Source of the DNA: Gammaproteobacteria bacterium
Lineage (GTDB): Bacteria > Pseudomonadota > Gammaproteobacteria > Enterobacterales > Psychrobiaceae
DNA length: 64,000 bases
Direction of reading: 5' to 3'
Assembly: GCA_013214945.1 (NCBI GenBank)
Contig: JABSRT010000016.1
Coordinates: 1-64,000 of the forward strand
Part shown: positions 1-64,000 of the stretch, in pieces
Numbering within the stretch: the stretch's first letter is position 1
Layout of the letters: the number at the start of each line of letters is the position of its first letter
The notes under the pieces: generated by a model
Database searches by the model: none
What the model was told of the DNA's origin: nothing
What the model saw: the letters and a program-made list of their open reading frames with translations, nothing else
Position numbers and translations under genes: made by a program

Positions 1-76
1 TGGAGCGACTTAGGAGGCTCGAACTCCTGACCTGAACCTTGGCAAGGTTCCGCTCTACCAGCTGAGCTAAAGTCGC
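1..76 (-). tRNA. tRNA-Gly (anticodon GCC)
   Basis: Read on the minus strand this folds as a complete cloverleaf: acceptor stem GCGACTT/AAGTCGC, D-arm GCTC...GAGC, anticodon stem GAACC/GGTTC around loop TTGCCAA (anticodon GCC), T-arm AGGAG/CTCCT with TTCGAGC, and an encoded TCCA 3' end that reaches base 1. Glycine tRNA genes commonly lie beside orn in gammaproteobacteria, as here. Further tRNA copies could lie to the left of the window. Confidence 0.96.
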
Positions 77-172
77 ACTGGATTTTTCAATTGCTTGTCT
101 AAGCAAGCGAGGCGCATTATAAATAAATTGAGCCGCGCTGCAAGTTCTTTTTACAAAAAAAGTGTCAACTGG

Positions 173-727
173 TTAAATTTTGAAGAAATTGGCCTGATAA
201 TGGCGTAATTCTGCAATAGATTCACGAATATCATCTAATGCTAAGTGGGCACCAGTTTTTACCACGCCGTCGAGCATTTTCGGATTCCAGCGACGAGCCA
301 ACTCTTTAATGGTACTGACATCAATATTTCGATAATGAAAATATTGCTCTAACTCTGGCATATGGCGTGCCATGAAACGGCGATCTTGACCAATACTGTT
401 ACCACACATTGGTGAAACGCCTTGATCAACCCAAGGAGCCAAAAATTCGAGGGTTTGTGCAATAGCATCGGCTTCACTAATCGTGCTGGCTTTAACCCGC
501 GTCACAAGTCCCGAGGCGTTATGGTGGGTAGTATTCCATTCATCCATGCCATCAAGTGCAGCATCGCTTTGGTGAATCGCTAACACCGGACCTTCGGCCA
601 AAGTATTTAACTGGCTGTCGGTAACTATGGTCGCAATTTCGATTATTTTGTCGTGATCTGGATTTAATCCGGTCATTTCCAGATCGACCCAAACTAAGTT
701 GTGTTGTTTTTTATTGTGAGATGGCAT
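173..727 (-). CDS. orn: oligoribonuclease
   Basis: A 184-residue DEDDh-family 3'-5' exoribonuclease that degrades 2-5 nt RNA fragments, including pGpG, to mononucleotides in the cytosol. The first acidic pair is in [10 protein letters not shown] near residues 13-22, and the end of the exonuclease domain carries the His/Asp pair in [13 protein letters not shown] near residue 158. Length matches the family (about 181). It is transcribed toward the tRNA-Gly gene and is divergent from rsgA. The role in clearing pGpG is of note because the window also codes for a GGDEF-EAL protein at 23044-25812. Identification is very safe. Confidence 0.97.
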
Positions 728-843
728 TTGCGCTATTTATAACCTTATTAACTGTTCGTCACTATAGTAGAGGAAATTTCTCTTTTTCCATAGTATGATT
801 AGGCCTATTTTGTGAATTACTAACGATAAATTAAGATACTACT

Positions 844-1896
844 TTGGCTAAACAAAAAAAGTTAACGAAAGGGCAAATACGTCGGGTTCGCAGTAACCAA
901 GACAAACGTTTGTCTTCATCGAAGAAAAAATCTCGTAATGTCGAGTGGCAAGACAATCAATTAGGCGATCAAGAAGATGGACTAGTGATCAGTCGTTATG
1001 GTCAGCACGCTGACATTGAAGCTGACGACGGCAACGTTCATCGTTGTAACTTGCGCCGGGCCATTGGCTCGATCGTGACCGGCGATCGGGTGGTTTGGCG
1101 TAAAGGCAACGAAACCTTTTCTGGCATTAGTGGCGTGGTTGAAGCCGTGCACGAACGAACATCTGAACTAACTCGACCTGACTATTACGATGGCGTAAAA
1201 GTTATTGCATCGAACATTGATCAGATATTTATTGTGTCATCGGTGGTACCCGCTTTTTCAAGTCAGATTATTGACCGTTATTTAGTGGCGGCTGAAAATG
1301 TCGAAATTAAACCGATTATCGTGCTCAATAAAATCGATTTGCTCGATGACGAAGGTTTAGAGTTGCTTGACTCGATGCTGGAAGTCTATCGTCAGCTCGG
1401 TTATGAAGTGGTGATGTTATCAAGTCATACTGGCGAGTCGGTAGCGACTATTAACGGCATGCTCGACGGGAAGGTTAGCGTATTCGTTGGTCAATCAGGG
1501 GTTGGTAAGTCTTCTTTAATTAACGCACTAATGCCCGATGCTGAATTGGTCATTGGTGATGTTTCAGCAAACTCAGGTTTGGGTACTCATACGACTACCA
1601 CCGCTAAACTGTTGCATTTTGCCCAAGGTGGCGACTTAATTGACAGCCCTGGCGTACGTGAGTTTGGTTTATGGCATATTGATCCCGAACGCATTGCTTG
1701 GTGTTTTATCGAGTTTAGACAGTATTTGGGTGGCTGTAAATTCCGCGATTGTAAACATGGCAACGATCCCGGCTGCTTGTTAGCTCAAGCGGTTGAAGAT
1801 GAAATAATAGATCAAGAACGCTTCGACAACTTCCATCGGATTATTGATTCTTTAGAAAATAACAAAGCGAATCGGCATATAGCTGGCTCAGAGTAA
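844..1896 (+). CDS. rsgA: ribosome small subunit-dependent GTPase RsgA
   Basis: A 350-residue circularly permuted GTPase that acts in late 30S subunit maturation. Order of parts: a basic, lysine-rich N-terminus; an OB-fold; the NKID motif (G4) near residue 160; then the P-loop [12 protein letters not shown] (G1) and DSPGVRE (G3); and a C-terminal zinc site with spacing C-x4-C-x-H-x5-C near residues 298-311. The start is TTG, with a weak upstream ribosome-binding site; the next in-frame Met would remove conserved sequence. It is divergent from orn and is followed 35 bases later by psd, the usual gammaproteobacterial order. Confidence 0.97.
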
Positions 1897-1931
1897 TCTT
1901 CTTTATATACTTTGCTTACAAGGATACTTAA

Positions 1932-2813
1932 GTGAATTTCAGTGACAAATTAAAAATCGTCGGTCAATATTGTTTGCCTAAACATGCGCTATCACGCTTA
2001 ACCGGCGCATTTGCAGCGGCTGAATGTGGCAAGGTTACTACCGCCATTATTGGTTGGTTTATTAAACGTTACCAAGTCGACATGGCTGAAGCAGAGCGCG
2101 AGCAACCACAAGACTATGTGACTTTTAACGATTTTTTTACCCGAGCATTAAAGCCAGGTTTACGCCCAATTGCCCAAACTGACTTAGTGTTGCCGGTTGA
2201 CGGCTGTGTTAGCCAATTAGGTCCAATGCAAACGGGACGGATTATTCAGGCCAAAGGGCACGATTATTCAGCCTTTACCTTGTTAGGTGGTGATAAGTCA
2301 CGCGCTAAGCCATTTAATCATGGCCATTTTGCGACTATTTATTTAGCGCCTAAAGATTATCACCGTATTCATATGCCAATGGACGCGACATTGCGTGAAA
2401 TGGTTTATGTACCTGGCGATCTATTTTCGGTCAATCCATTAACAGCCGCCAACGTGCCGGGTTTATTTGCCCGTAACGAACGTGTTGCCGCAATTTTTGA
2501 TACCGAATTTGGCCCAATGGCGATGGTATTGGTCGGTGCAACTATTGTTGCCAGCATTGAAACGTCTTGGCATGGTACTGTAACACCACCGTCAAACCAG
2601 CTTGACAGTTGGGACTACCCAGCCGATGGTGAGCAAGCGATTACCTTTAAAAAAGGTGATGAAATGGGGCTGTTCAAATTGGGCAGTACCGTTGTGATGT
2701 TATTTGGCGATGACATGTTATCGCACTTTGAACCGCACTTAGTTGCTGGCACTGTCACTCGCCTTGGTCAGCCAATGGCAAGCTTAAATAATACGGCCGC
2801 CTCAGACCAATAA
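1932..2813 (+). CDS. psd: phosphatidylserine decarboxylase proenzyme
   Basis: A 293-residue inner-membrane enzyme that converts phosphatidylserine to phosphatidylethanolamine. It cleaves itself at the conserved LGST motif (Gly251-Ser252 by my count), and the new N-terminal Ser becomes the pyruvoyl cofactor. Other signatures visible are FNDFFTR and the His pair in YHRIHMPM. Start is GTG, behind a plausible AAGGA ribosome-binding site. It follows rsgA and precedes an EamA transporter by 13 bases, so the three may be co-transcribed. Confidence 0.97.
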
Positions 2814-2826
2814 TCAGAGACACTCG

Positions 2827-3720
2827 ATGAATGACTATCAGCGTAGTTTAATTCAGCTGCACGGCGGGGTGCTGTTATTTGGCGGCACTTCGTTGTTTTC
2901 TCATTTGTTGCCTTGGTCGGCGCTCGACATTACCATGTTGCGTACCGCCATTGCTGCGCTGGCCTTAATGCTTATTATTAAGTATCAAGGCGATCGGCTT
3001 AGGCTGAACAGCGGCAAAGATTATCTGATGGCGCTACTATTAGGCCTGATCGTTGGCGCGCATTGGGTAACCTATTTTATGGCGATGCAGTTGTCTAATG
3101 TCGCCATTGGTATGTTAGCTTTTTTCTGTTATCCGGTAGTCACGGTCTTTCTCGAACCATTATTTAATAAAACCCGAGCCCATCAGCGTGACATTTTATG
3201 CGCGCTGGCGGTATTTGTTGGGGTTTATTTATTGATCCCCGAACTTGATGTGAGCAACGATACCACCCTTGGCATTGCGATTGGGGTGTTTTCTGGTTTC
3301 TTGTTTGCACTGCGTAACGTCTTGCACAAGCGTTACTTTAGTCATTACAAAGGCACCCAGGCAATGTTTTATCAAACCTTGGTGGTCGCTATTATGTTGT
3401 CGCCATTTCTTGAATTAGATCCGCTGAGCATGAGTGGTTTGGTGGTTGATGGCAAGTTGGGTGAATTTGGCCTGTTGTTATTGCTGTCAGTGGTGTTCAC
3501 CGCGCTGCCACATTCATTTTTAGCCAACAGCCTTAAGAATCTATCAGCTAAAACCGCCGGGCTAATCTCTTGCTTGCAACCGCTTTATGGCGTGGTGTTA
3601 GCTGCACTTATTCTTGGCCAGTGGCCAAGCTCTATGGTGTATATTGGTGGCGCGTTAATTGTTATGTCAGCGGTGTTTGAAACCATTGCCGTAACTAAAG
3701 GCTCGAAGAAAACCCGATAA
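2827..3720 (+). CDS. EamA/DMT-family transporter
   Basis: A 297-residue inner-membrane protein with about ten hydrophobic helices arranged as two EamA repeats, the layout of drug/metabolite-transporter exporters. The second repeat begins near residue 150 after a short polar break. The family exports amino acids, drugs or metabolites, and the substrate cannot be read from the sequence. It follows psd by 13 bases and ends at a hairpin terminator. There is no linked regulator. Confidence 0.85.
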   Translation: MNDYQRSLIQLHGGVLLFGGTSLFSHLLPWSALDITMLRTAIAALALMLIIKYQGDRLRLNSGKDYLMALLLGLIVGAHWVTYFMAMQLSNVAIGMLAFFCYPVVTVFLEPLFNKTRAHQRDILCALAVFVGVYLLIPELDVSNDTTLGIAIGVFSGFLFALRNVLHKRYFSHYKGTQAMFYQTLVVAIMLSPFLELDPLSMSGLVVDGKLGEFGLLLLLSVVFTALPHSFLANSLKNLSAKTAGLISCLQPLYGVVLAALILGQWPSSMVYIGGALIVMSAVFETIAVTKGSKKTR

Positions 3721-3723
3721 AAA

Positions 3724-3755
3724 ATCCCCGATGTTCGTCTGAATATCGGGAATTT
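3724..3755. terminator. hairpin terminator between convergent genes
   Basis: CCCGAT pairs with ATCGGG around a 12-base loop, with an A-run on the left and a T-rich run on the right. It lies between the convergent EamA and mrcB genes and may serve both. Confidence 0.6.
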
Positions 3756-3788
3756 ATCACTTCACTTACCTTATTCTATCTTCGATCA

Positions 3789-6122
3789 TCAGTTAGAAAA
3801 GAAACTTAAAAAATCATCAAATACTGACTTTGCGGCTTTTACTGGCGCGGCATAGCATGATTCGGTGTTCTGCCAAGTCGACTCTAACGCAGGTAACTGC
3901 ACCACATCGTTACAATATTTGTCAGATGGCCGTCCCGTGACACTTGAAAAGTAACCCGAAACGATATTGCCCGGCGGTGCGAGCGAAATAGACTGCGCGC
4001 CATGCCGTTTAATCATTTCACTATAAACCGTTAACGCGCCTGACGAACCGGTTAATCCCGTTGATTTATTGTCGTCGCGACCAAGCCAAACAATGGTGGC
4101 TTCGTTATGGTCGAATCCGGCGTACCAACTGTCACGTAAATCGTCGGTCGTGCCTGTTTTACCCGCCAGCCTTTTGTTTGGATGTTGCCAGCGTAATGAT
4201 CTGGCGGTACCCGACTGAGTCACTTGGTGCATTGCAAACTTAGTGAGGAATGCGGCGCTAGGGCTGATAGCCTGAACGGGATCAGGGTTATAACCATAAA
4301 AGCTTTCGCCGCTTTCAGTGATAACCGCGATAACAGTATGCAGCTGTTTAGTTTCGCCACCATTGGCCAAGCTTTGGTAAAGTTGACTTATTTGCCACGG
4401 ACTGGCTTCAATTGCCCCTAATAACATTGAGGGCAGTTGCTTTATTTCATCTTTCCAGCCAGCTCTATTTAGGGTAAAGGTTACATTATCTAGCCCCACT
4501 GCCATGCCTAAATTAACGGTTGGCACATTGTAAGAGTGACTTAATGCGTCCATTAATGAGACTTGCTGACGGTACTTTTTGTCATAATTGAGCGGGCGCC
4601 AAGTTTGGCCATGGCCATCGGTTAACGTTAGTGGCTTATCTTCAAGCATGGTCGCTAAGTTAAACTGACCGGCGTTTTCTAGCGCACTAGCATATACAAA
4701 GGGTTTAACTAATGAGCCGATTGGGCGAATCGCATTAAGAGCGCGGTTAAAGCCAGCATAGTTAGCGTTGGTGCCATCGACTAATGCTTTTACTTGGCCG
4801 GTTCGATAATCGGTCACAACGACAGCGCCTTGCAAATGCGATGTTTTGGCTGACTTTTCGAGTTGTTTAACCCGTTTGGTTAAACTTTGCTGGGCAAAGC
4901 GTTGGGTACTGGTGTCTAACGTCGTATAAATAGACAGGCCAGAGGCTTGGGATAAATCCTGACTAAAACGTTGGGATAATTCTTGTTTTACTAAAGACAT
5001 AAAGCCATGGTATTTGCCATTGCTGCCAATGCCATTTTTTAAGCCCAGTGACGATTTTGCCGCCGTTTGATATTCGCCAACGCTAATGAAGTTTTGCTTG
5101 AGCATTTGGCGTAGCAGAAAATCTCGGCGTTTTAAGGCACGCTTTGGCTGACGTTTAGGGCTGTAATAACTCGGGCCTTTGATCATCGCGACTAACAGCG
5201 CGGTTTGCGCTGGGGTTAATTCATTGATCGGGCGGGCAAAATAAAACTCACTGGCTAAACCAAAACCGTTAATACTTAAGGCACCGTTTTGGCCTAAAAA
5301 TACTTCGTTGAGGTAAATTTCTAGTAACTGATCTTTCGAGTACTTCAGCTCAATTAATACCGAATAATAGGCTTCCTTAACCTTACGCCATAAACTGCGC
5401 TCACTGGTTAAAAAGACATTTTTAACCAGCTGCTGAGTTAAGGTTGAGCCACCTTGCACTGTGCGGCCTGCTTTTATGTTCGCGACAAGCGCACGTAAAA
5501 TAGAGACTGGTGCAATGCCATTGTGGCTATAAAACTGGCGATCTTCGGTATGAATTAAGGTTTCAATTAACAATTCTGGAAATTGTTCACGCGGCACAAA
5601 TATGCGATCTTCGGTGCTGCCATTGTTTAAGCGTTTTAACAGTTTTGGCTCAATGTTAAACTGAGCAATCGCTTGTTTTTCACCATGATTAACAATTGAA
5701 TGTAAGCTATCCCCCTTAAAAGTTAACATTGTCCGTTGCGATGGGGTGTCGCCATCAACATAACTAAAGGTGCGCCGATAAAGATCAATCTTAGTGGTTG
5801 AAATTGCGTATTCACCCGGCGAGTTTGGGTTGCCAACTCGCCGGTAATTGAGCTGTTTTAGCTCGTTAAGCACTTGATCGCGACTAATTGACTGGCGCGG
5901 ACGCAAGGTCATTGATTGTGCGTAGACCTTAGCGGGAATATTCCAGTGATCATAGGCAAACTTTTGGTCAATTTTGCCATCAAGATATACGCCATAGCTG
6001 GCCACAGCCACCACCATAATAAAACTTAATTTGGCGACGAACTTTAGCGCTTTTTTACGCCATAGTGCTTTTTTGTTAGCTTTTGCTTTAGCTGTAGTGC
6101 TGGTCTTTTTTTTGCTGGTCAT
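3789..6122 (-). CDS. mrcB: penicillin-binding protein 1B, bifunctional
   Basis: A 777-residue class A PBP that polymerises lipid II and cross-links peptidoglycan at the inner membrane. Parts in order: a lysine-rich cytoplasmic tail; a membrane anchor near residues 28-48; a UB2H-like region (about 70-160) that in E. coli binds LpoB; a GT51 glycosyltransferase with catalytic Glu193 in the EDRQFYSHNG motif; and a transpeptidase with SLVK (Ser470/Lys473), SYN and KTGT motifs. The UB2H region separates it from PBP1A. It lies 37 bases downstream of hrpB on the same strand, as in many relatives. Confidence 0.95.
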   Translation of the reverse strand: MTSKKKTSTTAKAKANKKALWRKKALKFVAKLSFIMVVAVASYGVYLDGKIDQKFAYDHWNIPAKVYAQSMTLRPRQSISRDQVLNELKQLNYRRVGNPNSPGEYAISTTKIDLYRRTFSYVDGDTPSQRTMLTFKGDSLHSIVNHGEKQAIAQFNIEPKLLKRLNNGSTEDRIFVPREQFPELLIETLIHTEDRQFYSHNGIAPVSILRALVANIKAGRTVQGGSTLTQQLVKNVFLTSERSLWRKVKEAYYSVLIELKYSKDQLLEIYLNEVFLGQNGALSINGFGLASEFYFARPINELTPAQTALLVAMIKGPSYYSPKRQPKRALKRRDFLLRQMLKQNFISVGEYQTAAKSSLGLKNGIGSNGKYHGFMSLVKQELSQRFSQDLSQASGLSIYTTLDTSTQRFAQQSLTKRVKQLEKSAKTSHLQGAVVVTDYRTGQVKALVDGTNANYAGFNRALNAIRPIGSLVKPFVYASALENAGQFNLATMLEDKPLTLTDGHGQTWRPLNYDKKYRQQVSLMDALSHSYNVPTVNLGMAVGLDNVTFTLNRAGWKDEIKQLPSMLLGAIEASPWQISQLYQSLANGGETKQLHTVIAVITESGESFYGYNPDPVQAISPSAAFLTKFAMHQVTQSGTARSLRWQHPNKRLAGKTGTTDDLRDSWYAGFDHNEATIVWLGRDDNKSTGLTGSSGALTVYSEMIKRHGAQSISLAPPGNIVSGYFSSVTGRPSDKYCNDVVQLPALESTWQNTESCYAAPVKAAKSVFDDFLSFFSN

Positions 6123-6159
6123 TAAGTGGCTACTTTTAGGGCGACTGCGGGTCGCTAAT

Positions 6160-8700
6160 TTATCGTTTAGTGGGCGAGTTCATGTGCTTTTTAACTCGGG
6201 TCGTTGGCATTGCAATGGCCGGATCTTCAGGCCAATAATGCTTCGGGTAACGCCCTTTCATATCTTTTTTGACTAACTGGTAACTGCCATGCCAAAAGTT
6301 GGCTAAGTCCTGCGTCAGCTGAATCGGTCGCATCGCCGGAGACAGCAGTTCAATTAATAGTATTATTTTACCCTGGCTAATTGCCGGATTGTTCATTATG
6401 CCGAACATTTCCTGAATTCTAACTGAAAGCTTAACCTGTTGGCTATCACTGTAATCAAGCCGAATGCTAGAACCGCTCGCTACTTGGTAATGAGTTGGAA
6501 ATAATTGATTCAATTGTTGCTGCTTGGCCCAATCTAACCGTGAAAGCAGGGCGTCGCTAACATTAATCTGTTTGAGCGCGGTCAGCTTCTTGGCACCATT
6601 AAAATAGGGTAACAACCATTGTGATAACTGTTCCAGCAAGCAGCTTTCGCTAAAGTCTGGCCACTGGGCGGGATCGCTTTGGTGGGCAAAGTTGAGTCGC
6701 TGCAGTAACTGGTTATCGTTTTTGGTTAAATCAAGATACTTTAACCCGTTGGATCTAATACCGGCCATCAGTGCTAATTCCAGCTGTTGACGGTCTATTT
6801 GGGTGAGTGGTCGCTCGCTTACGGTAAGTTTACCTATTTTTCGCTGTGCTAGCGCTCGAACCTTGTTGGTTTTGTCGTCCCATTGCAATAAGTCGTGATC
6901 GTTAAAGTGTTCAGGGCTGTATTGCTCGAGCTGGCTGAGATCAAGTTCAGCGCCAAGAAATATCCGGCCTTCGTTGGCACTTTGAAAGCTGCCTTGCTCA
7001 AAACTCATTAAGTCGGCAACCACGATGTAATCGTGACTAAAGTGACTGTGGGTCGGTACACTGGCGCCAAAGCCATTGGCCAATAAATATTTTTCATCAC
7101 CACTATTATTGCTATTGCTATTGCTATTGCTATTATCAGGGCGGCGTTTAGCGATGCGATCGGGAAAAGCTTGAGCCAGCAACAAACCGCACAGCTGACT
7201 GTCAGCGCTAAACTGGCGCTTATCAAGCTTGAGGCGTTGGCGATATTTGTTAGCTTGGCTAATAATTTGTTTGTCGGTATAAGACAGTGCTTTTGCATTT
7301 AATAAATGATTAAGATGAGTGCTAATGTCTATTTGGTTGGCTACAACACCGCCTTGCTCTAACACCGCGGCTAAATAGCAGGCTAGGGCCGCCAATTGTG
7401 GTTGTTGTTGCTTGGTTGCCCATAACATCATGTGGGCCATGCGCGGATCGGTACCAAATTGATAAATAGCCTGACCGTGCGCCGTTAATTGAACATGGCT
7501 GTCGAGTGCGCCGAACTCGCTGAGGAGCTGGCGAGCTTGGGTTAAATTATGTGTTGGTGGCGGGTTAAGCCAGCGTAACTGGGTTGGGTCTTGCACGCCC
7601 CATTTGGCTAGTTCAAGAGCCAGTGACAATAAGTCGCTGACCAATATTTGTGGTTGGTCGAACTTTGCGAGGCGGCTTTGCTGCTCTGCCGACCATAAGC
7701 GCCAACAATGGCCAGCCTGAACGCGACCAGCACGGCCTGCGCGTTGCTCGGCCGAGGCCTGAGATATCTGTTCTTTTTTAAGGTGGGTTACGCCGTTATG
7801 ACGATTAAAGACCGCCTTGTTCACTAGGCCGCTATCAATCACCAGTGAAATACCTTCAATGGTTATTGAGGTTTCGGCGATATTAGTCGCTAGCACCACT
7901 TTTCGGCGCCCGGGCACTGTGCTCGATATTGCTTGGTCTTGTTGCTGCTGACTGAGCTGACCGTACAGCGGCAACACATCGATATTAGCGGGCTGTTGGC
8001 CCAAAGCGCTCGCAACTTTTTTTATTTCACTGGCGCCGGGTAAAAACACCAAAATATTCCCGTCATATTCACTCAGCGCTATGTTAACTAGCTTGGCGAC
8101 TTGCGGTGGCAAAGGCAGTTTGGTATTGCGGGGTTTGTAGTGCAGATCAACCGGGTAGCAGCGACCTTGCGACTCAATCGCCACAGCATCGGGCATCAGT
8201 TGCTGCATTTGCTCGCCATTTAGGGTCGCTGACATGACGAGTAAATGTAAATCGTCGCGCAGGACATCGCCAATCTCTAAACACAAGGCCAAACTAGTAT
8301 CAGCATGAATGCTGCGCTCGTGGTATTCGTCAAAAATAATTAAACCGACATCGGCCAGTTCCGGATCTTGTTGCAGCATCCGGGTCAAAATACCTTCGGT
8401 AATAATCTCTAATCGAGTAGTGTTCGACGTTTGATGATCGCCTTTTATGCGATAACCGACCGTTTCACCCACTTTTTCGCCCAGTTGCTTGGCGATATAG
8501 CGGGCAATATTACGCGCGGCCAATCGGCGTGGTTCAAGCATTAGAATTTTTTTATCAGCAAACGATGGGTGCTGTAATAGCTGCAGCGGTAAATAGGTTG
8601 ATTTACCGGCGCCGGGCGGGGCTTGCAGTAATACTTGATTATGACTGGCCAGTGCGGCATTTAATTGGTCTAGGACCAAGCTAACGGGAAGTTGATTCAA
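6160..8700 (-). CDS. hrpB: ATP-dependent helicase HrpB
   Basis: An 846-residue DEAH/DExH-box helicase of the HrpA/HrpB group. Motif I is APPGAGKST near residue 26, motif II is DEYHER (DEFHER in most homologues), motif III is SATL, and motif VI is QRAGRAGR. The C-terminal half has the HrpB-specific helical and C-terminal domains. E. coli HrpB is similar in size; its physiological role is poorly defined. A hexanucleotide repeat codes for an Asn/Ser-rich insert in the C-terminal half. It likely forms an operon with mrcB. Confidence 0.95.
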   Translation of the reverse strand: MNQLPVSLVLDQLNAALASHNQVLLQAPPGAGKSTYLPLQLLQHPSFADKKILMLEPRRLAARNIARYIAKQLGEKVGETVGYRIKGDHQTSNTTRLEIITEGILTRMLQQDPELADVGLIIFDEYHERSIHADTSLALCLEIGDVLRDDLHLLVMSATLNGEQMQQLMPDAVAIESQGRCYPVDLHYKPRNTKLPLPPQVAKLVNIALSEYDGNILVFLPGASEIKKVASALGQQPANIDVLPLYGQLSQQQQDQAISSTVPGRRKVVLATNIAETSITIEGISLVIDSGLVNKAVFNRHNGVTHLKKEQISQASAEQRAGRAGRVQAGHCWRLWSAEQQSRLAKFDQPQILVSDLLSLALELAKWGVQDPTQLRWLNPPPTHNLTQARQLLSEFGALDSHVQLTAHGQAIYQFGTDPRMAHMMLWATKQQQPQLAALACYLAAVLEQGGVVANQIDISTHLNHLLNAKALSYTDKQIISQANKYRQRLKLDKRQFSADSQLCGLLLAQAFPDRIAKRRPDNSNSNSNSNNSGDEKYLLANGFGASVPTHSHFSHDYIVVADLMSFEQGSFQSANEGRIFLGAELDLSQLEQYSPEHFNDHDLLQWDDKTNKVRALAQRKIGKLTVSERPLTQIDRQQLELALMAGIRSNGLKYLDLTKNDNQLLQRLNFAHQSDPAQWPDFSESCLLEQLSQWLLPYFNGAKKLTALKQINVSDALLSRLDWAKQQQLNQLFPTHYQVASGSSIRLDYSDSQQVKLSVRIQEMFGIMNNPAISQGKIILLIELLSPAMRPIQLTQDLANFWHGSYQLVKKDMKGRYPKHYWPEDPAIAMPTTRVKKHMNSPTKR
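7106..7134. repeat. hexanucleotide tandem repeat inside hrpB
   Basis: About 4.5 copies of ATTGCT on the plus strand, which code on the minus strand for alternating Asn and Ser. Each unit is two codons, so slippage would change the length of a low-complexity linker without shifting frame. Confidence 0.85.
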
Positions 8701-8772
8701 AAAAATTCCTAATAAACGATATGTATTGCTAGCGCAGTGCGTGTGGCTTAAGCATTATTGTTGCAGTTAGTG

Positions 8773-9372
8773 TTAACGATTGTAGATCTGGCTTGGCGTA
8801 ATAATTTGCGGCAGTGGAATATCCCAAGCCGCGATTGGCAAACTATCTACCTGTTGGCACTCATGCGCTAACCCAATTGGGTAAGGCCCTTGGCCTTGCG
8901 AAAAAGCGCCTAAGGTACGGTCATAATAACCGCCGCCCATGCCCATGCGATTGCCTTGCCTGTCAAAAGCGACTAATGGGGTAAAAATAATGTCTAACTG
9001 CGCGGTTGGGCAAAGTTTTGTTACATCAAGTTTGGGTTCTTTAATGCCGTATTTATTACTGACCATCGGCGAATTAGCCTGATAGCGAATAAAAATTAAA
9101 TTGCCGGCACTAAAAGGGTGCAACCGTGGCAAATAGACTTCTTTGCCTTGACGCCATAAAGCCTCAATTAAGGGCATTGGATCGAGTTCACCGTCATTGG
9201 CGAGATAAATAGCAACCTTGGTCGCCTGCTGTAACTTAGGGTGACCGATCAGCTGTTTAACTAATTGCTGCGAGGCTTGTTGTTGCTCGGTTTGGCTAAG
9301 TTGCTGACGCGATAAACGCACTTGTTGGCGTATTTGTTGGCGTAACGGTGCTGGGGTTGCTGCTCGATTCAT
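8773..9372 (-). CDS. fau: 5-formyltetrahydrofolate cyclo-ligase
   Basis: A 199-residue enzyme (YgfA family) that converts 5-formyl-THF to 5,10-methenyl-THF using ATP. The family signature is clear: the Arg/Gln-rich N-terminal helix, YLANDGELDP, the PRLHP segment, and the substrate/ATP loop GMGGGYYDRTL near the C-terminus. The Met at 9372 is chosen because it matches family length; the frame stays open 29 codons further upstream. 6S RNA lies upstream on the same strand, the conserved ssrS-fau pair, so the two are probably co-transcribed and processed. Confidence 0.93.
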   Translation of the reverse strand: MNRAATPAPLRQQIRQQVRLSRQQLSQTEQQQASQQLVKQLIGHPKLQQATKVAIYLANDGELDPMPLIEALWRQGKEVYLPRLHPFSAGNLIFIRYQANSPMVSNKYGIKEPKLDVTKLCPTAQLDIIFTPLVAFDRQGNRMGMGGGYYDRTLGAFSQGQGPYPIGLAHECQQVDSLPIAAWDIPLPQIITPSQIYNR

Positions 9373-9527
9373 TGGATTAAGCTTGCTAAAGAGATTTATG
9401 GCTAGTGTAGAGGATTTTTGAACCAAGGTGAATGGCCAAGTTGTCATCTCAAAAAGCATTATATTTACATTAAGGTAATCAAGCGTGCAGGAGTTTATAC
9501 AAAGGTTTCAATCTTGAAGGATATAGT

Positions 9528-9707
9528 TAATTCCCAGAGTGCCGCTGTTAGACATTTGGTCCTCGAACCGTAGGGTTCAAGGCGGGAGTCAATCATCACC
9601 GTAGGCTTCCCGGTACATGCCGGGCTTGCGCAAAAGCAAAGGGATTGACACCCTGGGTGTGTATATTGGCTCGGGAACTCAGCCCACTGACGCACACCCC
9701 AGGAATT
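9528..9707 (-). ncRNA. ssrS: 6S RNA
   Basis: On the minus strand a closing stem AATTCC.../...GGGAATT brackets about 180 nt. It contains blocks I recognise from E. coli 6S RNA: a GAGTTCCCGAGCCAATAT block on the 5' side, GGGAAGCCT in the middle, and the terminal stem CCTTGAACCC/GGTTCGAGG on the 3' side. 6S RNA mimics an open promoter and sequesters sigma-70 RNA polymerase in stationary phase. Position directly upstream of fau is the conserved context. An apparent open frame across it is not a gene. The ends are estimated from the closing stem and the promoter. Confidence 0.93.
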
Positions 9708-9713
9708 GAATTT

Positions 9714-9742
9714 AGTATATTCCAGATCGGCGGTCTTGTTAA
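9714..9742 (-). promoter_or_regulatory. sigma-70 promoter of 6S RNA
   Basis: On the minus strand TTAACA (-35), a 17-base spacer and TATACT (-10) place the start about 7 bases downstream, at the 5' base of the 6S closing stem. Confidence 0.75.
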
Positions 9743-9779
9743 TGGCTAAATGCTGATATATTAGTCTAACAAGTAACAA

Positions 9780-10108
9780 AAAACGCTAACTGTCTATTTT
9801 ATCGGCACATTTATTTAGTGGCTTTAAATTATTAGCCCCTAAATCATGGGAATTACAGTGAAGTAGTTAAGTATGCAATAGCATGAGCTGATGTTTTATC
9901 AGTGATAGTTGTTTTTAGGCGTAGATACCAGATTGTGGAAACATTTTGAGTGTCGTTTACGGCGACCTTTGGTGAAATACATCGATGTATTTGATCTTAT
10001 AACTATGGTTTCAATGATGACGGCTATAGATTAATAAAATTGGGTTCAATGCACGGTAACCAGCTGATAGAATAGCCAGATAAGATAATACAGTTTTAGG
10101 ATAACAAA
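9780..10108. other. intergenic region between ssrS and ygfB
   Basis: About 330 bases with no convincing gene. zapA, which usually sits between ssrS and ygfB in Enterobacteria and Vibrio, is not visible here. The stretch holds a perfect 18-bp palindrome AAATACATCGATGTATTT at 9975-9992, and presumably the ygfB-pepP promoter; an AGGATAACA ribosome-binding site precedes ygfB. Confidence 0.6.
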
Positions 10109-10699
10109 ATGACTCAAGTAACTTGGCAACAACTAACCAGCAGTGTAAAGATGGCAGAGCTTGGCGCAACAGCCAGTGAGTGCCATGGTATTGTCTGTGG
10201 CCTTATTTGTGGTGGCATTAGTTTAGAAGACAGCAGCTGGTACGGTGCCTTTAATGATTTAATGAACGACGGCCTTGCATTGCCAATCGATTTGAAAAAA
10301 GTGATGCAGCAAGCATTTGATAACGCGCGTGGCGAATTTTTAGCTGAAGAATATCAAGTGCGGTTATTGCTGGCAGACGATGAGCAATATCTTAACGAAC
10401 GTGCTAAATCATTAGCCCAGTGGACCGAAAGCTTTTTGACCGGACTGGCGATTGGCAATGAGTCGGGCAAAGAAATGTCAAAAGATGTCAAAGAAGCACT
10501 GGCTGACTTGAACCAGATTGCCAAAATTGATTCAGAAATTGAAGACGGCGAAGAAGCTGAGCAATTTTTAGAAGAAATTATTGAATACGTTCGCGTGAGC
10601 GCGATTTTATGTTTTAGTGAGCTGGGCCAAAAACCTCAACGACCTGAAACAGCCGATGCCGATGTTAAGGCTTCCAAAACCGAGAAGAAACTACATTAA
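10109..10699 (+). CDS. ygfB: YgfB/UPF0149 family protein
   Basis: A 196-residue, acidic, mostly helical cytosolic protein of the UPF0149 family. The conserved ECHGIVCGL...GG segment is at residues 23-37, and the middle carries WTESFLTGLA. The usual length is about 190. Its last base is the first base of the pepP start (TAATG overlap), so the two are translationally coupled. In Pseudomonas YgfB has been tied to expression of cell-wall stress genes; in this organism the role is unknown. Confidence 0.9.
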   Translation: MTQVTWQQLTSSVKMAELGATASECHGIVCGLICGGISLEDSSWYGAFNDLMNDGLALPIDLKKVMQQAFDNARGEFLAEEYQVRLLLADDEQYLNERAKSLAQWTESFLTGLAIGNESGKEMSKDVKEALADLNQIAKIDSEIEDGEEAEQFLEEIIEYVRVSAILCFSELGQKPQRPETADADVKASKTEKKLH

Positions 10700-12009
10700 T
10701 GATCAATCAACTTTTCTTTAGCGGGCGTCGTAAGGCGCTGTTCGAACAAATGACAGACAACAGTGCCGCAATTATTTTTGCGGCTACTGAAAAAGTCCGT
10801 AGTAATGATACCGAATATCATTTTCGACAAAACAGTTACTTTTATTACCTCAGTAGTTTCACCGAGGCCGATGCGGTGCTGTTATTGGTTAAAAAAGATG
10901 GTTTGACCAATACTGTGTTATTTAATCGCGATAAAGATAAGTTACAAGAAATTTGGCATGGCCGCCGATTAGGCCAAGCACAAGCCGTTAAACAACTTGA
11001 GGTTGAACAGGCGCTGTCAATTAGTCAGCTTAGTGAGCAACTGCCCGAGTTGGTTAATGGCTGTGACACTTTTTATAGCTGTCACGGCGAGTCGTCTGAT
11101 AATGACGCGACCATAGCGACCTTAATGGCCAGTTTACGCGCTGGCGCTCGCCAAAACTGGCGCGCACCGACCACGCACATTGATTTACGTATAGTGCTTG
11201 ATGAATTACGGTTGTTTAAACAAAACGAAGAAGTTGAGCTTATGCGCCGTGCTGGGGTTATTTCAGCCAATGCGCATACCCGCGCAATGACTTTTATTAA
11301 ACCTGGCATGTTTGAATACCAGATCGAAGCAGAGATATTGCACGAATTTACCATTAATGCCGCGCGTTTTGCCGCTTACAATACTATTGTCGGGGGCGGG
11401 GATAATGCCTGTATTTTGCATTACACCGAAAATGAGTCGGTATTGAAAGACGGCGATTTAGTGCTAATTGATGCAGGCTGTGAATATCAAGGCTACGCGG
11501 CCGATATTACCCGAACCTTTCCGGTTAATGGCAAGTTCTCTGTCGAGCAAGCGGCAATTTATCAATTAGTGCTTAAGGCGCAATTGGCCGCGATTGACAT
11601 AATCAAACCTAGCGCCACGCTTAAAGCCGCACAAGATCAGGTGATTGCTATTTTCACCCAAGGTTTGCTCGACTTAGGCATTCTTAACGGTGATTTTGAT
11701 CAGCTGGTGGCCGACCAAGCGTACAAGCAATTTTACATGCACGGGATAGGCCATTGGATTGGCATTGACGTGCACGATGTTGGCGATTATAAAACCGCAG
11801 ATCGAGGTCGCATTTTAGAACCCGGCATGACGCTAACGATTGAACCCGGTTTGTACATTGATCTTGATGCCGACGTTGACCCTAAATGGCGCGGCATTGG
11901 CGTGCGCATTGAAGATGATTTATTAGTAACGGTCGGTGGCAACGAGGTGTTGAGCAAAGATGTGGTTAAAACCATTAGCGATATCGAAGCCTTAATGGCC
12001 CCTAGCTAG
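10699..12009 (+). CDS. pepP: Xaa-Pro aminopeptidase
   Basis: A 436-residue M24B metallopeptidase that removes an N-terminal residue before proline. The N-terminal aminopeptidase P domain is followed by the pita-bread domain with its dimetal ligands: Asp in LIDAGCEYQGYAADITRT, His in HGIGHWIGIDVHD, Glu in LTIEPGLYI, and Glu in GVRIEDDLLV. It overlaps ygfB by one base. Its last two codons and stop fall on the terminal CCTAGCTAG of an inverted-repeat element, so the native C-terminus may have been replaced by one or two residues. Confidence 0.95.
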   Translation: MINQLFFSGRRKALFEQMTDNSAAIIFAATEKVRSNDTEYHFRQNSYFYYLSSFTEADAVLLLVKKDGLTNTVLFNRDKDKLQEIWHGRRLGQAQAVKQLEVEQALSISQLSEQLPELVNGCDTFYSCHGESSDNDATIATLMASLRAGARQNWRAPTTHIDLRIVLDELRLFKQNEEVELMRRAGVISANAHTRAMTFIKPGMFEYQIEAEILHEFTINAARFAAYNTIVGGGDNACILHYTENESVLKDGDLVLIDAGCEYQGYAADITRTFPVNGKFSVEQAAIYQLVLKAQLAAIDIIKPSATLKAAQDQVIAIFTQGLLDLGILNGDFDQLVADQAYKQFYMHGIGHWIGIDVHDVGDYKTADRGRILEPGMTLTIEPGLYIDLDADVDPKWRGIGVRIEDDLLVTVGGNEVLSKDVVKTISDIEALMAPS

Positions 12010-12169
12010 TGTTCATCCAGAAACTGCGAAGCAGGACACTGGCTATGTGGTACAGGGATGTGCCAACATTTTCAACTTGTTGAAAATGAAAGCGAAGTAA
12101 AACCACGTTTTACAGTAGTGTCTTCAGAAACAGACAAGGATGTCTATTTCTGGACGATAACTAGCTAGG
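12001..12169. repeat. MITE-like inverted-repeat element
   Basis: About 169 bp with imperfect inverted ends: CCTAGCTAGT then a CCAGAAA block on the left, and the complement (TTTCTGG then ACTAGCTAGG) on the right. It has internal complementary GACACT/AGTGTC blocks and no coding capacity. It lies between pepP and ubiH and supplies the pepP stop codon. The structure is like that of small non-autonomous elements; the family is not identified. Confidence 0.6.
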
Positions 12170-12232
12170 CCGACGTCACCTTAGCAGTGACGTTATGTTA
12201 GATTTTGAGAACAAAGAGACAGGTTTAAACAA

Positions 12233-13459
12233 GTGGCAGACAACAAACAACATTTTGATTTAATCATCAACGGTGGTGGCATGGCAGGCGCAACGCTGGC
12301 ATGGGGCTTAAGTTATCTGTTAGGTGATAATCACTCGCTTAAGATCGCAATTATTGAAGCTTCGATCAGTGATGACAGCCACGCAGGGTTCGATGCCCGG
12401 GTTATTGCGCTGTCTTATGGCTCGCGCCAAATACTAGAGCAGTTGGGCTTGTGGGCCGATTACAAAAAAATAGTCACTGCGATTGCTGACATTGAAGTGA
12501 GCGATCGTCACCACTTTGGTCGCACCAGTCTTACGCCTGCCGATTATCAATTACCCGCCTTAGGTTATGTGGTTGAATTGGCGCAAAGCGGGCAGTTATT
12601 ACATCAAAAAATAGCTGAAAAGAATAACATCACTTGGTTTCGTCCCAATAGCATTGTCGCGATTGAGCAACAGCAATCGCAAGTTAATGTTGTTTTGCAA
12701 GGCGGTGAACAGCTGTCAGCTTCGTTACTGGTGGCCGCTGATGGTGGCAGTTCAATGGTGCGGCGTTTGCTTAATATTAGCAGCGAGCAAAGCCAGTTTA
12801 ATCAGTCGGCCGTTATTGCCAATGTTACGGTTTCTGTGCCACATCTTGGTAAAGCTTACGAGCGATTTACCGATGAAGGCCCACTGGCTTTATTGCCGAT
12901 GAGTCAAGGCAGAATGTCGTTAGTTTGGTCGATGGCGACCGACAAAGCGGCGGCGGTAATGGCGCTGCCTCAAGCCGATTTTTTGAGTGCGTTGCAACAG
13001 GCTTTTGGTTATCGGCTTGGTACGTTTGAACAAACGGGGCAGCGAGCAAGTTATCCGCTGGTGGTGACGTTATCGAGTCAACTGGTGCATCATCGGGTTG
13101 CCATTGTTGGTAACGCGGCGCAGGCATTACACCCAATTGCTGGCCAAGGTTTTAATTTAGGTTTGCGCGATGTTGCGCAACTTGTTGGTGATATTACGGC
13201 GGCGGTGACCTCAGGAAAAGACATTGGTCAGTTTCAGGTGTTAGACACTTATCGCCAAGCACGCGAGTTAGATCGCAACCACACGGTGTTGGCCACCAGT
13301 GGCTTGGTGTCAATCTTCTCAAATAACCACTGGCCGTTAGTGTTTGGGCGCAATGTTGCGTTACAGCTCACGAGTTGTTTTGGCACATTAAAACGGCCAG
13401 TGGCACACCAAATGTTAGGCTGGCGCGGGCAAGCTGCTGCTTTGCCACCTGCTCGTTAA
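12233..13459 (+). CDS. ubiH: 2-octaprenyl-6-methoxyphenol hydroxylase
   Basis: A 408-residue FAD-dependent aromatic hydroxylase for ubiquinone biosynthesis. Motifs: the Rossmann FAD site IINGGGMAGATLAWG at residues 12-26, the DARVIALSYGS segment typical of UbiH/UbiI, and the C-terminal FAD motif GNAAQALHPIAGQGFNLGLRD. The GNAAQ-type motif fits UbiH better than UbiI/UbiF. Start is GTG behind AGAGACAGG. It precedes a paralogue by 34 bases, matching the pepP-ubiH-ubiI order of E. coli. Membrane association is expected. Confidence 0.93.
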   Translation: MADNKQHFDLIINGGGMAGATLAWGLSYLLGDNHSLKIAIIEASISDDSHAGFDARVIALSYGSRQILEQLGLWADYKKIVTAIADIEVSDRHHFGRTSLTPADYQLPALGYVVELAQSGQLLHQKIAEKNNITWFRPNSIVAIEQQQSQVNVVLQGGEQLSASLLVAADGGSSMVRRLLNISSEQSQFNQSAVIANVTVSVPHLGKAYERFTDEGPLALLPMSQGRMSLVWSMATDKAAAVMALPQADFLSALQQAFGYRLGTFEQTGQRASYPLVVTLSSQLVHHRVAIVGNAAQALHPIAGQGFNLGLRDVAQLVGDITAAVTSGKDIGQFQVLDTYRQARELDRNHTVLATSGLVSIFSNNHWPLVFGRNVALQLTSCFGTLKRPVAHQMLGWRGQAAALPPAR

Positions 13460-13493
13460 TTGTCTATAGCTTTACCATGGAAATAAATAACAA

Positions 13494-14750
13494 ATGAATA
13501 TTCAATCTTTTGATGTGGCGATTGTTGGCGGTGGCATGGTGGGGCTAGCGCTGGCCTGTGCCTTAGCCGACAGTGACCTGAAAATTGCGGTGGTCGAAAC
13601 CAAAACACCGTCACTAGATTTACCCCAAGCTCATGACATGCGAGTAAGCGCGTTAAGTCAGTCGAGTCAAAATTTACTGACTCGGCTTAATGTCTGGTCA
13701 AGCATTACGGCGAGTCGTCATCAGCCTTATCGGGCGATGGAAGTTTGGGACACCGATAGTTTCGGTAAAATTGCATTTGACGCGCAGCAACTGCGTTGTC
13801 AATCGCTTGGTACTATCGTTGAAAACTCGGTGATTCAGTCGGCGTTATGGCAACAAGCCGAGCTGCTAGAAAATATTCGGTTATATCATCCGTATCAGTG
13901 TCAAAGTGTGGCGTTTGGTGACAAAGAAGCTTGGTTAACTTTAACTGACGAGCAGGGCGGCACTGAGTCGTTAACCGCAAAATTAGTGGTTGGCGCCGAT
14001 GGTGCAAATTCTTGGTTGCGCACTAAAGCCGATATTCCATTAACCAGCTGGGATTATGATCATCACGCCTTGGTTGCAACGATTGAAACCGATTTAGCGC
14101 ATCAACAAACCGCGCGGCAGGTGTTTTTACCCGAAGGCCCGTTAGCCTTTTTACCTTTGGCTAATGCACAGGGCAACAGCCCTGAGCAAAACCTCTGTTC
14201 AATTGTTTGGTCACTGTCGCCCGAATCGGCGCAAGAGCTGGCACAATGCGACGAACTTGAATTTAATCGCCGCCTAACAACCGCTTTTGATAATCGCCTT
14301 GGTTACTGCCAGCTAAAATCAGCTCGCGCAATATTTCCACTAAAAATGCGCTACGCTCGATCGTTTGCTAAACAACGCATTGCTTTAGTGGGGGATGCGG
14401 CGCACACCATTCATCCGTTAGCGGGGCTTGGGGTTAACCTTGGTTTGCTCGACGCCGCGGCACTGGCGCAAGAGGTGCTTGCCAATCACAACGCAGGTAA
14501 AGACATTGGCGAACTGGCTAATTTACGCCGTTACGAGCGCTGGCGCAAAGCCGATGCCACCCAAATGATTGCAACCATGGAAGGGCTAAAGCGTTTATTT
14601 AGCGGCAGCAACCCGGTTAAAAAGCTGGTACGAGACTTAGCATTAGTCGCTGTTGACCATATTGATCCGATTAAAGACATTTTTATTCGCCACGCCATGG
14701 GGCTAACCGATAATTTGCCTGAGCTGGCCAAACCGATCATTAAACAATAA
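13494..14750 (+). CDS. ubiI: ubiquinone biosynthesis FAD-dependent hydroxylase (UbiI/VisC type)
   Basis: A 418-residue paralogue of the preceding ubiH. The FAD motif VAIVGGGMVGLALACAL is at residues 9-25, DMRVSALS follows, and the second FAD motif GDAAHTIHPLAGLGVNLG is near residue 297. Position after ubiH argues for UbiI (C5 hydroxylase); UbiF (C6) has the same fold and cannot be excluded by eye. A hairpin terminator follows about 10 bases after the stop, closing the ygfB-pepP-ubiH-ubiI block. Confidence 0.88.
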   Translation: MNIQSFDVAIVGGGMVGLALACALADSDLKIAVVETKTPSLDLPQAHDMRVSALSQSSQNLLTRLNVWSSITASRHQPYRAMEVWDTDSFGKIAFDAQQLRCQSLGTIVENSVIQSALWQQAELLENIRLYHPYQCQSVAFGDKEAWLTLTDEQGGTESLTAKLVVGADGANSWLRTKADIPLTSWDYDHHALVATIETDLAHQQTARQVFLPEGPLAFLPLANAQGNSPEQNLCSIVWSLSPESAQELAQCDELEFNRRLTTAFDNRLGYCQLKSARAIFPLKMRYARSFAKQRIALVGDAAHTIHPLAGLGVNLGLLDAAALAQEVLANHNAGKDIGELANLRRYERWRKADATQMIATMEGLKRLFSGSNPVKKLVRDLALVAVDHIDPIKDIFIRHAMGLTDNLPELAKPIIKQ

Positions 14751-14760
14751 GCCACTGGAC

Positions 14761-14797
14761 CAAAAGGGTAATTACATCAACGTAAGCGCCCTTTTGT
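14761..14797 (+). terminator. terminator after ubiI
   Basis: CAAAAGGG pairs with CCCTTTTG, and the loop carries a nested TTAC/GTAA pairing. It lies 10 bases after the ubiI stop. Confidence 0.65.
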
Positions 14798-15157
14798 CAC
14801 ATTAGCTGTCGCACACAGTTAAGCGTGTGTAACAAGCTACTCCTCTGGTTAAGCCAACAACAATGGCTTTTAAATAACTTTATTTATAAAAAATAATTGG
14901 TTAATAGATTGTAAACTGCTCGGCGAGACCTCACACCCCGCACTGCTTATGGCTTTAATTGATTTCATCTGTATAACACCCTCTCTAGGTGTCGATTTTC
15001 GCATTAGTTTTTCTAACTCAAAGGGGGTTTGGTCATTAGAATATGTCTTTGGCGTTTAAGTTACAAAATAGTTATAATTGGCCATCTGAAAAAATCGGCA
15101 GCGTCAATAAGGGTTTCCTAACGACGTGATCTAGATAACAAACATTAAGGATCCATC
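14798..15157. other. leader region upstream of gcvT
   Basis: About 360 bases with no gene. I looked for a glycine riboswitch, common before gcvT in Vibrio, and did not find its conserved purine-rich blocks. A small hairpin ACACC/GGTGT lies near 14976-14992. The AAGGA ribosome-binding site of gcvT is at the right end. Regulation may instead be by a GcvA-type protein. Confidence 0.45.
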
Positions 15158-16255
15158 ATGGCTCAACAAACTGTTTTATTTGATAAGCACATTGAAGCTG
15201 GCGCAAAAATGGTCGACTTTCACGGTTGGGAAATGCCAATCAACTATGGCTCTCAAATAGAAGAGCATCATGCAGTGCGTAAAGATGCTGGCATGTTTGA
15301 CGTGTCTCACATGACAGTTGTTGATATTAAAGGCGTGCAAGCGAAAGATTTCTTACGCAAGTTACTTGCTAATGATGTAGCCAAACTAACGGTTGAAGGC
15401 AAGGCAATGTACGGCGGCATGTTAAATGAGCATGGTGGCGTTATTGATGACCTTATTACTTATTTCATTACGGATAACTACTACCGTTTAGTGGTTAACT
15501 CAGCGACTCGCGAAAAAGACATGGCGTGGATCAATAACCAAGCTGCTAACTTTGAAGTTGCCGTTACTGAATTACCCCAATTATCAATGATTGCAGTGCA
15601 AGGCCCTAACGCTAAAGAAAAAGCAGCGAAAATATTCGACGCTGAGCTAAACGCTAAGCTTGAAGGCATTGGTCCATTCTTTGGTATTGCTAGCGGCGAC
15701 TTGTTTGTCGCAACCACGGGTTATACCGGTGAAGAAGGCTACGAAATTATTATGCCGCAAGAGCAAGCCGTAGCAATGTGGCAGCAACTGCTTGACGTTG
15801 ACGTTCGTCCTTGTGGCTTAGGCGCACGTGATACCTTGCGTTTAGAAGCTGGCATGAACTTATATGGCCTAGACATGGATGAAAGCATTTCTCCACTAGC
15901 GGCTAACATGGCGTGGACAGTAGCGTGGAAACCTGAAGATCGTAACTTTATTGGGCGTGACGCGTTATTAGCTCAAAAAGAAACTGGCGAACTGCATAAG
16001 CAGGTTGGTTTGGTTATGGAAGCTAAAGGTGTGCTGCGTAGCGGTCAACGTGTGGTGTTTAAAGATGGCGCAGGCGTTGAACAAGAAGGTGTTATCACTT
16101 CTGGTACGTTCTCACCAACCCTTGGTTACAGTGTAGCAATGGCTAGAGTACCGCGTTCAATTGGCGAAACGGCCCAGGTTGAAATGCGCAAGAAATTTGT
16201 TGAAGTACAAGTGGTCAAATCAGGCTTTGTACGCAACGGAAAAAAAGTATTTTAA
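15158..16255 (+). CDS. gcvT: glycine cleavage system T protein (aminomethyltransferase)
   Basis: A 365-residue THF-dependent aminomethyltransferase that takes the aminomethyl group from lipoyl-GcvH, releasing ammonia and giving 5,10-methylene-THF. Conserved features: [16 protein letters not shown] near residue 22, MFDVSHM near 46, the folate-site segment [11 protein letters not shown] near 188, and [15 protein letters not shown] near 224. The RBS AAGGA is 8 bases before the ATG. Strongly biased codon use suggests high expression. gcvH follows 184 bases later. Confidence 0.97.
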
Positions 16256-16439
16256 ATTGAAAATAAGTTATTATCAGCTATCGTTTTATATTGAAGGTGG
16301 TTGCTCACAACTGAGTTTTATTGTGAAGTGATTATTTTCGGGGAAGCGTAACTGTCTAATAAGGTATAGATTTACATTAATTGAGGTTGGCGTAAGCTAA
16401 AGCTACGCGAGCTAATAAAAAATATAAAGGATAAAACCC

Positions 16440-16829
16440 ATGAGCAATATCCCAGCTGAACTTAAATTTGCTAACTCTCACGAATGGCTACGTGACGAAG
16501 GTAACGGTATTTACGCAGTAGGTATCTCTGACCATGCTCAAGGCTTACTTGGCGACATGGTCTTTGTTGATTTACCAGATGTTGGTGACACCCTAGATGC
16601 CGGTGAAGATGTTGCAGTTGCTGAGTCGGTAAAAGCGGCTTCAGATATTTATTGCCCAATTTCTGGCGAAATCGTTGCGATTAACGAAGAACTAGAAGAC
16701 GCGCCTGAGTTAGTTAACTCTGACGCATTCAGCGACGGTTGGATGTTCAAGATTAAAGCGAGCGATGTTTCAGAAATTGAAAATCTGCTCGACGCAGAAG
16801 CTTATCAAGCGACAATCGAAGAAGATTAA
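16440..16829 (+). CDS. gcvH: glycine cleavage system H protein
   Basis: A 129-residue lipoyl-carrier protein that shuttles the aminomethyl intermediate between GcvP, GcvT and dihydrolipoamide dehydrogenase. The lipoyl lysine is in the [12 protein letters not shown] motif near residue 65. N-terminal SHEWLRDE and the C-terminal GWMFKIK segment are family signatures. RBS AAAGGA is well placed. A strong terminator lies between it and gcvP. Confidence 0.97.
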
Positions 16830-16844
16830 TATCGCTCACTAATT

Positions 16845-16880
16845 AAAGCCCCTTCAGCCTCTGCTAAGGGGCTTTATTTT
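16845..16880 (+). terminator. terminator between gcvH and gcvP
   Basis: AAAGCCCCTT pairs with AAGGGGCTTT around an 11-base loop, followed by ATTTTTAT. It is a canonical intrinsic terminator lying inside the gcv block, 15 bases after the gcvH stop. Confidence 0.85.
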
Positions 16881-16934
16881 TATATTTGGCTGTACTTTAA
16901 TGTGTGCGGCCCCTGCTTTAGGAAGACAGTTACC

Positions 16935-19814
16935 ATGACCCGCTTACCTTCGTTAACCGAGTTAGAAAACAAAAACGAATTTATCGCTCGTCACATTGGG
17001 CCAAATGCTCAGCAGCAACAAGACATGCTGACTTACATTGGCGCTGATTCATTAGAAGACATGACGAAAAAGATTGTTCCTGAGTCTATTTTATTAAAAG
17101 ATGGGCTAAATGTTGGCAGTGGCCGGACCGAAGTAGAAGCGTTAAGTTATTTGCGTACTTTGGCTGACAAAAACCAAGTATTAACCACGCATATCGGCAT
17201 GGGTTATAGCAATACTCACGTGCCGAACGTTATTTTACGTAACGTGTTAGAAAATCCAGGCTGGTACACGGCATATACGCCTTACCAACCAGAAATCGCT
17301 CAAGGTCGTTTAGAAGCTATTCTTAACTTCCAGCAGCTAACCATTGATTTAACTGGGTTAGATCTTGCTAGCTCGTCATTGCTTGATGAAGCAACAGCCG
17401 GTGCTGAAGCAATGGGCTTGGCGAAGCGTGTTTCTAAGAACAAAAAATCAAACCAATTTTACGTCAGTGATAGCATTCACCCACAAGTATTAGACGTAAT
17501 TAAAACCCGTGCTGGTACTTTTGGTTATGATGTTATCGTTGGTCCAGCGCAAGACGCCGTAAACCACGACGTATTTGGCGCCATGTTAAGCTACCCAGCT
17601 TCAACAGGTCAGGTTGATGACATTGAGCAGCTAATTAGCGATCTACAGGCGAATAAAGCCGTTGTTGCTGTTGCCGCTGATTTAATGGCGTTAACTATGC
17701 TTAAGTCACCTGGCGAAATGGGTGCCGATGTTGTGTTTGGTAACAGCCAACGTTTTGGTGTGCCAATGGGCTTTGGTGGCCCACACGCTGCATTTTTTGC
17801 GTCACGTGATAAGCACAAGCGTTCAATGCCTGGCCGTATTATCGGGGTATCTAAAGACACGCGCGGCAAGCCAGCATTACGCATGGCAATGCAAACTCGT
17901 GAGCAGCACATCCGCCGCGAAAAAGCCAACTCAAACATTTGTACCGCTCAGGTATTATTAGCGAACATGGCGTCGTTCTACGCGGTTTATCATGGTCCTA
18001 AAGGCCTGAAAAACATCGCAACCCGCATTAACCGTTTAACGACTATCTTGGCGAACGGCTTAGTTGCTAAAGGCATTGAACTAGCGAACAATGCTTGGTT
18101 CGATACCATTACGTTAAATGTTGCTAACAAAGATCAAATACTTGCCAATGGCGTTGAAGCGGGCGTTAACTTACGTCGCGATTTAGCCGGTCAGGTTGGT
18201 ATTAGCCTTGATGAAACAACAACTCGCGCTGATGTTGCTAAATTATTCGACATTGTTTTAGGTGCTGGTCACGGTCTTGATGTTGCGCAGTTAGACAGCG
18301 ATGTTAGCGGCAACTCATTTGATGATGGTTTAGTGCGTACTTCACAGTACCTAACGCACCCAGTATTTAACAGCTACCATTCTGAAACCGAGATGATGCG
18401 TTACATCCGTCGTCTTGAAGGTAAAGACTTAGCGCTTAACCATTCAATGATTTCATTGGGTTCTTGTACCATGAAGCTAAACGCGGTTGCTGAAATGCTG
18501 CCAGTTAGCTGGAACGAGTTCGCCAACATGCACCCATTCTGTCCGCAAGATCAGGCAGTGGGTTATGTTGAAATGATCACTGAGTTGTCTGAGTGGTTAG
18601 TGAACATTACTGGTTATGATGCAATTTGTATGCAGCCTAACTCGGGCGCTCAAGGTGAATATGCTGGTCTGTTAGCGATTCAAAAATATCACGAGTCTCG
18701 TGGTGACGCGCATCGTAACATTTGTTTAATTCCTTCATCTGCGCATGGTACTAACCCAGCGTCGGCTCAAATGGCTGGTCAAAAAGTTGTGGTTACCGCT
18801 TGTGATGCTGAAGGTAATGTTGACATGGACGACCTTCGCGCTAAGGCCGAAGAGTTATCAGAAAACCTATCGTGCATCATGATCACTTACCCGTCAACGC
18901 ACGGCGTATACGAAGAAACGATCAAAGAAATTTGTGAAATTATTCACGGTCATGGCGGTCAGGTTTATCTTGATGGCGCGAACATGAATGCACAAGTTGG
19001 CCTAACGTCACCTGGTAGCATTGGCGCTGACGTATCGCACCTTAACTTGCACAAGACTTTCGCAATTCCTCATGGCGGCGGCGGTCCTGGTATGGGTCCT
19101 ATCGGTGTTAAATCACACTTGGCACCTTTTGTGGCTAATCACAGTGTGGTTGACCTTGAAGGCCCCCAAAGCGGTAACGGCGCAGTATCTGCGGCACAAT
19201 ACGGCTCGGCAAGTATCTTACCTATTACGTGGATGTACATTACCATGTTAGGTAACGAAGGTTTACGTCAGTCAACGCAATTGGCAATTTTGAACGCTAA
19301 CTACCTTAAAGCGCGTTTAAGTGAACACTTCCCTATTTTATTCTCTGGTCGTGGCGGTTACGTGGCACACGAGTGTATTGTTGATTTGCGCCCACTTAAA
19401 GAAGCGTCTGGTGTAACTGAAATGGATATCGCTAAGCGTCTTAACGATTACGGTTTCCACGCACCAACCATGTCTTTCCCGGTGGCTGGTACCTTAATGA
19501 TCGAGCCGACTGAGTCTGAGTCTAAGATCGAAATAGATCGCTTGGCCGATGCCCTAATTTCAATCCGTAAAGAAGTCGCTAGAGTAGAATCGGGCGAATG
19601 GAACGAAACTGACAATCCATTACACAACGCACCGCACACACTTGACGACATTATGGATCCAACATGGAACCGTGCTTATGACCGCGAATTAGCTGTATTC
19701 CCAACAGCAGAAGTTCGTGCCAACAAGTTCTGGCCAACAGTTAACCGCATTGATGACGTATATGGCGATCGCCATTTACATTGTTCATGTGTACCGATTG
19801 AAGAGTATCTTTAA
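16935..19814 (+). CDS. gcvP: glycine dehydrogenase (decarboxylating), P protein
   Basis: A 959-residue PLP enzyme, single-chain form of the glycine decarboxylase, that loads the aminomethyl group onto lipoyl-GcvH. The C-terminal half has the PLP-binding lysine in [20 protein letters not shown]. The N-terminal half starts RHIGPN, with [11 protein letters not shown] typical of the family. The ATG at 16935 (RBS GGAAG) is preferred over an in-frame start 11 codons upstream, because the extra residues are not family-like and overlap the region just after a terminator. Confidence 0.96.
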
Positions 19815-19883
19815 TTGGTGATTGATTGATCACGACATATCAAGTTGGAAACCGATTAGCTGATATGTCAGGTTGATTTTAGA

Positions 19884-19917
19884 AAGCGAGTACTGCGAAA
19901 GTGGTGCTCGCTTTTTT
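19884..19917 (+). terminator. terminator after gcvP
   Basis: AGCGAGTAC pairs with GTGCTCGCT (one G-U pair), followed by six T. A second hairpin, GACATATCA/TGATATGTC, precedes it at 19834-19869. Confidence 0.8.
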
Positions 19918-20320
19918 GCCAAGTAGAGCAGGTAAATCTGTTTATTTATCTGACCACAACAGAGTGAGAAACATGCTGTAGTTTCTGTACTGCAATGGGA
20001 AAGTGTCCAAATTAAAGCGATGATTCACAAAGTGTCTACTTCTCCATCAGGGGAGGCTTAGCTGCCAACTTAGGACGCTGTTAGTGAATTTCTAGCTAGC
20101 TTTACACCTCCAATCGACTAAGACAGTCTATAATGAAATGATGAGTTTTTAATATTAGAAATTTATATTCTCTGATTTATGGTCACTGTACATATATCCG
20201 GATTGACTCATGATCAAGACAAAATATTATTTACTAAGTAAGTATCATACTTAAGCGACTGCCAATAGAGTTTGGAGTGATTCTTACCTAATTGCTGACT
20301 AGTAAAAGGAGAAGCAGCAT
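19918..20320. other. intergenic region at the start of the AT-rich segment
   Basis: About 400 bases without a credible gene. I see no full inverted repeat or RNA fold. The strong RBS AAAGGAG of the next gene is at its right end. Base composition becomes richer in A+T from here on. Confidence 0.4.
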
Positions 20321-21370
20321 ATGAAAATGATTTTCCATCAAATTAGTACTGAAAGAGGATGTCAATCCTACCTAATTGGATGTAAAGAAACATGTGCTGC
20401 GATCATCATTGATCCGGAGGTTAGTCAGGTAGAACGTTATCTGGCTCTTGCGATACAAGATGGATTGATAATTCATTACCTTCTGGATACTCATACCCAT
20501 GCCGACCACTTCTCTGCAAGTCAAAGTCTTGCTCGTAAAATAGACGTTCCTATCATCATGCATCGCAACAGCGGGGCTCCTTTTGTCGATATGCGAGTAG
20601 ATGACGGGGAGATTATTATTGTGGGCGAATTAAGGTTGAGAGTCATGTACACGCCGGGACATACTGATGATTCGATATGCATTATATTGCCCGACCGTGT
20701 CCTGACCGGAGACACTCTGCTTATTGGCGCTACTGGTCGAACCGATCTTCCGACAGGAAACCCCGACCAATTATATGACAGCCTGTTTAATGGCTTACTT
20801 AAGCTAAACCCTACACTTAAAGTATATCCTGGGCACGATTACAAACATCGGGGACACTCTACTTTAGAACGTGAATTAGCTGAAAATCCTCGCTTGCAAA
20901 AGAAGAATCGTCGCGAGTTTATTGAACTCATGCAGACCTTAAATTTAAGTATGCCTACTCACCTGACTGAAGCGTTGCGTACTAATCTTAGCGGTGGCAA
21001 GACAGTGGAACAATTGATCTCTGAGGCTGCGGCCAAAGTGTCTTTCATGGCTATGGACGAGGTGCAAAAGCGAATCCAGTCCAGCGATCCTGATATTCTC
21101 CTGCTAGATGTACGTGAACATGATGCCTTTGAACAAGAGCATATTCCTGGTGCGATGTTTATTCCAAGAGGTCAGCTTGAATTACGGGTCAATAATCTAC
21201 TGACAGATCCTACTCAACGGATTGTGGTCTATTGTGAATTTGGAAAAATATCTACTCTTGCTGCCGCTACCCTTAGGGAAATGGGATTTAGTCGGGCTGT
21301 GGCACTTGATGGGGGGTTAAGAACCTGGAGGGAGGCAGGGTACTTCTTAGAGTCGGGAAATAAAAACTAA
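20321..21370 (+). CDS. metallo-beta-lactamase fold / rhodanese fusion (persulfide dioxygenase-like)
   Basis: A 349-residue two-domain cytosolic protein. Residues about 1-200 are a glyoxalase II/ETHE1-like metallohydrolase with DTHTHADHFSAS near residue 56, the later metal ligands in YTPGHTDDS and LTGDTLLIG, and PGHDYKHRGHST. After a linker, residues about 250-340 form a rhodanese domain with LLLDVREHDAFEQEHIPGA and the active Cys in the CEFGKIS loop. ETHE1-like enzymes oxidise glutathione persulfide and rhodaneses move sulfane sulfur, so a sulfide or persulfide role is inferred. It is convergent with the universal stress gene. Confidence 0.85.
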   Translation: MKMIFHQISTERGCQSYLIGCKETCAAIIIDPEVSQVERYLALAIQDGLIIHYLLDTHTHADHFSASQSLARKIDVPIIMHRNSGAPFVDMRVDDGEIIIVGELRLRVMYTPGHTDDSICIILPDRVLTGDTLLIGATGRTDLPTGNPDQLYDSLFNGLLKLNPTLKVYPGHDYKHRGHSTLERELAENPRLQKKNRREFIELMQTLNLSMPTHLTEALRTNLSGGKTVEQLISEAAAKVSFMAMDEVQKRIQSSDPDILLLDVREHDAFEQEHIPGAMFIPRGQLELRVNNLLTDPTQRIVVYCEFGKISTLAAATLREMGFSRAVALDGGLRTWREAGYFLESGNKN

Positions 21371-21446
21371 CTTTCTTAAATTCTATGGTAATCCTGTAGT
21401 GGTGCCACGGTACTGACTTGGTCAACGGAATAATTATGGTTGTCCC

Positions 21447-21475
21447 ATCTTTGTTTATCTTTGTTTATCTTTGTA
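21447..21475. repeat. short tandem repeat, 10-bp unit
   Basis: Nearly three copies of ATCTTTGTTT in the gap between two convergent genes. Noncoding; probably slippage-derived. Confidence 0.7.
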
Positions 21476-21561
21476 TTACAGGCATAAGTATTATTTGGGG
21501 GCATCTAGGAAATGGGGGCTAGTTATTGAACGTGATTATTCTAATTTTTAAGTGGGCCTGT

Positions 21562-22470
21562 CTAGGTAGGTACAAGATTATCAGGCTTGAGTGCCAGCAG
21601 ATCACAATTTATTTCATCAATGACGTGTTCAGCGGTGTGCCCCAATAGCGCTTCAGATAGACCCTGTCGGCTACAGGTTCCTAATACCACCAATTCAGCA
21701 TCAATATTTTTGGTAATTCGGGGGATCACATCATGTGACAATCCTTCCATAACATGTATGTTGTCTTGGTTAATCTGATATTGCCGAGCCATCTGGTCTG
21801 CTACCAATTGGTGTTGATGTTTGACCTCCTCATGGTCAACTTTGGAGTCAGTGTCGGGAGGGGTAATGTACATACTGATATCGCTCTCTAAATAGCAGTT
21901 GACCAAGTGATGCTCTGCCTGAAGCATCTGTGCAAGGAAGCGCGACTTCTTGAGGATTTCATTATTAAATGCCTGATTATTGTCTACATCAATAGCTGAC
22001 AATATACGGCCACCTTCACACCACGGTGCAGATTTTACCAGTAAGATTGGGCTGATACACTCCCGCAACAGATGCCAGTCAGTAGGTGTAATAAATAATG
22101 AACCAAGCTCGCTATGTCGCTTGGTTCCCTTCACCACCAGATCATAGTTATATTGGCTTACATGTTCAGCGATCGCTTGATGCTGACATTTATGCCAGCA
22201 GACCTCAGAGTTAACCTCCAGATCATGAAATGACAGTGAGCCTAGTTGCTCCTGGAGCCAGTATTGTTGTTCCCTGATAACACTTTCTTTTAGTTTACCG
22301 CCGTATTTTTTAGACAGGGAGGAAAATAAATTAAGCTCCTGATCATATATGATTAGCAGCACGGTTATTTGTGCTCCGACTTGGCGAGCCAAATGTGCAG
22401 CTTTGTGTAACTGTATATATTTTTTCTCTTCAGGCTCTATGACAACCAATATTTTCTTATATGTTTCCAT
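21562..22470 (-). CDS. tandem universal stress protein (UspE-like)
   Basis: About 302 residues with two UspA domains. The first starts KKILVVIEPEEKK; the second ends with the nucleotide-binding pattern VVLGTCSRQG...LLGHTAEHVI, which fits G-x-x-G-x9-G. UspE-type tandem proteins act in stress resistance and motility or adhesion. The Met at 22470 is chosen because GAGGGT precedes it at proper distance; an upstream in-frame Met lacks such a site. It converges on the MBL-rhodanese gene, and a decayed IS end lies just upstream. Confidence 0.85.
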   Translation of the reverse strand: METYKKILVVIEPEEKKYIQLHKAAHLARQVGAQITVLLIIYDQELNLFSSLSKKYGGKLKESVIREQQYWLQEQLGSLSFHDLEVNSEVCWHKCQHQAIAEHVSQYNYDLVVKGTKRHSELGSLFITPTDWHLLRECISPILLVKSAPWCEGGRILSAIDVDNNQAFNNEILKKSRFLAQMLQAEHHLVNCYLESDISMYITPPDTDSKVDHEEVKHQHQLVADQMARQYQINQDNIHVMEGLSHDVIPRITKNIDAELVVLGTCSRQGLSEALLGHTAEHVIDEINCDLLALKPDNLVPT

Positions 22471-22609
22471 ATACCCTCGTGCTTCGATGGGATCTATTGA
22501 GTCTAGTACAAAATTCAATAATTTTTTGGTAATTATTAAAAATATACCTTACAGATCTATTTTGTCGTAGTAACCCAGAATACCGTCTGCTTGGATAACT
22601 TTAACAAAG

Positions 22610-22885
22610 TGTAGTGGTCAACTAAATTTTGCTATCGTAGCCCATGATATAACTCGTTATTGAATGATCTGCTTGGTTAAAATTTTGATAGCCTACTTTA
22701 GTACCTATTCTGTTTTTATATTTCTAAAAAATCGCTCTATCCCAGCATTTTCCGTGACGGCTCATACTCTGCTTCATTTGGAAGCGCTATATTGTTTGAT
22801 GGAACTTCTTACTGGTGTAATGCATTCCTTGATCAGAGTAGAACATTACCCCCTTTGGCTGTCTTCTTTATTTATAGGCCACTCT
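22610..22885 (-). pseudogene. remnant of an IS3-family transposase 3' end with terminal repeat
   Basis: Translated on the minus strand in one frame, with several internal stops, the segment reads like the end of IS3-type OrfB: RRQPKGVMFYSDQGMHYTSK, KKFHQTI-stop-RFQMKQSMS, SRHGKCWDRAIF, then VGYQNFNQADHSITSYIMGY. These match the known YSDQGSHYTS, MKQSMSR-GNCWDN and GYQSF motifs. The left edge, TGTAGTGGTCAACTAAATTT at 22610-22629, looks like the terminal inverted repeat. The rest of the element is absent, so this is an old, inactive remnant. Confidence 0.8.
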
Positions 22886-23043
22886 GAGTTTGCATCTTAT
22901 TCTCTTCTGAATATCTGTTGCGTACGTATAAATTTTAAGCTAAGTTATTGTAGACCTACCAAAATTAAGCTAATTAAAAATGGAAAAATGACTACTTAAT
23001 AATTAACGGTAGTTTATTTTTAAGATATCTCCATGGGAGGGGT

Positions 23044-25812
23044 ATGTCTTCAGTCCGCTCAGCAATTAGGCTTCAGGATACAATCCTGTTCCGGTTATTT
23101 CTTGGTATGACAATGATTTATGTTGTATTGATTACTGCAACATACGGGGTTGTCGATTTTGTAGCCAAAGATTACCTTATTCATAAGAACAAGGAACTTA
23201 TTAATGAGACTGGCTCTCATTTAGTCGCAGAATTGTCCCGTCAGGTAAGCGTTGCTGAAACATTAACCCGTACTTTGGCCACGGTCGGCGCAAACTTGCC
23301 GAAAAATCCTGACCTGTTTCTAGATATTATCCCCAAAATTATAAATACCGAAGGTTATCATCAGTTTATCGCTGGTGGTGGGATCTGGCCTGAGCCTGAA
23401 ATATTTACCCCAGCAATAGAACGGCGCAGCTTTTTTTGGGGAAGGGATGGCGCTGGTCAGCTACAATATTTTGACCAGTATAACGACCCAAACGGTGCTG
23501 GTTATCATAACGAAGAATGGTATGTTCCTGCTCGATATAGTAGCCCTGGAGACTGTATCTGGTCAAAATCCTATATGGATCCTTACACTTTAGAACCAAT
23601 GGTTACCTGTACTGTCGCAATGTTTAACCAGCAAAAGTTTACCGGTAATGCTACCGTTGATATTAAATTAAAGCGATTACAAAAAAACTTGCACGACAGC
23701 AGCGCTAAACTCGGTGGTTATGCCTATGCGGTAGACCGCAATAATAAATTTTTATCTTTCCCTGACGACAAATTAACAAAAGAAACTAGCCGTAATGACA
23801 ATAACAATCTGGCGGCAGAGTACATAACGGTAACCGAACTGGCGAAAAAAAATAAAATTTTCAAACCGATTGCCGATATATTAAATGCCTTCAATTTGTC
23901 TCAGATGAATAGTGCTAAAGAAAACAATCAGCAAATCGCAGAAAAGATTGCGCAGGAAAGCTACCAAATATCGAGCAGTGAAGCCCAGCTAATTTCAGCT
24001 AACCTATTGGCATTGAAAAAAGAAATAAACTATCCGCAGGACACCTTAATTTCTGTGATCAATCAACAGGACCTGTTGCTTGGTGAGCCAGTGATCGTAT
24101 CGTTTTTCTTTATGCCGGAAACGATGTGGAAAATTATTGTGGTTACTCCTCTGCGTCTGGCTATAAGCGGTGCAGAAGATATGGCACACCAGATATTGTT
24201 ACTAATGGTAACAATAATAAGCATAAGCACAATCTTGGGTTTTATATTTTTTCGGCAACGTTTAACCGCTCCTATGTATCAGATGGTCAACCAATTACAG
24301 CGGACAGCTGCAGATAATACTGAGGCTCAACCTAAATTACTAGATGATAGTCGTCAGGATGAGTTTGGCTTGCTGGCCTATCACTTCAATCAGTCAACTC
24401 AGGCACTAGACCGCAATAATAAAAACCTGATATTACAGATTAAGGAGCGTAAGCAGGTTGAGCAACAATTTAAGCATCTGGCGTTGCATGATTCTTTAAC
24501 CAACTTACCTAACCGAGCGTTATTTCAAGACCGATTACATCAAGCAATAGCACAGGCGAAACGTAATCGTAGTAAATTTGCCGTATTTTTTATGGATCTT
24601 GATGGCTTCAAACTGATTAACGATACACAAGGTCATGAGATAGGAGATGAATTACTGAAAATAGTAGGCTTAAGAATATTAGCAACAAAGCGAAATGCAG
24701 ATACAGTTGCCCGTTTTGGCGGTGATGAGTTTGCATTTATAATAAACAAAGTGGAAAGTATTGATGATACGGCAATCTTTGCGCAGCGCTTAAATGAGCT
24801 TCTCCATACCCCAATGGTTATTCAAAATAAAAGTATCTCTATTAGTACTAGTATTGGCATTACTATCTATCCCGATGATGCGACTGATAGCAAGGGTTTG
24901 CTGCGTAATGCTGATATTGCAATGTATCAAGCTAAAGAGAGTGGGCGTAATACTACTCGTTTTTTCGTCAATGAAATGAATACTAAACTACAAAGATACA
25001 AACAGATATTAGCTGACTTAACCTCATCTTTGATTGATGATAATTTTGAACTATATTACCAACCACAATTCAAAATTGATAATAATAAGTTGGTCGGTGC
25101 CGAAGCACTAATCAGGTGGCATACTCCCGGAGAAGACATGATCCCACCGGCTCAGTTTATCCCGATTGCCGAGCAAAGTGGACTCATTAATGAGCTAGGA
25201 GACTGGGTGTTATCGCAGGCCTGCCGCCAGATAAAAATTTTTATCGACGCAGGAATACCGCCCATTAGAATAGCCATTAATATTTCTCCGGTGCAATTTC
25301 GAAGAAAAGACTTTCTTGTGCAAACGCTGACAATTCTTGAGCTATATAATGTACCTAGTCGTTATATTGAACTAGAGATTACGGAAGGCGCAATGATGTT
25401 TGATATCGACGAAGCCATTGTTACAATGCAAGCCTTGTATCAAGCAGGTTTTACGCTGTCGATTGATGATTTTGGCACTGGCTATTCTTCGCTGAGTTAC
25501 CTTAAGCGTTTCCCCATTCAAAAAATAAAGATTGATCGCAGTTTTATCGTGGACATTGAAAAAGATAGCGACAATAAAGCCATCACTACAGCAATCATTC
25601 AAATGGGACACTCATTGGGACTTCAAATTCTGGCAGAGGGAGTCGAAAATGAAGCACAGCTGCAATACCTTATAAACCAGGAATGTGACTTGATTCAGGG
25701 ACACTACAGTGGCAAAGCAATGGCCGCAGCAGAGTTCATTGAACGTTTTGGCGTTGTTGGATGTAAAACTGCTGAGCTCCCCTCATCATCAAAGCAGTAT
25801 AGTGAGGAATAG
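23044..25812 (+). CDS. membrane dCache-HAMP-GGDEF-EAL cyclic-di-GMP protein
   Basis: A 922-residue inner-membrane sensor. TM1 is near residues 20-42; a periplasmic dCache-like region spans about 43-375; TM2 is near 380-405; a HAMP-like linker follows. The diguanylate cyclase has RFGGDEF near residue 558 with an I-site RNAD five residues upstream. The EAL domain has EALIRW near 687, NISP, DDFGTGYSS, KIDRSFI and AEGVE. Both active sites look intact, so it may make and break c-di-GMP according to an unknown ligand. RBS GGGAGG is close to the ATG. Confidence 0.93.
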   Translation: MSSVRSAIRLQDTILFRLFLGMTMIYVVLITATYGVVDFVAKDYLIHKNKELINETGSHLVAELSRQVSVAETLTRTLATVGANLPKNPDLFLDIIPKIINTEGYHQFIAGGGIWPEPEIFTPAIERRSFFWGRDGAGQLQYFDQYNDPNGAGYHNEEWYVPARYSSPGDCIWSKSYMDPYTLEPMVTCTVAMFNQQKFTGNATVDIKLKRLQKNLHDSSAKLGGYAYAVDRNNKFLSFPDDKLTKETSRNDNNNLAAEYITVTELAKKNKIFKPIADILNAFNLSQMNSAKENNQQIAEKIAQESYQISSSEAQLISANLLALKKEINYPQDTLISVINQQDLLLGEPVIVSFFFMPETMWKIIVVTPLRLAISGAEDMAHQILLLMVTIISISTILGFIFFRQRLTAPMYQMVNQLQRTAADNTEAQPKLLDDSRQDEFGLLAYHFNQSTQALDRNNKNLILQIKERKQVEQQFKHLALHDSLTNLPNRALFQDRLHQAIAQAKRNRSKFAVFFMDLDGFKLINDTQGHEIGDELLKIVGLRILATKRNADTVARFGGDEFAFIINKVESIDDTAIFAQRLNELLHTPMVIQNKSISISTSIGITIYPDDATDSKGLLRNADIAMYQAKESGRNTTRFFVNEMNTKLQRYKQILADLTSSLIDDNFELYYQPQFKIDNNKLVGAEALIRWHTPGEDMIPPAQFIPIAEQSGLINELGDWVLSQACRQIKIFIDAGIPPIRIAINISPVQFRRKDFLVQTLTILELYNVPSRYIELEITEGAMMFDIDEAIVTMQALYQAGFTLSIDDFGTGYSSLSYLKRFPIQKIKIDRSFIVDIEKDSDNKAITTAIIQMGHSLGLQILAEGVENEAQLQYLINQECDLIQGHYSGKAMAAAEFIERFGVVGCKTAELPSSSKQYSEE

Positions 25813-25900
25813 AACGGGCGGGCTGAAAACAAAGCTTATGCCGCTGCGCTAATGGACATCACGATTGCTGTTATCGGCAGGCGATATTCATGTCGTTAGT

Positions 25901-26263
25901 TTAAATTAACACGACTAAAGATAAAGCGATGAAGGCCGGTAGTCCTTGAACAATGAGAATAGAGCGCTTAGCTGTAACGCCGCCATAAATTGCAGCCACT
26001 AATACACACAGTAAGAAAAATATTTGTACTTGCTGGCCAATAGCATGATTTGGGTGGGCTAACCCCCATATTAAGCCTGCAGATAGAAACCCATTATATA
26101 GCCCTAGATTTGCAGCTAAGGTTTTTGATGTTTGGGCATCTGCTTTAGACAGCCCAAAAACTTTTAATGCGCGTGGTTTGGTCCAAACAAACATTTCTAG
26201 CACTAAGATATAAATATGTTCAATGGCTACTAGCGCGACAAATATTAAAGGTAAGTAATCCAT
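25901..26263 (-). CDS. DUF1304 family membrane protein
   Basis: A 120-residue protein with four hydrophobic helices: residues about 3-23, 50-68, 76-95 and 100-120. The segments EHIYILVLEMF and NLGLYNGFLSAGL are typical of DUF1304, a small family of inner-membrane proteins of unknown function. It is convergent with the GGDEF-EAL gene and followed upstream by a gene-poor, repeat-bearing kilobase. The ribosome-binding site is weak. Confidence 0.8.
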   Translation of the reverse strand: MDYLPLIFVALVAIEHIYILVLEMFVWTKPRALKVFGLSKADAQTSKTLAANLGLYNGFLSAGLIWGLAHPNHAIGQQVQIFFLLCVLVAAIYGGVTAKRSILIVQGLPAFIALSLVVLI

Positions 26264-26352
26264 AAATTTTCTATTGAAAAAATAATTAAATCATATAGTA
26301 CTCATTAACAATCACTCAATAGATAATTTAATGCTATTGGCTATGTTGTACT

Positions 26353-26455
26353 AAAGTGTTGCCATTTGAACAGCAAGTCGCCGTAAATCCATCCGTGGAG
26401 GCTCTAGACCAGCATCCATGCTGCTCAAGCTTGCTTTATCAAACACCAACACTTT
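26353..26455. repeat. palindromic extragenic element with inverted ends
   Basis: Ends AAAGTGTTG and CAACACTTT are perfect complements, extended by TTTGA...GCAAG / CTTGC...TCAAA. Inside are two small palindromes, TCCATCCGTGGA and CAGCATCCATGCTG. About 103 bp, noncoding. It resembles dispersed extragenic repeats I associate with Shewanella-like genomes, but copies cannot be counted here. Confidence 0.6.
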
Positions 26456-26695
26456 CAATTAGTTGTGAAGCTAGCTACATTTAAGGTGAACAGAGCCAAT
26501 GCTATTAGTACTTTGATTAGTACTTTGATTCGGTCAGGTATATGTACCTCTATTACCCCTCTGTATTGTGCTCGTTTTATGTGATCCTAGAATTTATAGC
26601 CCTTAACTATTTTTATTCTGTCATGGTTGAAGTGGCACAATGAATCTATGAAAATATTAAACAATTACAAGGTAGAGCAACAAGTTGGTTATGGA

Positions 26696-26950
26696 TATAT
26701 AACCTGAGTACCGGATAAGAGATTTTACCCAATAACGCTCTTTTAGCCGCTATCAGCGTTGTTTTTACTCCCAATAGCCAGCTATTGATTCGTTAAAACG
26801 CCTTGCCTACAAGGATGTAGGTACTTGAGTTCTGCTTGGAGCAGAGAACTCGTGATATCCACTAAAATTTCGTCACTGGGAATTAACTTTGTTTGTATTA
26901 GTTTATTTTCATAGTGTTACAAAACATTTATCCAGAACTCAGGTTATATA
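26696..26950. repeat. MITE-like element with 23-bp terminal inverted repeats
   Basis: The 23 bases at 26696-26718 match the reverse complement of 26928-26950 at 21 positions; the core is TATATAACCTGAGT then GGATAA. The 255-bp interior has no gene but carries a hairpin GAGTTCTGCT/AGCAGAGAACTC at 26827-26851. This is the layout of a small non-autonomous transposable element. No clear target duplication was seen. Confidence 0.7.
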
Positions 26951-27276
26951 ATAACGAGCGTCTTAATCTGGGGATTGATGATATAACTCTCATTCAGAAA
27001 GAAGACTAATAAAAACTAAGTGCGACCAACTGAGCTCCATTAATAATGAGGAGATCACCATCCAAAGCTATCGTGGCGTGTGAAAGTCAGGGAATTAATC
27101 TTTGCGTTTACCTGGTTGACGCGCTGTCACTCAGCCCGTCAAAGGTGAGTTATCTCAGAGATCATAGACATACAAGCTAGGGCAAGATTTGACGATTTCA
27201 GATTTGGCCGATTAGGATAGGAACGCTCTAGGGTGACCGTTTACTAATGGTTACGGGCGTATAATAAGGACATTTT
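26951..27276. other. noncoding stretch upstream of mepA
   Basis: About 325 bases without an open gene or convincing RNA fold. The right end supplies the mepA ribosome-binding site AAGGAC. Nothing else could be supported. Confidence 0.4.
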
Positions 27277-28128
27277 ATGAAGCTAGGTCTTTTTTTTACT
27301 TTACTTACTGTGGTCATGGCACTGCCTGCCCATGCACATAACCAGCCAGCCAAAGATTTTTTTGGCGCTCAGAGTGACGGATCACATCAACGTGCTCGCC
27401 CTTATGGCTCTTATGCGAAAGGCTGCCTTGCGGGTGGCGAACAGCTTGCTGAAACGGGTCGTACTTGGCAGGCAATGCGTTTGTCACGTAATCGCAACTG
27501 GGCCCATCCGCGCACGGTTGATTTTGTGCAACGCCTCTCGCGCGACGCTAAACGCATTGGCTGGAATGGTTTGTATATTGGTGACATGTCGCAACCCCGT
27601 GGTGGGCCGATGTTATCGGGTCATCGATCTCATCAGGTGGGGCTTGACGTTGATATTTGGATGCTGCCGCCAACGGAGCTAAGCCTGTCGAAGAGTCAAC
27701 GCGAGAATATCAGTTCTATCTCTATGCGCCGTGATGGCGGGGCATTTGTGAACAACAAATGGACGCCGGAACATCACGCCATTATACGCGCCGCAGCTAA
27801 TGATCGAGAGGTTGCGCGAATTTTTGTCTTTCCTGGGGCTAAAGTACAGATGTGTAAAGATGAAAAAGGGGATCGCCGTTGGCTGCGAAAAATTCGGCCA
27901 TGGTACGGACATCATTACCATTTTCACGTGCGTCTGTCTTGCCCTAGTGGGGTGCGTGGCTGTGTCAATCAAGCGCCACCACCACCCGGTGATGGCTGTG
28001 CCGTTGCGCAGAGTTGGGTGAATGACATTCTGAACCCGGGTCCACCAAAACCAGCCGGACGCCCCAGAAGAGAATTAATACTTACCGACCTGCCGCATGA
28101 ATGCGCAAATGTTCTCAGTTCACGCTAA
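27277..28128 (+). CDS. mepA: penicillin-insensitive murein endopeptidase
   Basis: A 283-residue periplasmic LAS-type zinc endopeptidase that cuts D-Ala-mDAP cross-links. A signal peptide of about 20 residues ends at HAH. Zinc and catalytic residues are in GHRSHQVGLDVDIWML near residue 113 and in the C-terminal YGHHYHFHVRL near residue 208. Paired cysteines (CLAGG, CKDE, CPSG, CVNQ, CAVAQ) fit MepA disulfides. RBS AAGGAC is well placed. It stands alone downstream of the repeat-bearing gap. Confidence 0.95.
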   Translation: MKLGLFFTLLTVVMALPAHAHNQPAKDFFGAQSDGSHQRARPYGSYAKGCLAGGEQLAETGRTWQAMRLSRNRNWAHPRTVDFVQRLSRDAKRIGWNGLYIGDMSQPRGGPMLSGHRSHQVGLDVDIWMLPPTELSLSKSQRENISSISMRRDGGAFVNNKWTPEHHAIIRAAANDREVARIFVFPGAKVQMCKDEKGDRRWLRKIRPWYGHHYHFHVRLSCPSGVRGCVNQAPPPPGDGCAVAQSWVNDILNPGPPKPAGRPRRELILTDLPHECANVLSSR

Positions 28129-28217
28129 GCATTGTTCTAACCAATACAGCTTATGGCTGCGGGTCAAAAAGCAGTCGTGTCTGGCCAATTCAACCACAAA
28201 ATTGTGAGTAATACAGT

Positions 28218-28242
28218 TTCTAGCTAAAGCTTTTAGCTAGAA
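28218..28242. repeat. perfect 11-bp inverted repeat
   Basis: TTCTAGCTAAA and its complement TTTAGCTAGAA around GCT, between the convergent mepA and parvulin genes. No T-run follows on either strand, so it may be a processing or stability hairpin rather than a classical terminator. Confidence 0.65.
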
Positions 28243-28274
28243 GTTCTGTTGATCAAGCTTGTGAATATTTGAGT

Positions 28275-28553
28275 CTATGTTCTATAAAGCACTTTAATCA
28301 CATGCCAGCCATGTTTAGTTTTGACTAGCATTGGGGTGGAAATTTCTCCGGTAAAGCATGCTTTATCAAAAGCGGGAACCATGCTTCCTTTTTTGAATTC
28401 GCCTAAGCTTCCTCCATTTTTACCCGACGGGCAGCTGGAGTGTTTTTTAGCAAGGGTTTGAAATTTAGCGCCCTTTTTAAGTTTGGCTAAAATGTCCTCG
28501 GCTTGCTCTTTGTGTTTAACTAAAATATGTAACGCTGCTGCTGTTCTTGCCAT
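28275..28553 (-). CDS. ppiC: parvulin-type peptidyl-prolyl isomerase
   Basis: A 92-residue single-domain cytosolic parvulin. It begins [17 protein letters not shown], has [22 protein letters not shown], and ends [10 protein letters not shown]. It has no signal peptide and no chaperone domain, the layout of E. coli PpiC (93 residues). It is transcribed away from a DUF3817 gene in the same direction, 40 bases apart, with mepA converging on the other side. Confidence 0.93.
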
Positions 28554-28593
28554 AATAATCTAAGCCACTAGCCAACTATAAATAATTGCCAGA

Positions 28594-28884
28594 TTATACG
28601 CTAGTTGGCTTTTGTGATACCAGTTGTCGACTCAAGAAAAACTCCACTGCAATAAAAGCGAAAGGTACAATTGAGGCGGCGAATAAAGATAAATGGGTGA
28701 CTAACGACCATTTTTGTTGGCGCGATACCCCCGAAAACAACAAGATGTAGAGCATGAATAATACGCCGTGCAACATGCCCAGTTGAGACACAAAGTCGCG
28801 GCTTATAAAGCCAAGCGTAACACTCAGTATTGCTAAATAAGAACAGCCTTCGAGCATACTAACGACACGAAAAAATCTAAGCAT
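28594..28884 (-). CDS. DUF3817 family membrane protein
   Basis: A 96-residue protein with three hydrophobic helices. The N-terminus FFRVVSMLEGCSYLAIL and the middle GMLHGVLFMLYILL are the DUF3817 signature (integral membrane proteins of the YdzA type). Function is unknown. It may share a transcript with ppiC, 40 bases downstream. Confidence 0.8.
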   Translation of the reverse strand: MLRFFRVVSMLEGCSYLAILSVTLGFISRDFVSQLGMLHGVLFMLYILLFSGVSRQQKWSLVTHLSLFAASIVPFAFIAVEFFLSRQLVSQKPTSV

Positions 28885-29151
28885 TGATATAACCTGTGGA
28901 ATTTAAAGCAGCATTATCCAATGATCAATAAACGGGGTCAAGAACGAACAAAAAAGAAGGGGCACTTACAAGTAAGCTATTGATTTTATTCGAGGTTAGC
29001 TTTGTGGTGAGATGGCTTAATATGAGCGTGAGGCTTTAACAAGGATGTCTTAGAGTGGTGGTTAAACCCATTGTGCCACTTAAGTCGTCGTTCTTTAAAT
29101 TAAGTTACTTGATGACGCACTTAATTAGGAAACAAAGCCTATAATTAATTT

Positions 29152-30120
29152 ATGAAGATCAAACGATATAAAGTAACAATAATATTACTCATATTATTTC
29201 TTTATGTACCATTAACCGCATCGGCTCGGTGCATTGGTGTGGTGACTGCTGGTGGTGGTCAGCAATACTGGCAAGCCGTTATTCGGGGTTCAAAAAAAGC
29301 GGCCACTGAATTAGGTCTTACTATTTATGCGCGTGGTGCTGTTGATGAAACCGACTCAAAAGGGCAGCGTTATATTCTCGATCTCGTCATTAATAAAAAA
29401 ATGTGCCAAGGAGTAGTGCTTGCACCAAATAGTGTTGCGCGCTTATCCGATGTCGCCAAGTTAAAAGCTCGGGGTATTCCTACCGTTTATATAGATCGAG
29501 ATATCGGGGGAGACCGAGTTAGCGTTATTAAAACCAATAATGCTGAGGCTGGAGTGCTTGCTGGTAAAGAGATGGTCAATGTTTTGAGCGGTAAAGGGAA
29601 AGTCGCAGTACTGGGGTTAAAAAAAGGTGTTGTCACGACGAGCATTCGAGAAGAAGCTTTCATTAAAGAAGTTCAAGCATCGGGCATTGAAGTGATCATT
29701 GACGAGTATCTAGGGAGCGGGATAGGGATTGCTCGGCAGAGGGCGCTAGACATATTAAAAGATGCTGATGACATTGACGGAATTTTTACGTCAAACGAGC
29801 TTACTACCGTAGCGGTCATAACTGCTCTTAAAAGGTTAAACAAATCAGGAACAATTGTTCATATTGGATTCGATGCTCATAGCGTTATTATACAATCGTT
29901 AATGGCTAACGAATTACACGGGTTTATCGCGCAAGATCCTTTTCAAATGGGTTATCTAGGGGTGCTTAATCTTTATCAAATTATGCAAGGAAAGGATGTT
30001 GAAGCCCAAGTGACGGTTAAGGCTATATTAGTAAACAAAAAGAATATATCGGCACCTGAGGTAAAAGATATTTTAAAGGTTTATTTAAATCCGCTTAATC
30101 GAAAAGGCACATTTCCCTAA
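29152..30120 (+). CDS. periplasmic sugar-type binding protein (Peripla_BP_4)
   Basis: A 322-residue exported protein. The signal peptide is residues 1-25, ending SAR. The mature part has the two-lobe fold of ribose-binding proteins: CIGVVTAGGGQQYWQAVIRGSKKAA at the start, VVLAPNS, VYIDRDIGGDRV, and DGIFTSNELTTVAVITAL. No permease or ATPase lies next to it, so it is an orphan. It may feed a distant transporter or present ligand to a sensor; the convergent gene is a chemoreceptor. Ligand not known. Confidence 0.8.
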   Translation: MKIKRYKVTIILLILFLYVPLTASARCIGVVTAGGGQQYWQAVIRGSKKAATELGLTIYARGAVDETDSKGQRYILDLVINKKMCQGVVLAPNSVARLSDVAKLKARGIPTVYIDRDIGGDRVSVIKTNNAEAGVLAGKEMVNVLSGKGKVAVLGLKKGVVTTSIREEAFIKEVQASGIEVIIDEYLGSGIGIARQRALDILKDADDIDGIFTSNELTTVAVITALKRLNKSGTIVHIGFDAHSVIIQSLMANELHGFIAQDPFQMGYLGVLNLYQIMQGKDVEAQVTVKAILVNKKNISAPEVKDILKVYLNPLNRKGTFP

Positions 30121-30253
30121 AATAAGCAGGACAGGCATCGGTTATTGGTTGGTCTTTTATTTTTAGCCACAATCATCATTTCTTGGCTCTTTGGGTATTG
30201 TTACCAGTAATAGCGTTATGACTCGCACCATCTATAATTAATTTTGTCCGCAT

Positions 30254-30287
30254 AAAGATAAAGCTCCGGTGGGAGCTTTATCTTTTT
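30254..30287. terminator. bidirectional terminator
   Basis: A perfect 14-bp stem, AAAGATAAAGCTCC with its complement, around GGTG, flanked by T-rich sequence on the right and A-rich on the left. It separates the convergent binding-protein and chemoreceptor genes. Confidence 0.85.
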
Positions 30288-30314
30288 GGCTATTTTAATA
30301 AATTATTGGCTAAT

Positions 30315-32288
30315 CTATTTTTCAGTGCGGAAACTTGCTACTGAGCCTGATAGCGTTTGGCTTAGTTGAGTTTGTTGCTTGGCATAATTTTCAACGTCTT
30401 GAGAGAGCTGCGACATCATTGATGCTTGATCCGAGATAGATACAATATTAATATTTATCTCTTCGGTCACCTGATGTTGTTCTTCTGCGGCACGGGTAAT
30501 TTGACTGGTCATGTCTCTAATTTTCTCTACTGCGACATCAATGTCATTAAAGGCAATACTGACCTTTTCTGACGAGTTGATGACATCAACAGATTGCGAC
30601 TGACTTATTGTCATATTCTCTGAAACTGCTTTGGTACGTTCGATCAATATAGTTAAAATTTGATTTATTTCTGAAGTGGAGTCTTGGGTTCGTTTTGCCA
30701 AGTTTCGAACTTCATCGGCGACGACAGCAAAGCCACGTCCTTGCTCACCAGCTCTGGCAGCTTCAATGGCGGCATTTAGTGCTAATAAATTCGTTTGCTC
30801 TGCAATTGCTTGGATAGTAAGCAATATTTTATTGATATTATCGGTTTCTAATTCTAGATCGGCAATTACGCTTTTCGAGTGTTCGATACTCTTTCCTAAT
30901 TGCTTAACGCCTACAATATTTTGATTAATAACATCTCTGCCGGTTTGAGCAGCATGAAGTCCTTGCTCTGATACGTTCGCCGTTTCAGCGCAGCTGTTTG
31001 CGATTTGATTCGCAGATGCTGCCATTTGAGTCACGGCGGCAACAACTTGCTCAATCTCACTTATTTGCTGATTAGAGCACTGCGAGACTTTTACCGCGCT
31101 GGTGCTGGTGTCGGTCGACACTTGATAAATCTCATTGGCATTGGTTTTTATTTCTTGGATCATTTGTTGAGTGCGCTGGATAAACTGATTAAACCATTGG
31201 GCTAGTTGACTCGTTTCGTCGTTGCTTTTGACGTTAAGACGGGTGGTTAAATCGCCTTCACCTTCGGCTAGCGTTTTTAGTTCATCTTTAACTTCATTGA
31301 TTGGGTCAACAATATTCTTTGAAAATAACAGTCCTATAAAAATGACCAGTGCTATTAATACAATACTGACCACGGCAGTTAACCAAATTAAGTGATTGGT
31401 ACTCGAAAAAATTTCATCGGTTTGTTTAAAGCTAACAAACTTCCAACCTAGAGTATCTGATTCATACACATTGGCCATGTAACTAACGCCGTCAATCTCC
31501 AATTCCAGAATGCCTGAATCAGTGCTGTCGATGGTCTTAAAATAAGGTGCTGGAAGTTTCTGGAGCGATTTGAAGTTATTCTTAGGCTCATGTGCATCAA
31601 CTAAAATGTTACCGTTGCCTTCGATAATCATAATAAAGCCAGTTTCACCAATCTTAATCTTTTGCACCATTTCCGTTAATGCTTTAACCGATACGTCAAT
31701 AGCCACGACACCTTCAAACTCATTTTGCTCATTCTTGAAGCTTTTTATGACCGAAACATAAACAGCGTCGTCAGGTTCCCAGTAATAACCATCGATCCTT
31801 GCTACTTCGAAATTAGCAGCCTGAGCAACGGTGTACCAAGGGCGTAGTCGAGGATCCCATTTTTCATAATTACCGGTACCAGGCCATTCAAGGTATTGGC
31901 CATCTTTATTTCCTAAGTACACATAACCTAAAGCGGGATTATTATTGCCAATGGCACTAAAGAGTTCGAAAATTTCTAGCTCTCGGCCCCCGTTAGCTTT
32001 GGCCACCATTGCTGGCTTTTTACCTTCGGCGAAATAAGTACTGATTTCTCCTTGTTTAGTTGCGCGAACCACTGGGGTATCAGCAATAAAGGATACGTTA
32101 TAACTTAAGGTATTAAAAAAGTTGGTAAATGATTGGTCAATGATTGATATATCTAAATCACTTGCTTGAATAAAGTCTTGTTTTGTTTGTTCAATAATAT
32201 TATTGGACGTTAAAGATACAATGATAATAACGGGCAGTAGTGCGGTAATTAACAGTGCGGATAAAATTTTATTACGTATATTCAGCAT
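30315..32288 (-). CDS. methyl-accepting chemotaxis protein with dCache domain
   Basis: A 657-residue chemoreceptor. TM1 is residues about 8-28; the periplasmic dCache region (about 35-275) includes the family signature WDPRLRPWY and [10 protein letters not shown]2 is near 283-305; a HAMP domain follows; the cytoplasmic hairpin has the conserved tip [20 protein letters not shown]. It should report an extracellular small molecule to CheA/CheW. It converges on a periplasmic binding protein, which could be a ligand carrier, though dCache domains usually bind ligand directly. Confidence 0.93.
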
Positions 32289-32586
32289 TTGCTTCTCCTG
32301 CGGAATAGTTGTTCAGTTTAATGTAGTATTAATAACACAATATCTGATTTTTTTATTGTAAAAAGCGACTAACTTCTACGATTAATTCACGGCACGTGCA
32401 TTATCATCGAGTTATCGGCATATATTACGGAAATGGCCTAAAACGTCTATATTGACTCGACGCGACAATAAGCGATTAATGCCAATCCATTGATTTAATG
32501 AATGAGTTCATAGTCTTGCATATGATTTAGAGGGCACAAACTAATGACGGCTTTTGTTGTTTTTTGCTCCGTTGGTAGGATAAATC

Positions 32587-32892
32587 ATGATTACAGAAAT
32601 TAATAACTGGTACATTGTTGATGTTTACCAAGATCAATCTTTTGAACAAAGCATGGGTAAAGTGCTGTGGGGCATTATCATTAACGATCAACAAGGTCGA
32701 TTTGAGCCTGGTGATTTTGTATGCACGTCTAGATTATTAGAGATAAGAGCCGACGAGCGCGAAGTTTATACTCGCACCGGTAGTATTTATACCCTTAATG
32801 GACCCGGAGAGCAGGTTAGACTCACACAGGATGACCTAGCGATTATATCCCAAGGAGTATCACCTTTGCAGCTTGTTGAAATGCGGCAGTAA
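32587..32892 (+). CDS. conserved-looking hypothetical protein
   Basis: A 101-residue soluble protein with no signal peptide or membrane helix. The centre, GKVLWGIIINDQQGRFEPGDFVCTSRLLEI, reads like a small beta-rich domain; a single Cys is present. I do not recognise the family. RBS AGGA precedes the ATG. It lies between a divergent chemoreceptor gene and a cytochrome b561 gene 68 bases downstream. Coding is likely from codon use and the clean start. Confidence 0.6.
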   Translation: MITEINNWYIVDVYQDQSFEQSMGKVLWGIIINDQQGRFEPGDFVCTSRLLEIRADEREVYTRTGSIYTLNGPGEQVRLTQDDLAIISQGVSPLQLVEMRQ

Positions 32893-32960
32893 CCGCTTAA
32901 CCCTTATTTAACCTAGCATGGCGTAATCTGTGAGCCTTAATTACTCATAAGGCCTGCACC

Positions 32961-33503
32961 ATGAACACAAACAATGAAAAACTTCCTAAAATATCTCGCT
33001 TGCTCCATATTATGGTCGCAATGGGTATTGTTGGCATGATGGCCATGGGTGTTTTTATGGCAGAGAACCAGGCCTTTTATTTGTACGGTATTCATAAATC
33101 TATTGGAGTATTAATCTTGGCTTTGGCGGCGTTCCGAGTCGTTTTACGTATAAATCACGGTTGGCCAAAACCATTAACTCAACACGGCAAAATACAAGTA
33201 TTTATTAGTAAGGTAGTACATTGGACATTGCTGATATCGACAATTTTGTTTCCACTTTCTGGTGCCATAATGTCAGCGTCGCAAGGGCGAGGGCTGTATG
33301 TTTTTGGTGTTGAGTTACTGGCTAAAACTGTCGATTTAGTCACTGGAAAGTCAGTGGTGATAAGTGAGTCATTATCGCAAGTAACGAGTTTGGTTCATGC
33401 TAATTTGATGCCGATATTATTAGTCGCCTTAGCCTTGCATATTGCAGGGGCATTAAAGGCTCATTTTGTTAGTAAGGATGCGACATTAACAAGAATGTTT
33501 TAG
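32961..33503 (+). CDS. cytochrome b561
   Basis: A 180-residue four-helix membrane cytochrome. Haem ligand candidates are His in RLLHIMVAMG (helix 1), HKSIGVLILALAAFR (helix 2), VHWTLLISTILFPLSG (helix 3) and LALHIAGALKAHF (helix 4). The family moves electrons between quinol and superoxide or other acceptors; in E. coli CybB acts as a superoxide:ubiquinone oxidoreductase. It stands by itself, convergent with a DUF2927 gene only 7 bases away. Confidence 0.9.
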   Translation: MNTNNEKLPKISRLLHIMVAMGIVGMMAMGVFMAENQAFYLYGIHKSIGVLILALAAFRVVLRINHGWPKPLTQHGKIQVFISKVVHWTLLISTILFPLSGAIMSASQGRGLYVFGVELLAKTVDLVTGKSVVISESLSQVTSLVHANLMPILLVALALHIAGALKAHFVSKDATLTRMF

Positions 33504-33510
33504 CGCTAGT

Positions 33511-34317
33511 TCACTTAGCACGCCGATAACCTAACATTTGATAGAGTTTTCCTTTTATTACCCGCTGCTGCGCAGACTTGATCAACCCGGTCGCGTGATA
33601 TCGTTTAAGAATGGCGTTAAGCAAGGGATCAAGCTGCTTTTTGGTCATTCCTGCTTTGAGTGAATCTTCGCTTAGCAGCCGTAATAAAATTTCATCGAGC
33701 CCGGTCAGTAAGGCGTTGTTACTGCGATCATTGAAGATAGAGGGGAACACCAAGTCAGAGTCTCGTACTAAGCCAAGTGCTTGAGTGATTTCCTCAACAA
33801 TGCAAGAGATCAACTTACCGTGAAAACGCGCTAAATCAACCGGAATGAAAACATAGGCGAATATTATGTGGTTTTTGTTATTGGTCTTAATACTGGCAAT
33901 GCAGACACTGCTATACAAATGCTCTGCTGCCTTTGCCCCAAGATTTTTAGCAACCAATGGCTTTATTTTCGCCTGATTAGTAAAGTAATAGTGCACATTA
34001 GCTTGTGCTTTGTTGTTGGTCAGTTGAATATCTAACTGAGTTATTGCCGCTAAATGGGAGATTTGTGCCGAGAGTAATTTTTGGTGCAGGGCTTTGTCTG
34101 GCACTTGATGCTCGACATATATCCGTAACGGTTGCTGCCATTTTCTTAGTCCGTTATTAACGTGATCGCCATATTCGCTGCCAAGACTCACTTCGTAGAA
34201 ACTTTTCTTGATATAATCGCTGCTCTGCCACGAACGTGCTTGGCTATTGAAACTAGCGGTGCAGGCTATGATGAGGCAAACTAAGCTTTTGATTGATTGT
34301 GTAAAATAATTTTTCAT
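33511..34317 (-). CDS. exported DUF2927 family protein
   Basis: A 268-residue protein with a signal peptide (residues 1-27, ending QAR). The conserved block CIVEEITQALGLVRDSD near residue 187, preceded by IFAYVFIPVDL, is typical of DUF2927, whose members are exported and resemble zincin-like folds. Here the EE-x-x-Q pattern lacks a classical HExxH, so protease activity cannot be claimed. It converges with cytochrome b561. Role unknown. Confidence 0.75.
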   Translation of the reverse strand: MKNYFTQSIKSLVCLIIACTASFNSQARSWQSSDYIKKSFYEVSLGSEYGDHVNNGLRKWQQPLRIYVEHQVPDKALHQKLLSAQISHLAAITQLDIQLTNNKAQANVHYYFTNQAKIKPLVAKNLGAKAAEHLYSSVCIASIKTNNKNHIIFAYVFIPVDLARFHGKLISCIVEEITQALGLVRDSDLVFPSIFNDRSNNALLTGLDEILLRLLSEDSLKAGMTKKQLDPLLNAILKRYHATGLIKSAQQRVIKGKLYQMLGYRRAK

Positions 34318-35150
34318 TAGTCCACAGTAAAGATAATTGGTCTATTTAGCTAGTGATTGCTTGTTACTGCTCAAACTTATGTTTTACCCAATATTGCATT
34401 TGATCCTCGAGACAAAAACAAGACGGCGGTCACATGTTATTAAATAAACAGTTTACTTATTGGGCTACGGATTATATAGTTGCGCCGTTAATTATTCTCC
34501 TCTCGTTTATTTAACCGATTATCTATTAAGGTAATCCGTGTTATGTCTTTCCCTTTCACAGTCAGCCATCACTCAAATTTTTAAGCTACAATTGTTGTCT
34601 GAGTTATCGAGATGCGTTCTCGTCTTAAGTTGATATCTATAAATATCTAAAAGTTTTCAAACAATAATTCTGCTTTTCCTATTTATGCGTCTTAGCGCAA
34701 ATTAAAAGAGTTTTATTATGTCTTATACCTACAACGGTACTGTTTATTCAATTAAATCACCTGTTACATCTATTTCTGTAAACAAAAATAATGTTGTTGT
34801 TACCGATCAAAACGGTGCAAAGTTTATCGAGTTTACCAACCAAAGAGATTCAAAGTGCTTTTTAGCCTGGGTTTACCAAGTATAAACCGCGCGTCCGACT
34901 AAGGATGTGAAGAGTAAAGGGGCCGCAGTTGTTGATTCACCAGTCTATTGGCAATACTAGAATGAACAACTTGACTGCTCCTGCACCACTATCTTTGCAC
35001 TATTATTCTTGCACGTTAGTACTAATGTCATAACCCTTGCGCCATAGCACTAACGCATAATCCTTACACCATCTTCCTGACGGCCATCCCTTAAGTTACA
35101 TTTCATACAATACGTTGTGTAAAATACAGCCTTGATACTATTGAATAATT
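34318..35150. other. 830-base gap holding one small ORF
   Basis: Apart from the 55-codon ORF at 34718-34885 I see no gene. The stretch from 34320 to 34700 is AT-rich and unstructured by eye. The right part contains several loose repeats of a CTAATGTCATAACCCTTGCGCCAT-like pattern around 35020-35075 (two CGCCATAGCACTAACG/CACCATCTT variants), too degenerate to name. Confidence 0.4.
34718..34885 (+). CDS. small hypothetical protein (55 aa)
   Basis: ATG to TAA, 55 codons, with AAAAGAG about 8 bases upstream. The product starts MSYTYNGTVYSIKSPV and has an even mix of polar residues, one Cys and no membrane helix; codon use looks coding. Its residue pattern (VTSISVNKNNVVVTDQNG) suggests a small beta sheet. 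No family recognised. It is surrounded by noncoding sequence. Confidence 0.5.
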   Translation: MSYTYNGTVYSIKSPVTSISVNKNNVVVTDQNGAKFIEFTNQRDSKCFLAWVYQV

Positions 35151-37055
35151 TCAGCCGCTAAGCGTCGCCGGAAAAGTAATTTTAAAATGTGCACCCTTTG
35201 ATGATTCAATGCAGTTAATTTCACCCGCTAGTTTAACCGTGACTATATTGTAACTAATCGACATGCCTAAGCCTGACCCACCTGTCGCGCGTGCGGTCGT
35301 ATAAAATGGTTCAAATACTTTTTCTCGTTGCTTTGCATCTAAGCCCAAGCCATTGTCTTGATAATCGATAGATACGGTTTCTTTTATTAAGGTAATAATG
35401 ATGGTGATTTGGCCATTATTCATTGCTTTAAAACCATGTTTGATTGAGTTCATGATTAGGTTGGTTAAAATTTGAGAAATGGCTCCGGGATCACTGATTA
35501 AGTTGATTTGGTGATCGGACTGAACAACGATTGTATGATTGTTTAGGTTTAGCTGTGGCTTTAAGCTATGAATTAACTTATCGAGATAAATATTGAGTTC
35601 AAAGCTACGTATTTGTTCATTACTTTGGTCGACAGCAATCTGTTTAAAATTATGAATTAACTCATCAGCTCGTTCCAAGTTTCTCATTAATATGACACAG
35701 GAATCCTGAACGTTGGTAATAAGCTCTTCCAATGAAGATCTTTTTAGCTGGTTGCTTTGATACTCTTGATCAAATTTTTTGATGATCCCTGACAAATGTG
35801 AAGAAGCTGTTACTGCAATACCTAAGGGCGTATTAATTTCGTGAGAAATACCAGCAACTAAACTGCCCAAAGCTGACATCTTTTCTGATTCGACCAATTT
35901 GCTTTGAGCTTCTTGTAAATTTAATAGTGACACTTCTAGTTCTTGGGTTCTTTGCTGTACTTTATGTTCTAAGTTTTCATTTAGCTCTAGAATTTGTTGT
36001 TCTTTTTTGATGCGGTCAGTAATGTTTGTTGAAATTCCCCCAGTTTCGACCAGCGAGCCATTGTCATCATAAATAGGAAATTTAACCGATAAATAATATT
36101 CAAGGTGATCATTTTTCTCCATTTCTTGCTCGAAAGTGACGGGTTTGGCTTGTTCGATTACCTCTAGGTCATATTTTTGATAGGTCGTTGCCAGTGATGC
36201 TGAAAAGAGCTCTGCATCATTGTGCCCTAATACTTGTTCGTATTCTAAGTTGTGGGTGGTGAGAAATTCCTGATTAACTAAGGTGTAATTACCATTGGTA
36301 TCTTTTGAATAAATTAACGACGGTGAGTTTTCGACAATTGAGTGAATTAATCGTTCTGCCTGCTTTCGTTTGGCCAGTGCTTTAAGTAAATTTTGCTGCA
36401 TGGTATTAATGGCACTAGTTACTCGGTCTAAAACATCTTTGATCGTCGACTTACGTCGCTTTAAAATTAACAACCTAGCTGGATTTTCTAATTTTACGTT
36501 ATATGCCCAACCCGCTAAGCTATTCAAATGGCGGATCACTAATAAATCGATCAGCATTAGAATGCAAATAGACATCAGGAAGGTTTTTACGCCTTGGGTG
36601 ATGAGAATTATTAACGCTTTACCCATAAGCTGTCGATATATCTCGGTGAGAGTAACAACAATTTTTAATTGACCAATAATTATTTGACGATTGCCATCAT
36701 CAGTAAACTTAATTGGATAAAGGCGGGTAAATGCGTTCTCCTCACTTGTTTGACCTAATTCAATAACAGAGTTGGCATAGGTGTCTGCAACCTCAACATA
36801 AATAGTATCTCGTTGGGTCAATACACCATTAAGAATACTGTGCATTACTTCTTTGTCTAATTTCCACATTGCGACTGCAACCGAGGGTAAAACACTCTCT
36901 TGTACTTGATCTAAGTATATTTCTAGAGATTGTCGTGAGTCGCGATAATCAGTATATATTTGGATCATCGTTGCAAATACAGTAAATATGGAACTGAGAA
37001 AAAGAATCCAAAACAACAATCGCATGGAGAGTTTATCGCTCTTACGAAAAAACAC
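35151..37055 (-). CDS. PAS-containing sensor histidine kinase
   Basis: A 634-residue inner-membrane kinase. TM1 is near residues 13-34; a periplasmic sensor of about 110 residues follows; TM2 is near 146-174; then a PAS domain at about 235-348 and a coiled coil at 350-392. The kinase has H-box GISHEINTP (His405), an N-box in the INLISD...LTNLIMNSIKHG region, and GGSGLGMSI. No receiver domain and no response regulator gene adjoins it. The divergent neighbour is an exported substrate-binding protein, a plausible sensing partner. Its kinase core resembles that of the gene at 49498-54396. Confidence 0.92.
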   Translation of the reverse strand: MFFRKSDKLSMRLLFWILFLSSIFTVFATMIQIYTDYRDSRQSLEIYLDQVQESVLPSVAVAMWKLDKEVMHSILNGVLTQRDTIYVEVADTYANSVIELGQTSEENAFTRLYPIKFTDDGNRQIIIGQLKIVVTLTEIYRQLMGKALIILITQGVKTFLMSICILMLIDLLVIRHLNSLAGWAYNVKLENPARLLILKRRKSTIKDVLDRVTSAINTMQQNLLKALAKRKQAERLIHSIVENSPSLIYSKDTNGNYTLVNQEFLTTHNLEYEQVLGHNDAELFSASLATTYQKYDLEVIEQAKPVTFEQEMEKNDHLEYYLSVKFPIYDDNGSLVETGGISTNITDRIKKEQQILELNENLEHKVQQRTQELEVSLLNLQEAQSKLVESEKMSALGSLVAGISHEINTPLGIAVTASSHLSGIIKKFDQEYQSNQLKRSSLEELITNVQDSCVILMRNLERADELIHNFKQIAVDQSNEQIRSFELNIYLDKLIHSLKPQLNLNNHTIVVQSDHQINLISDPGAISQILTNLIMNSIKHGFKAMNNGQITIIITLIKETVSIDYQDNGLGLDAKQREKVFEPFYTTARATGGSGLGMSISYNIVTVKLAGEINCIESSKGAHFKITFPATLSG

Positions 37056-37212
37056 TGTTTCTATGCTCCCATCACGTTCTGTGTAACTTGGGGTTACTAA
37101 TAATAGTTCATTATTGAAGTAAGAGTATTAATAAAAAATTACTACTAATGTGCACCAGTCGGGGCGTTTCTATACTAAACTTAATTGGCCTATAACAAAG
37201 AAGGCTTTAGCT

Positions 37213-38301
37213 ATGTACCGCGAATTATTATTAGTGACCCTGCGAACAATTATTTTAATTTCACTGTCTTTGTGTTCCTTAAATGCAGTTAGTCAAGTCA
37301 ATGAAAATAAACCAACAATTCTAGTAATTCACAGCTGGCATGACATTCTTTGGGACCGGCTGTGGCATAAGGCTTTGCACGACCAGCTTGCTAGAAACTA
37401 TAATTTGGTGCGTTACGATCTTGACGCAATGCGAGCAACTCCTGAAGTATTACAAGAACATATCAATCATGCTTGGGGTCTATATCAATCACTAAAACCG
37501 AGCTTAGTCGTGCTTGGTGATGACGCAGCACTTGCCGCAATGGGCTTACAATTCGCCAATAAGGTACCCGTTGTTTATTTAGGTATTAATAATAATCCGC
37601 GTAAGTTAATTGGCGGCATCATGCCAGCTAATATTACTGGGGTTATTGAGCGGCCTTTATATGAGCGGGCGTTACGACACATCATTAATCTATTGCCTGA
37701 AGGCGCTGATAGGGTGTTATTTTTAAATGATGCTGAACAAGTTGGCGCGAGTGTGACTAATATAAGTAACATTTTTAAAGGTAATACCACCACTAAGGTT
37801 GGTAATGTAACCATTGAGTTAACAGTTACAAGCGACTGGACAAAATGGAAAAAGGCGGTAATTGGCGCCAAACCTGCCGGTTATGACGCTATCTTGTTCG
37901 ATTCTCGTTATTTATTATTTGATGAAAATGGCGTTTACGTTGAACCTGAACCGGGTGTTATTCGATGGATGGCAAAAAATTCGCCATTGCCGATGTTTAA
38001 CTTTTATGAAGACTCTATCGGACCTCAATTATCAGCAGGGGGCTGGGTTATCTCAGGGTACGGCATCGGTGAAGCCGCTGCTGAAATTGTAAAATCAATT
38101 CTGGAAGATGGGGTAAGTCCTAAGGATATTTACCCGGTAACTTATAGCAAGGGAGAGTATATTTTTAGCCGGGTACAACTTAAACGGTGGGGCATTACGC
38201 TACCGGAAGATATCAAGAACAAAGCGTCATTTGCAGAAGATCTGCACCAGCTTTATACTTTTGATTGTAAAAACTACCCTGACTCTATTTGTTTTAATTA
38301 A
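37213..38301 (+). CDS. exported ABC-type substrate-binding protein (ABC_sub_bind-like)
   Basis: About 362 residues from the Met at 37213, which has AAGAAGG at proper spacing and begins a signal peptide of about 27 residues; the frame is open 21 codons further upstream without these features. The mature part starts PTILVIHSWHDILWDRLWH and contains VVLGDDAALAAMG and VVYLGINNNPRKLIGG, the two-lobed pattern of ABC_sub_bind proteins often linked to sensor kinases. No permease gene is nearby. Divergent from the PAS kinase with about 157 bases between, suggesting a sensor pair. Confidence 0.78.
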   Translation: MYRELLLVTLRTIILISLSLCSLNAVSQVNENKPTILVIHSWHDILWDRLWHKALHDQLARNYNLVRYDLDAMRATPEVLQEHINHAWGLYQSLKPSLVVLGDDAALAAMGLQFANKVPVVYLGINNNPRKLIGGIMPANITGVIERPLYERALRHIINLLPEGADRVLFLNDAEQVGASVTNISNIFKGNTTTKVGNVTIELTVTSDWTKWKKAVIGAKPAGYDAILFDSRYLLFDENGVYVEPEPGVIRWMAKNSPLPMFNFYEDSIGPQLSAGGWVISGYGIGEAAAEIVKSILEDGVSPKDIYPVTYSKGEYIFSRVQLKRWGITLPEDIKNKASFAEDLHQLYTFDCKNYPDSICFN

Positions 38302-38442
38302 TCAATATACTGACCAACGACAACAAGGAGCAAGGCAGCGTATTACAATGTAGATATCGATACATATTACGTAAACTCGCGGTGAACACATGCGTATGCG
38401 CTCAATTTTTAGTCGACTAAAAGTACGGTTTACTACACATGC

Positions 38443-38475
38443 ACCGATATATTGACTAATATCGGCGTTTTATTT
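38443..38475 (+). terminator. probable terminator after the substrate-binding gene
   Basis: CCGATAT pairs with ATATCGG, followed by CGTTTTATTTT. It lies between the convergent binding-protein and pseudouridine synthase genes. Confidence 0.6.
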
Positions 38476-38510
38476 TAAACGCTCTTGCCGTGCCAACTAC
38501 GGACCCAGAA

Positions 38511-39377
38511 CTATCTTAATAATGTGATTAAGTCGTTGGGTTGTGGCGCTTCAAAATTTAATCGCTGACCCGTTATTGGATGGGTAACAGATAGGCGTAA
38601 TGCATGAAGTCCCATGCGGGGGCCGTTAGTTCCATAACGTGGGTCACCGACCACGGGATAACCTAACCAAGACAAATGAGCTCGAATTTGATGTTGTCGG
38701 CCAGTCTCTAGTTTTACTTCCAATAAAGAACGCTTATTAACGGTACGTAGGGTACGATAATGGGTAATGGCCTTCTTCGCGTCGGGATGAGCACCAATGT
38801 GCATCTTGTATTGTTTTGCATCTATTCTTAGCGGTTGATCGATCGTGCCACTGTCTGGTTTAGGTGCGCCATCAACCACGGCTAAATAAACTTTTTCGGC
38901 CTCGGTCCAGTTGGCATTAACGGCTTCGCGCATCTCAATTGAGGTCGCAAACATTAATACACCAGAGGTATCCCGATCAAGTCGATGAACTGGCCATAAT
39001 TTTACGGGTTGTTTCGCTGTAGATAATTGATTTCTCAAAATTGCCAAGGCATGTAATTTATTTTCTTTGGCCGTCGCAACGGACAATAAACCCGCGGGTT
39101 TATTGATCACAATAAGATCACGATCACTAAATATAATGTCTAATTTATGGCTCGCCTGCGGGTTTTTACTGGCGACAATACTCTTGCCCTGTCCAAGTAC
39201 CTCAACACTGTCTCCGGCATTAAGCTGATGATCGTGTTTAACGACAGACTCGCCATTGACGATGACGTAGCCATGTTGTAGTCGCTGTTTTATTTTCTTT
39301 TTAGACCAGCCCTGTAGCTTGGTATTAAGAAAAAGTAATAGGCTGTGTGCCTCACTTACTTGGAATCTATCTGACAT
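38511..39377 (-). CDS. RluA-family pseudouridine synthase
   Basis: A 288-residue enzyme that isomerises uridine in rRNA or tRNA. An N-terminal S4 RNA-binding domain (GWSKKKIKQRLQHGYVIVNG) precedes the catalytic domain with the signature HRLDRDTSGVL (catalytic Asp), LWPVHRLD, and the C-terminal GRQHQIRAHLSWLGYPVVGD. The Met at 39377 is chosen, with AAGGT upstream; the open frame extends 48 codons further but is not S4-like. Which position it modifies cannot be told; RluA-like, RluC-like or RluD-like are possible. Confidence 0.88.
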   Translation of the reverse strand: MSDRFQVSEAHSLLLFLNTKLQGWSKKKIKQRLQHGYVIVNGESVVKHDHQLNAGDSVEVLGQGKSIVASKNPQASHKLDIIFSDRDLIVINKPAGLLSVATAKENKLHALAILRNQLSTAKQPVKLWPVHRLDRDTSGVLMFATSIEMREAVNANWTEAEKVYLAVVDGAPKPDSGTIDQPLRIDAKQYKMHIGAHPDAKKAITHYRTLRTVNKRSLLEVKLETGRQHQIRAHLSWLGYPVVGDPRYGTNGPRMGLHALRLSVTHPITGQRLNFEAPQPNDLITLLR

Positions 39378-39600
39378 TTGTAGTATTACCTTATAAAAAT
39401 TACCACAATCCGCATAGCCTGAGCAGCTACTTGGATGTTTACGCGCAGTGTACTCTGCAATTGTGCACCTGGCTAGGTTGACAGCTAATCTCTTCTTATT
39501 AATGAGGGTAGCCGCAAACATTGATACTTTTATTTATCCGGTATTCTGGTTATTGATGCAGTTGCAATTGGCGGGTAATTCCCTGTTACAGGGCTGCTAG

Positions 39601-39750
39601 TTATGGCAACCTTGCTTCCACAATGATGGTGTTGTGCCAATCCCAGCGGCGAAAGGCGGCAGAAAATTTGGCCGGGTTAGCATAACCAACAGCCATGCGG
39701 TATTGGTCACAGAATTTGACGATTGCAATAACATTTTCGCGTGTTCCATT
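39601..39750 (-). pseudogene. C-terminal fragment of an AraC-family regulator
   Basis: On the minus strand an open stretch ending in TAA at 39601 reads ...MAVGYANPAKFSAAFRRW..., the second helix-turn-helix of AraC regulators (family VGYANPSKFSAAFKR). Nothing upstream restores the rest of the domain, and the residues after the motif are not family-like. Such regulators often control siderophore-receptor genes, which suits the neighbouring PepSY_TM remnant. Confidence 0.65.
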
Positions 39751-39875
39751 CGTCGGATGGTTAAGTATTTTTAGGGGTTGTATCCCGCTTATGGTCTAAA
39801 AACTCGGGTTTGCCACGGTATGAGAAGAACGCACGGCTGCTATTAAGTGGCTTGTACTCATAAATAGTCGGTATT

Positions 39876-40376
39876 GTGACGCCCCTTAGTGCTCTTTGGA
39901 AACATGATCAACTGGAAAAAATAGCAGCTCCTTATAAAGACGCGACGCCGTTGCTCGATTATGTGTCATCTGACGTGGTGCTAGCATCCGTATTAGCACA
40001 GGTGCCAAATGCTGATATTTCGTTTATTTCATGGCTGGGCAGCCCCTATGCCACGCCCCATCATTACACCGTCGCATTGCGAGGCAATACGCCGTTAACG
40101 GAGCGTTTACTTCAGCTAGCGATGGTTGATGCCAAAACGGGGCGTGTTACTAACATCGAAGAAACGCCGTGGTACATGAATGCGATGTTTTTATCTGTGC
40201 CGTTACATTTTGGCGATTATGGCGGGCTACCGTTAAAAATAATTTGGGCACTGTTTGATCTCGCGGCAATTATTGTGTTGTATTCAGGGTTTTATCTTTG
40301 GCTTAAAAAGCACTATAAGCTGGGAAAAAATAATAAAGTATCGCTCAAAGATAGATCAATGGCAGAGGGTAGTTAA
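39876..40376 (+). pseudogene. truncated PepSY-associated TM protein
   Basis: A 166-residue open frame starting with GTG. It matches only the C-terminal part of PepSY_TM proteins (usually about 370-400 residues): VDAKTGRVTNIEETPWYM, then PLHFGDYGGLPLKIIWALFD, and a last membrane helix with SGFYLWLKK. The N-terminal membrane helices and first PepSY repeat are missing. The intact family is linked to iron-siderophore uptake as a ferric reductase or energising partner. Probably non-functional. Confidence 0.7.
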
Positions 40377-40590
40377 TGACATATAAATTAATGAGAGAGT
40401 CATCTTCATTGTGGCGTATATTTTTATGGTCATTGGATATAGCCGTTATAAGTTTGCTGGGCTGGTGTCAGCATTAATCGGTGATGGTTGGTTAGTTCTT
40501 GTGTCTTGGGCTTGCTTAGGCAGCGCGGTATTTATTATACCTTGGGCGTATTATGTGGGCGCTAGCGAGCTGAAAGAATGGCTATTGTGA
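40376..40590 (+). pseudogene. frameshifted small membrane protein of the PepSY locus
   Basis: ATG overlaps the previous stop (TAATG). The first frame reads MTYKLMRESSSLWRIFLW and ends after 33 codons. A shift near 40455 continues as GLVSALIGDGWLVLV...PWAYYVGASELKEWLL to 40590. Together they resemble the 70-90 residue two-helix proteins found after PepSY_TM genes in siderophore loci. A single-base deletion is the simplest cause. Confidence 0.6.
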
Positions 40591-40977
40591 TCGAAAATAT
40601 CCAATAAATAACTGGTCAGTCCTTTGGGGGAGTAATTTATCTATCCATTAAGCTATTTAGTTAGTTGAATGATATTGAGTCTTAATAGTACAATTTTTGT
40701 TGACCACTAGACTTAACTCCTTTAACTTGAGCGGCAGGGCAAAGGATTAATAGTGTCAGCATGTTACAACTGATACCGGCCCCAACAAGAAAAAGAGTTG
40801 GACTGAAGATAAGTCTAGCTAGTGGCAGGCATTAGTCGTTGATGTTGCTGCAGAAAGTCAAAGGATTAGCTTTCTCTGTTTTATGTGAATATAACTATTT
40901 TGTTTAAACCTGATGTCTGGCAATAAGTTTCTCATTAAGAATAGGCTACTCGTAATCTTATATTAACGAGGTATAAA
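40591..40977. other. noncoding gap upstream of a chemoreceptor gene
   Basis: About 390 bases, no gene. At 40699-40709 GTTGACCACTA is identical to the complement of the terminal repeat of the IS3-family remnant at 22610, in the context CAATTTTTGTTGACCACTAG, so it may be another IS scar. The right end holds the ACGAGG-type ribosome-binding site of the next gene. Confidence 0.4.
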
Positions 40978-43008
40978 ATGAATATTCATTCTATTCGGGT
41001 CAAAATGCTATTGCCGCTAGTGTCTTTAGCGTTAGTTTTAATTGGGATTTTTGTGCTGCTCGCCTATTCAGAAAGTGCGCAAAAACATGCCATGAAAGAG
41101 CAAATTGACAGTTATTTTGAGGCAATATCAGAGGTACTTAATGCCGATAGAGATATTTATCAGGCACGGTTGGCTCAGGAAAAATCATTGAGTGGACACG
41201 GGACTGCTTTAGATAATAAAAAAGTATTCTTAGAAAATGCCCAACAAGTCAAAGATCGTTTCGCATTATTTAGAGATTCCCTAGCCGATCAGCCACAATT
41301 ACTGGCCCAATTTGAATCATTTGACCAGTTACATCAATCTTGGCTCAGTTCAAATCAACAGCTCTTTGTTGCACCGCATACCGTTATTTTGTTAAGCGAC
41401 GAGCTTAAACATATCGATGCACAATTTAGTGAAATTCGAAACATTCTAGATGATGCCGGCGATAAATTACGTCAGCACCTAGGCCAGATAGAAGTAGATA
41501 AGTCTTCTATTAAAGACTTAGAACGCTATGTTGAAGCAATAACCGAAGTTTTAAATGCTGACCGAGATTTTTATCAAGCAAGGTTAGCACTACAGAAACT
41601 GATTAATAATGATGATGTTGCTAAAAACAAATTAGATTTTCACGAAAATGCTAAACAAGTGTTACAGCGATTTAATTCCTTCAGAAATTTCCTCTCGGAT
41701 TTACCTGAGCTGATTAAACCTTATGCTAACTTTGATCTGTTATTTAACCAATGGTATCAACAAAGTGAAGTTTTCATTGCGAGTTACGTAGAAAATTCTC
41801 AGTCTCAGGCTCAGCAAGGGGAAACGTCAACAGATCAAGCTTTTAAAGCCGTACGAAACCAGTTGGATATGGCGGGAGAAGTTGTTCGTCAACATGCCCG
41901 TGACAGCGAAAAGTTAATGAATGAAAATTTAGCCGAATTTAGAAACCTTTCTATTATCGTGATTGCGATCGTTTTTATCGCGGCACTCGCTTTTGGCTTG
42001 TTTGTAACAACCGCTATCGCGAAAGATGTCGAAGCGTTAACTCGGCGAATTAAAGAAATAGCCGAAGGCGATGGCGACTTAACCTTGCGTATAAACTCTC
42101 AAGCAAAAGATGAGTTGGGCGCTTTGGCTAATCAGTTTGATTCATTTGTTGAGCAGCTACGGGCGATTATCGGCAGTGTTCAAGCACAGTCAAATGACTT
42201 GGGGGGCATGACAGCGTCACTGCGCGATGTCTCAGCTAAAGCTAAAAGTATTACCAATGCGTTGGCTGATGCCTCTGATCAAATTGTGGATGCAGCCAAT
42301 GAAATGAGTGTGTCAAATAAGCAAATGGCAGAGTCTGCAATAATTACTGCGCAAGAGGCGAATAAGTCTGGTGATCAAACCCAACAGGGCATTGACGCGG
42401 TTAAATCATCTAATTCACAAATCGTCAATTTAGCCAGTGGAATTGAAGAAACACTGGTTCGCTCAGAGGAGCTGGAAAAAAGTTCGGCGGCTATTTCATC
42501 GGTACTGGAAGTTATTCGAAAAATTGCCGATCAAACGAATTTGTTAGCACTTAATGCGGCGATTGAAGCGGCAAGGGCAGGTGAACAAGGCCGAGGTTTT
42601 GCTGTTGTTGCCGATGAAGTTCGGATGCTGGCGACTAAAACTCAAGACAGCACCAATGAGATTGAAGCGATGATTGACGAACTAAAAGGTAATGTGCAGG
42701 CATCATCAAGCTCAATTATGGCAAGCCGTAACCATGTTGATACTACGACCAAAAACTTTCAAGGCGTCGTTAGTATTTTTGATGCGTTGACCGCTTCATT
42801 TGAAGGTGTCAAAGAAATGGCCGAACAAACGTCTCAGGCAACCCAAGAGCAATCATCAGTCTCTGGAATGCTAATCCAAAACTTGCAGGGAATGAAAGAG
42901 CAAACTGATATTATTGAAGATATCTCTGAAACAATTGATAGCCACTCAAATAAAATTCTTGAATTATATAAGCGCCTTAGCGCTAATGTTGGTAGCTTTA
43001 AAGTCTAG
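40978..43008 (+). CDS. methyl-accepting chemotaxis protein with HBM-like sensor
   Basis: A 676-residue chemoreceptor. TM1 is residues about 9-30; the periplasmic region (31-320) is long, helical and contains two similar halves, [15 protein letters not shown] near residue 51 and [15 protein letters not shown] near 189, the hallmark of helical bimodular (HBM) sensors; TM2 is near 323-345; then HAMP ([11 protein letters not shown]) and the signalling tip [23 protein letters not shown] receptors known so far bind organic acids. A terminator follows. Confidence 0.92.
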
Positions 43009-43065
43009 TAAATATGCTGGTGGAGTTTTAATTCTAATCACTATCAGTAGGATGTGAGTAAAATC

Positions 43066-43093
43066 AAGGCCAATCTATTGATTGGCCTTTTTA
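43066..43093. terminator. terminator between convergent genes
   Basis: AAGGCCAAT pairs with ATTGGCCTT around CTATTG, followed by TTTTA. It lies between the chemoreceptor and add genes. Confidence 0.85.
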
Positions 43094-43123
43094 TTGGTTG
43101 TTTACTTACTTAAAGTCATTTTA

Positions 43124-44137
43124 CTAAGTTTTTGAATGCAACGCTAAGTAGCTTTGGGTTGCCGTATTGAGTCGTTCTTTTTCACAGCTTGTGATAAAAC
43201 TTGCTTCAATCGCATTAAAAGTGAACTGGGCTATTTCGGCTTTGGTCATTGGGTGGGCGTTAGCCACGGCCAAGAAGTTATCGGTCATGTAACCGCCAAA
43301 ATACGAGGGATCGTCCGAGTTAATCGTTACACACAGCCCTTTATTTAACAGCGTAACGATATTGTGCTGTTCCATTTGTTCAAACACTTTTAGTTTGAGG
43401 TTAGATAGCGGACAAACGGTTAATGGCATACGCGATTGAGCGAGTTGCTCGACCAATTTGGGATCGTCAACACAGCGAACGCCATGGTCGATACGAGAAA
43501 TTTTCAATAACTCTAACGCCTCATAAATGTTACTGGCTGAGCCTTCTTCACCAGCATGCGCGACCGTTAAAAATCCATGGTTGAGTGCTTGTTTAAATAC
43601 ACGCTCAAACTTACCTGCTGGGTTGCCCACTTCACTCGAATCTAAACCGACGCCAATAATCTGGTCTTTATAAGGGATGGCTTGTGCTAAGGTTTTAAAA
43701 GCAGCTTCTTCATCTAAATGACGCAAAAAACACATAATAAGCTTGCTGGTGATCCCAAGTTCTTGTTCTGCTTGGCCAAGCGCACGTGTTATGCCTTTAA
43801 CAACAGTATCAAAGCTAATGCCGCGTTCGGTATGGGTTTGTGGGTCAAAAAATATTTCGGTATGCATCACATTGTCAGTTTGGCAGCGTAATAAATAGGC
43901 CCAAGTGAGATCATAGAAGTCTTGTTCGTGAATTAAAACGTTAGCACCTTGATAATAAATATCTAGAAATGACTGCAGATTGTGAAAGTTGTATGCCTGC
44001 TTAACTTCGGCAATCGAGTTAAACGGGATCGCGATATTGTTGCGCTGTGCAAGCTGCAACAGTAACTCAGGTTCTAATGTCCCTTCGATATGAAGGTGAA
44101 GTTCTACTTTGGGTAAGGCACTAATAAATTTTTTCAT
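43124..44137 (-). CDS. add: adenosine deaminase
   Basis: A 337-residue zinc enzyme that converts adenosine or adenine nucleosides to inosine in purine salvage. Metal ligands: HLHIEGTLE near residue 14, and the later GLTVAHAGEEG-like segment (FLTVAHAGEEGS), SRIDHGVR, and INSDDPSYF with the catalytic Asp pair. Adenine deaminase is a close relative (ADA-like AAD), so base rather than nucleoside specificity is possible. The leader carries an adenine-type purine riboswitch, as known for add in Vibrio vulnificus. Confidence 0.9.
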   Translation of the reverse strand: MKKFISALPKVELHLHIEGTLEPELLLQLAQRNNIAIPFNSIAEVKQAYNFHNLQSFLDIYYQGANVLIHEQDFYDLTWAYLLRCQTDNVMHTEIFFDPQTHTERGISFDTVVKGITRALGQAEQELGITSKLIMCFLRHLDEEAAFKTLAQAIPYKDQIIGVGLDSSEVGNPAGKFERVFKQALNHGFLTVAHAGEEGSASNIYEALELLKISRIDHGVRCVDDPKLVEQLAQSRMPLTVCPLSNLKLKVFEQMEQHNIVTLLNKGLCVTINSDDPSYFGGYMTDNFLAVANAHPMTKAEIAQFTFNAIEASFITSCEKERLNTATQSYLALHSKT

Positions 44138-44138
44138 G

Positions 44139-44173
44139 GCTAAGCTCTTAATAAATTATTATATTTACTTAGC
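44139..44173 (-). promoter_or_regulatory. start-site hairpin of add (riboswitch expression platform)
   Basis: On the minus strand GCTAAG (44173-44168) pairs with CTTAGC (44144-44139), which ends one base before the add ATG; inner TAAAT/ATTTA can extend it. The AAGAG ribosome-binding site (about 44149-44145) lies inside. Its 5' arm overlaps a competing pair, AGTACTTTTCT with AGAAAAGTGCT (44171-44215). No T-run follows, so translational rather than transcriptional control is inferred. Confidence 0.6.
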
Positions 44174-44229
44174 ACTTTTCTATTGAAGATGAAATTTTTA
44201 CAAAGAGAAAAGTACTACAGCACTAAACT

Positions 44230-44298
44230 CTTCGTAATCAGGAGTTTATGGTTCCTGGTAGAGACCCCCAAACCATATTATTGGGGTTATACGAAGTG
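44230..44298 (-). promoter_or_regulatory. purine riboswitch aptamer, adenine type
   Basis: Minus-strand fold: P1 CTTCGTA/TACGAAG; P2 ACCCCAA/TTGGGGG with loop TAATATGG; junction GTCTCTACC; P3 CAGGA/TCCTG with loop ACCATAAAC. The loop pairs (ATATGG and CATAAAC) and the junction match the consensus TATAA, GATATGG, TTTCTACC and TAAAC blocks of purine aptamers. The residue just before P1's 3' strand, read GATTAC, gives T at the specificity position, which in known aptamers means adenine (C means guanine). Confidence 0.88.
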
Positions 44299-44399
44299 AA
44301 AGCAGGTTGCATCAACTTGCTTAAGTTTAGATCTTGCCGTCTTTTATATAATAAGTCTAGCGCTAAATAGCCCTCGTGATAACTTATTGGCCGGCTACT

Positions 44400-45074
44400 T
44401 TAATCCTGACCAAAAAGTACCGTTGCTTGGCTGTCTAACCACAGCGGGTGTTTGGTCATCACCTTAGAAAACATTTTGCTTTGCAAGTAGTTATTAAGCC
44501 ACTGGCGTAAGTGAGGGTAGGGGGCTTGTAAATACCACTGGCGTTCAACCCGGGCAAACTGGCGAATAAAGGGTAAAATAGCAATGTCGGCCAAACTTTC
44601 TTGATCTGCGAGCAAAAACTGATGGCGGCTTAAACGTTGTTCTAAATCTTGAATATGTACTTCACAGCGTTGGCGATGCTCAATAACATTGGGCTCTTTG
44701 TAGCGCTTCGCGCAGCGGTATTGTTCTAGTTTCCCCTTAAACTCTTGATCAAAAATAGCCATCAGCTGACGTATCTGCGATGTCGCATTATCATCGGCGC
44801 GCAGTAGCAAATTATCCGGATCATTTTTGGTTAAAGACCACCACATAATGTCGGCACTCTCTTCAATTACTTCCTGTGCTGAGCCCGTTGTCGGATCCAA
44901 TGGCAAGACTAAGACTGGCACCGTACCTTTTGGGGATGCCTCGAGCATGGCTTGGGGTTTATTGCTCAGTACTATGTCGCGCAAGATCACAGGTTGCTGC
45001 GATTTATAAATAGCAATGCGTGCGCGCATGGCGTAGGGGCAATTTCTTAACGAATAAAGTATCGGTAATATCAT
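44400..45074 (-). CDS. glutathione S-transferase family protein
   Basis: A 224-residue protein with a thioredoxin-like N-domain (ILYSLRNCPYAMRARIAI, carrying a Cys-Pro-Tyr motif) and an all-helical C-domain. The cis-Pro segment GTVPVLVL and ESADIMWW are GST-like. The Met at 45074 is preferred, since the N-domain starts there; the frame extends 11 codons more. A CPYA active site suggests glutaredoxin-like or Omega/Beta-type chemistry. Divergent from the U32 gene. Substrate unknown. Confidence 0.85.
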   Translation of the reverse strand: MILPILYSLRNCPYAMRARIAIYKSQQPVILRDIVLSNKPQAMLEASPKGTVPVLVLPLDPTTGSAQEVIEESADIMWWSLTKNDPDNLLLRADDNATSQIRQLMAIFDQEFKGKLEQYRCAKRYKEPNVIEHRQRCEVHIQDLEQRLSRHQFLLADQESLADIAILPFIRQFARVERQWYLQAPYPHLRQWLNNYLQSKMFSKVMTKHPLWLDSQATVLFGQD

Positions 45075-45199
45075 GATTTTACTCACCGTTTTTCTTATTA
45101 ATAGCAAAGGGATGACTTTTATCTATTTTAGCGATATTCATTAGGCAAATATACGGGTAAAATCCCCCCTTTAAAATTTACTGATAACAAGTTGTACCA

Positions 45200-47464
45200 A
45201 TGACTCAAAAAATTGAACTATTAGCCCCTGGTGGCAGTGTTGACGCGATTAAAGCGGCCATTATTGCTGGCGCCGATGCGGTGTATTGTGGCCTAGATAC
45301 CTTTAACGCCCGTAATCGTGCGGCTAATATTTCGTTCGACGAGCTTGTTGGGGTTATTCGGCTGGCTCACCAATATGAATGTCAGATATTTTTGACCTTA
45401 AACATTGTTATTTTAGAGCGCGAATTTAAGACCTTGTCTAAGTTACTTAGCCGCTTGGCTAATACCACGCTCGACGGCGTTATCGTGCAAGATATCGGGA
45501 TGTTTTATATTCTTAAAAAGCATTTTCCGACCTTAGATATCCATGCTTCAACTCAGATGACGACGCATAACATTGGTCAAATTCCATTTTTGAGAAAGCT
45601 TGGTGCATCGCGGGTTAACTTATCGCGTGAGTTGAATTTACGCGAAATTACCGCGATTAACACCGTTGCGCATCAAAACGATACCCTGACCGAAGTGTTT
45701 GTACATGGTTCGTTGTGTATTGCATTCTCAGGGTTGTGTTATTCAACCTCGGCCAGTGTTGGTAACTCGGGCAATCGTGGTCGTTGTAGTCAGGCATGTC
45801 GCGAAGAATATGAAACAACGCCGTCGGGCAATAATTTCCCGCTTAATATTAAAGATAATTCGGCCTTTTTCGATTTGCCTGCGCTGATTGAAGCGGGTGT
45901 TGACTCATTTAAGATTGAAGGGCGCATTAAAGGTTCTAGTTATGTTCATACCGTGGTCGATAGTTTCCGTAAACAAATCGATGGTATCTTAGAAACTGGT
46001 GAGTTAGTAGACGATGGTGAACGCTTATATAAAGTGTTTAATCGTGATTTCTCGAATGGTTTTTTACGCGGTGATCTTAATCAATCGATGTTTATTGATA
46101 ACCCACGTGATAATTCAAAAAAGCATGCGCTTGATAAAGCGCAGCAAATATCTGTGGTGCAAATAGAAGATCCAAGCCGGGCGTATTACGACGATAAAAA
46201 TGAAATCAATGCGACAGTCGACGACAAAATAAAATACCTAAACATTGATAAAATAGCGTTAAACCTTAGTTTTATCGGGCAGCAAGGTCAGCCGTTAACC
46301 ATCACTGTTACCACGCAAGAAGATGATAACGAGCCAAGCAGCTTTAACGTTACTTCTACTAGCCCACTTGTTGCTAGTGACAGCGCGGGTATTGATGCTG
46401 CAATTGTTGAGCAGCGTTTTAAAGTGTTAAATAATGCTGGTTTTAATTTAGTTGAACAGAACCTTGAGCAGCTGGGTAGCGGACTTGTGATCCCATATAA
46501 AGAACTCACAAACTTGAAAAATGATATCGCTTTGGCACTCAATAACTCAAAAGCATTATTACCAGCGATAGAGTTGCCAAAAGTCGTGCCAAATTCAAAT
46601 GTCGAAAATAAGAGCCAGCCAAAACTGTCGATCTTAATTAGTGATTTAGCTGACGCGGCACTTGGCGACACAACCGATGCTGATATTTACTTTAAATTGC
46701 CCGACGCATACAAACGCGATTGCACCAAGTACATTGATCTTCTTAATGACAACCCACGTTTAATTCCGTGGTTCCCAGCCGTTTTAATTGGCAAAGATTA
46801 TGATGTCGCGGTTAATATTTTAGAGCAGGTTCGTCCAAAACAAATCGTCACTAATAATACCGGCATCGCTTATAAAGCTTATGAATTAGGCATTGAGTGG
46901 GTAGCTGGTCCGTTTTTGAATACGACCAACTCGTATGCATTAATGGCGTTAAAAGAAGAGTTTAATTGTAGCGGCGCCTTTATTTCTAATGAAATTAACC
47001 GTCCGCAGATTAAAAATATCGCCCGCCCGGCTAACTTTAAAATGCTTTATAGTATTTATCACCCGATCTTATTGATGACCAGTCGTCAGTGTTTCTTCCA
47101 GCAAAGTGTTGGCTGTGAAAAACCACGGATTGATAATGGCTGTATGTTGTCGTGCGATAAATCGACCAGCATCACCAACCTTAAAGGGGTGTCGTTTGCG
47201 ATTGACAAGCAAAAGGCCGGTTACCCAGCAATTTATAATCAAGATCAGTTTTTGAATATGGAAATCATTAATGATTTGAGCGATTTATTCGACGGCTTTA
47301 TGATTGATTTAACCAACATTGGTGCTGGAGATAAGCAATCGCCTGATAAAGTTGCGTTAATTGCTCAGTTCGAACAATTATTGTCAGGTAATACAACGGT
47401 TGAATCTGCGGTAAATATTATGGTACCTGAATCAACTAATACTCAGTACCACACTGGATTGTAA
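45200..47464 (+). CDS. peptidase U32 family protein, RlhA-like
   Basis: A 754-residue protein. The U32 core is at residues 1-330: IELLAPGGSVDAIKAAI, GADAVYCGLDTFNARN, the VHGSLCIAFSGLCYST segment and SGNRGRCSQACREEY, with three cysteines of the presumed iron-sulfur site. A C-terminal region with GCMLSCDKS completes it. The closest known role is RlhA (YdcP), which hydroxylates 23S rRNA C2501 using prephenate-derived oxygen. It is about 100 residues longer than E. coli RlhA, so RlhA identity is probable, not proven. Confidence 0.82.
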   Translation: MTQKIELLAPGGSVDAIKAAIIAGADAVYCGLDTFNARNRAANISFDELVGVIRLAHQYECQIFLTLNIVILEREFKTLSKLLSRLANTTLDGVIVQDIGMFYILKKHFPTLDIHASTQMTTHNIGQIPFLRKLGASRVNLSRELNLREITAINTVAHQNDTLTEVFVHGSLCIAFSGLCYSTSASVGNSGNRGRCSQACREEYETTPSGNNFPLNIKDNSAFFDLPALIEAGVDSFKIEGRIKGSSYVHTVVDSFRKQIDGILETGELVDDGERLYKVFNRDFSNGFLRGDLNQSMFIDNPRDNSKKHALDKAQQISVVQIEDPSRAYYDDKNEINATVDDKIKYLNIDKIALNLSFIGQQGQPLTITVTTQEDDNEPSSFNVTSTSPLVASDSAGIDAAIVEQRFKVLNNAGFNLVEQNLEQLGSGLVIPYKELTNLKNDIALALNNSKALLPAIELPKVVPNSNVENKSQPKLSILISDLADAALGDTTDADIYFKLPDAYKRDCTKYIDLLNDNPRLIPWFPAVLIGKDYDVAVNILEQVRPKQIVTNNTGIAYKAYELGIEWVAGPFLNTTNSYALMALKEEFNCSGAFISNEINRPQIKNIARPANFKMLYSIYHPILLMTSRQCFFQQSVGCEKPRIDNGCMLSCDKSTSITNLKGVSFAIDKQKAGYPAIYNQDQFLNMEIINDLSDLFDGFMIDLTNIGAGDKQSPDKVALIAQFEQLLSGNTTVESAVNIMVPESTNTQYHTGL

Positions 47465-47494
47465 TCGTTTAAGTTGTTGCTATGAACGCTGAAT

Positions 47495-47524
47495 AAAAGG
47501 CGCTGTTTAAAACAGCGCCTTTTT
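47495..47524. terminator. bidirectional terminator overlapping a gene end
   Basis: AAAAGGCGCTGTT pairs with AACAGCGCCTTTT around TAA. It ends the U32 gene on the plus strand. The DUF1287 stop codon (47507-47509, minus strand) lies within the stem, so that gene's last codons are part of the hairpin. Confidence 0.85.
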
Positions 47525-48088
47525 AATGGTAACGGTAATTTTATAGTCGAACAGCATGTCTTCAAGTTGTGGTCCCGCCCCAATATTATGAACCACTAAG
47601 GGTAAACTATTGAGCGTTGCCGCTGTGGCAATAATGCCAATGTGCGGTAAATTATTGTCTAGTCGCCAAGTAACAATGTCACCAAGTTGATACTGTTCAG
47701 GGTCTTGCTCTGTGGTTAATACCTTACCGTGGCGTTTAAAAAAAGCCCGTAAATTAGGGACCCGTCGGTGATCAATATTGGTGTCAGGGCGGGTTAGCCC
47801 CCAAATTCTGTTGGACGGGTACTGGTTGAAGTTTTGTTTAATGTCCTGATGGACAAGCTGTTGCAGGTCAATGTCCAAAGCACGATAGGCGCGGATAATA
47901 ACATCGGTACATACCCCAAGCTGTTTAGGAATGTCACCATTAGGATAAGCAATCGCATAATAGCTGCCATCGTATGTCACCACAGATTGGGTGCGCTGTA
48001 ACGCCGCCTCCGCTAATTTATGCGCAAAAGTTTGAGCTGTAGTTGTGGTGGATAAAGCCAGTAGCCATAATCCTAAAAGATATTTCAT
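47507..48088 (-). CDS. exported DUF1287 family protein
   Basis: A 193-residue protein with a signal peptide ending TTAQ (residues 1-19). Features of DUF1287: YDGSYYAIAYPNGDIP, GVCTDVIIRAYRALDIDL with a conserved Cys, and the C-terminal LPHIGIIAT and VVHNIGAGPQLEDMLFDYKI. The Cys-His pairing suggests an NlpC/P60-like or amidase-type fold, though activity is not established. Stop codon lies in a terminator stem. Confidence 0.85.
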   Translation of the reverse strand: MKYLLGLWLLALSTTTTAQTFAHKLAEAALQRTQSVVTYDGSYYAIAYPNGDIPKQLGVCTDVIIRAYRALDIDLQQLVHQDIKQNFNQYPSNRIWGLTRPDTNIDHRRVPNLRAFFKRHGKVLTTEQDPEQYQLGDIVTWRLDNNLPHIGIIATAATLNSLPLVVHNIGAGPQLEDMLFDYKITVTIKKALF

Positions 48089-48305
48089 TGCTTACCTTAC
48101 TTAAGTTAAGCTAAGTTAAACCTCACCAAATCAACAACAGTTAGCAGGTTAAGATACTGCTTAGTTACTTAATTTTATCTCGCCGAGTTTAATAGTGCTT
48201 GTTTGATAGAGCCTAGTTTGGAATCAATTCATTTCTAAATTAACACTAATAATTATCTTAGTTCAAATGTATGCTGTGATAACTAAATAAACAAGTGGTG
48301 TAGCG

Positions 48306-49451
48306 ATGACTATTAAGATCAATTCAAAATATCCTGGTGTGAGCGATTTACGCGCTAAAGCAAAAACTCGAGTACCAAAGTTTGCCTTTGACTACCTTGA
48401 AGGTGGCAGCAATGAAGAATATGGTTTAGCGAAAAATACCAATGCAATCAGAGAAGTTGAATTACGCAGTAATCTTTTGTCATCGGTTAGTGAAATCTCG
48501 CTTGAAACAGAGATTATGGGTCATACCTACGCTGCACCTTTTGGCATTGCCCCAATTGGACTGCAGGGTTTAATGTGGCCTAACGCCCCTGAAATTCTAG
48601 CCAAAGCGGCATTAGCGGCCAACATTCCTTATGTGTTAAGTACAGTATCTTCAAGTAGTCTTGAGCGCATCGCCGAGGTTTCACAAGGACAAGCTTGGTA
48701 TCAATTATACAATCCAACCAAAGACGATATTAGGGTCGACCTAATTAAGCGGTTAAAAGCCGCAGGTTATAAAAACCTAATGATCACGGTTGATGTGCCA
48801 ACCTTTGGTTATCGCCATAACGATATTAAAAATGGTTTGTCGATGCCACCACAAATGACCATTAGCAACATCATTCAAATGCTGCAACGCCCACGCTGGT
48901 TGTTAAATACTGCCCTAGCAGGCAAACCTGAAATGGTTACCCTAAAACCCTATATGGACAAAAATATGCCAACCAGTGAATTGGCAAATTTTATGAACAA
49001 CACCGTGATGGGCAAGGTAGATGCTGAAAGCCTTAAGGTTATTCGTGATCTGTGGGACGGTAATTTAATCATTAAAGGCGTGATCAGCGAAGCCGATGTC
49101 GCCAGTTCTATCGCACTGGGTGCTGATGGCGTTGTTGTGTCTAATCACGGCGCAAGACAGCTTGACGTTGGTGAAGCTCCAGTACGCCCTTTACAGCGTA
49201 TTAGTGAACGGTACGGCGATAAAATATCAGTGATGATGGACAGTGGTTTACGATCTAGTCCTGATATTGCCTGTGCAATGGCGAGTGGCGCCCAGTTTAC
49301 TTTCTTAGGGCGTGCCTTTGTTTATGGGGTAGCGGCTTTAGGTGATCAAGGTGGCGATCATACAATTAACATACTCAAAAGACAGCTAACCCAGCTCATG
49401 GGACAACTTCGCTGTGCCAAAGTAAGTGATTTACCACAGCACTTAGTTTAA
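48306..49451 (+). CDS. FMN-dependent alpha-hydroxy-acid dehydrogenase (LldD-like)
   Basis: A 381-residue flavoenzyme of the L-lactate dehydrogenase/glycolate oxidase family. Motifs: FAFDYLEGGSNEEYGL near residue 28, APIGLQG near 80, WYQLYNP near 132, TVDVPTFGYRHND near 162, and GVVVSNHGARQLD near 278 with the catalytic His. The family has SNHGGRQLD, so the second Gly is Ala here. LldD-like L-lactate oxidation is likely but mandelate or other 2-hydroxy acids are possible. Monocistronic by appearance. Confidence 0.88.
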   Translation: MTIKINSKYPGVSDLRAKAKTRVPKFAFDYLEGGSNEEYGLAKNTNAIREVELRSNLLSSVSEISLETEIMGHTYAAPFGIAPIGLQGLMWPNAPEILAKAALAANIPYVLSTVSSSSLERIAEVSQGQAWYQLYNPTKDDIRVDLIKRLKAAGYKNLMITVDVPTFGYRHNDIKNGLSMPPQMTISNIIQMLQRPRWLLNTALAGKPEMVTLKPYMDKNMPTSELANFMNNTVMGKVDAESLKVIRDLWDGNLIIKGVISEADVASSIALGADGVVVSNHGARQLDVGEAPVRPLQRISERYGDKISVMMDSGLRSSPDIACAMASGAQFTFLGRAFVYGVAALGDQGGDHTINILKRQLTQLMGQLRCAKVSDLPQHLV

Positions 49452-49453
49452 TA

Positions 49454-49496
49454 CCAATGGCAACTGGTGCTGCGTTGCAGCGCCAGTTGCCATTGG
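49454..49496. terminator. very strong 20-bp hairpin between convergent genes
   Basis: CCAATGGCAACTGGTGCTGC pairs with its partner arm (one G-U) around GTT; the structure spans nearly the whole 46-bp gap between the two stop codons. There is no T-run on either side, so Rho-independent termination is not textbook. It could be a stability or processing hairpin. Confidence 0.6.
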
Positions 49497-49497
49497 G

Positions 49498-52400
49498 TTA
49501 GTCGAGTGCGTTATTTGAAATGATACTTTCCGGTTTGAACTTAACCACAAATGTTGTGTATTGCCCTAATTCACTGGCACATTCAATTTTACCATTGAGT
49601 CGATTCGTTACAATGTTATAGATAATATTTAAACCCAAACCACTGCCGCCACTTTCACGATTGGTGGTAAAAAATGGATTAAATATTTTGCTGATGTTTC
49701 CTGGTGAAATACCCGCACCATCGTCGTTATAGGTTAATTTTATCGTTTGTTTAATTACTTCTACTCTTATTAATATAATGCCCGTTTCTTGCTTAGGGTA
49801 GCCATGAATAGTCGAATTAATCAAAAAGTTCGACAATATCTGCGATAAGGCGCCGGGGTAACTGGTTATCTCCAGGCTTTCATCACATTCGACTTTTATC
49901 GTCAGATTGGTTTTTTTAGTGAGATGGAAAATACTCAGCCTAATTTCATCGATATAACTTTTAACGTTAAATGAGCGTTGCTCATCCGAGCTTTGATCAA
50001 CCGATATTTGTTTAAAGCTTCGGACCAAATCCGCCGTTTTTTCCAAATTTCGATTAATAATACGAGCCGATTCGAGGCTCGATTTTAAATAGGTTTCAAA
50101 ATCGGACTGCGACATTTTTTTAAGTTGATATTTCTTATCTAATGATTGGGTAATATCAACAAAATTGGTGATCGCGGTTAGCCCAATACCAACTGGCGTA
50201 TTAATTTCATGGGCAATACCGGCGACTAAAGCACCGAGACTGGCCATTTTTTCTGACTCAACCAAATGTTGTTGAGCTTGTTGTAAATTATCAAAAGATT
50301 GCTCTAATTCTTGGTGGGCAAGCTCGACTTCTTTTTTCGCGGTGGATAATTTTTTAAACACCAAAAAAATTAAAGCTAATATGAATAAAAAGCCCGCAAT
50401 CAATTGATACAGCAGTCGATAATCAACCGCGGTTTTCACTTCACGTTTAATCCAGCGGTCATGAATTTCTTGGTGCTGAGCAAGCGGAATAGCGGCAATC
50501 ACTTTATTGATAATACTCAAAAGTATCGGTTCCCCCTGTTTAACTAACATCCGGTGCGAAAAGCCATAATCGAGTAATCCAACAATCCGTAAATCGCTAA
50601 AATCGTTTTCTAATTGATTGGTTGCCACGGCTAAATGCTCGACAAAAGCGTCAACGTTGCCATTGCGAACCATGGTTAGTGCATCGTTGATGCTTTTGGC
50701 CTCGATAATTTGTGCCGTGGGATAGTGTTGTTTAACGTAATAATAAGAGCTATTACCTTTGGGAATAGCGATTCGCATGTCTTTTAGGTCGTCACGGTCA
50801 CTGACGAAAGACGACTGGCCGTCCATGACAATAGCAAAGTTAAAATAGGCGTATTGGTCAGACAACAGGCCCATCGTTTTATATTCATCGAGGTTAGAGA
50901 CACCAGGAATGAAATCGATCTCATTATTTTTAAACGCGGAGACAACTTCTCGCCACTTATCATATTTTTTATATTCAAACTTGATCCCAGTTTTTTCGGC
51001 GACAATATTCATGTAATCGGCGGTCAGGCCACTAAAATGGCCATTTTCAACAATCACTAATGGCGTCCAAGTTACTTCAGAATAGCTTAAAATGGGGGGT
51101 TTACTGAGGTAGATTCTTTCTTTTAAATTAAACTCAATTTTTTGTTCTAAGTAACCAAAACGTTGATAGGTATCATGAATATATTGCTGATTAGGGTGTT
51201 GTTTGAAGATATCAACATCAGGAATTAAATTTGATCTGGTCAGTTGTTTTTTTACTTGATTATCATTGAAAAACACTCGGACAAAGCCAACTTTTTTAGT
51301 GACATTCTCGAGTAAACCAAAGCTGTCAAATTGGGTGTAATAGTTAAACTTATCATTGGAACTTTGGTGGATTAAAACGTCGTCATTATCGTAAACTTCA
51401 ATTTTATTAATGTATGGCAATAAACCCAATTTATGCGTTATTTGCCCGATTGCCTTGTGGTCTTCTTTATAAACAAAAGGGGCGAGCAAGGAGGAAGTAA
51501 GTGACGTAAGTGCTAATTTGGGTGTGACGACTCCGTGTGAATAATCATCGATAATATGTTGGTATTCGCCTGATTGTTTTAAATTGGCTAAACCACTATT
51601 AAAGGTGTTTCTTAATTCACGGTTACGAAAGGCAACCTGAAATTCATTGGTATTATAAGTTAGTAAGTCATCTACTTGAAAGGCGTCGAGCGTGGTGTAA
51701 CCACGTTCGACCGTTAGCCAACGCAAGATGGTTTTGTCGATAATAATGGCATCGACTTCACCAGAAATTAAGGCATTGATTTGTTGCTCTTGATTAGTGA
51801 TTTCTTGATAAAGGCCTTGAGTATTACTGGCCGAAAATACGGTCATATAGTCAGACCCTAAATGTTGAAAGGCGCCAGTAAATGCCATTACCTTTTTATT
51901 TGCTAAGTCATTTAATTTTTCAAATTTAAAGTGACTGCTCGCCAGTGATACCACCACGTTGTTAAATTGGATAAAGTCATCTGAATAAAAATAACCATCT
52001 TGGCGTTTTTTGACTGTCACTACCGCGTCAAGTTGCGGGTCATTTTTTAATGCCTGGCCTAGCATCGCCAAGGGTAAATTTTTGCTCTCGGATATTGTGA
52101 TCGATTGTTCATCAAAAATTCGTTTTAACAGATCAAATTCAATGCCTTTTAAGTGGCTCTTGTTGAGGGTGAAAGGTTCGCGGCCGAGCCCAAGTGCCAG
52201 TCTGATCGATTTTTTATGCTCGCTGCGGCCAATCCAGCGTTCGACCGCTTGGTTTTTGAATTTCTGCGGGATGCTTTTCATCGATTTATTTAAAATTGAT
52301 TGTAATAATGGTTTGTTTTTTTGTGACCAAAAATATAAACCGCGAGCATGAATATCATTTTGTTTTATTAATTTAATATTATTGATAGCAGAGTTTTTTA

Positions 52401-54396
52401 AAATATAAGAGGTGATAACTTCGGCACTAAAGATCGCATCAACCTTGCCATTAAGTAATAATGTAATGGAGGCTGAGACGTCAGCGGCTGGTACGATATG
52501 AATATCAGAATATTTTTCTTTGACAAAAGTGGCTGTCGCATCACCAGCGACTATCGCTAATTTTTTTCCGTGTAAGTCGGTAAATGAATTGATTAATTTA
52601 TTGCTATTTAACGTATAGATAGCTGAATTCACATTTAAAAATGAATCGCCATATAGACCTATTTTGTTGCGAGTATCAACGAAGTAGGTCGCAGGTAATA
52701 AATCGACTTGTTGCTGTTCAAAATCTGTTAATAATTGCGCCCAAGGTTTAATGATTGGCTTAAACGTTAGTCCAGAAATTTTGGTGATTTGCTGTAGGTA
52801 ATCGCCGATAATGCCATAAATCTCCTTGCCGTCGCTAAAAATTATCGGTTGCCATACTTCTGTACCGACATTTACTATGGGGTTCTCTTTAATATATTGT
52901 AATTCGGCCGTAGTGAATAATGAATCGTTAGTCGTTGACTTGTTATGCCATTTTTTTAATAGCTGCTGATGTTGTTGTGGGGTGATTGAATTTATGCCTT
53001 TGGCTAAAATTGCACTGAGTTCTGGGTGTTGTTTCGAGCTCCCAATCGCATATTGTCCAAATTTCGAAAAAAACGAGCCGGCAATTTTTAAATTATACTG
53101 CGCCAAAAGTTGCGGTTTAGACGCACCAAGGAAAGTGACATCTGCCTCGTTTTTAATCATCGCCACAAAAGCTTGTTCTGCGTCTTTTACATAAACCAGT
53201 TTGGCGTCGGGCAGCTGAGTTTTCAATAGCTCAACCATTGCGTATTCTTTAATGACCGCAATGGTTAGGTCTTTAAGATCGTCAAAGTGTTTAACTTGTT
53301 GGTTGTCGGCTTTGGTAATGATTTTATGGGGGTCAAAAAAGTACGGCGGAGAATAGTTTAAACTTATGGCCCGTTGCTTGGTCCAAGACAATGAAAAAAT
53401 GCCACCAACTTGCCCGTCGATTAGGTCATTGAGGCCTTCCTGCCAAAGTTTATAACGTTTGAGTTGAAAGTGGGTACCCAAGTTTTTATTAATTAATGCC
53501 AACAAATCAACATTGTAACCAGCTGGTGTACCATTTGGGCTAATAAATATAAAAGGATACCAATTAAACGAGCTGGCAATTGCGACATTAGGATTGTTTT
53601 TCAACCAGCGGCGTTCGCTTTTACTTAAAGTCGACGTTCTCAGATCTTCATTAACAATCCAGGTGTTTTCAAGTTCAGTGACTTCATTGACAGAAATCAG
53701 TGCCATCCCTATTTTTACCAGCGATTGCAGCGCTAGATCGTCTTTGGCGACGACAGCATGAATTTTTTTGGTTAAGTAAAAGTCGGATATTTTTTCATAT
53801 TGATGATAATTTAAGTTTTTAATCATCTTAAACCAAGTGTGAACCGACTCGTTAATAAACGCATCTATCACCTGATCGTCCATCGCTTTTATGAGTGAAC
53901 TCAACTCTTGAAAGCGTTTTATTTTAATCAGTGGAAAGTGTAATTGAATATAACTGTCGTACGATCCCCCACCCAAGACGCCAATTTTTTTACCTTTTAA
54001 GTCACTAATTTGGTCAATTTTGTCTTGATCGTTTTTTCTTACGTAGATATGGGCCGTTGTTGTATAAAAAGGGGCGAGCAAGTTCACTGAGCCCAGAGAA
54101 GTTTCACGTTTGAATAAACCCGCATGCATCTGAACCTTGTTTTGCCTAAATGCTGCCGTTGATTCTGAAAATGATAGCGGAATGAATTCAATGTTTCGGT
54201 TAACTTTTCTAGCCCATAACCGCCAGTAATCAACCAAAAAACCTTGAGCCTTGCCGCTATCATCGACAAAACTATAAGGCACTAAATTCTTAAACATTGA
54301 AATTTTGATCGTTGGTTCAACGGATGTTGGCGTGTTTTTTTGTGCTGATACCGGGTAGATAAAAAACATCAACGCCATCAAACATATTAATCGCAT
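49498..54396 (-). CDS. giant sensor histidine kinase with five solute-binding modules
   Basis: 1632 residues from the Met at 54396, which has AAGG upstream and starts a signal-like segment ending SAQ; the frame is open 31 codons further. In the longer numbering: SBP_bac_3-type modules at about 58-280, 286-516, 525-756 and 758-985, then a less similar linker at 986-1115, a fifth at 1116-1368, a membrane helix at 1377-1397, a coiled coil, the H-box GIAHEINTP (His1427), and an ATPase domain with GGSGLGLNI. Modules repeat motifs such as LKGKKIG and ENPIVNVG. No receiver and no response regulator gene adjoins it. Confidence 0.9.
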   Translation of the reverse strand: MRLICLMALMFFIYPVSAQKNTPTSVEPTIKISMFKNLVPYSFVDDSGKAQGFLVDYWRLWARKVNRNIEFIPLSFSESTAAFRQNKVQMHAGLFKRETSLGSVNLLAPFYTTTAHIYVRKNDQDKIDQISDLKGKKIGVLGGGSYDSYIQLHFPLIKIKRFQELSSLIKAMDDQVIDAFINESVHTWFKMIKNLNYHQYEKISDFYLTKKIHAVVAKDDLALQSLVKIGMALISVNEVTELENTWIVNEDLRTSTLSKSERRWLKNNPNVAIASSFNWYPFIFISPNGTPAGYNVDLLALINKNLGTHFQLKRYKLWQEGLNDLIDGQVGGIFSLSWTKQRAISLNYSPPYFFDPHKIITKADNQQVKHFDDLKDLTIAVIKEYAMVELLKTQLPDAKLVYVKDAEQAFVAMIKNEADVTFLGASKPQLLAQYNLKIAGSFFSKFGQYAIGSSKQHPELSAILAKGINSITPQQHQQLLKKWHNKSTTNDSLFTTAELQYIKENPIVNVGTEVWQPIIFSDGKEIYGIIGDYLQQITKISGLTFKPIIKPWAQLLTDFEQQQVDLLPATYFVDTRNKIGLYGDSFLNVNSAIYTLNSNKLINSFTDLHGKKLAIVAGDATATFVKEKYSDIHIVPAADVSASITLLLNGKVDAIFSAEVITSYILKNSAINNIKLIKQNDIHARGLYFWSQKNKPLLQSILNKSMKSIPQKFKNQAVERWIGRSEHKKSIRLALGLGREPFTLNKSHLKGIEFDLLKRIFDEQSITISESKNLPLAMLGQALKNDPQLDAVVTVKKRQDGYFYSDDFIQFNNVVVSLASSHFKFEKLNDLANKKVMAFTGAFQHLGSDYMTVFSASNTQGLYQEITNQEQQINALISGEVDAIIIDKTILRWLTVERGYTTLDAFQVDDLLTYNTNEFQVAFRNRELRNTFNSGLANLKQSGEYQHIIDDYSHGVVTPKLALTSLTSSLLAPFVYKEDHKAIGQITHKLGLLPYINKIEVYDNDDVLIHQSSNDKFNYYTQFDSFGLLENVTKKVGFVRVFFNDNQVKKQLTRSNLIPDVDIFKQHPNQQYIHDTYQRFGYLEQKIEFNLKERIYLSKPPILSYSEVTWTPLVIVENGHFSGLTADYMNIVAEKTGIKFEYKKYDKWREVVSAFKNNEIDFIPGVSNLDEYKTMGLLSDQYAYFNFAIVMDGQSSFVSDRDDLKDMRIAIPKGNSSYYYVKQHYPTAQIIEAKSINDALTMVRNGNVDAFVEHLAVATNQLENDFSDLRIVGLLDYGFSHRMLVKQGEPILLSIINKVIAAIPLAQHQEIHDRWIKREVKTAVDYRLLYQLIAGFLFILALIFLVFKKLSTAKKEVELAHQELEQSFDNLQQAQQHLVESEKMASLGALVAGIAHEINTPVGIGLTAITNFVDITQSLDKKYQLKKMSQSDFETYLKSSLESARIINRNLEKTADLVRSFKQISVDQSSDEQRSFNVKSYIDEIRLSIFHLTKKTNLTIKVECDESLEITSYPGALSQILSNFLINSTIHGYPKQETGIILIRVEVIKQTIKLTYNDDGAGISPGNISKIFNPFFTTNRESGGSGLGLNIIYNIVTNRLNGKIECASELGQYTTFVVKFKPESIISNNALD

Positions 54397-54640
54397 CAAT
54401 TTATACCTTTTTTTATTGGTTTTGTTGATAAAGATAAAAAGTTTAGATAATGAAATTGTCGTTAGCTTGATCTTAGGTGCTTTACTCAAATCTACAGTGA
54501 GTATAGAAATATTAGCGTAATTTTTCAGTAAATATAATCTCCAGAAGCGTTTTAATTAAAATCGGCTTTATCAGGAGAAAAATAACAGCGATAAATAACA
54601 GTATTAAATAAGTACTTTACTTTTGACTTAAATCTAAATA

Positions 54641-54660
54641 TAAATGATAATCGTTTTTAT
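54641..54660. promoter_or_regulatory. Fur-box-like site upstream of the NiSOD operon
   Basis: The site includes TGATAATC at its core, with 13 of 19 positions matching the GATAATGATAATCATTATC consensus by my alignment. It lies 17 bases before the first gene of the operon. Iron control of a nickel SOD is plausible but only inferred. Confidence 0.45.
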
Positions 54661-54676
54661 TTCTCGCGTGGTGTAA

Positions 54677-55105
54677 GTGGAAATTTGGCAAACGCTGTTA
54701 ATCAATGGCAATGATAATTTTGATAATAAGCAATGGACGCAGGCTCATGATTGTTATCAGCAAGCGGTCGAGTGCTTAGATGTTTTATGCTCACAAGATA
54801 AGCAAAACTTTAATTTGTTAATGGCCTGGATTAGCGGCTTGCATAATCTGTCTGCTTTATATGAAGCTCAAGGAAAATCGCGCTTAGCGATGAGCTATCT
54901 TATGCAGCCACACCAACGACTCATTGATCGATCACAAGCGCAACAACTTTGCTCTTCGGCGCAATTATTGGTGTTACGCGGATTAAACATTACTTTTTCA
55001 CCCATAGTGGCGTTAAGTAAAAAATACCCCAACTGTGTTAGCTGCCAAGAGGCGCTACCTCAAGCTCAAGCGTTGATGCGACTGACACAGCCAACGATGC
55101 ATTAG
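54677..55105 (+). CDS. hypothetical TPR-like protein in the NiSOD operon
   Basis: A 142-residue cytosolic protein starting with GTG; the ribosome-binding site is poor. Helical with a repeated W/Y and A pattern: NFDNKQWTQAHDCYQQAVE then LLMAWISGLHNLSALYEAQGKSRLAMSYL, like two or three TPR helices. Five Cys, two in a C-x2-C motif (NCVSCQE) near the C-terminus, may bind metal. No family recognised. The next gene starts 44 bases later, and the sodN gene follows. Confidence 0.6.
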   Translation: MEIWQTLLINGNDNFDNKQWTQAHDCYQQAVECLDVLCSQDKQNFNLLMAWISGLHNLSALYEAQGKSRLAMSYLMQPHQRLIDRSQAQQLCSSAQLLVLRGLNITFSPIVALSKKYPNCVSCQEALPQAQALMRLTQPTMH

Positions 55106-55149
55106 TGCATTACTTTAAAATATAGAATGAAAAAGTAAGGAATATTTAG

Positions 55150-55353
55150 ATGAAAAAATTAGTTAACTCTAAGCATGTTATCGCGCTTACTGGCTTGTTG
55201 TTTGCACCGACTTTGTTGGCGCATACTGGGCACGACCATCTCGCGGCTGATTCGGGCTTAGTGCATTTATTATGGCTAGCGCCTGTGTTGTTAGCCGGTG
55301 GCTTGTTAGCTTATCGCTATTTGGGTAAATCAACTGACAACAGCAAAAAATAA
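55150..55353 (+). CDS. small exported His-rich membrane protein
   Basis: A 67-residue protein. The signal-like N-terminus KKLVNSKHVIALTGLLFAP is followed by AHTGHDH (possible metal ligands) and a membrane helix VHLLWLAPVLLAGGLLAYRYLG with a short basic tail. RBS AAGGAA is well placed. It lies 22 bases before sodN, so nickel handling or delivery is a natural guess; no family was recognised. Confidence 0.7.
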   Translation: MKKLVNSKHVIALTGLLFAPTLLAHTGHDHLAADSGLVHLLWLAPVLLAGGLLAYRYLGKSTDNSKK

Positions 55354-55375
55354 GAATTTAAAGAAGGTATTTAGT

Positions 55376-55879
55376 ATGTTCCATAAGTTAGTTTCAAATT
55401 TAGATAAAACATTCAAGTTTTCGACGGTATCGGCTCATTGTGATATTCCTTGTAAGATATACGATCCAAGTGCTGCTCAAATTGCGGTACTAACAATGAT
55501 CCGAATGGTCGATTTATTGGAAGAGTTAAACCAAAAATCATCATTAACAGCCAACGAGCAAGCGCAATTTTCACGTTTAGTCGCGCAAAAAGAAGAGCAT
55601 GGTTTAAAAGCCAAAGCTGAAATCTGTGTTATTTGGGGCGACTACATTAAGCAACCACAGCTTGATCAATTCCCTGAGCTACATACTTTAGTGCACAGCA
55701 TCATGCTGACGGCATCGAAAGCAAAGCAAGAAATAGATAAAGCCGTGACCTTGGATTTATTAGACAAGGTTAATCGCTTTGCTGATATCTTTTGGCAGTC
55801 AAAAGGTGTGGCGACGTTTACTGCGACTTGTCCATACCCTCCGGCACAAACCGTGGTTTACCCGAAACTGGGCGCCTAA
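55376..55879 (+). CDS. sodN: nickel superoxide dismutase
   Basis: A 167-residue precursor of the homohexameric Ni-SOD, which converts superoxide to oxygen and peroxide. A 20-residue leader is followed by the nickel hook HCDIPCKIYDP: after cleavage His21 becomes His1, with Cys22 and Cys26 (mature Cys2 and Cys6) as ligands. The rest is a four-helix bundle with KEEHGLKAKAEICVIWGDYIK and a conserved VATFTATCPYPP C-terminus. Length fits the family. sodX, the leader peptidase, starts one base after the stop. Confidence 0.96.
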   Translation: MFHKLVSNLDKTFKFSTVSAHCDIPCKIYDPSAAQIAVLTMIRMVDLLEELNQKSSLTANEQAQFSRLVAQKEEHGLKAKAEICVIWGDYIKQPQLDQFPELHTLVHSIMLTASKAKQEIDKAVTLDLLDKVNRFADIFWQSKGVATFTATCPYPPAQTVVYPKLGA

Positions 55880-55880
55880 T

Positions 55881-56186
55881 GTGTTCGGCTTGCACTTTAG
55901 CAAGGTTATTGGCCGTAGTATGTCACCGCAAATACCGCAAGACAGCTATGTGTTAGTGATGCCTTGGTTAAAAATATTAGCGCTTAAACGCGGTAATATT
56001 ATTAAGGTCAAGCACCCCCAATATGGTGAAATAATAAAATCTGTCGCGGCCATTGATAACGATGGCTGCATTTGGTTGCAGGGCTTGGATCCTAGCAGTG
56101 TCACTATGGCACAAATGGGGCCGATTTCAGCATCCCAAGTGTTAGGTAAAGTGATAAAGGTTATCGCGCCTAATTCGCGACCTTAA
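55881..56186 (+). CDS. sodX: NiSOD leader peptidase SodX (S26 family)
   Basis: A 101-residue peptidase that would trim the SodN leader so the new N-terminal His can bind nickel. The catalytic Ser13 is in the GRSMSP motif and Lys53 in IIKSV; no membrane helix precedes them, as in SodX rather than LepB. The GTG at 55881 is chosen: it is one base after the sodN stop and the longer open frame runs back inside sodN. The operon ends at a strong hairpin downstream. Confidence 0.9.
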   Translation: MFGLHFSKVIGRSMSPQIPQDSYVLVMPWLKILALKRGNIIKVKHPQYGEIIKSVAAIDNDGCIWLQGLDPSSVTMAQMGPISASQVLGKVIKVIAPNSRP

Positions 56187-56270
56187 ACCATCATATTTTT
56201 GTTATAGCTAGTCTTGTTAAGGCTATTCAACGCCATATATCATCGACTAAATTAGCAGTTTAAAATTAAA

Positions 56271-56306
56271 AAAGGGCCATCGAAATCTTATTTCGATGGC
56301 CCTTTT
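56271..56306. terminator. bidirectional terminator
   Basis: A perfect 15-bp stem, AAAGGGCCATCGAAA with its complement, around TCTTA, followed by T-rich sequence. It separates sodX from the ABC transporter locus on the other strand. Confidence 0.9.
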
Positions 56307-56358
56307 GTTTATGGCAATAGGTTAATGTTGTTGGCCATTAATCGTAATGGCTTAATTA

Positions 56359-57327
56359 TTAGTGCTTAACTAGGTTACTTAGCCAGTTATTAGACAGCGA
56401 GGCAAACACCACAATGCCACCGAGTAGCAACATAAACCACTGCGGTTGAATGCCCATGACAACCAGGTAACTTTGAATGCTCGACAAAATGAAAGCCCCG
56501 CATAACGTCCCAATAATTGAACTACGGCCTCCTGCCAACAAACAGCCGCCTAACACGGTCGCAGCTATGGCTTCGAGTTCCATCAGGCGACCAAAACTGC
56601 CATCGGCAAAACCGATATGATTAGCTTCTAAAATACCCGCAAAACCAGCCAACATCGAACAGATAACAAAAGCCTTAATCTTTAATCCTTTGGTTCTGAT
56701 CCCACGAGAGTGCGCGGTGTCTTGGTGACCACCAGTCGCCAACAGACGATTACCGAACGGGGTATAAAATAAGGTGATATGCAATATTATCAAGATGGCC
56801 AATACCCACCAAACAGCGGTATTTAGGCCCATAAAGTGACCTCCACCAAAGATATGAAACAGCGTTTCGTCACGAATTTCACGGTTGGCAGCAAAGGTAT
56901 TATTATCGGTCAGTGCATAGGCTATGCCTCTGAAGATAAATAATAAACCAAGGGTAGCGATAAGCGATGGAATGTGGAAACGATTAACCAATTGGCCATT
57001 AATAAAACCAATTGTCATCGCGGCCAGTAGCGCTAGCGGAATAGCAAAACCAACCCCAATACTATCAGCCAGCCCCAGGTAGACCAATGCGCTGAAACCA
57101 AATACTGAACCGACCGAAATATCTATTTCACCGATGGTGACGACAAAGGCTTGACCAAAGGCCATGATCGATAAGATGGCGGTAACTTGCAAAATCGACT
57201 GAATATTGCCTAGGTTTAACCACACACCACCGGAACTAATCGCAAAAAAAGCCGCCATTAGTACTGCGATTATCAATGAGCCAGATTCTGGCTTACTGCG
57301 AAAGAAATGAATTGCTTGGCTATTCAT
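56359..57327 (-). CDS. sugar/inositol ABC transporter permease 2
   Basis: A 322-residue inner-membrane permease of the RbsC/BPD_transp_2 family with about eight to ten helices. The EAA-like cytosolic loop is in DTAHSRGIRTKGLKIKAFV (with the AHSRGIR signature), and LMELEAIAATVLGGCLLAGGR is typical. It overlaps the ATPase gene by one base (TAATG). A second, distinct permease lies upstream of the ATPase gene, so a heterodimeric channel is probable. Confidence 0.9.
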   Translation of the reverse strand: MNSQAIHFFRSKPESGSLIIAVLMAAFFAISSGGVWLNLGNIQSILQVTAILSIMAFGQAFVVTIGEIDISVGSVFGFSALVYLGLADSIGVGFAIPLALLAAMTIGFINGQLVNRFHIPSLIATLGLLFIFRGIAYALTDNNTFAANREIRDETLFHIFGGGHFMGLNTAVWWVLAILIILHITLFYTPFGNRLLATGGHQDTAHSRGIRTKGLKIKAFVICSMLAGFAGILEANHIGFADGSFGRLMELEAIAATVLGGCLLAGGRSSIIGTLCGAFILSSIQSYLVVMGIQPQWFMLLLGGIVVFASLSNNWLSNLVKH

Positions 57328-58112
57328 TAGTTACCTCCCACCACATTTAAACCATCCTCAACCTTGCGGCCACCTTGGCGAATGACTTCTTCAAGCTCGT
57401 CGGCGGTCATTTCGTCTTTGCGTACGTCGATAACTTTTTCACCATTTTCCATAATGACAATGCGATCACACAAGCGGTGTACCTGAAAGATATCGTGAGT
57501 AATATAGATAACCAACACGCCTTGTTCCTTTAATTGCTTAGCAAGTTCGTTAACGTGTTCTCTTTCGCGAACAGAGAGGTGGTTGGTTGGTTCATCCATG
57601 ATCACCACCCGATGCTGCGCCTCAACTGCACGGCCAATTTTAATTGACTGTTGTTCACCACCTGAAAGCATGGCAACTTCATCGTCGGGACCGACATTTT
57701 CACGCAAGCCAAAGCTGCGAATAACCTTGCTGCTGGCATCGCGCATCGCGTCAAAATCAAGAAATGAAATGCCACAGATTTTTTTAACTGGCTCGCAGCC
57801 AAGGTAGTAGTTACGGGCAATCGACAGGTTGCCACAAAGGCCTACTGACTGTTGAATCGTCTCGATGCCAAAGTCTATCGCTATTTTAGGGTGAAACTCT
57901 TCTACTTTTTTGCCACTGAGCAACACTTCACCAGAAGTCGGTTCGTGGATCCCGCATAAAACGCGGATTAAGGTAGTTTTACCGGCACCGTTGTCACCAA
58001 CTAGGCCGATTAACTCGCCGGAATTAAACTCGACACTGACATTTTTTAATGCTTCAAATGCGCCAAACTTAAGGCTGATATTATTCATTTTAACTAAGGG
58101 CGTATTGGACAT
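57327..58112 (-). CDS. sugar/inositol ABC transporter ATP-binding protein
   Basis: A 261-residue single-domain ATPase, unlike the tandem RbsA type, closer to FrcA. Walker A GDNGAGKTT is near residue 37, the signature MLSGGEQQSIKIGRA near 145, Walker B VVIMDEPTNH and the switch His in YITHDIFQ. It energises the two flanking permeases. It lies between permease genes, 35 bases after one and overlapping the other. Confidence 0.93.
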   Translation of the reverse strand: MSNTPLVKMNNISLKFGAFEALKNVSVEFNSGELIGLVGDNGAGKTTLIRVLCGIHEPTSGEVLLSGKKVEEFHPKIAIDFGIETIQQSVGLCGNLSIARNYYLGCEPVKKICGISFLDFDAMRDASSKVIRSFGLRENVGPDDEVAMLSGGEQQSIKIGRAVEAQHRVVIMDEPTNHLSVREREHVNELAKQLKEQGVLVIYITHDIFQVHRLCDRIVIMENGEKVIDVRKDEMTADELEEVIRQGGRKVEDGLNVVGGN

Positions 58113-58147
58113 GATATTTACCTTTTATTATTATTTAAGATTATTAA

Positions 58148-59116
58148 TCAGCTTGCGCTAGCAAAACGTTTAGATATGTAAGTATTAAAAATCACCGAAC
58201 AAATGAGTAAAATACCGACGAAGGTAATAAACCAAGAGGTTGGCGCACCTAGAGCAATTAACTCGTAACGCACCGCCGTTATTAGCAAGGCACCGAGCAA
58301 TGCGCCTAAAATAGAGCCTCGACCACCGGTCAATAACGTGCCGCCGATAACCGCTGCCGCAATAGCTTCTAGCTCTTGTTCTTGGCCAAGCGTGACGTGA
58401 GTTTGAGGTTGATCTGCGAGGGTTAAAATGGCACTTAATCCAGCCAATACCGCACTTAATACGTAAGCAAAGGTTTTTACTTTGCCGACCCGAATTCCTC
58501 GTGAGAGTGCACTAGCAGGGTCGCCACCGACCGCCATCAAATGATTACCGAAGCGGGTACGGTTCATCACAATGCTAAATACTACGGTCAGTAATAAACA
58601 CCAGATCACGGCGTTTTCAACGCCAAACCAGTTGCCGCCCATCGTTTCGACCAGCCAATGGTCGCGTGACTCGCGAGGCAACGTGCTAACACTACCGCCC
58701 GATTGCACATAGATCACCCCACGCCAGAAAAACAATGTGCCCACGGTGACGATCATCGATGAAAGATTAAACCGCACCACAAACAAGGCATTAAGTAAGC
58801 CTGCTAACGTCGCTAGAACGAGCGATAAAATGACCGCCAGAGTAACGCCAACAAAAGGCACTAACATGATAAAAGAAATACCGGTCAGGCCGTAAATTGA
58901 GCCAACCGAAAGGTCGATTTCACGGGTCATCATCACGAGTGCCTGACCAATAGCGAGTAACCCTAGAATAGCCGCAAAATGCAGAATGCTTTTCTGAGTA
59001 AAACCACTTAACCAGCCCGCGGGATCAATGACAGCGAATATAATATAGATGGTGAAAACACCGATAATCGCGCCGGCGTCGGGCCGTTTTTTTAAAAACT
59101 TACTAAGGTAATTCAT
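58148..59116 (-). CDS. sugar/inositol ABC transporter permease 1
   Basis: A 322-residue permease of the same family as the gene at 56359, but different in sequence. ASALSRGIRVGKVKTFAYV is the EAA-like loop; EQELEAIAAAVIGGTLLTGGRGS matches the family. Eight or more helices. With the second permease it probably forms a heterodimer. It lies 164 bases downstream of the isomerase gene, with a pair of TAACCGAAAATT direct repeats between. Confidence 0.9.
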   Translation of the reverse strand: MNYLSKFLKKRPDAGAIIGVFTIYIIFAVIDPAGWLSGFTQKSILHFAAILGLLAIGQALVMMTREIDLSVGSIYGLTGISFIMLVPFVGVTLAVILSLVLATLAGLLNALFVVRFNLSSMIVTVGTLFFWRGVIYVQSGGSVSTLPRESRDHWLVETMGGNWFGVENAVIWCLLLTVVFSIVMNRTRFGNHLMAVGGDPASALSRGIRVGKVKTFAYVLSAVLAGLSAILTLADQPQTHVTLGQEQELEAIAAAVIGGTLLTGGRGSILGALLGALLITAVRYELIALGAPTSWFITFVGILLICSVIFNTYISKRFASAS

Positions 59117-59279
59117 ACCTATTCCTCACTACATGGTTATGAGAATTACCGGTATCAGTAACAGAGATTGGCGAAATCAAGGCTAGTCGGTGACTAACCA
59201 TCGTATTAACCGAAAATTGCTACCTAACCGAAAATTATATGATTAACGTTATGGCTGCACAGTCCTGCAGCCGTGCTGA

Positions 59280-60242
59280 TTAAATCGGTGGTAATTCGTA
59301 ATCCGACACTTCAGAAGGCATACAACGTTGCAGCAGTTCTACCGACTTCTTGACGCCTTCATAACGAGATAGATTCATATCTTCATGCTCAATACTAAGC
59401 ACGTCGTCATATCCGGCAAGTCGAAGTTCATAACAGAACTGGCGCCACCATAGTTCGCTTTGACCATAACCTAAGGTTACATAAGACCAGCTACGCTCGG
59501 AAACTTGACTGTGGTTTAAAGTTTCAAGACGCGAGTTTTGGGCGCAAGCTTGCGGGTTAATCCAGGTATCTTTGGCATGGACATGATAGATACAGTCACC
59601 TAGCTCACGGATCACCGCTAGCGGATCAGCACCCATCCATAATAAATGGCTAGGGTCAAAATTAAGGCCGACAGTTTTCCCCACTTCGCCGCGCAGGCGT
59701 TTGAAACTTTGGGCGTTATACACCACTTGACCACCGTGCATTTCCAAGCAAAGTTTACTGATGCCACGGCCATTAGCCGTTTTAACTAATTGCTGCCAGT
59801 AAGGGATCACTTTTTCCTCCCATTGCCACTGTAAAATCTGGCCAGTTTCAGGCGGCCAAGCACTAATAATCCAATTGGGATGAAGATCGCCCGGAGCCCC
59901 CGGCAAGCCAGACATTAAGTTGACTCGTTCGATATCCATGCGTGAAGCTAATTCAATTGTTTTATCGACCACGTTTGCTTCAGCTTGACCGCTTGGCGCT
60001 GGGTGCAGCTGATTGCCGTTGGCGTTGAGGGCTGAAATAGCCAAACCGTGATCTTTAATCTTGGCTTGAAACTCTCGCATCCGCGCTGGGTTGTCCAGCA
60101 GATCATCAAGATTTATATGAGGCGCGCCAGACCAATTACCAGTTGCGAACTCAAGATAATCAAGACCTAATTCTGCCGATGTCTTGAGTAACTCATCGAA
60201 ACATAAATGGCTGAGACTATCGCTTACTAATCCTATTTTCAT
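59280..60242 (-). CDS. sugar phosphate isomerase/epimerase-like TIM-barrel protein
   Basis: A 320-residue AP_endonuc_2-type TIM barrel. Metal-binding residues fit the family: LCLEMHGGQVVYN, GLNFDPSHLLWMGADP, CIYHVHAKDTWIN and LSIEHEDMNLSRYEG. IolE/IolI/IolH and many related isomerases or dehydratases share this pattern. Beside an inositol-type dehydrogenase an inosose or keto-inositol step is likely, but another cyclitol or sugar is possible. Start 20 bases upstream of the dehydrogenase stop. Confidence 0.85.
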   Translation of the reverse strand: MKIGLVSDSLSHLCFDELLKTSAELGLDYLEFATGNWSGAPHINLDDLLDNPARMREFQAKIKDHGLAISALNANGNQLHPAPSGQAEANVVDKTIELASRMDIERVNLMSGLPGAPGDLHPNWIISAWPPETGQILQWQWEEKVIPYWQQLVKTANGRGISKLCLEMHGGQVVYNAQSFKRLRGEVGKTVGLNFDPSHLLWMGADPLAVIRELGDCIYHVHAKDTWINPQACAQNSRLETLNHSQVSERSWSYVTLGYGQSELWWRQFCYELRLAGYDDVLSIEHEDMNLSRYEGVKKSVELLQRCMPSEVSDYELPPI

Positions 60243-60261
60243 TGCATACTCCTATGGATCA

Positions 60262-61254
60262 TTACCAGTTCAACGTAACTGGCTGGCCACTTTCTAATGA
60301 CTTCACAGCGGCTTCTGCTAATAGCAGCGCTCGTTCGCCATCTTGCACACTTGGATTAAGTGCTACCGTGCCGTTAATTGCGTCAACGAAGTGGGCCCAT
60401 TCAATGCGATAAGAATCGGCGTAGCGCTCGAGGAAGAAATGCAATGGTTTTTGTGACATCACGCCATCGACAGTTGATTTAACTAACGAGCTTTCGACCA
60501 CATTAGCGACACTAAGCATGCCTTTACTGCCGTGTACTTCGATGCGCTGGTCGTAGCCATATGCCGCGCGGCGACTGTTAGTGATGACCGCCATTTTGCC
60601 GCTGGCACATTGCAGACTGACAATGGCGGTATCGATATCGCCCAGTTTCTTAATTTCTGGATCCGTTAGGCTTGCTGCCGTCGCATGCACCGAAACCGGC
60701 TCTTCACCTAACAACCAACGTGCCATATCAAAGTCATGAATGGTCATATCTCTAAACATGCCACCTGAAACTTTTAGATATTCAATGGGCAGGGCGCCTG
60801 GATCGCGAGAATTAATCGTCAGCAATTCAAGTTCACCAATTTCTCCGGCCACTAAGCTCTGCTGTAAATGAGCAAAGTTAGGATCGAAACGACGATTAAA
60901 CCCAACCATCAGTTTGCCGCCCGTTTCTTTTACCACTTCAACACATTGGCGAACTCGCTCAATACTTAAATCGATTGGTTTTTCACAAAAAACAGCCTTA
61001 CCAGCCAAAATAGCTTGTTCACTAAGATTAGCGTGGGTATCGGTTGCTGAAGCAACCACGACAACATCTACCTCGGCATCAGCGATAAGCTCTTCAACAC
61101 TAACGACCTTGGCACCGTATTTTGCGGCCAGCTGTGTTGCAGCATCGTGATTAATATCTGCTACATAACGCAAGCGGCTTTGTGGGTGTGATGCAATGTT
61201 GCAAGCATGGATCTGCCCGATCCGGCCCGCGCCAATTAAGGCAACTGATAACAT
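60262..61254 (-). CDS. iolG: Gfo/Idh/MocA oxidoreductase, inositol 2-dehydrogenase-like
   Basis: A 330-residue NAD-dependent dehydrogenase. The Rossmann motif is VALIGAGRIGQIHACNI at the start; the Lys-containing motif is FCEKPIDL near residue 95; MTIHDFDMARWLLGEEP near residue 175 carries the active-site Asp/His pair. Family members oxidise myo-inositol, scyllo-inositol or other sugars; the symbol rests on family plus context. It lies 20 bases from the isomerase and after a hairpin that follows the binding-protein gene. Confidence 0.75.
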   Translation of the reverse strand: MLSVALIGAGRIGQIHACNIASHPQSRLRYVADINHDAATQLAAKYGAKVVSVEELIADAEVDVVVVASATDTHANLSEQAILAGKAVFCEKPIDLSIERVRQCVEVVKETGGKLMVGFNRRFDPNFAHLQQSLVAGEIGELELLTINSRDPGALPIEYLKVSGGMFRDMTIHDFDMARWLLGEEPVSVHATAASLTDPEIKKLGDIDTAIVSLQCASGKMAVITNSRRAAYGYDQRIEVHGSKGMLSVANVVESSLVKSTVDGVMSQKPLHFFLERYADSYRIEWAHFVDAINGTVALNPSVQDGERALLLAEAAVKSLESGQPVTLNW

Positions 61255-61270
61255 AGAAATTTCCTTGATA

Positions 61271-61303
61271 AAAAGCCTGCCCAGTAAATAAGCATTGGGC
61301 AGG
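61271..61303 (-). terminator. intercistronic terminator after the binding-protein gene
   Basis: On the minus strand CCTGCCCA pairs with TGGGCAGG around a 12-base loop, followed by CTTTTT. It lies between the binding-protein stop and the iolG start, so it likely reduces read-through and lets the binding protein be made in excess. Confidence 0.75.
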
Positions 61304-61376
61304 AAGAGATAAACAAATAGAGGTGTATACGGATGTGAGGGCTACAATGACAGCCCAACGAAAGGGTTAGCAGGTT

Positions 61377-62402
61377 TTACCAGATATTCTGCTTTTCATA
61401 TTCTTCACCAAAAATATTCTTAACTTGTGATACCCAGCTATCGATATTGCTTTTCTTAACCACAATAGGACCGGTTAGAATGTCAGAAGATGGTGATAAA
61501 CCGCGGGTTTTATTCCAGTACAACCATTCCATTGGTGCGAAACCTTGCAGCCAAAAACCTTGGCTATTCGTTGCTAGCAATTTACCAGTACGGATACCTT
61601 CGAGTGCGACTGGGCTAGCATCGACAGTAATGATGGTAACGCCTTTGTTATCAACATCTGGGCTCAAGCCCATATCGTCGGCAACACCGTAAGCCCAAGG
61701 TGAAGACCAAGACGCAACAGTGAAAATGTAATTGGTGTCTGTATTACGAGTTAGGTACGCCTGCATTGCGTTACGGGCTTTGGCCGGTTCTGCACCGATA
61801 AAGAGATTATCAACCTCAACGCCTTGAGCTTTCATTGCGTCAGCCATTCCTTTGCAGCGTGCTTTTAAACCATTATGTGCGGCATCGTGAATTGCACACA
61901 TCACTTTAGTCGGTTTTGGAATTGCACCAGTATTCGCCTGCTCGATAGCGTACAGACCTAAATCGTAGCCAGTTTTGTACTCGTCACCGCCGATATAAGT
62001 GAGGTAAGGGATCCGCTCCCCTTTAGGGCGACTATCCGGAATATTGAATGCCACTACTGGAATACCACTGGCAATGGCTTTATTAAGGATGGGTTCCATC
62101 GCTTGAGCGCTCACAATCGGTACTGCGATGCCGTCTGGTTTTGTTGCAATGACCTGCTCTAACAACTGGATATGCTTTTGAATACTGTATTCATTGGTTG
62201 AGACATATTCTGTTTTTACGTTGGGGTAGCGTATTTCGAATTCTTCGAGCGACAAGGTTAGCCACTTCATGTTGGCATCGTTTGAGCCAATATGTGAAAC
62301 CATAACAAAACGCATATCAGCTTCGGCTTCGGCTGCAAAAGTTGGTGCTACAGCACCTAGTGTTAGTGCGCTTGCTAATAATAGCGATGAAACTTTTTTC
62401 AT
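61377..62402 (-). CDS. periplasmic sugar/inositol-binding protein
   Basis: A 341-residue exported protein with a clear signal peptide (MKKVSSLLLASALTLGAVAP..., cleaved after FAA). The mature part, RFVMVSHIGSNDANMKWLT, then VAFNIPDSRPKGERIPYLTYIG, and the C-terminal GLSPSSDILTGP-containing region have the two-lobe pattern of Peripla_BP_4 sugar binders. RBS CTAGGAG is strong. It is the first gene of the ABC-dehydrogenase locus and is divergent from a LacI regulator. Confidence 0.92.
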   Translation of the reverse strand: MKKVSSLLLASALTLGAVAPTFAAEAEADMRFVMVSHIGSNDANMKWLTLSLEEFEIRYPNVKTEYVSTNEYSIQKHIQLLEQVIATKPDGIAVPIVSAQAMEPILNKAIASGIPVVAFNIPDSRPKGERIPYLTYIGGDEYKTGYDLGLYAIEQANTGAIPKPTKVMCAIHDAAHNGLKARCKGMADAMKAQGVEVDNLFIGAEPAKARNAMQAYLTRNTDTNYIFTVASWSSPWAYGVADDMGLSPDVDNKGVTIITVDASPVALEGIRTGKLLATNSQGFWLQGFAPMEWLYWNKTRGLSPSSDILTGPIVVKKSNIDSWVSQVKNIFGEEYEKQNIW

Positions 62403-62470
62403 TTTTTTCTCCTAGTGTGAACCGAAGGGCCGGTTCAATGTTGTTTAATTATTTTTTTACTTCTGGAGAT

Positions 62471-62489
62471 ATGAACTCAATGAGTTCAT
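62471..62489. promoter_or_regulatory. palindromic operator candidate at the binding-protein promoter
   Basis: ATGAACTCAATGAGTTCAT, a perfect 9-bp inverted repeat around one base. It begins just downstream of the -10 box, at about +1 to +20 of the predicted transcript, the classical site for repression by a LacI-family protein. Confidence 0.7.
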
Positions 62490-62496
62490 AAATTGA

Positions 62497-62525
62497 ACAC
62501 TACACGTGTCATTTTGAGGTGTCAA
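62497..62525 (-). promoter_or_regulatory. sigma-70 promoter of the transport locus
   Basis: On the minus strand TTGACA (62525-62520), a 17-base spacer and TAGTGT (62502-62497). The -35 box is a perfect consensus. Transcription should start near 62490. Confidence 0.7.
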
Positions 62526-62610
62526 CAGTCTTTTTTTTGAGCGCCCATTTCATTGTATGTTCATTTTTATAAAATAAATGACTTGTTTTGTTACCGTCGA
62601 CAAGCTGAAA

Positions 62611-62630
62611 AATGAGCGGGCATGCTCATT
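62611..62630. promoter_or_regulatory. palindrome sharing the ATGA/TCAT half-site
   Basis: AATGAGC-GGGCAT-GCTCATT, a perfect 7-bp inverted repeat in the divergent intergenic region; possible second regulator site. Confidence 0.5.
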
Positions 62631-62915
62631 GAGGAGTAATAGCTATCAGGCCAAATAAAAAGTGAGAAAACGCATAAGTCATAAATTTATTTAGCAATGA
62701 CTTATTGTTTTACCATGAGTTTGGTATGCACTTAAATTGTTTGATAACAATAAGTTGTCTTGATGTTCGTGTGGTGTTATTAGGTTTTATTTTGATGTTT
62801 ATTAAATTGCACAACGTGCATTGATTTGATTTTTTTATTAAATAATTTTCTTAAATTGGCTCATTATACGAAATACACAAGAGTCCTATTTTTGAGATGT
62901 ATGACTGTTGAAATG

Positions 62916-62936
62916 AATGAGGTGTTTAACCTCATT
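62916..62936. promoter_or_regulatory. palindrome upstream of the LacI gene
   Basis: AATGAGGT-GTTTA-ACCTCATT, a perfect 8-bp inverted repeat about 97 bases before the regulator start; possible autoregulatory site. Confidence 0.5.
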
Positions 62937-63032
62937 TTGAGAGGTGATTGAAACTTTCCTTATATCAGCTTGCAATTGTCACAGGGTTTTTTTAGCATGT
63001 ACTGCTACGATCCAATAAAAGGTTACTGTTCC

Positions 63033-64000
63033 ATGTCCACCGTTTTAGACATTCCTAAGAAGACGACTCTCAAGCAAGTAGCTGCTCGTGCTGGTGTTAG
63101 TCTGGCGACAGTGGACCGCGTCATAAGTAATCGCACTAAAGTTAGTAGCCATACTCGCGAGCGGGTTATTGCCGCGATGCAAGAATTGTCTGCTGACGCT
63201 CAAGAGCAATCGGCGCAAACTAAATCACAATCAAAGTCACAATCTAGGCCGCTCAGTTATGGTTTTGTGATGGAGTCGGGTACACCATTTCTTAATTCCA
63301 TCGAACAGGTGGTGGACTCTATTGGTGATAGTTACAGCGCGTTAAATACTACATTTTCAACCTATAGCCTATCAATGTTCAATTTGCCCGACTATCTCGC
63401 ATTGCTCCAACAAGCGGCGGCTAAACATGACGGCCTCATTTTGGTTTGCCGGGAAGACGCGGCTATTTCTTCTGCTGTGAATAAGATCATGGCGCAGGGA
63501 ACCCCAATTGTCTGCCTAACGACGGACCTAAGCGATACCACTCGCTTAGGATATATCGGGATGAACCATGCCAGTGCTGGTCGGACTGCTGGGCACTTAA
63601 TGGGACGATTTATCGGGAAAACAGCCGGTGAGGTTGTGCTGGTGGTCAGCGCTTCTTATCGTGCTCAATACGAACGTGAGCTGGGGTTTCGCCGGATCAT
63701 TCGAGAAGAGTTCCCTAATTTAACTATTCGTGAATCGCTTAATAATCATGATCTTGATGAAGAAAGTTACGGTAGTTTGATTACTTTATTTAACTCTGGC
63801 ACAAAGCCTTTAGGCGTCTATAGTGTTGCTGGTGGTACTAGTGGTGTGGCTAATGCGATAAAAAAAATGGGCTGGACTAACGATGTGGTGTATATCGGCC
63901 ATGAATTAAATGAGAGTTCTTATACCTTGTTGTCTAATAATGAGATTGACGTCATTATTGATCAAGATTTACGCGCCGAAGCCGTTGCCGCAGTTAATGT
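63033..64000 (+). CDS. LacI-family transcriptional regulator (3' end beyond window)
   Basis: An incomplete frame of 322 codons from ATG with AAAAGG upstream. The N-terminal helix-turn-helix is KTTLKQVAARAGVSLATVDR, followed by a hinge-like RVISNRTKVS. The rest is a periplasmic-binding-type inducer domain (SYGFVMESGTPF, GLILVCREDAA, GVYSVAGGTSGVA, YIGHELNESSYTLL). The gene is divergent from the ABC-dehydrogenase locus, with three palindromes between, so local control by a sugar or cyclitol is likely. The true stop lies past base 64000. Confidence 0.9.
   Translation, partial: MSTVLDIPKKTTLKQVAARAGVSLATVDRVISNRTKVSSHTRERVIAAMQELSADAQEQSAQTKSQSKSQSRPLSYGFVMESGTPFLNSIEQVVDSIGDSYSALNTTFSTYSLSMFNLPDYLALLQQAAAKHDGLILVCREDAAISSAVNKIMAQGTPIVCLTTDLSDTTRLGYIGMNHASAGRTAGHLMGRFIGKTAGEVVLVVSASYRAQYERELGFRRIIREEFPNLTIRESLNNHDLDEESYGSLITLFNSGTKPLGVYSVAGGTSGVANAIKKMGWTNDVVYIGHELNESSYTLLSNNEIDVIIDQDLRAEAVAAVN

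Follow-up and report, generated by a model that had tools for sequence, protein, structure and literature searches.

A receiver-less sensor kinase with five tandem VFT modules and a probable PAS-like insert: layout, relatives and putative output

The window (the whole 64,000-nucleotide stretch of Psychrobiaceae DNA analysed here) carries a gene for a large sensor kinase on its minus strand. The open reading frame, 49498-54489 (-), runs uninterrupted from a TTG, and an ATG at 54396 opens an apparent signal peptide. The source bacterium has marine relatives. The gene and its parts, with VFT for the Venus flytrap module (SBP_bac_3), are:

49498-54396 (-): five-VFT sensor kinase gene, 1632 aa; alternative TTG start at 54489
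54343-54396 (-): apparent signal peptide at the N-terminus, aa 1-18, from visual reading of the sequence
53647-54309 (-): VFT module M1, aa 30-250; missing in 5 of 14 copies in the genus
52936-53586 (-): VFT module M2, aa 271-487, placed by profile and Pfam
52222-52878 (-): VFT module M3, aa 507-725, placed by profile and Pfam
51529-52206 (-): VFT module M4, aa 731-956, of the VFT class that precedes the insert
51235-51528 (-): probable PAS-like insert domain of about 100 residues, aa 957-1054; previously read as a 'divergent linker'
51094-51234 (-): stretch joining the insert to M5, aa 1055-1101, modelled as mainly helical
50440-51093 (-): membrane-proximal VFT module M5, aa 1102-1319, placed by profile and model
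50335-50427 (-): single transmembrane helix, aa 1324-1354, from hydropathy and model
50044-50238 (-): phosphoacceptor region with an AHEINTP stretch, aa 1387-1451; HisKA match below cut-off
49531-49851 (-): HATPase_c catalytic domain, aa 1516-1622, with no receiver or HPt after it

In Pfam, the protein matches SBP_bac_3 in five places (whole-protein E 7.8e-65) and has a HATPase_c domain (E 7.8e-19), after which it stops with no receiver or HPt domain. All five SBP_bac_3 modules exceed the Pfam cut-off in a six-frame scan (E 1.5e-15 to 2.3e-6), and a family-iterated profile, which was built from the same family and is thus not independent, places them at E 5e-53 to 1e-77. HisKA (PF00512) is found at E 0.0054, below the curated Pfam cut-off and outside the E < 0.001 criterion given in the available text of Lesne et al. 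(2018; PMC5829827), who analysed two-VFT kinases. A hydropathy scan shows one strongly hydrophobic segment, aa 1324-1354; the signal-peptide stretch stays under the threshold in the window copy and reaches it in two full-length relatives. A cytoplasmic PAS domain is absent from the window copy and present in some relatives (Pfam). With at least one extracytoplasmic SBP_bac_3 domain and a kinase, the protein falls within the broad definition of VFT-containing sensor kinases. A first-pass annotation, made from the sequence alone, had described five binding modules, one membrane helix and a kinase without receiver, and this description holds; it had named fewer than four SBP_bac_3 modules, or a mis-joined frame, as what would tell against it, and five are over the cut-off.

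The frame itself is intact. A paralogue in the same genome (contig G000:C11; 1635 aa, five SBP_bac_3) aligns over the full length at 44% identity, and a relative in genome G004 of the genus does so at 58% protein identity; the two together rule out mis-joining. Codon positions 1/2/3 of the window copy and the G004 relative differ by 0.30/0.21/0.56, with dS saturated or undefined. A search with the linker between M4 and M5 as query returns 14 copies in seven of the nine genomes of the genus (the window copy, the paralogue and 12 others), all of which have the linker by construction. Seven of these carry five VFTs in one frame, five carry four (M1 missing) and two have broken or gapped frames; M4 and M5 are kept in all 14, and M1 is absent in five. 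Three kinase paralogues lie in a row on one strand in G004 (L026:4729-19274), the third with a broken frame, and another genome of the genus has two in a row.

How old is the array? The five modules are mutually 12-23% identical, the nearest module in another protein holds the same position for 59 of 59 modules, and M1, M2, M4 and M5 form one clade each (support 0.98-1.0), M3 being no single clade. The five-VFT stack is an old, ordered array, because its modules are this divergent, position-specific and mostly resolved into one clade per position. The identities and position-specific classes likewise rule out that one module was duplicated in tandem in recent times. Repeats within the gene, searched at the DNA level, amount to a single direct pair (32 nt at 72%) and three inverted pairs, which are weak.

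A scan of genome contigs gives nine loci. Seven belong to the family of the window kinase and come from gammaproteobacterial MAGs (two labelled Psychrobiaceae) and from 'Alteromonadales bacterium alter-6D02'; the other two are desulfobacterial multi-VFT kinases, which match only beyond the insert. Among 66 pattern matches in viral contigs, no relative was confirmed.

What might the kinase signal to? On one flank of the gene are FMN-dependent dehydrogenase, DUF1287 and U32 peptidase proteins, and on the other a TPR-like protein, a nickel superoxide dismutase and an S24/S26 peptidase (Pfam). The dismutase gene and the overlapping S24/S26-type peptidase frame, the latter below cut-off, occupy 55376-56186 (+); this frame perhaps encodes the maturation protease of the dismutase. 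Among the neighbours viewed in the 44-60 kb region, six of them scanned with Pfam, there is no adjoining regulator gene, as the first reading had stated, nor an HD-GYP gene. Querying the surroundings of the genus copies with REC and HD-GYP gave no relatives, in a search that is insensitive, because it missed an OmpR-type regulator, accompanied by its own kinase, about 4 kb from the four-VFT copy in genome G005.

In both receiver-less orthologues found outside the genus (G990 and G992), a gene for a REC-PAS-PAS-HD-GYP regulator begins 35 bases downstream of the kinase; the G990 kinase has 1444 aa, four VFTs and the same kinase type, and the G992 sequence is partial. As the HD-GYP regulator follows the kinase in both, it serves as a pointer to c-di-GMP, and an output of this kind for the window kinase is a reasoned guess. 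In the source genome, a relative of the kinase domain on contig C20 is followed by a REC-DUF3369-HD regulator, and contig C4 encodes, at 215109-216665, a REC-DUF3369-HD-GYP protein whose HD-GYP part is 60% identical to that of G990. The C4 protein is the best candidate partner in this genome. Co-occurrence of the kinase with this orphan regulator is uninformative, as the regulator is present in nine of nine genomes of the genus, including one in which no kinase was found.

Signalling to a DNA-binding regulator instead of to c-di-GMP keeps a real, if minority, chance. BvgS and EvgS signal to such regulators, the neighbours viewed at the window locus include no HD-GYP gene, and OmpR-type regulators, each beside a kinase of its own, are present near the G005 copy and in G990, where the pair lies beyond the HD-GYP gene on the opposite strand. 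Against it, the HD-GYP gene directly follows both orthologous kinases outside the genus. The regulator after the C20 relative also argues against DNA-binding output, as does a GGDEF gene that lies ahead of two of three copies of the 1763-aa type in the same orientation (upstream sequence is missing for the third). In G002 the end of an EAL-domain gene (L032:193-567) lies about 4 kb from the kinase copy on the opposite strand, a weak c-di-GMP neighbour.

Five tandem VFTs in one kinase are already known and not new, because BvgS homologues contain one to five in the available text of Dupré et al. (2015; PMC4352136). The 'one or two modules known' of the first-pass annotation is accordingly too low, and the integration of several ligands, which it put forward as a possible role, had been suggested for several signals in the same paper. 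Its other suggestion was a long spring, whereas the available text of that paper argues for a dimer that is compact and intertwined. Kinases with long VFT stacks have been counted; the puzzle they pose is how so remote a domain, over 1000 residues away from the membrane, could influence the kinase.

Do the distal modules bind solutes at all? The classic amino-acid contacts are the Arg and Asp of HisJ, and no module class jointly conserves both. M2 has the Arg in 12 of 12 sequences and the Asp in none; all 14 M4 sequences have the Asp, and one has the Arg; an invariant His replaces the Asp in M5, and M1 and M3 are mixed. A classic amino-acid receptor is not supported by these pocket residues. 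The distal VFTs might have lost binding and work chiefly as a mechanical scaffold or spring of the dimer, responding to pH, redox or envelope stress instead of to solutes. The lack of a jointly conserved contact pair in any class fits such a role, and so does the VFT2 of BvgS, which is closed without ligand (PMC4352136, available text). Conserved residues and class, however, are specific to each module position, which is what separate binding sites would predict, and a scaffold without binding appears rather unlikely.

The stretch between M4 and M5 stands out as the less familiar part of the protein. It matches no Pfam family over the cut-off in any of the 14 members, and the window's own insert has no Pfam match at all. 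Weak, sub-threshold matches are found for CHASE8 (PF17152; 3 of 14 inserts, best E 0.091), CHASE5 (PF17149; 2 of 14, best E 0.0035) and LapD_MoxY_N (1 of 14, E 0.11), the gathering score being reached by neither CHASE8 nor CHASE5; five unrelated families match one insert each, the best (DUF3673, E 0.021) beating CHASE8 in one member. A PDB sequence search with the linker profile gives a best E of 0.009, which covers the last VFT helix only, followed by 0.19. Comparison of the insert with the CHASE5 domain of another kinase in the window, at 35154-37127, was not significant.

AlphaFold models of M4-linker-M5 were built from 11 sequences; the best of five has a mean pLDDT of 82.1 and pTM of 0.59, the other four having pLDDT 67.9-72.6. 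The predicted insert opens with a long and then a short helix, continues in strands and closes with a helix, with block mean pLDDT of 89-94 over the first 60 residues and then 74, 52 (a loop), 92 and 80; modelled alone, it reaches 71.5. Foldseek places the sensor domains of WalK, YycG, the LapD orthologue CdgS9, CitA, DctB and KinD among the top matches of the insert alone, all of them weak (best E 0.008, none below 0.001). The model topology and the Foldseek neighbours agree with a PAS-like fold, with that best E of 0.008 and one good model of five. CHASE-type domains are flanked by membrane helices, and here the only hydrophobic segment of the protein lies after M5. On weak Pfam matches, predicted topology and weak structural neighbours, the insert is probably a separate PAS-like periplasmic domain, without flanking membrane helices and outside the named families. 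The 'divergent linker' of the first reading is a real stretch between modules 4 and 5 and probably a domain in its own right, not a mere linker; that reading as a whole stands in part, in its layout, and falls in the novelty of five VFTs and in its view of the linker.

Is the insert confined to the genus? A single-sequence search suggested so, with matches in seven of 295 genomes, all from the genus, and was overturned by the profile. Linker-profile matches occur in five of 398 phylum-sample genomes (three outside the genus), in three of 144 relatives of genome G511, G511 included, and in 27 of 394 genomes of the order: eight from the genus, one with a fragment only, four with short proteins and 15 others, of which five (G017, G050, G082, G267 and G286) were looked at. 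Two of the short proteins (L154:1118-2245 and L161:919-2424) are membrane proteins with hydrophobic segments on both sides of the domain; both give SMP_2 matches and one gives CHASE8, all under the cut-off.

Eleven insert-bearing proteins beyond the 14 copies, two of them from the genus, were examined, and in all 11 the class that best fits the VFT ahead of the insert is M4 (for G082 through a partial match of 21 bits); ten of these proteins came via the insert profile and G511 via the ectodomain, so that the search began from the insert and not from M4, and the first 20 or so positions of the insert profile are the last helix of M4. M4 is the best class for none of 16 VFTs in five multi-VFT proteins that lack the insert. 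Nine of the 11 have an M5-class VFT after the insert; VFTs of proteins that lack the insert fit this class as well. In G777 and G670 no VFT comes after the insert, and about 60 residues separate it from the next hydrophobic segment. Since the M4 class precedes the insert in every case and is best for no VFT without it, the M4-class VFT and the insert are, on these comparisons, probably an inherited two-domain cassette in otherwise different kinases.

That the protein is an ordinary large BvgS homologue, with five VFTs sensing several nutrients and the linker a degenerate spacer with no role of its own, is quite improbable: the known range of one to five VFTs (PMC4352136, available text), the lack of a sequence family that claims the insert and its lower conservation (identity to the G004 relative 52%, as against 76% for the kinase) favour it, but the insert folds with fair to high confidence in context (AlphaFold) and recurs in 11 further proteins of several architectures, always after the same VFT class.

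The conserved core consists of the M4-class VFT, the insert (predicted to be PAS-like), the M5-class VFT, the membrane helix, a cytoplasmic linker and a receiver-less kinase, in this order, with M1-M3 as distal modules, putatively for sensing, that vary between relatives. When small solutes bind to or leave the distal VFTs of a homodimer, these modules would open and pack differently. M4 and the PAS-like insert, which a run of helices links in the model, would hand this change on to M5, and M5, resting on the membrane helix, would set how far kinase or phosphatase activity prevails, in the manner proposed for BvgS. From the kinase, the phosphoryl group would most likely go to a separate c-di-GMP regulator, with receiver and HD-GYP domains, encoded elsewhere in the genome.

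More generally, the M4-class VFT and PAS-like insert might form a transferable relay. It would gather the states of one to five distal VFTs and act as a gate on the membrane-proximal VFT; in two lineages the gated part would be the membrane helix itself. This generalization is offered tentatively and is at present doubtful. Taken jointly, a VFT-containing transmembrane sensor kinase working like BvgS and EvgS, with the core, dimer mechanics and c-di-GMP output described, is a reasonably probable reading of the gene. The conserved VFT and PAS-like cassette beside the last VFT is a concrete, removable part, and the HD-GYP gene after the orthologous kinases a concrete candidate output to c-di-GMP. 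If such a relay exists, it would account for the control of one kinase by very long stacks of binding domains, and the insert would be a second periplasmic point of sensing or dimerization.

Similarities to known systems are partial. Like BvgS and EvgS, the window kinase has tandem SBP_bac_3 domains, one membrane helix and a kinase; unlike them, it has a probable PAS-like domain between the last two VFTs and a weak HisKA match, and lacks receiver, HPt and cytoplasmic PAS domains (the last present in some relatives). BvgS proper, a dimer in which strain in the periplasm sets the kinase-on state, has a receiver and HPt after the kinase, whereas the window protein ends after HATPase_c. In a PDB ranking with the modelled M4-insert-M5, a comparison that covers this part of the protein only, the BvgS periplasmic domain is first (4q0c, E 1.9e-27), followed by GlnPQ SBD1-2, with EvgS (9ilw) fourth; the single VFT2 (3mpk) has a TM-score of 0.78 by target length. 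The insert resembles CHASE8, CHASE5 and LapD_MoxY_N domains through weak Pfam matches in few members and the Foldseek match to LapD-type CdgS9, but its Pfam matches are below cut-offs, and its neighbours on either side are VFTs where those domains have membrane helices. CdgH, in the available text of PMC5431781, is a diguanylate cyclase with two tandem periplasmic binding domains and thus shares the link of such domains to c-di-GMP; CdgH is itself the cyclase, whereas the window protein is a kinase with a putative separate partner. Hybrid kinases of the same order (G017, G050, G267, G286 and G082) share the M4-insert-M5 sequence of domains but have three VFTs only and add receiver(s) and HPt, by sequence a built-in phosphorelay (Pfam on G017 and G286).

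In the literature searched, mostly outside subscription journals, nothing on the insert was listed for VFT (SBP_bac_3) kinases that have several VFTs or a further kind of periplasmic domain, nor was any report of a VFT with Cache. CHASE8 and CHASE5 papers were mostly unrelated among the matches listed, one concerning a diguanylate cyclase. The combination of VFT stack and probable PAS-like insert does not turn up in the literature searched, and may help to relay the signal.

Several other constructs were encountered. The kinase at 35154-37127 (-) in the window is a second receiver-less one, its kinase domain 45% identical to that of the five-VFT protein, with CHASE5 over the Pfam cut-off and a PAS domain. 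Two three-VFT relatives of the kinase (L155:2207-8000 and L156:2343-7499), both with broken frames, are followed by a large protein with a Cadherin match in L155 and no Pfam match in L156, which we take to resemble a LapA-type adhesin. In G511 a hybrid kinase (L078:2481-9281) has an NMT1-type binding domain before M3-M4-insert-M5, i.e. two families of binding protein in one sensor. The 3317-aa hybrid kinase of G670 (L098:3385-13335) combines six SBP_bac_3 domains and the insert with hydrophobic segments, PAS domains, a kinase, two receivers and an HPt; its six VFTs exceed the one to five given for BvgS homologues in the available text of PMC4352136.
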